Source: a virus. From it: DNA of 21,445 nucleotides. The stretch spans positions 1-21,445 of the IMG/VR virus record IMGVR_UViG_3300006033_000878; one strand, 5' to 3'. The notes under the pieces were generated by a model. It made no database searches. It was given only the letters and a program-made list of their open reading frames with translations, and was not told where the DNA came from. A program made the translations under genes and the position numbers. Positions 1 through 21,445 of this stretch are shown piece after piece (position 1 is the first letter of the stretch; each line of letters starts with the position of its first letter).

Positions 1-21
1 GAGTAAATAGGAAATAACTCG

Positions 22-37
22 AAATCTGTCCAGATTT
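22..37. repeat. 16-bp inverted repeat at window edge
   Basis: Arms AAATCTG and CAGATTT are perfect and separated by two bases. The repeat lies in non-coding DNA downstream of the first leftward gene. It could be an operator or part of a terminator; the sequence gives no further clue. Positions 1-130 otherwise hold GT-rich DNA and a 9-bp inverted repeat (CCCAGCGCT at 62-70, AGCGCTGGG at 107-115), with no gene that I can support. Confidence 0.3.
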
Positions 38-130
38 TGGTTGTGGTTGTGGTCCTGGTTGCCCAGCGCTACTCCTGGTGGAGGGGGCGATTTTGTGGTT
101 AGGGACAGCGCTGGGTGGTGATTGTGGATG

Positions 131-583
131 TCAGTTGCTGCTGTGGAAAATCTCAACCAGCCCGGTCATGCAACCATCCTGGCGAGCGACAAAGCGCGAA
201 CCATCCGGGAACACGACGTTGTGGTCGTCGTCGGTGTCGGCACCCTGGTTGCGAGCCAGGGTTTCAACGGTCTCTTGGAACTCAACCCCCGCGCGCGGCC
301 TCGTTGTCGCCATAAGCGCCGCCAAGGAGACCAGGAAGGCCTTGGCGAGGCCCTGGGTGCCATTAAGGACCACAACCGCCTTCCTGGGCCGGGAAATCGC
401 CCGGATTTTGGGTGGGCGCGGGTCTCTTAGGCTCAAATCGTCCGGGTCCAGACCAATCTCGATTTCCCAGGCGACTTGATCGGAGATGATCCGGTCTCGC
501 ATGGGTGTAGAACGATGCGCCCAGGCTGCCGACGTCGCCGCCGTTTCCCCCGCATGCGCGTAATGCTTGTCATGAATGGGCAT
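131..583 (-). CDS. hypothetical protein, 150 aa
   Basis: I do not recognise this protein. The chosen start is the ATG at 583; an in-frame TTG at 595 would add four residues but falls inside the palindrome at 591-605. The N-terminal third is charged and His-rich. The middle (about residues 60-95) mixes basic residues with a hydrophobic stretch around KAVVVLNGTQGLAKAFLVSLAAL, which is too polar overall to call a membrane helix. The C-terminus is acidic and contains a DDDHNVVFPDGSRF segment. It lies downstream of the 233-aa gene on the same strand, 111 bp away, separated by two hairpins but sharing the same upstream palindrome, so the two are probably controlled by the same factor. Confidence 0.6.
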   Translation of the reverse strand: MPIHDKHYAHAGETAATSAAWAHRSTPMRDRIISDQVAWEIEIGLDPDDLSLRDPRPPKIRAISRPRKAVVVLNGTQGLAKAFLVSLAALMATTRPRAGVEFQETVETLARNQGADTDDDHNVVFPDGSRFVARQDGCMTGLVEIFHSSN

Positions 584-590
584 GGTATAC

Positions 591-605
591 CCCAAACCGT
601 TTGGG
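591..605. promoter_or_regulatory. 15-bp palindromic operator candidate, copy 1
   Basis: CCCAAACCGTTTGGG is a perfect palindrome (7-bp arms, one central base). It ends 7 nt upstream of the ATG at 583, so it overlaps the ribosome-binding region of the leftward 150-aa gene. An identical copy sits at 1422-1436 before the next leftward gene. The similarity continues into the flank on the far side (ATTTGGCGTT here, CTTTGCGTT there), which supports common function or descent. Confidence 0.6.
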
Positions 606-631
606 ATTTGGCGTTACAGAAACGCCGAGAG

Positions 632-683
632 CCCCGCTGACAGCGGGGTTGTGGGCAGGAAGGGGCGGGGCTTGCGCCCCGCC
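632..683 (-). terminator. two tandem GC-rich hairpins
   Basis: Hairpin one has arms CCCCGCT (632-638) and AGCGGGG (642-648) with a 3-nt loop. Hairpin two has arms GGCGGGGC (664-671) and GCCCCGCC (676-683) with loop TTGC. Both lie just past the stop codon at 695 of the leftward 233-aa gene. Neither has a long T tract on the minus strand, so termination may be weak or factor-dependent. Confidence 0.5.
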
Positions 684-694
684 TTACCTTGGGC

Positions 695-1396
695 TTAGGC
701 CGCCTTGCGAGGCGCCTTAGCCTCTTCGCGCTTGGCCTCCGCCGCCTTGGCGTCCAAGGCCGCCAAGGCGTCCCGGACCTTCTGCACCATGTCATGGGCG
801 GCCAAGGCCTCGCCCAAGCTGGTGGCGTCCATGCCCGCCATGACTTCCCACAAGCTGGTGACGGTGGGGGCTTCGCCTTCCGCCTTGGCTTCGCCTTCCG
901 CCTTGGCCTTGTCCTTGACCTTGCGCGGCGCACGTTCCGACGGCGGACCACCGCGCTTGATATCGTTTATCGTGCCCCACAAGGCGCGAATGCGCTGCAC
1001 AATGGACCCGTTGCCCCAATCTTCGGGGTTGTCCACCGCGCCGAAATTCAGCATTTCGACGAAACCAAGGGTGGGCGCCGCTTCGCGGTTTTCGCCTTCC
1101 TTCCAAGCGATGAAGGCGCCAGCCGCATTGACGGGCACAACGTCAGCGAAGCGCCAATCATCGGCAACAATCTGCGCCTTGCGCATATACTCTTCGATGG
1201 TGGCGGGGGAGTGTTCGCCGTTCTTCATGAGGCGAATGGATAAGGTGCGCTTGCGAACCTCGGCGGTTTTCTTGTCGTGCGCATCATGGATCAGGTAGGC
1301 CGCACGAGCGATGAAATCCCAACCACCGCGAAGAAAGTTTTCGCCAGCGGTCACAGCGGAAGACACCATGGTGTCGGGGGTGAATTTGGTAGCCAT
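695..1396 (-). CDS. hypothetical protein with Ala/Lys/Glu-rich tail, 233 aa
   Basis: I do not recognise the family. Start ATG at 1396 follows an AGAGG ribosome-binding site; a longer open frame to 1519 has no such support. Residues 1-150 look globular, with a DWRFADVVPVNAAGAF segment and a following FIAWKEGENR. Residues 160-233 are low-complexity and strongly charged, with a duplicated AKAEGE unit and an Ala/Lys/Glu-rich end reminiscent of nucleic-acid-binding or histone-like tails; that comparison is compositional only. The palindrome at 1422-1436 lies 25 nt upstream of the start codon, a position where a repressor could block transcription. The leftward orientation separates it from the early rightward block. 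Confidence 0.7.
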   Translation of the reverse strand: MATKFTPDTMVSSAVTAGENFLRGGWDFIARAAYLIHDAHDKKTAEVRKRTLSIRLMKNGEHSPATIEEYMRKAQIVADDWRFADVVPVNAAGAFIAWKEGENREAAPTLGFVEMLNFGAVDNPEDWGNGSIVQRIRALWGTINDIKRGGPPSERAPRKVKDKAKAEGEAKAEGEAPTVTSLWEVMAGMDATSLGEALAAHDMVQKVRDALAALDAKAAEAKREEAKAPRKAA

Positions 1397-1421
1397 TTTG
1401 TTAACCTCTTGGTTGTGAAAA

Positions 1422-1436
1422 CCCAAACCGTTTGGG
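1422..1436. promoter_or_regulatory. 15-bp palindromic operator candidate, copy 2
   Basis: This is an exact second copy of CCCAAACCGTTTGGG, located upstream of the ATG at 1396. Two perfect 15-bp palindromes at equivalent places before two same-strand genes are best read as operators for one DNA-binding protein. The XRE-type regulator encoded at 1860 is the obvious candidate in the window, but the pairing is inference. Confidence 0.6.
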
Positions 1437-1859
1437 CTTTGCGTTGTGGACATACTTGCGCATACGCTCCTTGCCATCAGGACAAAGAAAACTGGTGCCC
1501 CAAGCGGGGGCGCACGCACAAGTGGTATGCAATCCTCAAAGAGCAGGGCTTGCGCCCGTCGGGTTGGCCTCTCGCCTTATCGACACCACCCTTATATACC
1601 ATGCTAATTGTGCTATCAATAGAACAATATTCCTATTTAGGCCATGCACCAGGGTGTGCATAGGACGCAAAGCCTAGCTTTACAACGTGCACGTGCGCGT
1701 GCGAAGGGGTGCACCCTTTTTTGTATAGGAAAAAAGACCTAGAGTAGCGAGAACCCGCCCCTAACTCCGAGCCAAATTTTGATTTTTCAGGATACTATTA
1801 CCCTATTGACCACCACACCCACACCCATATACAGTACAAATATCACATAGGAGAGCATC
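1437..1859. other. divergent non-coding control region
   Basis: No convincing gene lies here. The stretch is AT-richer than its surroundings around 1600-1680 and 1720-1850 and separates the leftward pair from the rightward block. It contains a 10-bp palindrome ACGTGCACGT (1685-1694), a short hairpin AAGGGG-TGCA-CCCTTT followed by T's (1704-1722) that looks like a weak rightward terminator or attenuator, and a promoter for the XRE gene (listed separately). The open frames crossing it have protein sequences that look random. Confidence 0.5.
1806..1833 (+). promoter_or_regulatory. sigma-70-like promoter for the early block
   Basis: TTGACC at 1806-1811 and TATACA at 1828-1833 are separated by 16 bp. 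They lie about 27 bp before the TAGGAGAG ribosome-binding site (1848-1855) of the XRE gene. The boxes are near consensus and sit where a promoter is required, but no start site can be seen from sequence. Confidence 0.5.
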
Positions 1860-2126
1860 TTGCGTTACATCCCCGAACCCCATGTCCTCCGCGCCGCCCG
1901 CGTCCTCCTCGGCACCAGCCTGGAGGCTGCCGCCACCGAGATGGATATATCCCGCACGAACTTGAACAACATCGAGATCGGTCGCATCAACGCCCGCATC
2001 GACACCCTGTTCAAGATCACGGATTACCTGGAAGCCAAGGGCGTCGAGTTCGCCCCTGGTGGCTGGGTCCGCCTCACCAACGCCGTGACCAAGAAGTCTC
2101 ACAAGACCCCCGGAGACCCGGAATGA
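1860..2126 (+). CDS. XRE-family helix-turn-helix regulator, 88 aa
   Basis: This is probably a DNA-binding repressor controlling the early genes or the lytic decision. Residues 8-60 follow the XRE pattern of many alphaproteobacterial regulators: a helix RAARVLLGTSLEAAATEM, the recognition helix SRTNLNNIEIGR, and a third helix ending in DYLEAKGVEF followed by GGWVRL. That ending, AGVEF..GGG..VRL in relatives, is characteristic. The start is TTG at 1860, chosen because the frame has no earlier start and a strong TAGGAGAG lies 4-5 nt upstream; a TTG start would keep the level low. It is the first gene of the block and its stop overlaps the next start (ATGA). Likely targets are the two 15-bp palindromes or the upstream control region. 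The fold is confident, the role is inferred. Confidence 0.85.
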   Translation: MRYIPEPHVLRAARVLLGTSLEAAATEMDISRTNLNNIEIGRINARIDTLFKITDYLEAKGVEFAPGGWVRLTNAVTKKSHKTPGDPE

Positions 2127-2464
2127 CGATCCTCGAAATCATCACCAGAGCCCAGCTCGAAGCGTTGAACGCCAACGGCTACAGCATCGTTCAGACCTCT
2201 CTCCTGGAAGAGGTGGTGGGCTACGCCAACTCCCTCGCCACCGCGCAGGAAGACGCCCTGGATGAGGATCACGCCATCCAGAACGAGCAGACCCTGATGA
2301 AGCTCTGCCTGGACCACAACATCAACCTGACCCTGGAGGACGACAACCCCGACGAAGCCGAGATCATCCTCACCCATCCCGACGGTAAGGAACTCCGCAT
2401 CCCGTTCGGCAGCCAGTTCACCGACGAGACCTTGGCCAAGGCCCGAGAGATGTTCACGCCATGA
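2123..2464 (+). CDS. hypothetical early protein, 113 aa
   Basis: No family recognised. The protein is acidic, predicted mostly helical at the N-terminus (MTILEIITRAQLEALNANG), with a DEDHAIQNEQTL segment and then a short beta-like stretch ending HPDGKELRIPFGSQF before a terminal helix. The ATG overlaps the XRE stop by four bases and its own stop overlaps the next start, so translation is probably coupled along the block. No signal peptide or membrane segment is visible. Small acidic early proteins in phages are often host-takeover or anti-defence factors, but nothing here shows that directly. Confidence 0.75.
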   Translation: MTILEIITRAQLEALNANGYSIVQTSLLEEVVGYANSLATAQEDALDEDHAIQNEQTLMKLCLDHNINLTLEDDNPDEAEIILTHPDGKELRIPFGSQFTDETLAKAREMFTP

Positions 2465-2661
2465 CCAAACCGCACTGCCCCTACTGTGGTCGCCAGATGT
2501 TCACGCCGAACCCGACCGCGCCCACCACCATGGACCCTTTCATCCTCCCGGAGCTTCCACCACGCTTCCGCCTCAACGGCGTCCCCGTGGAAGTCGTCAC
2601 CATCACCGACGACGACGACACGGCCACATCGATGATCACCGTCCGCCCACTGCTCTACTAG
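2461..2661 (+). CDS. small zinc-knuckle-like protein, 66 aa
   Basis: The N-terminus reads MTKPHCPYCGRQM, a single CxxC knuckle with a flanking His, as in half of a zinc ribbon. There is no second CxxC, so metal binding would need the His, a dimer or a partner. The rest is Pro-rich (residues 16-38) followed by a beta-like segment and an acidic run TDDDDT. It overlaps the preceding gene by four bases, as is usual in this block. Function unknown. Confidence 0.65.
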   Translation: MTKPHCPYCGRQMFTPNPTAPTTMDPFILPELPPRFRLNGVPVEVVTITDDDDTATSMITVRPLLY

Positions 2662-2671
2662 GACCACCACC

Positions 2672-2884
2672 ATGGAAGATTCGACCCTGCGGGTGCCGCT
2701 GGACAAGCTGCCGATCTCCCTCGACCACCTCATCAACACCATCGAGACCAACAAGAGCTTGGTCAGTCTCATAGGCATCAATCTGTTCATCAACGAGTTG
2801 GAGGTCTATTACCCGAGAGGCTCGAAGAAGCCTTGGGTGTGTCTCCAGTTCACCGTCTACGACACAGATCGGGTGCCGTCATGA
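2672..2884 (+). CDS. hypothetical early protein, 70 aa
   Basis: No family recognised. The frame opens 10 nt after the previous stop with AGGA eight bases before the ATG. The predicted protein has a helical first half (DHLINTIETNKSLVSLIGI) and a second half that looks like beta strands (LEVYYPRGSKKPWVCLQFTVYD). The stop overlaps the start of the following gene. It is one of seven unknown small genes cotranscribed with the XRE regulator. Confidence 0.65.
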   Translation: MEDSTLRVPLDKLPISLDHLINTIETNKSLVSLIGINLFINELEVYYPRGSKKPWVCLQFTVYDTDRVPS

Positions 2885-3111
2885 CCACCAAGACCTACGT
2901 CGTTACTGAGGTGACTGTCCAGTTTCAGCAGGGTCAGAACCTCATGACGCTCACGAGCCCCGAACTGGACCTGGATGAGGTCGCTCCTGGGACCATCATC
3001 AACGTCACCTGCCAAAACCTGGGCATTTACGAAAAACCGTTCTTCGCATGGTGGGGGAGCCAATATGACCCCAACAGTCGTCTCTTTGCCGAAGTGGAAC
3101 CATCAGCATGA
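2881..3111 (+). CDS. hypothetical early protein, 76 aa
   Basis: No family recognised. I chose the ATG at 2881, which overlaps the preceding stop as ATGA; the frame is open upstream to 2833 but that part is antisense-like reading of the neighbour's coding frame. The sequence alternates beta-like segments (KTYVVTEVTVQFQQ, PGTIINVTCQNL) and ends with an aromatic patch PFFAWWGSQYDP. It looks like a small beta-sandwich or barrel protein, but no function follows. Confidence 0.65.
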   Translation: MTTKTYVVTEVTVQFQQGQNLMTLTSPELDLDEVAPGTIINVTCQNLGIYEKPFFAWWGSQYDPNSRLFAEVEPSA

Positions 3112-3380
3112 CCACCGAGCCGCCATACCCCCTCGACAACGACCACTCGCCAAATGACCCCGGCAACCGTCTGCGCGAGAGGATGAACGCCATCACCACG
3201 CCGGGGAGCCTCGACAACAGCGAAGGCTCACGCATCCTCAGTGATCTACTTTACACCGCCGAGGAGCGCGACATCCTACCGTTCCGCGTCGATGCTGCCG
3301 ACGCCCTGGCCATTTGGCGACTGGTCGAGATCGCCAAGGCCACCAAGTTCCTCGACGATATCGATGAGCTGAGGATGTAA
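3108..3380 (+). CDS. hypothetical early protein, 90 aa
   Basis: No family recognised. Residues 1-40 are polar and probably disordered; residues 41-90 are predicted helical (SRILSDLLYTAEERDI, DALAIWRLVEIAKATKFLDDIDEL) and acidic. It overlaps the previous stop by four bases and is followed after two bases by the next gene. The architecture, a disordered lead and an acidic helical end, is common among small phage proteins that bind host factors, which is inference only. Confidence 0.65.
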   Translation: MTTEPPYPLDNDHSPNDPGNRLRERMNAITTPGSLDNSEGSRILSDLLYTAEERDILPFRVDAADALAIWRLVEIAKATKFLDDIDELRM

Positions 3381-3382
3381 CG

Positions 3383-3601
3383 ATGATCACCTACCCTCCG
3401 GTCGACACCATCGTCCTGACCTGGGATGATTACCACCTCCTGTTCGGTCACATCACCAAGGACCCACACGACCTCGTTGGCAAACACCTCAAGAGCCCTC
3501 GGCTGTTCCCGATCCCCGACCTGACCATCTTCGTCAACAGTGTCGACTACACCCGCGACCACGTCACGGCTACCTACACCATCCTGGAGCCCCAATCATG
3601 A
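3383..3601 (+). CDS. hypothetical early protein, 72 aa
   Basis: No family recognised. The ORF starts two bases after the previous stop (TAACG ATG) and its stop overlaps the next ATG. The protein has beta-like ends (PPVDTIVLTWDDYHLLFG and VTATYTILEPQ) around a Pro-rich centre. No cysteine, signal or membrane segment is present. The tight packing supports a real gene in the same transcript. Confidence 0.6.
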   Translation: MITYPPVDTIVLTWDDYHLLFGHITKDPHDLVGKHLKSPRLFPIPDLTIFVNSVDYTRDHVTATYTILEPQS

Positions 3602-4161
3602 GCCGCTCACGCCGCATGATCTTCCCCGACCCCCAGTCCCTCCGTGATCTCATCGGCCCTGATGACAGCATCACCGTCGGCTATGACCTCTTCAGCGACA
3701 ACATCCGCGTCGATATCTGGTCTGCCCCACCCGACCTGGCTGTCCATTCCCGAACCATCCCTGGCACAGCCTTCCGTCAGGCCCACATCTGCCTGATCAC
3801 CTCCACCGTCGAGCTGATGATGACCGACATCAAGCGCCATCGGCGGAACAAGTTCACCTTTGACCATCTCGTGTCGCCGCCCACCATGGTGGGTCCTGAA
3901 TACGTCGTTCCCTTCAGCTCCGAGATGGCCAAGAGGGTGGCCAAGGCTCGGCTCGAGCACGAAGAAGCGCTCCTTTCCAAGATGTTGGAGGAGTGGAACA
4001 AACACTACCGAGGCCAGGAACCAAACGTTCTCTACAGCAAGTCCGATGGCACCGTCCTCGGCCTCACCCTGGTCACCGATCCGAACAACATCGTGGTCAA
4101 GCGCCCCGCCACCTCCCCCACCAAGATCGACATCGGCGTCAGGTTTGACCCCGTCTCGTGA
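3598..4161 (+). CDS. hypothetical early protein, 187 aa
   Basis: This is the last and largest unknown gene of the rightward block. No family recognised. Residues 1-75 have alternating beta-like and loop segments (DDSITVGYDLFSDNIRVDIWSAPPDLAV); residues 105-145 form a charged, probably coiled helix (SEMAKRVAKARLEHEEALLSK and following); the C-terminus again looks beta-rich with VLGLTLVTDPNNIVVKRP. It overlaps the previous stop by four bases. About 10 nt after its stop begin the two hairpins that end the block. A structural fold comparison would be the way to place it. Confidence 0.7.
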   Translation: MSRSRRMIFPDPQSLRDLIGPDDSITVGYDLFSDNIRVDIWSAPPDLAVHSRTIPGTAFRQAHICLITSTVELMMTDIKRHRRNKFTFDHLVSPPTMVGPEYVVPFSSEMAKRVAKARLEHEEALLSKMLEEWNKHYRGQEPNVLYSKSDGTVLGLTLVTDPNNIVVKRPATSPTKIDIGVRFDPVS

Positions 4162-4173
4162 GATCCAAATCGG

Positions 4174-4209
4174 TTTGTGTCTCAAAAAGTCCCATCCGTG
4201 AGACACAAA
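4174..4209. repeat. 11-bp inverted repeat before the terminator
   Basis: Arms TTTGTGTCTCA (4174-4184) and TGAGACACAAA (4199-4209) are perfect, with a 14-nt loop. The hairpin lies between the stop of the rightward block and the bidirectional terminator. It may strengthen termination, or protect the 3' end of the early transcript from exonucleases. Confidence 0.6.
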
Positions 4210-4212
4210 AAG

Positions 4213-4244
4213 AGGCCCGCACCATCAATTGATGGTGCGGGCCT
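4213..4244. terminator. bidirectional terminator, 32-bp perfect palindrome
   Basis: Arms AGGCCCGCACCATCAA and TTGATGGTGCGGGCCT pair without a mismatch. On the minus strand the stem is followed by CTTTTTGTG, a good T tract, so it should end the leftward replication transcript. On the plus strand the tract TAGTTTC is weaker. It sits between two convergent blocks. Positions 4245-4413 hold no gene that I can support apart from the doubtful overlapping frame discussed in the findings. Confidence 0.85.
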
Positions 4245-4413
4245 AGTTTCATGACCACAAGATAAGGTAGATCAGTCCGAAACCATTCCTAATCCTTCTC
4301 GTCGTCCTTGTCCATTACAGGTCCACAGACCCGACCGTTCCTGACACGCCATCCCTCCGACATGAAGTCCCGGAGGAGGTCGAAAGCTTCGACGAACTTG
4401 ACCTTGACCTCCC

Positions 4414-6864
4414 CTACTTCCTCGCTGTGTGTGCATCCAGGACTGTGAGGCCATAGTACCCAGTCTCCTGGAAGCCGCTCACGGAACTCAGCATAACTTC
4501 CCTGAACCCGAGAATCGGGGCCAACTGGCGCATCTTCGCCATAAAGGTGGGAAACAAAACAGGCCGCGCAGCCATACTTGCGGTAAAACTGTGGTATTCG
4601 TCGAACACGTCCCGTGCCGAGATAGCGGTCAATGTCGAGCTGCCAGTCGGCCCAGGATTTCCGGGACAAGGGGTCACTTTGATCCGTTGCCCGGTTTGGA
4701 GAAAAAAATAGATGCTGTCCTGCCCGGCCAGCAAATCCCGAATACGGGTTTCATGAGAGGAGGGGAGGGAATAGCAGTTGCGGTCCTGCAAGCGACCCAT
4801 GACCTGGACGGCCCAGGCCACGATGGCTTCACGCTCTTCCGCGATAATGTCGTCCGCCAGATTGACGTTGCGCTTGTCTTCCGGGAACTTGTTCAGGAAG
4901 GAGAGGATCATCCACCGCCGCAGGAAGCCTTCGGACATATCATCCGACATCGGCAGGTAATTCGAGGCGAACCAGTGGGCGCAGGTAGGGTAGAAGCGGA
5001 AAATCTGCTGCCCCTTGTGTTGCCCAGGCATGGTTTCACCCGCGACCACCTGCTTGAATACCTGCCCGTCGATCTTCTTCTTCTCGTGCAGCTCGCCACC
5101 GATGTTCAGCAGCTTTCCAGCGAGCTGCGCGGGGGCGAATTTGTCGCCCCAGCTATCGGGTGGAATGGCCGAGATGCGGTCGGAAGGCAACAGCCCTTCG
5201 ATGATCCGCAACAGGACCGACTTACCCGAGTGAGCCACACCATAGAGCAAGATTGCACGGTTCATCTTGGTGGCGATGCCGAACAAGGTGGCACAGATGG
5301 CCTCGCGTAGGGACTCGATCTTCTCCAGATAATCATCGTCATGGCCCCAGGCGTCCCGCAGGAAGGCAAAGAAGCGCGGAGCCATCGTCTCGTGGCCAGC
5401 CATATACTGATAGGGCAGGCGATAGGTCATCCCGAAGGCGGGATTGTGGTCGTGAAGCCGCAGATCAGGGGTCAGGAACCCATTGGCGAAGTTGACGCCC
5501 GTGGTGGCAACCTCGGCCAAACTCCGCTGGGACAGGGTGGCGAAGGTCCTCACGACGGCCACATAGTCAGCGTTACGCTTGCAGACCGGGAAGTTGGCAT
5601 AGTTCTGGACCACGTAGGCCTGCAATTCCCACTCGGGCTTGTTGGTCCAGAACGAACCTTCCCACTCCCAGAACTGCTGCATGTGGAAGCGGACGTCACC
5701 CAGCTTGTCCTTCATGTGCTCGGCGATCTCGGCATGGCTTTCGCCATTCAGACCCCGGTTGCGCATCTTGTTCAGCTCACGACGCAGCGTGGCGAGCTGC
5801 AACTTGAGGCCCGAGATGTGGCAGACCATCTTCAGGATCTGTTCTTCCTGGAGCTTGGTCAGGCTGGGAGACCGCTTCACCCGCTCCAGCGTGGAGTGAA
5901 CCGCGTTCATCTTGTCCTGCATGGACACAGCCACGTCCAGATCGCTCTGGAGGATGTCCATGATCTCTTCGTAGGACCGTTCCTGCTCATCCGCGTCGAA
6001 ATCGACGCCCAAGGACTGTTTGTCCTCGTCCGTCAGGCCCTTGTCCCACCCGGAACGCAGCACCAGTTCATCCTCACGCACACTTTTGGTAAGGAAGCGG
6101 ATCAGCTTCTTGACCCCGTCCTTGGGGTCCAAATTGTCCCCAACCACCTGCTCTGTGAAGGTTTCGGGCCACGCTTCGACGCCCCGGATGGCTTCCAGCA
6201 GGGTCAGACGCCCCTTGATCACGTCCGAGGCGTACATACCGCAGACCGAGGCGTACTTGGTGTCGCGGCTGCTCTTGGGAACCCATTCGGTCAGACGGGA
6301 ATAGCCCGAGACCGACAGCTTGACGCCCTTCAGACCCAGCGCCGCCCGCAGGTTCTTCTCGAAGTCCAGCGGCAGCTTGGGCAGTCGGGCGACCACGTCC
6401 AACAGTCCGCAATTGGCCGTGTATTCCAGCCCGGTGTCCGGGTGGATCGACGGCGGCAACACGACCTGGGTGCCCGTGGACAACAGCTCGCAGATGGTTT
6501 GACCACCCATATCCTTGATGCGGAAGGTCTTCTCGCCGTTGAAGCGGAAGGCCGCGACATAGCCCTTCTTGCCGACGCGCTTCCACGGCGACTTGACGGG
6601 CATCATCTCTTCGATGGTCTCGATGACCTTGCCGTCGAGGGTATCGACGTCGAACGCCACGACACCCGAGGCCGGTCCCAGAGGCAGACCGATGTTGCCA
6701 GCGCCATGGACGCTCAACCAACTGTTCTGCTCATCCTCGGTGGGCATCCGCGACCCGAATTGCGACCAATCGAGGATCGCGGGGCGCTTCTGCTTCGGCC
6801 AGAGAGGGATGACAGGGAGCCCTGTGGCCCAATATTGTGGTGCCAGCGTGCCAAAAATACCCAT
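4414..6864 (-). CDS. primase-polymerase / SF3 helicase replication protein, 816 aa
   Basis: This is the phage replicative protein: an N-terminal primase-polymerase domain and a C-terminal D5-like superfamily 3 helicase. Residues 1-170 match the bifunctional primase-polymerase family, with GLPVIPLWPKQKRP, the metal-binding DxD in VVAFDVDTLDG (about 67-77) and VVLPPSIHPDTGLEY (134-148). The helicase has Walker A GVAHSGKS (542-549), Walker B-like LLNIGGEL (585-592), sensor FASNYLP (around 635) and a likely arginine finger in FLRRWMIL. Between them (300-390) lies a long charged helical linker. The His usually found in the primase motif before the second strand is not evident; the segment reads GKKGYVAAFRF. 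The start is ATG at 6864, one base after the upstream stop with GGGAG before it. It would prime and unwind DNA at the phage origin. Confidence 0.9.
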   Translation of the reverse strand: MGIFGTLAPQYWATGLPVIPLWPKQKRPAILDWSQFGSRMPTEDEQNSWLSVHGAGNIGLPLGPASGVVAFDVDTLDGKVIETIEEMMPVKSPWKRVGKKGYVAAFRFNGEKTFRIKDMGGQTICELLSTGTQVVLPPSIHPDTGLEYTANCGLLDVVARLPKLPLDFEKNLRAALGLKGVKLSVSGYSRLTEWVPKSSRDTKYASVCGMYASDVIKGRLTLLEAIRGVEAWPETFTEQVVGDNLDPKDGVKKLIRFLTKSVREDELVLRSGWDKGLTDEDKQSLGVDFDADEQERSYEEIMDILQSDLDVAVSMQDKMNAVHSTLERVKRSPSLTKLQEEQILKMVCHISGLKLQLATLRRELNKMRNRGLNGESHAEIAEHMKDKLGDVRFHMQQFWEWEGSFWTNKPEWELQAYVVQNYANFPVCKRNADYVAVVRTFATLSQRSLAEVATTGVNFANGFLTPDLRLHDHNPAFGMTYRLPYQYMAGHETMAPRFFAFLRDAWGHDDDYLEKIESLREAICATLFGIATKMNRAILLYGVAHSGKSVLLRIIEGLLPSDRISAIPPDSWGDKFAPAQLAGKLLNIGGELHEKKKIDGQVFKQVVAGETMPGQHKGQQIFRFYPTCAHWFASNYLPMSDDMSEGFLRRWMILSFLNKFPEDKRNVNLADDIIAEEREAIVAWAVQVMGRLQDRNCYSLPSSHETRIRDLLAGQDSIYFFLQTGQRIKVTPCPGNPGPTGSSTLTAISARDVFDEYHSFTASMAARPVLFPTFMAKMRQLAPILGFREVMLSSVSGFQETGYYGLTVLDAHTARK

Positions 6865-6865
6865 A

Positions 6866-7114
6866 TCAGGCTCCCGTCGAGACGGACAGCTCACCGGAAA
6901 CGGCCAGCAACTCGACCACGTAATCAGTGGCCATGCGGAACGGCATCTCGACCAGAAGACCGTCCTGGATCTTCTTCACCTTCTTGGCTCCGAAAATCAG
7001 GAAGGCATCCTCCAGACGGTCGCTATCGATCAAGTGACCACCCTCCGTGGTGACCCGAAGGGACACCCCGTCCACCTCGCGGCGCACGAACACCTTCAAT
7101 TTCTCCAACATCAC
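6866..7114 (-). CDS. hypothetical protein, 82 aa
   Basis: No family recognised. The GTG at 7114 overlaps the upstream stop (GTGA); an ATG at 7111 gives one residue fewer and better spacing to GGGAG, so either may be used. The protein is mixed alpha/beta (LKVFVRREVDGVSLRVTTEGG, then AFLIFGAKKVKKIQDGLLVEM). Its stop is one base before the primase-helicase start, so the two are translationally coupled. Given the position, a replication accessory role is plausible but unproven. Confidence 0.7.
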   Translation of the reverse strand: MMLEKLKVFVRREVDGVSLRVTTEGGHLIDSDRLEDAFLIFGAKKVKKIQDGLLVEMPFRMATDYVVELLAVSGELSVSTGA

Positions 7115-7587
7115 TGATCTCCCATCATCTCGATGACGCGGGTCCGCTGATCGGGCGTCAGCACGTCGTCCATGATGGCGTGCATGATCCGATTGAACTC
7201 CGCGACTTTCTTGTGGCTCATGGACTTGTCACCAACCGAGATCAGGCGTTCCAGCAGACCCGCCTTGGCCTTGATGATCTGCACGGTCTCCCCCGTGTCA
7301 GCCTCGACCTGGGCCTTTTCCAGCTCGGCATAGAGCTGACGCGCCTTGGTGGCCACATCATCCCAGGCTTCCGGGGCAGAAGCGTCCCAGTCATCGACGA
7401 CAGCCAGACTGTTTTGCGCAGCGTCGGTCTTGGTGCCGTTGATGTTGCGCAGCCAGTTCTTCAGGCCATCGTCATAGGGGCAGAGAGGGTCGTCGAGATA
7501 CTCTTCATCCCGCTTCATCCGGTTGACGACGACCTTCAAGGAGTCAATCACACCGGGGGCGAGGCGAGGGTATTCACGATCAGCCAT
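7111..7587 (-). CDS. hypothetical protein, possible terminase small subunit, 158 aa
   Basis: No firm family. I chose ATG 7587, which has GAGAGA 6-8 nt upstream; the in-frame ATG at 7593 is too close to that site. The protein is acidic and helical. The second half (EKAQVEADTGETVQIIKAKAGLL onward) is a long helical stretch ending in DVLTPDQRTRVIEMMGD. Small terminase subunits of some phages end in a similar way, and no other candidate for that subunit lies near the large subunit, which starts 140 bp away on the opposite strand. Against this: opposite orientation and no visible helix-turn-helix. It is first in the leftward replication block, so a replication role is the alternative. Confidence 0.7.
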   Translation of the reverse strand: MADREYPRLAPGVIDSLKVVVNRMKRDEEYLDDPLCPYDDGLKNWLRNINGTKTDAAQNSLAVVDDWDASAPEAWDDVATKARQLYAELEKAQVEADTGETVQIIKAKAGLLERLISVGDKSMSHKKVAEFNRIMHAIMDDVLTPDQRTRVIEMMGDQ

Positions 7588-7653
7588 AATCATTCTCTCG
7601 ATTGGTGAAGGACTCCAACCATAGTCCAGCCAACCTGAAAACGACCATCGCAG

Positions 7654-7686
7654 GTCAGTAGACTAAAAAATTTTAGGTCTACTGAC
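7654..7686. promoter_or_regulatory. inverted repeat between divergent blocks
   Basis: Arms GTCAGTAGAC (7654-7663) and GTCTACTGAC (7677-7686) are perfect; the spacer itself is the AT-rich palindrome CTAAAA/TTTTAG. A second palindrome, GGAAATTTCC, lies at 7698-7707. Both sit in the 140-bp gap between the leftward replication block and the terminase gene, the expected place for a shared operator. The T's are in the loop, so this is not a standard terminator. Confidence 0.6.
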
Positions 7687-7727
7687 TCAGCGTTGATGGA
7701 AATTTCCCAGGAACTTAGGCTGATGTA

Positions 7728-9464
7728 ATGGGTAACGAACTTGTCCGTGCTCTTCGTGAGCAATTCCAGGCGAAGTACAGTATCGACGCGCTCAATATGA
7801 GCATGTCGGACTGGATCTGTGCGAACACGACCCTTAAGGGGAAGCAGTTCGGCTTCAAGGATTACGAGTTCCAGCGCCGCATCATCGATGACATGCACCC
7901 CAACCTATGGGTGAAAAAGATCTCCCAGTGTGGCTTGACTGAGAGCCAGCAGCGCAAGATGTTGGCCTTTCTGGAGCGCAACCAGGGGACGACAGGCATC
8001 TTCGCCCTGCCCAACCAGCCGATGCGCGACCGCTTGGCCAAGACCCGCGTCAAGCCCCTCGTCGAGAACGATGACGTGTTCAACAAGGAACGTGACAAGA
8101 ACTCCACCCGCACCTCCCTGTTGTACCAGCTCGGTCAGTCCTTCCTGCACCTATCGGACTGCACTGAGGGGGCCGCCACTTCGACCCCCGCCGACATCCT
8201 GTTCATCGACGAAATCGATCTCGCCGATCAAACCATGGTGGCCCTGTTCGGCTCGCGCCTTCAGAACTCCGACTTCAAGATCAAGCAGCATTTCTCCACG
8301 CCGACCCACGTCAGCTTCGGCGTTGATGCAGGCTTTCTGGCCTCAGACCAGCACGAGTACCTGTGCCGCTGTCATCACTGTGGCCATTGGAACCTCCCGG
8401 ACTTCACCTATGATCACGTCGTGATCCCTGGCATTCTCCGCGACGAACTAGCCTGCTTGTCTGAACTCGAACAGCACCACATCCCTGGGCTCGACCTGGA
8501 TGGCGCTTACGTCAAGTGCGAGAAGTGCCACAAAGGCTTGGATTTGACCGATCCTTCCCTGCGGGAATGGGTGCCCAAACACCCCAGCCACACCTTCGCC
8601 CGAGGCTACAACGTTCGCCCGTTCGTCACCCACCGCCTGACGATCCCCTACATCGTCGGCGAACTGATGACCTACAAGAAGAACAACTACATCAGGGGCT
8701 GGTGGAACACTGTCGTTGGCAAACCCTACACTGGAGGGAACGAGCGCCTGTCTATCGAGGATATTGAGGCCTGCCTGGACCAGTCGATGCCTCTGGATCT
8801 GGCTCCCGGAACCAAGATTTCCATCGGTATCGACAGCGGCATCATGTGCCATGTGACCGTCTTTAAGGGCGCGGACCATGCGACCAGCCCGGTCGTGAAG
8901 GCTGAGGTCATCCACTCCGAAAAGCTGGTGAGGTATATCACCGATCTGGCTGAAAAATACGACATCGTCACGGGGGGCATGGACCGCCACCCTCAAACCG
9001 TTCTGGCCAATCAGGTCCACGAGGCTTCCGGGAAGAAAATCTGGCCCATCGAGTACCGTGGCTCCAAGACCCTGAACCCCATCAAGGACCCGACGGGGGA
9101 GTTCATCACCCATTTCCAGGCAGACCGCACTACCCTGCTGGATCGCGTCCAAGTTCGGGTACAGAAGCGGAACATGAAGATCGCGGGCTACCTGACCCAG
9201 AAGCAGGTACTCATCAACCATCTGCGTAATATGGTCCGAGACGAACACCCGGAGAAACCTGCACAGTGGATTAAGCTGTCAGAAGACGACCACTATTTCC
9301 ATTCAATTGGGATGGGACTTACTAGTATGGTCATCGAGAGCTTCTTGCAGGATAGCAATGATGAAGACACTCGTGAAAACGTCACATTCTTCGGCGTAAA
9401 TACACCGCAAGTATCCGGTATGCTTCCGACCAAGCGAGCACTTGCACCTGGAGTGCTTGGCTGA
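7728..9464 (+). CDS. terminase large subunit, GpA type, 578 aa
   Basis: This is the DNA-packaging ATPase/nuclease that cuts concatemers and drives DNA through the portal. The ATPase domain has a GpA-style deviant Walker A, KKISQCGLTESQ (about 63-74), and Walker B ILFIDE (157-162) continuing DLADQ. A four-cysteine zinc ribbon is formed by C215xxC218 and C264xxC267. The nuclease domain begins with GTKISIGIDSG, Asp369 being the first likely metal ligand. The length is typical of the lambda GpA superfamily. The ribosome-binding site is weak (TAGG), and an ATGTAA start-stop overlaps just before the true ATG (ATGTAATGG), which may dampen initiation. It opens the rightward morphogenesis block. Confidence 0.93.
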   Translation: MGNELVRALREQFQAKYSIDALNMSMSDWICANTTLKGKQFGFKDYEFQRRIIDDMHPNLWVKKISQCGLTESQQRKMLAFLERNQGTTGIFALPNQPMRDRLAKTRVKPLVENDDVFNKERDKNSTRTSLLYQLGQSFLHLSDCTEGAATSTPADILFIDEIDLADQTMVALFGSRLQNSDFKIKQHFSTPTHVSFGVDAGFLASDQHEYLCRCHHCGHWNLPDFTYDHVVIPGILRDELACLSELEQHHIPGLDLDGAYVKCEKCHKGLDLTDPSLREWVPKHPSHTFARGYNVRPFVTHRLTIPYIVGELMTYKKNNYIRGWWNTVVGKPYTGGNERLSIEDIEACLDQSMPLDLAPGTKISIGIDSGIMCHVTVFKGADHATSPVVKAEVIHSEKLVRYITDLAEKYDIVTGGMDRHPQTVLANQVHEASGKKIWPIEYRGSKTLNPIKDPTGEFITHFQADRTTLLDRVQVRVQKRNMKIAGYLTQKQVLINHLRNMVRDEHPEKPAQWIKLSEDDHYFHSIGMGLTSMVIESFLQDSNDEDTRENVTFFGVNTPQVSGMLPTKRALAPGVLG

Positions 9465-9476
9465 TAGAAATATCAG
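9461..9476 (+). promoter_or_regulatory. GAAA-tetraloop hairpin between SD and portal AUG
   Basis: CTGATA-GAAA-TATCAG is a 6-bp perfect stem with a GNRA tetraloop. It lies two bases before the portal ATG at 9479. The only Shine-Dalgarno-like sequence, GGAG at 9450-9453, is 25 nt away from the ATG; folding of the 16-nt hairpin would leave 9 nt, a normal spacing. The stem also includes the terminase stop codon (9462-9464). Confidence 0.6.
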
Positions 9477-9478
9477 TC

Positions 9479-10960
9479 ATGGCTATCGCATCCAAGCTCC
9501 TGAACCTGATTTTGCCGACCAAGGCCCCAAAGAAGCCTTCGGGGAGCACGAACACGTTCAATCCCAGCCTCGGGGACCGGAGCTTCCTGCCCGCGCCAGG
9601 TTTCCTGGACCATCTGACCGACATTCAGACCCAGCGGCAGTCCCTCGACGCCAAAGCCCTGATGTCCTGGTTGTTCAAGCAGGACCCCGATGTCAGCGCT
9701 GCCGTCAATGCCTACCTGACCACGGCGGACACACCCCCGGTGATGTACGTCCAAAAGCTGGACGGGAGCTTCGACGAGCAAGGTCATAATGTCGTCGGCC
9801 AGATCCTTTTGGGTCTAACCACCCGCACCGACTATTCCAAGGGCTACCAGCGCGTCACCAGCCTGCGCGGCATCTGCGAACAGCTTCGTTACATGGTCTT
9901 GCTGCGAGGGGCCGTTGGCACCGAGCTGGTTCTGGATAAGTTCCTGATCCCGAACCGCCTGAACAATATCGACATGGCTACCATCAAGTGGCAGGAAAAG
10001 GAAGCAGGAGCCTACGTGCCCGTTCAGTCCGCTCCCGCGAGTGGACGCGACATCGACATGGACATCCCCACCTTTTTCACCGCGTTTTTTCGACAGGACC
10101 CGACGAGCATTTACCCGGAGGGGACGTTCGTCTCGGCCATCAACACCATCGCGGCGCGTCAACAGGTCATCAATGACCTTTACCGCATCATGCAGATCAC
10201 CGGGTACCCCCGCATGGATCTATCCGTGTTGGAAGAGACCTTGGTCAAGAACGCCCCCGCCTCGGTTCAGCAGAACGCGGATGAGCGGCGCAAGTGGGTC
10301 AACACCCGCTTGCAGGAGATCTCTCAAACCCTGTCGTCCTTGCGCCCCGACCAACCCCTGGTCCACACCGATAGCACCGAAGTCAAGATCATCAACGACA
10401 AGAACCCTGGTTTGGGTGTCGACATCAGCCACGTCATCAACGTGTTGAACGGCCAAAACCAAGCAGCGTTGAAGACGATGGCAACCATCATCGGGCGAGG
10501 CGAGAGCGGTGTGAACACGGCCTCGGTCGAGGCTCGTGTTTTCTCCATGAACGCCGACCAGCTCAATCGCCCGGTGGCGGATGTGTTGTCTCAGGTGCTG
10601 ACCTTTGCCCTCCGCCTGACCGGCAGCGATAGTCACGTCGTCGTTCGTTTCGACGAGGCCGAACTGCGCTCGGCGACCGAGATGGAGCCGCAGCTCACCC
10701 TCAAGCAGACCCGTTTGCTCCAGCTCTTGAGCATGGGCGTGATCAGCGACATCGAGTTCACGATGGAGATGCTGAACCGTCCGCCTCTCCCTGGCGCCCC
10801 TCAGTTGTCGGGGACTAACTTCATGCCTATGGGTAGCGCCGAGGTCGCGGCTGATACCGCTGCGAATACCTCAGGCAACACCGACAGCGTTGGGCGCTCG
10901 CTTGGGGGAAAAGAAACCACCAAGGCTGGTAAGACTGTCCGTTCCAACTCCCAGAAGTGA
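9479..10960 (+). CDS. portal protein, 493 aa
   Basis: The protein forms the dodecameric ring at the capsid vertex through which DNA enters and leaves. It follows the large terminase directly, as portals nearly always do, and its length fits. Recognisable parts are the N-terminal clip/wing start with SWLFKQDPDVSAAVNAYL (an early helix typical of HK97/SPP1-like portals), the central SIYPEGTFVSAINTIAARQQ segment, and DISHVINVLNGQNQAALKTM leading into VNTASVEARVF, close to the crown. The C-terminal 50 residues are Ala/Gly/Thr/Ser-rich and probably disordered. Translation start is supported by the hairpin arrangement described at 9461-9476. Confidence 0.88.
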   Translation: MAIASKLLNLILPTKAPKKPSGSTNTFNPSLGDRSFLPAPGFLDHLTDIQTQRQSLDAKALMSWLFKQDPDVSAAVNAYLTTADTPPVMYVQKLDGSFDEQGHNVVGQILLGLTTRTDYSKGYQRVTSLRGICEQLRYMVLLRGAVGTELVLDKFLIPNRLNNIDMATIKWQEKEAGAYVPVQSAPASGRDIDMDIPTFFTAFFRQDPTSIYPEGTFVSAINTIAARQQVINDLYRIMQITGYPRMDLSVLEETLVKNAPASVQQNADERRKWVNTRLQEISQTLSSLRPDQPLVHTDSTEVKIINDKNPGLGVDISHVINVLNGQNQAALKTMATIIGRGESGVNTASVEARVFSMNADQLNRPVADVLSQVLTFALRLTGSDSHVVVRFDEAELRSATEMEPQLTLKQTRLLQLLSMGVISDIEFTMEMLNRPPLPGAPQLSGTNFMPMGSAEVAADTAANTSGNTDSVGRSLGGKETTKAGKTVRSNSQK

Positions 10961-10971
10961 AGGGGATAATC

Positions 10972-11232
10972 GTGTTCCCTGATAAACTCTGCCGTTGGCT
11001 TGGCCTGAATGAACCCGACAAGTGTCCTTTTGCCCCCGCAGCCGAAAAGGTCGCGCAGATGGAGGCAAACATGGTGCAGCTTTCACGTAGTATTGACGCC
11101 CTCCGTGTGGAGTTCGACAAGCTGGGCCAAGGCTTTTCTAAGCACATGCACCGCGAGGAAGCTGAGTTTGGACGCATCTTGTCTGGGGTCCAAGAAGTTT
11201 TGAACCACATCAGGGGTGGGACCCATGGATGA
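10972..11232 (+). CDS. small coiled-coil protein, 86 aa
   Basis: No family recognised. The GTG at 10972 is preferred because AAGGGGA lies at 10960-10966; the longer frame from GTG 10957 overlaps the portal stop but lacks a site. Residues 1-25 contain two cysteines (CRWLGLNEPDKC), and residues 26-80 form one amphipathic helix (EKVAQMEANMVQLSRSIDAL and following) with coiled-coil spacing. It is soluble-looking. It is the first gene of a four-gene cassette separating portal from protease; its partner could be the coiled-coil membrane protein that follows. Confidence 0.65.
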   Translation: MFPDKLCRWLGLNEPDKCPFAPAAEKVAQMEANMVQLSRSIDALRVEFDKLGQGFSKHMHREEAEFGRILSGVQEVLNHIRGGTHG

Positions 11233-11620
11233 CTCCAGCAACCTCCTCCTGGGCGGCGGCGGCGTTACTCTTGCGGCGGCGATCTTTCAAGCCGTCCGTA
11301 TTTGGCGTCGGGACAAACAGACTGACGATGTTCACGAGCGGGCCAACCGTGCAACCGACGGCCTCCTGGCCCGTGTGAGCGAGTTGGAGCAGGAAAACAA
11401 GGACCTCCGAGCTGAAAACAAGCAGTTGGCCAAGGAGATTGGTCAGTTGCAGGGGAGGGTCGAAGCTCTTCAGACCTTGTTGAACACCCAAGTCAGGAAC
11501 CTCGACGCTGGTTATCGCAGGCTTAAGCGTGAGAACTCTGAGCTTCGCGCAAAGCTGGGGCTCGAAATCGATCCTATTGACGATCCTATCGATACGTCGT
11601 GGGCGGGAGGTCCTGCATGA
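11225..11620 (+). CDS. membrane-anchored coiled-coil protein, 131 aa
   Basis: Residues 7-24 are a short hydrophobic Gly/Ala-rich segment (LLLGGGGVTLAAAIFQAV) followed by basic IWRRDK, consistent with an N-terminal inner-membrane anchor. Residues 47-112 form a long coiled coil with clear heptads (ELEQENKDLRAENKQLAKEI). The C-terminus is acidic and Pro-containing. The ATG at 11225 has GGGGTGGG upstream and overlaps the previous gene by 8 bases. The layout resembles inner-membrane spanins or other phage envelope proteins, but no outer-membrane lipoprotein partner is seen nearby, so the role is open. Confidence 0.7.
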   Translation: MDDSSNLLLGGGGVTLAAAIFQAVRIWRRDKQTDDVHERANRATDGLLARVSELEQENKDLRAENKQLAKEIGQLQGRVEALQTLLNTQVRNLDAGYRRLKRENSELRAKLGLEIDPIDDPIDTSWAGGPA

Positions 11621-11979
11621 CTACCCAACAGCTCCTGATCTACTCCCTTTCCCTGTTGGCGATTTACACGCACGCCCGCGTGATTGTCCAGGGAACCCAC
11701 CTGTTGCTCAGGTGGTACCGCTTGGATACCGCCCGTGAGATCCGAGATACCGCCGCAACGGTAGCTTTGTCTCTGCTTTACATCGCCGCAGAACTTGACT
11801 GGATGGACAAGGGTTTCTGGGCCGTCACCGGAGGCTTCCGTGAGATCATCTGGCTGACCTTTGGGTTGGGGACGGGCTACGCTTTTTTGCAGGCTCTTCA
11901 AACACGCGAGATGATCTATGCGATCCACCACACCTGTCGAAAAGGGCCGAGTGATGCGCCGCAAGCTCATTCTCACTGA
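11617..11979 (+). CDS. three-helix membrane protein, holin-like or carrier-like, 120 aa
   Basis: Three hydrophobic segments are visible: residues 5-31 (LLIYSLSLLAIYTHARVIV and on), 46-62 (AATVALSLLYIAAELDW) and 74-94 (FREIIWLTFGLGTGYAFLQAL). Length and topology fit class I holins, and loose membrane proteins of other kinds. The ATG at 11617 overlaps the previous stop (ATGA) with GGGAGG six bases upstream, a strong site. The last 26 bases overlap the following solute-binding-like gene. With no endolysin recognisable in the window, a lysis role cannot be confirmed; a membrane partner of the next gene is the alternative. Confidence 0.7.
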   Translation: MTTQQLLIYSLSLLAIYTHARVIVQGTHLLLRWYRLDTAREIRDTAATVALSLLYIAAELDWMDKGFWAVTGGFREIIWLTFGLGTGYAFLQALQTREMIYAIHHTCRKGPSDAPQAHSH

Positions 11980-12739
11980 GGCCATCCTACGTGGTATAGC
12001 CCCCATCATTTTCATCATCTGCATCGGGTTCATTTTCTTCCAGGCGCCTCAACCTCTCCGTCTGGTCACCCAGGTGTACCCGCCCTACCAGGACGTTCTC
12101 GACGGCCAACCGGTGGGCACCTCCGTGGACACCATGAAGTGTGCCTTGGACGCCGTCGGTCATTCCTACGAAATCACAATCGTGCGAGGTCAGCAGTGGG
12201 CGAACGCACAGGATCAGACCCGTCGAGGTGAGTACGACGGTTTTTTCGGTGCTTTGCACACTCAAGCCCGTGACGAGTATGCCGTCTGGTCCGCCGCGCT
12301 GGACGTGAACCTTTCCTACTTCATCAAGCGGAAAGAGACCACTGCCATCCGCACGGAACCCTACACCCGCTGGGGTGTAAAGAAGGGCTCCGGGGTGTCT
12401 GCCCAGATGCAAGGCAAGATGGTGAACATCACCTATTACGCTGAGGATAATCCTGACCTCATCAAGGCACTGGCAGATGGGGTGGTCGACTACGTCTACA
12501 TGGACCTCAACATCTTCCGCTGGAGCCTCGCTTCCAACAACATCTCTGACCCCATCCTTGAACACCTGAAAGGGTCGCCTGACGCAGCTTTCGAGACGAC
12601 CTATTACGTCTTGGAGCCCGTCGCCACTCAGATGTACGGCGCTTACATCTCCCGTAAGTGGGCGAACTCCCACCCAGGTTTCATGGATCGACTGAACTCG
12701 GCAATCGGTAACTGTCGTGTCAAAGGTGAGCTTCAGTAA
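11954..12739 (+). CDS. membrane-anchored solute-binding-protein-like domain, 261 aa
   Basis: The fold resembles family 3 extracellular solute-binding proteins of ABC transporters and related sensors. Residues 11-29 (ILRGIAPIIFIICIGFIFF) form an uncleaved-looking signal anchor. The mature part begins LRLVTQVYPPYQ, the typical first strand and PPY motif, followed by DGQPVGTSVDTMKCALDAVG, then QW, GEYDGFFGALHT and RDEYAVWSAAL, which correspond to the usual G..D....T..R.....S order; the second lobe (131-235) returns through DLIKALADGVVDYVYMD. Two cysteines (63 and 254) could be disulphide-bonded. Start ATG 11954 has AAAAGG 7 nt upstream. Such a gene between portal and protease is unexpected; it would face the periplasm. 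The fold is fairly sure; ligand and role are unknown. Confidence 0.8.
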   Translation: MRRKLILTEAILRGIAPIIFIICIGFIFFQAPQPLRLVTQVYPPYQDVLDGQPVGTSVDTMKCALDAVGHSYEITIVRGQQWANAQDQTRRGEYDGFFGALHTQARDEYAVWSAALDVNLSYFIKRKETTAIRTEPYTRWGVKKGSGVSAQMQGKMVNITYYAEDNPDLIKALADGVVDYVYMDLNIFRWSLASNNISDPILEHLKGSPDAAFETTYYVLEPVATQMYGAYISRKWANSHPGFMDRLNSAIGNCRVKGELQ

Positions 12740-12755
12740 AAACTTGGACAATACC

Positions 12756-12787
12756 AGCCGATACTAGTATCGATACTAGTATCGGCT
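12756..12787. repeat. 32-bp perfect palindrome of two overlapping 14-bp units
   Basis: The left half is AGCCGATACTAGTATC and the right half is its exact reverse complement. Inside, the 14-bp palindrome CGATACTAGTATCG occurs twice, sharing a central CG, so the site is both a dyad and a tandem repeat. It lies in the 68-bp gap after the solute-binding-like gene and before the protease gene. There is no T tract, so an operator or protein-binding site is as likely as a terminator. A possible -35 TTGGAC precedes it at 12744. Confidence 0.85.
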
Positions 12788-12807
12788 AAGTCGTTCATAG
12801 AAGACGC

Positions 12808-13995
12808 TTGACCGAAAATTTGCCGAACACTACACTGCGATCCATGTTCAAGGAAATCGCACCCACTCAGTCGATGCTGTCCCAGATCGCCCTAGTAACG
12901 GGCGCTCCGGTTGACCCGTCTCAGATTGCGATCTTTGAGACCATCTCGCTGAATACCTTGCCTGTCTCGAAGAAAGGCTCGATCTACGAGGGCGCTGTTG
13001 CCACTCCGGGCCTGCTGTCTGACATGGCGGCCCACATCAAGGCAGGAAACTCCGTCCCTCTACACACCCTTCATAACCAGGGCGGGGAACTCCCCGTCGG
13101 CAAGGTGTTCCTGGCAGGCACCAATGGGCCGGAAGAACTGCGGTCCCTGTTTTATGTGCCTCGCAACACTGCTGAAGGCGCAGACCTCATCACCAAGCTG
13201 AACACTTCCGTCATCGACGAAGTCTCCGTCGGCGTCATGGCCGCCCACATGCGTTGCTCGCAGTGCGGATGGGATTACCGTGGTTCGGACGCCTCGATGA
13301 TGAACCTGTTCGACCGGGAGTGTGCCAATGGCCACGTCATCGGAGAGAACGGGACCCACCTGATCCTGGATGGGCTCGACCGCTGGTACGAACTGTCCCT
13401 GGTGTCCCTGGGGGCCGCGAACAACGCCAAGATCGTTGGTCGCGCCCGCCAGATCCTTGGCAAGGAGGAATACAACCGCCTTGCTGCCTCGGGGAATGAT
13501 CCTGAGATCATGACCCTATTCATCACCCCCACCCGTAAGGAGACGCCCGAGATGGCTGACCCCAACACCCCCAACCTGGAGGCTGGGTTCGCCCTTGTGG
13601 CGTCCCTGTCCGAAGCCAAGGCCCAGGCGGAAGCCTCGCTGAAGGCTACCACCACCCAGGTCGAAACCCTGAACGCCCAGGTCACCGCCCTGGTCGCCGA
13701 AAATGACTCGCTGAAGAAGCAGGTGGCTGACGCCTCCGAGATGGTCGCCCTGAAGTCCGACCACGACAAGTTGGTCAGCTTCCTGTCCGAAGCGACCAAG
13801 GACGCCCTGGTCGCCTCGGGCGTCGAAAACCCGCAGGTCCCCAACAAGGTCGAGGACATGGTCGCCGTGTTCAAGGACACGACCATCAAGCTGCACAACC
13901 TGTTGCCCAAGGGACAGGTCGGCGAACCCGCTGACGCTTCCTCGGCCAACGCGCAGGCCCCGGCGAATGCCGCTGCGTTCCAGTTCAAGCGTTAA
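12808..13995 (+). CDS. prohead protease fused to scaffold, 395 aa
   Basis: The enzyme matures the capsid by cutting scaffold and capsid N-termini. Residues 40-210 follow the HK97-type serine protease pattern: SIYEGAVATPGLL, the catalytic His region VPLHTLHNQGGELPVG (His86 or His89), the catalytic Ser in DEVSVGV (Ser140) and the closing WYELSLVSLGA. Between Ser140 and that strand lies an insertion with C150xxC153 and C172/H176, a probable zinc knuckle. Residues 255-395 are Ala/Glu/Lys-rich coiled coil and act as the scaffold. The start is TTG at 12808, with a poor GAAGA site; the next ATG at 12844 has no better site. An internal start for the scaffold is listed separately. Confidence 0.85.
   Translation: MTENLPNTTLRSMFKEIAPTQSMLSQIALVTGAPVDPSQIAIFETISLNTLPVSKKGSIYEGAVATPGLLSDMAAHIKAGNSVPLHTLHNQGGELPVGKVFLAGTNGPEELRSLFYVPRNTAEGADLITKLNTSVIDEVSVGVMAAHMRCSQCGWDYRGSDASMMNLFDRECANGHVIGENGTHLILDGLDRWYELSLVSLGAANNAKIVGRARQILGKEEYNRLAASGNDPEIMTLFITPTRKETPEMADPNTPNLEAGFALVASLSEAKAQAEASLKATTTQVETLNAQVTALVAENDSLKKQVADASEMVALKSDHDKLVSFLSEATKDALVASGVENPQVPNKVEDMVAVFKDTTIKLHNLLPKGQVGEPADASSANAQAPANAAAFQFKR
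13552..13995 (+). CDS. nested scaffolding protein from internal start, 147 aa
   Basis: Within the protease gene, in the same frame, ATG at 13552 (residue 249, start MADPNTPNLEAGF) is preceded by TAAGGAGA at 13536-13543, a far better ribosome-binding site than that of the protease itself. The product is exactly the coiled-coil part. The same arrangement is established for lambda, where Nu3 scaffold is made from an internal start in C. From this point the codon choice also becomes more biased, like the neighbouring capsid gene, which fits abundant expression. The internal initiation is inferred from sequence alone. Confidence 0.65.
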   Translation: MADPNTPNLEAGFALVASLSEAKAQAEASLKATTTQVETLNAQVTALVAENDSLKKQVADASEMVALKSDHDKLVSFLSEATKDALVASGVENPQVPNKVEDMVAVFKDTTIKLHNLLPKGQVGEPADASSANAQAPANAAAFQFKR

Positions 13996-14006
13996 GGAGC
14001 TGATCA

Positions 14007-14453
14007 ATGTCGAGCGTGATCGGGGCTGGTGTCTCCCTCAGTGGCATCTTCATCGAAGACTTCCTGTTCCCCTTCAATCTGAAGTCGGGGATCACCACCA
14101 GTGACGTGGGCAAGGCCGTGGCCTTGGACACCTCGGCGGCCAATACCGTCAAGCTGGCGGGTGATGGTGACCGCATCATCGGTCGTTTGGAAACCGTCGA
14201 AAACCGCCTGTCCGAAGGCATCCTGGTCGGCACCGTCTCCCTGAAGGGCGGCCTGAAGTTCCCGGTGAAGTCGGGCGAAACCGTTGCCATCGGCGACACC
14301 ATCCAGGGCGCGGGCTCGGGCGAAGTCAAGACCATCGCGGTCTCGACTGACACCGACGGCACCGGCACTCCGACCGTCAAGCACACCGTGCATGATGGCC
14401 GCAATATCGTGGTCGAAGTCGGCACTGGCTATGCCGTCGTCATCCTGCTGTAA
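14007..14453 (+). CDS. capsid decoration protein, 148 aa
   Basis: The gene sits directly before the major capsid gene, where small decoration proteins are found. The protein is beta-rich, with Gly/Val/Thr-rich strands typical of such proteins: ITTSDVGKAVALDTSAANTV, then RLSEGILVGTVSLKGGLKF and SGETVAIGDTIQGAGSGEV, ending in VVEVGTGYAVVILL. It would bind the expanded capsid surface and stabilise it. The ribosome-binding site AAGGAG is strong and the codon choice matches the capsid gene, both in keeping with high expression. No enzymatic motif is present. Confidence 0.75.
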   Translation: MSSVIGAGVSLSGIFIEDFLFPFNLKSGITTSDVGKAVALDTSAANTVKLAGDGDRIIGRLETVENRLSEGILVGTVSLKGGLKFPVKSGETVAIGDTIQGAGSGEVKTIAVSTDTDGTGTPTVKHTVHDGRNIVVEVGTGYAVVILL

Positions 14454-14465
14454 GGGGATCGAGAA

Positions 14466-15665
14466 ATGAATGCCATTGTGAATGCCGAGCGTTCCTTGCT
14501 CGATCTCAAGCGCCGCAGCGTCGGCGAGGTCATCAACGGCCTGAAGGCGTCGTCCAAGGCCGATTCCATCGCCGCTGGCCAGCAGATGCTGTCCGACGCC
14601 GCCTCCTTTGGTCTGTCCCTGAAGGACTACCTGGATCTGGCCATCACCTCCGAAAAGGGCATGACCGGTGCCCAGCAGGCTCTGATGGCACTGAACCTGC
14701 CGCTGCGCCAGGACTTTGCCTCGGGTTCGCTGTTGCAGGCGGCCTCCGAGACCTTCCAGATGCACCCCGGCACCCGCGCCCTGTTCCCGGAAGTCATCGA
14801 CGCCATGTTGCAATGGGCTGATCGCCAGGATCAGTTCGAGCGTGTCGAAGATGTCGTCGGTCTGTCCCGCACCACCAACGGCGTGGTCCTGCTGTCCACC
14901 GTCGTCGACGACGACAGCAACGACCGCGACACCAACACCGTGCCGGAAGGTGCTCGCATCCCGGTGAAGAGCATCCGCACCAGCCAGAAGACCGTGACCT
15001 TCTACAAGCACGGCTCGGCTTTGCGTTTCACCTACGAATTCAATCGTCGGGCTTCGCTGGATCTGATCACCCCCTACGCCGCCCGCATCGCCCGCGAGCT
15101 GGAACGGTCCAAGCTGACCGCCGCCGTCAACGTCCTGATCAACGGCGATGGTGTCCAGTCGGCGGCCCCGGAAGTCGACCAGTCGGGCTACAACTCGGCG
15201 GTGGGCAACAACTCGACCAATGGCGCCATCTCGTGGGAACACTTCCTGTACTGGCTGGTCCAGCGCGCCAAGGCTGGCACCCCGGTCGACACCATCGTCG
15301 GCAACTGGGACAGCGCCTTCAAGTGGTTGCAGTTGACCTCGAAGGCCGACTCCAACGACGGCAAGTCCTCGGTCGAGTATCTGGCCAAGGCCCTGGGCGT
15401 GGCTGACACCTCCTCCCTGGTGGCTCCGTTCCGTCGCATGAGCATCCCGCTGCCGAACTTCGTCGTCGCCTCGGCGGCTCCCTCGTCGAAGCTGGTCGGC
15501 TTCACCAAGTCGGAAACCTTGGAAGAGCTGAAGGAGGCTGGTTCGGACCTGTCGGAAAACGAAAAGGCCATCCTGAACCAGACCATCACCTACACCAAGA
15601 CCGAGAACACCGGCTACCGTATCGTCTATGGCGACACCCGGTCGGTCTTCGACTACGGCAACTGA
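14466..15665 (+). CDS. major capsid protein, HK97 fold, 399 aa
   Basis: This forms the icosahedral shell. Identification rests on position, size, strong codon bias and sequence features of HK97-type capsid proteins: a helical N-terminal part (residues 1-100), then VPEGARIPVKSI and TVTFYKHGSALRFTYEFNRRASLDLI, which correspond to the E-loop and P-domain start, a spine helix (ARIARELERSKLTAAVNVLI) and the A-domain around TPVDTIVGNWDSAFKWL. The terminal VVASAAPSSKLVGFTK and GYRIVYGDTRSVFDYGN are characteristic of the closing strands. A strong terminator follows eight bases after the stop. Confidence 0.88.
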   Translation: MNAIVNAERSLLDLKRRSVGEVINGLKASSKADSIAAGQQMLSDAASFGLSLKDYLDLAITSEKGMTGAQQALMALNLPLRQDFASGSLLQAASETFQMHPGTRALFPEVIDAMLQWADRQDQFERVEDVVGLSRTTNGVVLLSTVVDDDSNDRDTNTVPEGARIPVKSIRTSQKTVTFYKHGSALRFTYEFNRRASLDLITPYAARIARELERSKLTAAVNVLINGDGVQSAAPEVDQSGYNSAVGNNSTNGAISWEHFLYWLVQRAKAGTPVDTIVGNWDSAFKWLQLTSKADSNDGKSSVEYLAKALGVADTSSLVAPFRRMSIPLPNFVVASAAPSSKLVGFTKSETLEELKEAGSDLSENEKAILNQTITYTKTENTGYRIVYGDTRSVFDYGN

Positions 15666-15673
15666 TGGTGATT

Positions 15674-15701
15674 AGGCCCGCCCCTCCGGGCGGGCCTTTT
15701 T
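15674..15701 (+). terminator. strong intrinsic terminator after capsid gene
   Basis: The stem AGGCCCGCCC / GGGCGGGCCT (10 bp, no mismatch) has a CTCC loop and is followed by TTTTTG. Since the next gene starts 22 bp later with no promoter that I can see, downstream genes must be read by partial read-through or antitermination, so the terminator should lower their expression relative to capsid. Confidence 0.9.
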
Positions 15702-15721
15702 GCTTCTGGAGGAGCGCCCTG
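15702..15721 (+). promoter_or_regulatory. ribosome-binding region with distant 20-nt complement
   Basis: GCTTCTGGAGGAGCGCCCTG contains the GGAGGAG site of the next gene (ATG 15724). Its perfect reverse complement occurs at 19482-19501 in the 3' untranslated region of the tail-tube gene. The core TTCTGGAGGA recurs at 19557-19566 as the ribosome-binding site of the tail chaperone, also just after a terminator T tract. Confidence 0.85.
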
Positions 15722-15723
15722 CT

Positions 15724-16083
15724 ATGAAGTCGATTGTGATCACCACCGGGAAGTTCTCGCTGATTGACGCCTCCCAGCGTCTGGAAATCAACAAGAACAC
15801 CCCGACCGTGGTTCGTTCCACCCCCTTCGTTGAAGAACGACTGGCCATGGGACACTTGCGCACCTTGGCCCAGGTCAGTGACGACGCCACCCAGGCCGAG
15901 CTGGTCAAGTACGTCAAGGAGAGCGACGGCGACCTGACCTTGGCCGTCGCCGCGTTCGTGTCGGCCTTCGATCCGTACCCCCAGGTGGAACCCGCCCAAG
16001 AGGCACCTGCTCCGGTGGAACCTGCCCCGGAAGAAAACAAAGAAGCTGACGCTTCCCGTAAGCCCCGTCGAGGCCAAGGCTGA
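15724..16083 (+). CDS. hypothetical head-region protein, 119 aa
   Basis: No family recognised. The ATG at 15724 follows GGAGGAG (15708-15714). Residues 1-60 look like a small beta-rich domain (IVITTGKFSLIDASQRLEI); residues 60-80 are helical (ATQAELVKYVKESDGDLTLA); residues 84-119 are a Pro/Ala/Glu tail that ends basic (RKPRRGQG). Genes in this slot, between capsid and connector, often encode small structural or accessory proteins. The stop overlaps the next start as TGATG, so they are coupled. Its translation start region has the 20-nt complement described in the findings. Confidence 0.7.
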   Translation: MKSIVITTGKFSLIDASQRLEINKNTPTVVRSTPFVEERLAMGHLRTLAQVSDDATQAELVKYVKESDGDLTLAVAAFVSAFDPYPQVEPAQEAPAPVEPAPEENKEADASRKPRRGQG

Positions 16084-16802
16084 TGTTGAACTTCGCTGCC
16101 GGTCAGGACGTGAGCCTCGTCATCCCCTTCAAGGTGGATGGGGAATACGTCACGCCTGACGAAGACAGCGTGAGCTATTCAGTGCGTGACGCCCAAGGCG
16201 TTCTCATCAGCGCATTGACGAACGTGTCGGTTACCTTGACTCCTGGGGTGACCGACACGTCCATCACTATTCCGGCTACCAACAACACCAAGACCTTGGA
16301 CTTCGAGACCCGGTCGGTAATCGTCACCTTCAAGGTCTCTGGACAAACCCATAACCTGACTTTGGCCTACCGCCTGTCGGACTGGGTGAACTTGTTCATC
16401 AACGGAGGCACCGTGCGCGGCATCCTCGGCCTGAACGAGTTTGAGCTGCCCGATGCTGACATCGACATCATGGCTGCTTATGCCTCCCTGAATGACGAAC
16501 TGGGCGACACCACTCTGCCTGACGCTCTGACCTCTGGCACCATCAAGGCCCAGGCTGCGAACCGCGCCGTTGCCCTGAAGGCTGCCATCGAACAATGTAC
16601 GTCCATCCCCATGCGGGCCATGCGGTCGGAACGCTCGGGCGACACGGCCTATGACCGGTACCCTCGCCGTGATTGGACGTCCCTGGAACGGGACTTGTCC
16701 GCCGAGCTGGAACTCGAAGTGGACAAGTTCCGCGTCACCACCAAAGACATCCCGACAACCTTCCTGGTGGGTGCTCGCACCGACGTTATCACGGGGGCCT
16801 AA
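16083..16802 (+). CDS. head-tail connector-like protein, 239 aa
   Basis: By position this is likely the first connector (adaptor) binding the portal from outside. Residues 1-100 read as a beta-sandwich (FAAGQDVSLVIPFKVDGEYV and on to VIVTFKVSG), an extra domain compared with short adaptors. Residues 110-239 are helical, with RGILGLNEFELPDADIDIMAA, AANRAVALKAAIEQCTS and SLERDLSAELELEV, similar in layout to the four-helix connectors of the HK97 gp6 kind. Assignment is from synteny and secondary structure, not from a clear motif. Confidence 0.65.
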   Translation: MLNFAAGQDVSLVIPFKVDGEYVTPDEDSVSYSVRDAQGVLISALTNVSVTLTPGVTDTSITIPATNNTKTLDFETRSVIVTFKVSGQTHNLTLAYRLSDWVNLFINGGTVRGILGLNEFELPDADIDIMAAYASLNDELGDTTLPDALTSGTIKAQAANRAVALKAAIEQCTSIPMRAMRSERSGDTAYDRYPRRDWTSLERDLSAELELEVDKFRVTTKDIPTTFLVGARTDVITGA

Positions 16803-16803
16803 C

Positions 16804-17343
16804 ATGGCGAGCCTTGCGAACGCTGGTCGCGTCCTCCGAGACAGGTTCCGAACCCTGGATGGTCGCCACTTCATGGGCCATCTCGCGGCGGCCCCTGACG
16901 CCCAAGGCCGTGTGAACTCCTATGTCATCCCTCGCCGTATGTTGACGGTGCATCCGAAGTGCCAAATTCAACCGGGCGACCTGTTCTATGGTCCTGATAG
17001 GGAAGTGCTGATGGTGGCCACTGATGGCACCAACACCACACGGGGCGACATCTCCCGCCTGTTCAAGGTCTACACCCTGGACCAGAAGTTGGCTTGGTCT
17101 CGGACAACCACTGTCACCGACGCGGTAACAGGCTTGGAAAAGTCCAGCACCACCACCTCACTGGGCGACATCTGGGGCACCTTGGAGATCCTGGGGCCTG
17201 TCAGTGACACTATCGACGTCCCTGTTCCGACGTACCGGGTGCTGACCAATGCCACCCTGACCTATGGGGACATCCTCAACGGCACTTACCGAGTGCGCAG
17301 CGTGGAAACTGCCTTGGGGATCACCGTCGCCGAGGTGCAGTAA
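16804..17343 (+). CDS. probable head closure or neck protein, 179 aa
   Basis: The ATG at 16804 lies one base after the previous stop. The upstream frame to 16651 is read inside the neighbour and is ignored. The protein looks beta-rich (SYVIPRRMLTVHPKCQIQPG, FYGPDREVLMVATDG) with VRSVETALGITVAEVQ at the end, which resembles head-closure or stopper proteins that form a small barrel. It sits in the second connector slot. No diagnostic motif is visible. Confidence 0.6.
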   Translation: MASLANAGRVLRDRFRTLDGRHFMGHLAAAPDAQGRVNSYVIPRRMLTVHPKCQIQPGDLFYGPDREVLMVATDGTNTTRGDISRLFKVYTLDQKLAWSRTTTVTDAVTGLEKSSTTTSLGDIWGTLEILGPVSDTIDVPVPTYRVLTNATLTYGDILNGTYRVRSVETALGITVAEVQ

Positions 17344-18005
17344 TGCCTCCCCGCACAGCAAAGCTTGAAGATACGATCCTGAACGTCACGACCGAGTTGA
17401 TGGGTCGTCGGGTCGACAAGGCCAAGGGGGCAGTCCGTCGCGCCGCCGTGAAGGAAGCTGCCAACATCTTTCGTTGGCTGGCAGACCAGCTCCGGTCAGA
17501 ACTCGGGGCAGCTCCACCTGAGCTGCGTCAGCAAATGGGCACCGGGTGGCACTCCCTATCTAACAAGGCCATCGGCAAGTCCCACTGGAAGGGAGCGCCC
17601 CTAAGCTATCGGGTGTTCAAGCGAGAGAAGTTTGACAATCAAGCCTTCTTCTTGCTGGACGGCGATCTGGCCACCCGGCTGGACGCCGTGGTCCCCGCGA
17701 GGGCCTTTGGAGCTGTGGACGTTCGTACCCAACCAGCATCAGTGCGGTTCAAGGCCCGAGAGGCAGGGAGTTATGAGGTGAGGGTGAAGATCTTCCCTCG
17801 CCTGCCCCCTGGGGCTCGAAACACTGATCTGGCTTGGTTGGTGGCTCAACAAACCTCCAGCCCGAAGGTGACCTGGGGAAAGCTGATGAACCCCATGGGA
17901 CGCCCTCGTCAGTTGCTGCTCCCGACACTGCTTTACTTCGCACACGTTCGCATCCCTCGGGTGGTTAAAACTACCCTGGCCGCGCATGGTTTCAAGGTGA
18001 AATAA
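17343..18005 (+). CDS. probable neck / tail-completion protein, HK97 gp10-like, 220 aa
   Basis: The start overlaps the previous stop (TAATG) after GAGG. Residues 1-60 are a long basic helix (VRRAAVKEAANIFRWLADQL), the centre contains WHSLSNKAIGKSHWKGAPLSYRVF, and the end is basic (PRVVKTTLAAHGFKVK). A helical N-terminus with a basic C-terminal helix is usual in this slot, where neck proteins join head and tail. Synteny drives the call; the protein is longer than the usual 110-160 residues. Confidence 0.6.
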   Translation: MPPRTAKLEDTILNVTTELMGRRVDKAKGAVRRAAVKEAANIFRWLADQLRSELGAAPPELRQQMGTGWHSLSNKAIGKSHWKGAPLSYRVFKREKFDNQAFFLLDGDLATRLDAVVPARAFGAVDVRTQPASVRFKAREAGSYEVRVKIFPRLPPGARNTDLAWLVAQQTSSPKVTWGKLMNPMGRPRQLLLPTLLYFAHVRIPRVVKTTLAAHGFKVK

Positions 18006-18007
18006 TC

Positions 18008-18442
18008 ATGGGTGAGTACGTCAACACCTACGCCTCCCTGGTGAAGTTCCTGCAAGGGTTCATCACTGAGAACGCCCCTGGCGGCGAGTTTCTGGACTTC
18101 GACCAGCACGCGGACATCGACAAGCTGCCTGCTAAGGACGTCATCGGTCTGCGAGGCTTCTCCGTAGACGTCAGCTCGGCGACGATGGGAGTTCAGGTCC
18201 TTTTCTGCCTGACCACCTATGATGATAAGTCCGGGTTCCGTCACCGTGCGTTGACGGACAAGCTATTCACTGCCTTGCTCCCCACTAAGAACATCCCCTA
18301 TGTCGACGCCGACACGGGGGCGGTCCTCGGCTATCTGGTAGCCAACGACGAAACCTCCGTCTTGCCTATAACCAAGGCCAGCACGCGGGTCTTTCAGCAG
18401 ATCACCGTCAACCTGCTGGCGGACAGGAAGCCAAGGCTTTGA
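18008..18442 (+). CDS. probable tail terminator / completion protein, 144 aa
   Basis: The gene is immediately before the tail-tube gene, apart from the antisense repressor insertion, as tail terminators are. The N-terminal helix ASLVKFLQGFITENAPGGEF is followed by alternating strands (GFSVDVSSATMGVQVLFCLTTYDD) and a helix RALTDKLFTALL, the alpha/beta layout of gpU-like proteins that cap the tail. The last 35 bases are overlapped on the opposite strand by the ribbon-helix-helix gene. Confidence 0.65.
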   Translation: MGEYVNTYASLVKFLQGFITENAPGGEFLDFDQHADIDKLPAKDVIGLRGFSVDVSSATMGVQVLFCLTTYDDKSGFRHRALTDKLFTALLPTKNIPYVDADTGAVLGYLVANDETSVLPITKASTRVFQQITVNLLADRKPRL

Positions 18443-18587
18443 AGATCTCCACGTCGGTCCTGCTCTCAAGTCTGAGGTAGGTTTCGACAATGTGAGCGAC
18501 CTCTCCGCTGAGTGATCGGTGGTTCATCCTCGCCCGGTGCTCAAGACGATCCTTGAGGTCGCCCGGAAAATCAATCGTGGCCCGCAT
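18408..18587 (-). CDS. ribbon-helix-helix repressor, 59 aa
   Basis: A small DNA-binding protein of the Arc/MetJ type, encoded antisense within the tail genes. Residues 1-8 (MRATIDFP) form the DNA-contacting strand, residues 9-22 (DLKDRLEHRARMNH) helix A and residues 24-40 (SLSGEVAHIVETYLRLE) helix B, with the family's typical RS-LS-E turn. ATG 18587 has AGAAG eight bases upstream; a GTG at 18596 would abut it. A near-consensus promoter (18625-18653) and two TGATGCA repeats lie upstream. No toxin gene is adjacent, so it is more likely a regulator than an antitoxin. Because its transcript crosses the end of the tail terminator gene, it might also affect late expression directly. Confidence 0.8.
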   Translation of the reverse strand: MRATIDFPGDLKDRLEHRARMNHRSLSGEVAHIVETYLRLESRTDVEIFKALASCPPAG

Positions 18588-18588
18588 G

Positions 18589-18615
18589 TGATGCACTTCT
18601 CATCATTTTGATGCA
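18589..18615. promoter_or_regulatory. putative operator of the ribbon-helix-helix gene
   Basis: TGATGCA occurs at 18589-18595 and 18609-18615, exactly 20 bp apart (two helical turns), with an inverted TCATCA at 18600-18605 between. Short spaced repeats on one face of DNA are typical of ribbon-helix-helix operators. The site lies between the promoter and the start codon, fitting autorepression. Confidence 0.55.
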
Positions 18616-18624
18616 AACTGATCA

Positions 18625-18653
18625 ATATTACAGGCAGCGGTCGAATAGTACAA
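18625..18653 (-). promoter_or_regulatory. leftward sigma-70-like promoter
   Basis: Read on the minus strand, TTGTAC (18653-18648) and TAATAT (18630-18625) are separated by exactly 17 bp. It is among the best promoter matches in the window and points at the antisense ribbon-helix-helix gene about 40 bp away. The surrounding 18443-18693 segment otherwise holds that gene and the tail-tube ribosome-binding site. Confidence 0.65.
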
Positions 18654-18693
18654 GAGGAGGAGTTTGCAACCATCCTCCCTTGGAGTAATCGTC

Positions 18694-19473
18694 ATGGCTG
18701 ATTTTGCCGCTGCCAAGACCAATGCCTTCATGCTGGGCGAAGCCACCGTGATGTTGGGTGCCCAGGCTGACCTGCACAAACTGACCCCTGCCAATAACGG
18801 CATCGGTTTGGTCAAGAATTTCCAACTGGTCTCGGACGTCGGCTATGTCGAACTGACCCAGGGTGTCCAGAACAACATTGTTCACTCGACCATGAACAAG
18901 TCGATGATCCGGGCCACCTTCGAGGTCTACGAGTACACCTCGAAGAACTTGGCCTACGCGCTGGGCATGGACGGCTCCGGTCTGGTGACCAACACCGTGG
19001 CGACCACCCTGTCCGGGGCCATCACCGGCTCGACCACCACCCCGGCCACCTCCATCGACCTGACCTCGGCCACCGGCTTGGCCCAGGGCGACTGGATCTT
19101 GATCCAGGGTGCTGCCCAGGACGACATCTACGTGACCCAGATCGCCAGCCTGACGGGCACTACCGCCACCGTGTCTCCGGGCATTCCCGCTGCGGTCGCC
19201 GATGACTCGGTGGTCCGCAAGGTCACCCGCACCGCCCTGGCCTCCTCGGTGGACCAGCCGTTCCTGTCCCTGGCTGCGGTGGGCAAGTTGGCCGACGGCA
19301 CCCAGGTGAAGGTGGTGGTGCCGAAGGTTCGCATCACCAAGGGCTTCACCATGCAGTTTGACACCAAGAACTATGGCAACATGCCCTTCGAAGCTACCGT
19401 GTATCGTCCGGTCTCCACCGACCCGATCTACACCGGTTTCGAGACCCGCGCCGCCGACATCTTCTCGGTGTAA
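18694..19473 (+). CDS. major tail tube protein, 259 aa
   Basis: The protein stacks as hexameric rings to form the tail tube. It is placed between tail completion and chaperone genes, and shows the strong codon bias shared with capsid. The beta-rich start (NAFMLGEATVMLGAQADLHKL), the central TSIDLTSATGLAQGDWILIQ insertion, resembling a small extra domain, and the closing KITKGFTM-like strand (VRITKGFTMQFDTKNYGNM) followed by FEATVYRPV fit tube proteins. Start ATG 18694 follows TTGGAGT; an upstream frame start at 18664 is not supported. A 20-nt complement of a distant ribosome-binding site begins 9 nt after the stop. Confidence 0.82.
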   Translation: MADFAAAKTNAFMLGEATVMLGAQADLHKLTPANNGIGLVKNFQLVSDVGYVELTQGVQNNIVHSTMNKSMIRATFEVYEYTSKNLAYALGMDGSGLVTNTVATTLSGAITGSTTTPATSIDLTSATGLAQGDWILIQGAAQDDIYVTQIASLTGTTATVSPGIPAAVADDSVVRKVTRTALASSVDQPFLSLAAVGKLADGTQVKVVVPKVRITKGFTMQFDTKNYGNMPFEATVYRPVSTDPIYTGFETRAADIFSV

Positions 19474-19481
19474 GGTTAAGA

Positions 19482-19501
19482 CAGGGCGCTCCTCCAGAAG
19501 C
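19482..19501 (+). promoter_or_regulatory. anti-Shine-Dalgarno element in tail-tube 3' UTR
   Basis: CAGGGCGCTCCTCCAGAAGC is the exact reverse complement of 15702-15721. In RNA it could pair with the ribosome-binding site of the 119-aa gene. Its core TCCTCCAGAA (19490-19499) is also complementary to TTCTGGAGGA at 19557-19566, the site of the next gene. It lies between the tail-tube stop and the terminator hairpin. Confidence 0.85.
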
Positions 19502-19521
19502 CACACTCGCCTTGTCTTGGG

Positions 19522-19558
19522 TGCCACCGTCGGATACACTCCGACGGTGGCATTTTTT
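19522..19558 (+). terminator. strong intrinsic terminator after tail-tube gene
   Basis: Stem TGCCACCGTCGGA / TCCGACGGTGGCA (13 bp, perfect), loop TACAC, then six T's. As after the capsid gene, no promoter is seen downstream, so the tail chaperone and tape measure depend on read-through, which would keep their level below that of the tube. Confidence 0.92.
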
Positions 19559-19576
19559 CTGGAGGATACTAGTAAT

Positions 19577-19993
19577 ATGCTTGCGAAGCCCGAAACGAGC
19601 ATCATGGTCACTGTCAATGGACAGGCTCAGAACCTGTTCATGTCTTATGGCCTGCTGACGGAATTGGCCCGTGTGGTCCCGACCATCGACCACATCACCG
19701 CCTTGGTCGCCGACAACGACATGCGTGACAAGTTCATCGAAACCCTGCTGGCCCAGCGCGACCAGAACGGTGTCGTCGTCGCCCCTCGGTCGGTCCACAG
19801 CGTGAACATCTCGCTGGATGACGTGGAATCTCTCTTCGCGTGGGGTCAGGCACACTTGCTGGGTTTTTTCTTGAGGGCGCTGGGGCGGTCGAAGCAGATG
19901 CAGGATCAGATCCTGACCGTCCTGGGGCAGTCCTCGTCGACTGGTTTGGAGGACTCTCCTTCGACGAAGGCGTCTGCTGGGCCTTCGACGTAA
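19577..19993 (+). CDS. tail assembly chaperone, short (G-like) form, 138 aa
   Basis: This is the upstream half of the chaperone pair that coats the tape measure during tail assembly, the counterpart of lambda G. ATG 19577 follows GGAGGA (19561-19566), with GATACTAGTA between. The protein starts with a small domain (ETSIMVTVNGQAQNLFMSYG) and helices (LLTELARVVPTIDHITALVA), and has ISLDDVESLFAWGQAHLLGFFLRAL before the slippery site. The zero-frame tail (39 residues) after the site is Ser/Thr/Gln-rich and unstructured. The open frame extends upstream to 19358 only by crossing the terminator and is not used. Confidence 0.8.
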   Translation: MLAKPETSIMVTVNGQAQNLFMSYGLLTELARVVPTIDHITALVADNDMRDKFIETLLAQRDQNGVVVAPRSVHSVNISLDDVESLFAWGQAHLLGFFLRALGRSKQMQDQILTVLGQSSSTGLEDSPSTKASAGPST

Positions 19994-20217
19994 CCCCTAG
20001 CCGTTTACCGAGCGTGTTCTGGGGTCATTCTCTGGCGGACCTCAGAATGAGGGTGAAGCTCCGGTTCGGGTTCGAGCACGCCCGAGCGGTTCAGGAATTC
20101 ACCTCCGTGCTCAAGGTCGCCGCCTTGGTTTTTGGCGGTGGTGGAAAAGAGAAGGGGGCTGCTCCCCCAAATATGCTGGTTGCGAAGGCCGCCTTGGCGT
20201 CCGTTGTTGGAGGTTAG
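19577..20217 (+). CDS. tail assembly chaperone, frameshifted (GT-like) form, 213 aa
   Basis: A -1 frameshift at T TTT TTC (19864-19870) joins the first 98 codons of the short form to an open frame that continues to 20217. After the shift the protein reads LEGAGAVEADAGSD, then continues with FDEGVCWAFDVTPSRLPSVF and a charged helical C-terminus ending in AALASVVGG. The added part has no own ribosome-binding site and ends four bases before the tape measure start, the standard position of the T half. The GT form recruits the tube protein in lambda. Coordinates span both frames; the shift point is at base 19870, read twice. Confidence 0.82.
19864..19870 (+). promoter_or_regulatory. -1 frameshift slippery site
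   Basis: Zero-frame codons GGT TTT TTC give the heptamer T TTT TTC of the X XXY YYZ type. The tRNAs can re-pair on TTT TTT after slipping back one base. The position, near the end of the conserved part of the short form, is where chaperone frameshifts occur in siphoviruses and lambda. Confidence 0.85.
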
Positions 20218-20220
20218 GTA

Positions 20221-21445
20221 ATGACCACTGGTGGCCCGAATGATGACGGCAGCGAGATCTATCTCGACGTAACCAGCAATCTTGGAACCATCCTGGCCGA
20301 GGTGCGGAAGATCCACTCCGAAGTGGGTCTTCTCGGCACCAACCTTAACCATGCCTTCACGCTGAACACCAGCACCGTCCAAGGGCTGAAGGAATTCCGA
20401 CGGACCTTGCAGGACATCTCCTCGGGGATGTCCCTGTTCGGTGACAAGCTGAACCTGCGAGGGTTTGAGACAGCCCTCACCAACGCTATGACGCGAGGCT
20501 TCAGCGCCAGCGTCAAGAGCATGGAGAGCATGGTCAGTCAGGCCATGACGAAGGAACTGGACAAGTTCTCACGAGCTTTCCAGCAGCAGATGGTAACCCG
20601 TGCGGGGGTTAAGGACCCTTCCGTGGAAGCCTACGTGGCCCAGGCTCGTCAACTTGCCAGTGTAGGGGTGACTGGTTTTCGCATCACGGGCTCCTCCCTG
20701 GATGAACTGGGGAAGATGAAGGTTGCCCTGACCCAGTTGGCCAATGAGGTTTCCCACAACACCATCTTGTGGGAACGGTACGCGAAGTACCTAGGTTTCG
20801 TTGATGCGGAAATTGCCAAGGTCACAAATTCCAATAAGGCTTTGGCAGCTTCCCTCCGCGAAAAGAACCGGGAGGAGGTGGCCAACACCCGCATGGTTGT
20901 CGCTGATCAGCGGGAGCGTTTGAAAACCGCAGCAGCGCAAAATGCAGACGAGGTGGCTACCACAAAAATGGTGACGGCAGCTCGCCGTACTGCGACGAAC
21001 GAGCTGGCTCTTCAAAATGCTGATGAGGTCGCCAGCGCTCGTATGTATCGGGCGTTCCGTCAGCAAAACGCAGGGGAGATCGCCGCGCAGAACCGGGACG
21101 AGATTGCCACGGCCAGGATGGTGACGGCAGCTCGTCGTACTGCGATGAACGAGCTGGCTGTTCAGAACGCTGACGAGGTCGCCAGCACCCGTATGTATCG
21201 GGCGTTCCGTCGTCAGAACTTGGATGAGATCGCCGCGCAGAACCGGGACGAGGTCGCCAGTGCTCGGATGATCACGGCGGCTCGACGCAACGAGGCTGGG
21301 GAACTTTCTGCCCGTAACCGGGACGAGGTCACCAGCGCCAAGATGCACATGGCTTTCCGCAGGGAGCGATTGGCGGAAATCGCCGCGCAGAACCGGGATG
21401 AGGTCGCCAGTGCCCGGATGGCCACCGCCGATAAAAAGTCGCTGG
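20221..21445 (+). CDS. tape measure protein, N-terminal part, 408+ aa
   Basis: The open frame runs off the window end. ATG 20221 follows GGAGG (20209-20213). The protein is helical and of low hydrophobicity: a polar start (DGSEIYLDVTSNLGTILAEV), a region with SVKSMESMVSQAMTKELDKF, and from residue 214 tandem 25-residue repeats (listed separately). Tape measure proteins set tail length and are released with DNA at infection; the position after the frameshifted chaperone is diagnostic. The repeated part is coiled-coil-like and highly charged. The hydrophobic and C-terminal enzymatic regions, if present, lie outside the window. Confidence 0.85.
   Translation, partial: MTTGGPNDDGSEIYLDVTSNLGTILAEVRKIHSEVGLLGTNLNHAFTLNTSTVQGLKEFRRTLQDISSGMSLFGDKLNLRGFETALTNAMTRGFSASVKSMESMVSQAMTKELDKFSRAFQQQMVTRAGVKDPSVEAYVAQARQLASVGVTGFRITGSSLDELGKMKVALTQLANEVSHNTILWERYAKYLGFVDAEIAKVTNSNKALAASLREKNREEVANTRMVVADQRERLKTAAAQNADEVATTKMVTAARRTATNELALQNADEVASARMYRAFRQQNAGEIAAQNRDEIATARMVTAARRTAMNELAVQNADEVASTRMYRAFRRQNLDEIAAQNRDEVASARMITAARRNEAGELSARNRDEVTSAKMHMAFRRERLAEIAAQNRDEVASARMATADKKSL
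20860..21445 (+). repeat. 75-bp (25-aa) tandem repeats in the tape measure gene
   Basis: Seven full units and one partial unit begin at 20860, 20935, 21010, 21085, 21160, 21235, 21310 and 21385. The consensus begins AQNRDEVASARM and ends with ARR or AFR plus NEL/EIA. Units alternate between two types, so the period is also 150 bp; 21010-21159 and 21160-21309 are nearly identical at DNA level. The frame is kept throughout and the array continues past the window edge. Confidence 0.92.

Follow-up and report, generated by a model that had tools for sequence, protein, structure and literature searches.

The window, a 21,445-nucleotide stretch of viral DNA (IMG/VR record IMGVR_UViG_3300006033_000878), carries four closely overlapping forward-strand genes between a portal protein gene (9479-10960, +; phrog_3753, E 9e-98) and a gene for a putative head maturation protease or scaffold (12844-13995, +; phrog_37797, E 4e-76). 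The first gene of this cassette (10957-11232, +) begins with a GTG that overlaps the portal stop codon (GTGA) and encodes a protein of 91 aa, probably helical and with no membrane helix. The second (11225-11620, +) encodes, from its second ATG, 131 aa with a hydrophobic segment at residues 6-24 and a long coiled coil behind it. The third (11617-11979, +), which shares an ATGA overlap with the second, encodes a 120-aa multi-helix membrane protein that is holin-like in build only: Pfam and phrog scans gave it no family match, so none marking a holin. The last (11954-12739, +) overlaps the third by 26 nt and encodes a membrane-anchored family 3 solute-binding protein of 261 aa. No permease or ATPase was found among the neighbouring proteins scanned in this genome fragment, and within the 21 kb of the record no endolysin or spanin gene lies next to the cassette.

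An earlier note, made from the sequence alone, had placed a solute-binding-protein-like gene at exactly these coordinates, between portal and protease. The position and the portal stand; the protease label corresponds to phrog_37797, a phage family without assigned function, with only E 0.05 to a head maturation protease family. Alignment with relatives makes the ATG at 12844 the likely start of this putative protease. The interval between it and the binding-protein gene contains a perfect 32-bp palindrome (12756-12787), formed by the palindrome GATACTAGTATC and a second, tandem copy of it, just ahead of a promoter-like TTGACC-17-TACACT at 12808; the 32-bp palindrome occurs in none of the other fetched loci. 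Elsewhere in the window, a 16-nt inverted repeat (7654-7686; arms 88% complementary, 1 nt apart) occupies the divergent gap before the terminase gene. A small Arc-like ORF lies on the reverse strand (18408-18596, -), where phage JWF has an annotated reverse-strand Arc-like gene, and an ORF with many degenerate NRDEVASARM..A.R repeats, probably the start of a tape measure protein, runs off the right end (20221-21444).

The binding protein consists of one N-terminal membrane helix followed by a family 3 solute-binding domain. All the elements on which the earlier identification was based can be located in it, namely a hydrophobic segment (residues 11-29), the motif YPPY (42-45), and the pairs G92..D95 and T103..R106. 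Its score against PF00497 (SBP_bac_3) is 28.9 bits, compared with a Pfam curated cut-off of 26.4. With 20 aligned proteins from phages and bacteria as input, AlphaFold2 generated a two-lobe model with a mean pLDDT of 92.4 and a pTM of 0.83, superseding a discarded single-sequence model (pLDDT 39). The best Foldseek match of the model in the PDB is a glutamine-binding protein (E 5e-14), and VIA-align against the VFT2 domain of BvgS gives Z 18.7 across 209 residues, with similar values (about 18) for glutamine-binding proteins and GluR0. The top PDB matches comprise family 3 binding proteins together with sensor domains. A profile of the binding protein and six plasmid-borne homologues also reached E 5e-14 against arginine- and glutamine-binding proteins in the PDB. 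The family 3 identity proposed in the earlier note is thus confirmed, together with a two-lobe type II periplasmic-binding fold as predicted by the model; a structure lacking the two lobes, which the note had named as the outcome against it, did not arise.

As the note also held, the protein is likely anchored in the membrane. The N-terminal helix has no clear cleavage site, and reading the sequence revealed no lipobox: Cys23 is part of the helix itself and has Ile at -1. When the protein is aligned with E. coli GlnH, whose ligand contacts we take to be an Arg, a Ser/Gly pair and an Asp, the carboxylate-binding Arg falls on R106, the Ser/Gly pair on S146-G147 and the amino-group Asp on D184. 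From these positions we infer that the predicted pocket would accept an amino acid or a similar solute. Cys63 and Cys254 are conserved in most rows of the alignment, which fits a disulphide in an exported protein, and only the phage proteins have the two insertions at 79-81 and about 197-213. MltF, a murein enzyme carrying such a domain, was absent among the listed sequence or fold matches, and no kinship with it is claimed.

One further viral contig with a homologue emerged from a profile-guided scan, IMGVR_UViG_3300025648_000042 (hereafter L126). Its binding protein is 44% identical to that of the window, scores 26.8 bits against PF00497, and is identical at R106, S146-G147 and D184. A full-length homologue at this distance in an independent phage contig indicates that the ORF is not a chance one. 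Identities at the three codon positions of the two genes (0.56/0.65/0.33) follow the pattern of a coding gene, and this codon pattern shows purifying selection; the GC content of the gene is 0.56, versus 0.59 overall. The gene order of the cassette is the same in L126. Counterparts are found there for gene 2 (hhalign E 1e-6, shuffle z 9.3, scores that coiled-coil composition can inflate) and gene 3 (E 6e-7, z 9.6), while an 88-aa gene occupies the position of the 91-aa gene 1 with marginal sequence similarity. No other gene of the window has a tblastn match in the surrounding 16.8 kb of L126, an indication that the four genes moved together.

The surroundings of the cassette in L126 are those of a lysis region. 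It stands behind tail-fibre-like genes and ahead of lysis genes: 3' of the binding protein are a 51-aa ORF and tiny ORFs, then a GH24 endolysin (Pfam E 3e-40; phrog_7 E 2e-49), all closely spaced or overlapping. Three more ORFs come after the endolysin: one is hydrophobic, one resembles Rz, and the third, an embedded ORF of lipoprotein-like character, resembles Rz1. Their putative assignments as holin, Rz and Rz1 derive from build and position rather than from strong family matches.

In the cultured relatives Lumi, JWF, 2-1, Seuss, KB12-38 and fJoAci01, no forward genes lie between portal and putative protease, and the gap in Seuss holds one small reverse gene. Among 81 related loci with both flanks, some of them near-duplicate contigs, the gap as extrapolated from tblastn is at most 300 bases in 48 and larger in 33. 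Many relatives have 2-6 kb of cargo here, mostly tail-fibre-like genes with collagen-like repeats (L017-L024, L029, L039, L040, L045-L052, L057, L059, L065 and L070). The gap of L057 includes an endolysin-like gene and a small membrane-type gene, those of L008 to L010 encode coiled-coil proteins, and L011 has the portal with homologues of cassette genes 2 (39%) and 3 (30%) and no binding protein. These differing contents mark the portal-protease gap as a cargo site. The gap genes of L032 (8451-9917, -) lie on the reverse strand, one resembling a PadR-type regulator by eye, and are unlike the tail and lysis cargo elsewhere.

The binding gene itself does not recur at this place in related phages, where the earlier note had suggested looking for it: profile A10, which recovers both positive controls at E near 1e-81, found it in none of 74 related phage records, several of them fragments. 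This search replaced a PF00497 scan that had missed the window's own gene. Likewise, neither the window nor the L126 protein had a tblastn match in 50,697 phage records, and scans with single proteins gave none. A degenerate DNA motif scan of viral contigs returned three matches, one being the L126 contig; in the other two the motif lies outside binding proteins. No integrase was found in the window, nor in L126, and among the relatives only some carry one. Given the cultured relatives without the gene and its lysis-side position in L126, we regard it as part of a movable membrane cassette and not of the head module. The earlier suggestion that the copy inside the head module acts in the infected cell is therefore plausible.

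The closest cellular relatives found occur in Vibrio, Photobacterium, Marinomonas and their kin as solitary binding proteins (up to 29% identity, E 3e-13), most of which are housed in Vibrio-type type VI secretion (T6SS) clusters and whose nearest annotated members have no transporter partners beside them. In a genome scan, homologues of FHA, TssJ and TssK were directly downstream of the binding protein in all 27 gammaproteobacterial loci, a retrieval biased by patterns drawn from the window protein and two T6SS-linked proteins; they were absent at the single spirochaete locus and in three plasmid relatives (L092-L094). Such orphan family 3 genes upstream of FHA, TssJ and TssK are seen in L098-L124 (about 3900 to 7500) and L089-L091, and in L124 the binding protein and FHA form a single 582-aa frame. 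The Vibrionaceae and Marinomonas proteins share with the phage protein the cysteines 63/254 and the motif GFF....(5)R, but mostly lack the equivalent of Asp184 and the two insertions shared by the phage proteins. The window contains no T6SS genes. In V. fluvialis, a putative ABC-type periplasmic component and an MFS transporter have been noted at the junction of such a T6SS cluster (PMC5371669). A T6SS role of the orphan binding proteins seems undescribed in the open literature searched.

Our preferred, if tentative, reading is that the phage protein is a periplasmic ligand sensor that works together with the holin-like partner to time lysis or to control the envelope. It would be made in the infected cell and tethered to the inner membrane with its lobes in the periplasm, where Arg106, Ser146/Gly147 and Asp184 may hold a small, amino-acid-like ligand; it would not feed an ABC transporter. 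Closure of the lobes could be relayed to the products of genes 3 and 2, the multi-helix and the anchored coiled-coil protein, and the cassette would in this way signal the condition of the periplasm or envelope and adjust lysis timing or envelope integrity. Amino acids or cell-wall peptides are our guess for the ligand. A sensor is preferred because tethered sensors, besides transport proteins, are among the structural neighbours, because the annotated bacterial relatives lack adjoining ABC partners, and because the membrane and coiled-coil partners are conserved.

Several observations count for a link with lysis, including the high-confidence fold, the retained GlnH contacts, the order shared by two unrelated phages and the run of the L126 cassette into an endolysin gene. 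The endolysin-like gene in the L057 gap, the solitary T6SS-cluster relatives, the tethered-sensor structural neighbours and the precedent of phage T4 count in the same direction. In T4, the periplasmic antiholin RI, which is described as DNA-binding, inhibits the holin T while membrane-anchored (PMC11413866). This is the nearest analogy, in logic only: in both cases an anchored periplasmic protein would work with a membrane partner in lysis, but no sequence or fold kinship with RI is claimed for the phage binding protein. Counting against a role in lysis, the lysis neighbourhood is seen in L126 and, as a partial parallel, in L057, whereas no endolysin or spanin adjoins the cassette of the window. 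L011 does without the binding protein, gene 3 has no match to a holin family, and the lysis genes of JWF are located elsewhere, behind its tail genes. The more specific version, a lysis programme gated by a small molecule, in which a solute-binding receptor signals to membrane and coiled-coil proteins, an amino-acid-like or cell-wall ligand times lysis and the cassette passes from one phage to another, unrelated one, we consider unlikely on present evidence.

The main rival is superinfection exclusion or immunity, in which a cargo cassette would block the DNA entry of other phages, for instance by occupying a host inner-membrane or periplasmic injection protein. Because the portal-protease gap is a cargo site whose content varies from one relative to another, this explanation has to be kept in play, and the membrane-anchored, periplasmic build and sporadic occurrence of the protein agree with it. 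However, the L126 cassette runs straight into the endolysin gene instead of standing isolated, and the retained amino-acid-contact residues would be needless in a mere blocker, so that exclusion appears rather unlikely.

Alternatively, the protein could capture an amino acid during infection and pass it to an ABC transporter of the host. Amino-acid import is usual for family 3 proteins and the contact residues are kept, but the protein apparently stays membrane-anchored and is always accompanied by other cassette genes. Moreover, the neighbours scanned include no permease or ATPase, and the nearest annotated bacterial relatives have no adjoining transporter partners. Such an auxiliary nutrient function is improbable. 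The neighbouring proteins scanned matching no transporter family, we likewise found no support for the nutrient sensing or the interference with a host transporter or chemoreceptor that the earlier note had envisaged.

The place of the gene among head genes in the window, with gene 1 overlapping the portal stop, might point to a packaged virion component, such as part of an ejected membrane channel or of a receptor contact. This is very improbable in view of the L126 copy between tail-fibre-like and lysis genes, the 74 relatives with intact head modules in which the gene was not found, and the N-terminal hydrophobic segment of export type. That a bacterial gene was misassembled into phage DNA, or is a recent non-functional insert, is hardly credible despite the rarity of the gene in phages and the mostly bacterial family, considering its overlap with the preceding cassette gene, the same order in the independent L126, the portal with genes 2 and 3 in L011, the codon pattern of purifying selection and the GC of 0.56 against 0.59.

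Among known systems, GlnH, ArtJ and the Coxiella arginine-binding protein (3tql) have the same two-lobe fold as the phage protein (Z 17-19), and their Arg, Ser/Gly and Asp positions for ligand contact are shared as well. The phage protein differs in being about 13-17% identical to solved structures, in having no clear cleavage site or lipobox and no ABC partner nearby, and in belonging to a phage cassette. The sensor domains of BvgS, GluR0 and the histidine kinase 3h7m resemble it in fold (Z 18-19) and in membrane tethering; in those proteins the domain forms one chain with a kinase or channel, whereas in the phage cassette the presumed partner is a separate gene. Other virus-encoded proteins with the broad periplasmic-binding fold, the CroV amino acid transporter and PBP2_Bug proteins of uncultured phages, match weakly (TM about 0.3-0.6, 8-14% identity), and none falls in the same subfamily. 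The binding protein is thus not a new kind of protein, its fold being already known in viruses and its family membership borne out. What appears new within the searches made is the four-gene cassette, the fact that two unrelated phages share it, and its location immediately ahead of an endolysin; the open-access literature yielded nothing relevant on phage solute-binding proteins tied to lysis or exclusion.

Superinfection is among the cues answered by phages that are known to adjust their lysis. With a ligand-binding receptor that has a standard amino-acid pocket and is encoded next to lysis genes, control of lysis by a chemical signal could be put directly to the test. Members of the subfamily are also found as orphans in type VI secretion clusters, so that work on the phage version could help to explain the solitary binding protein found there.
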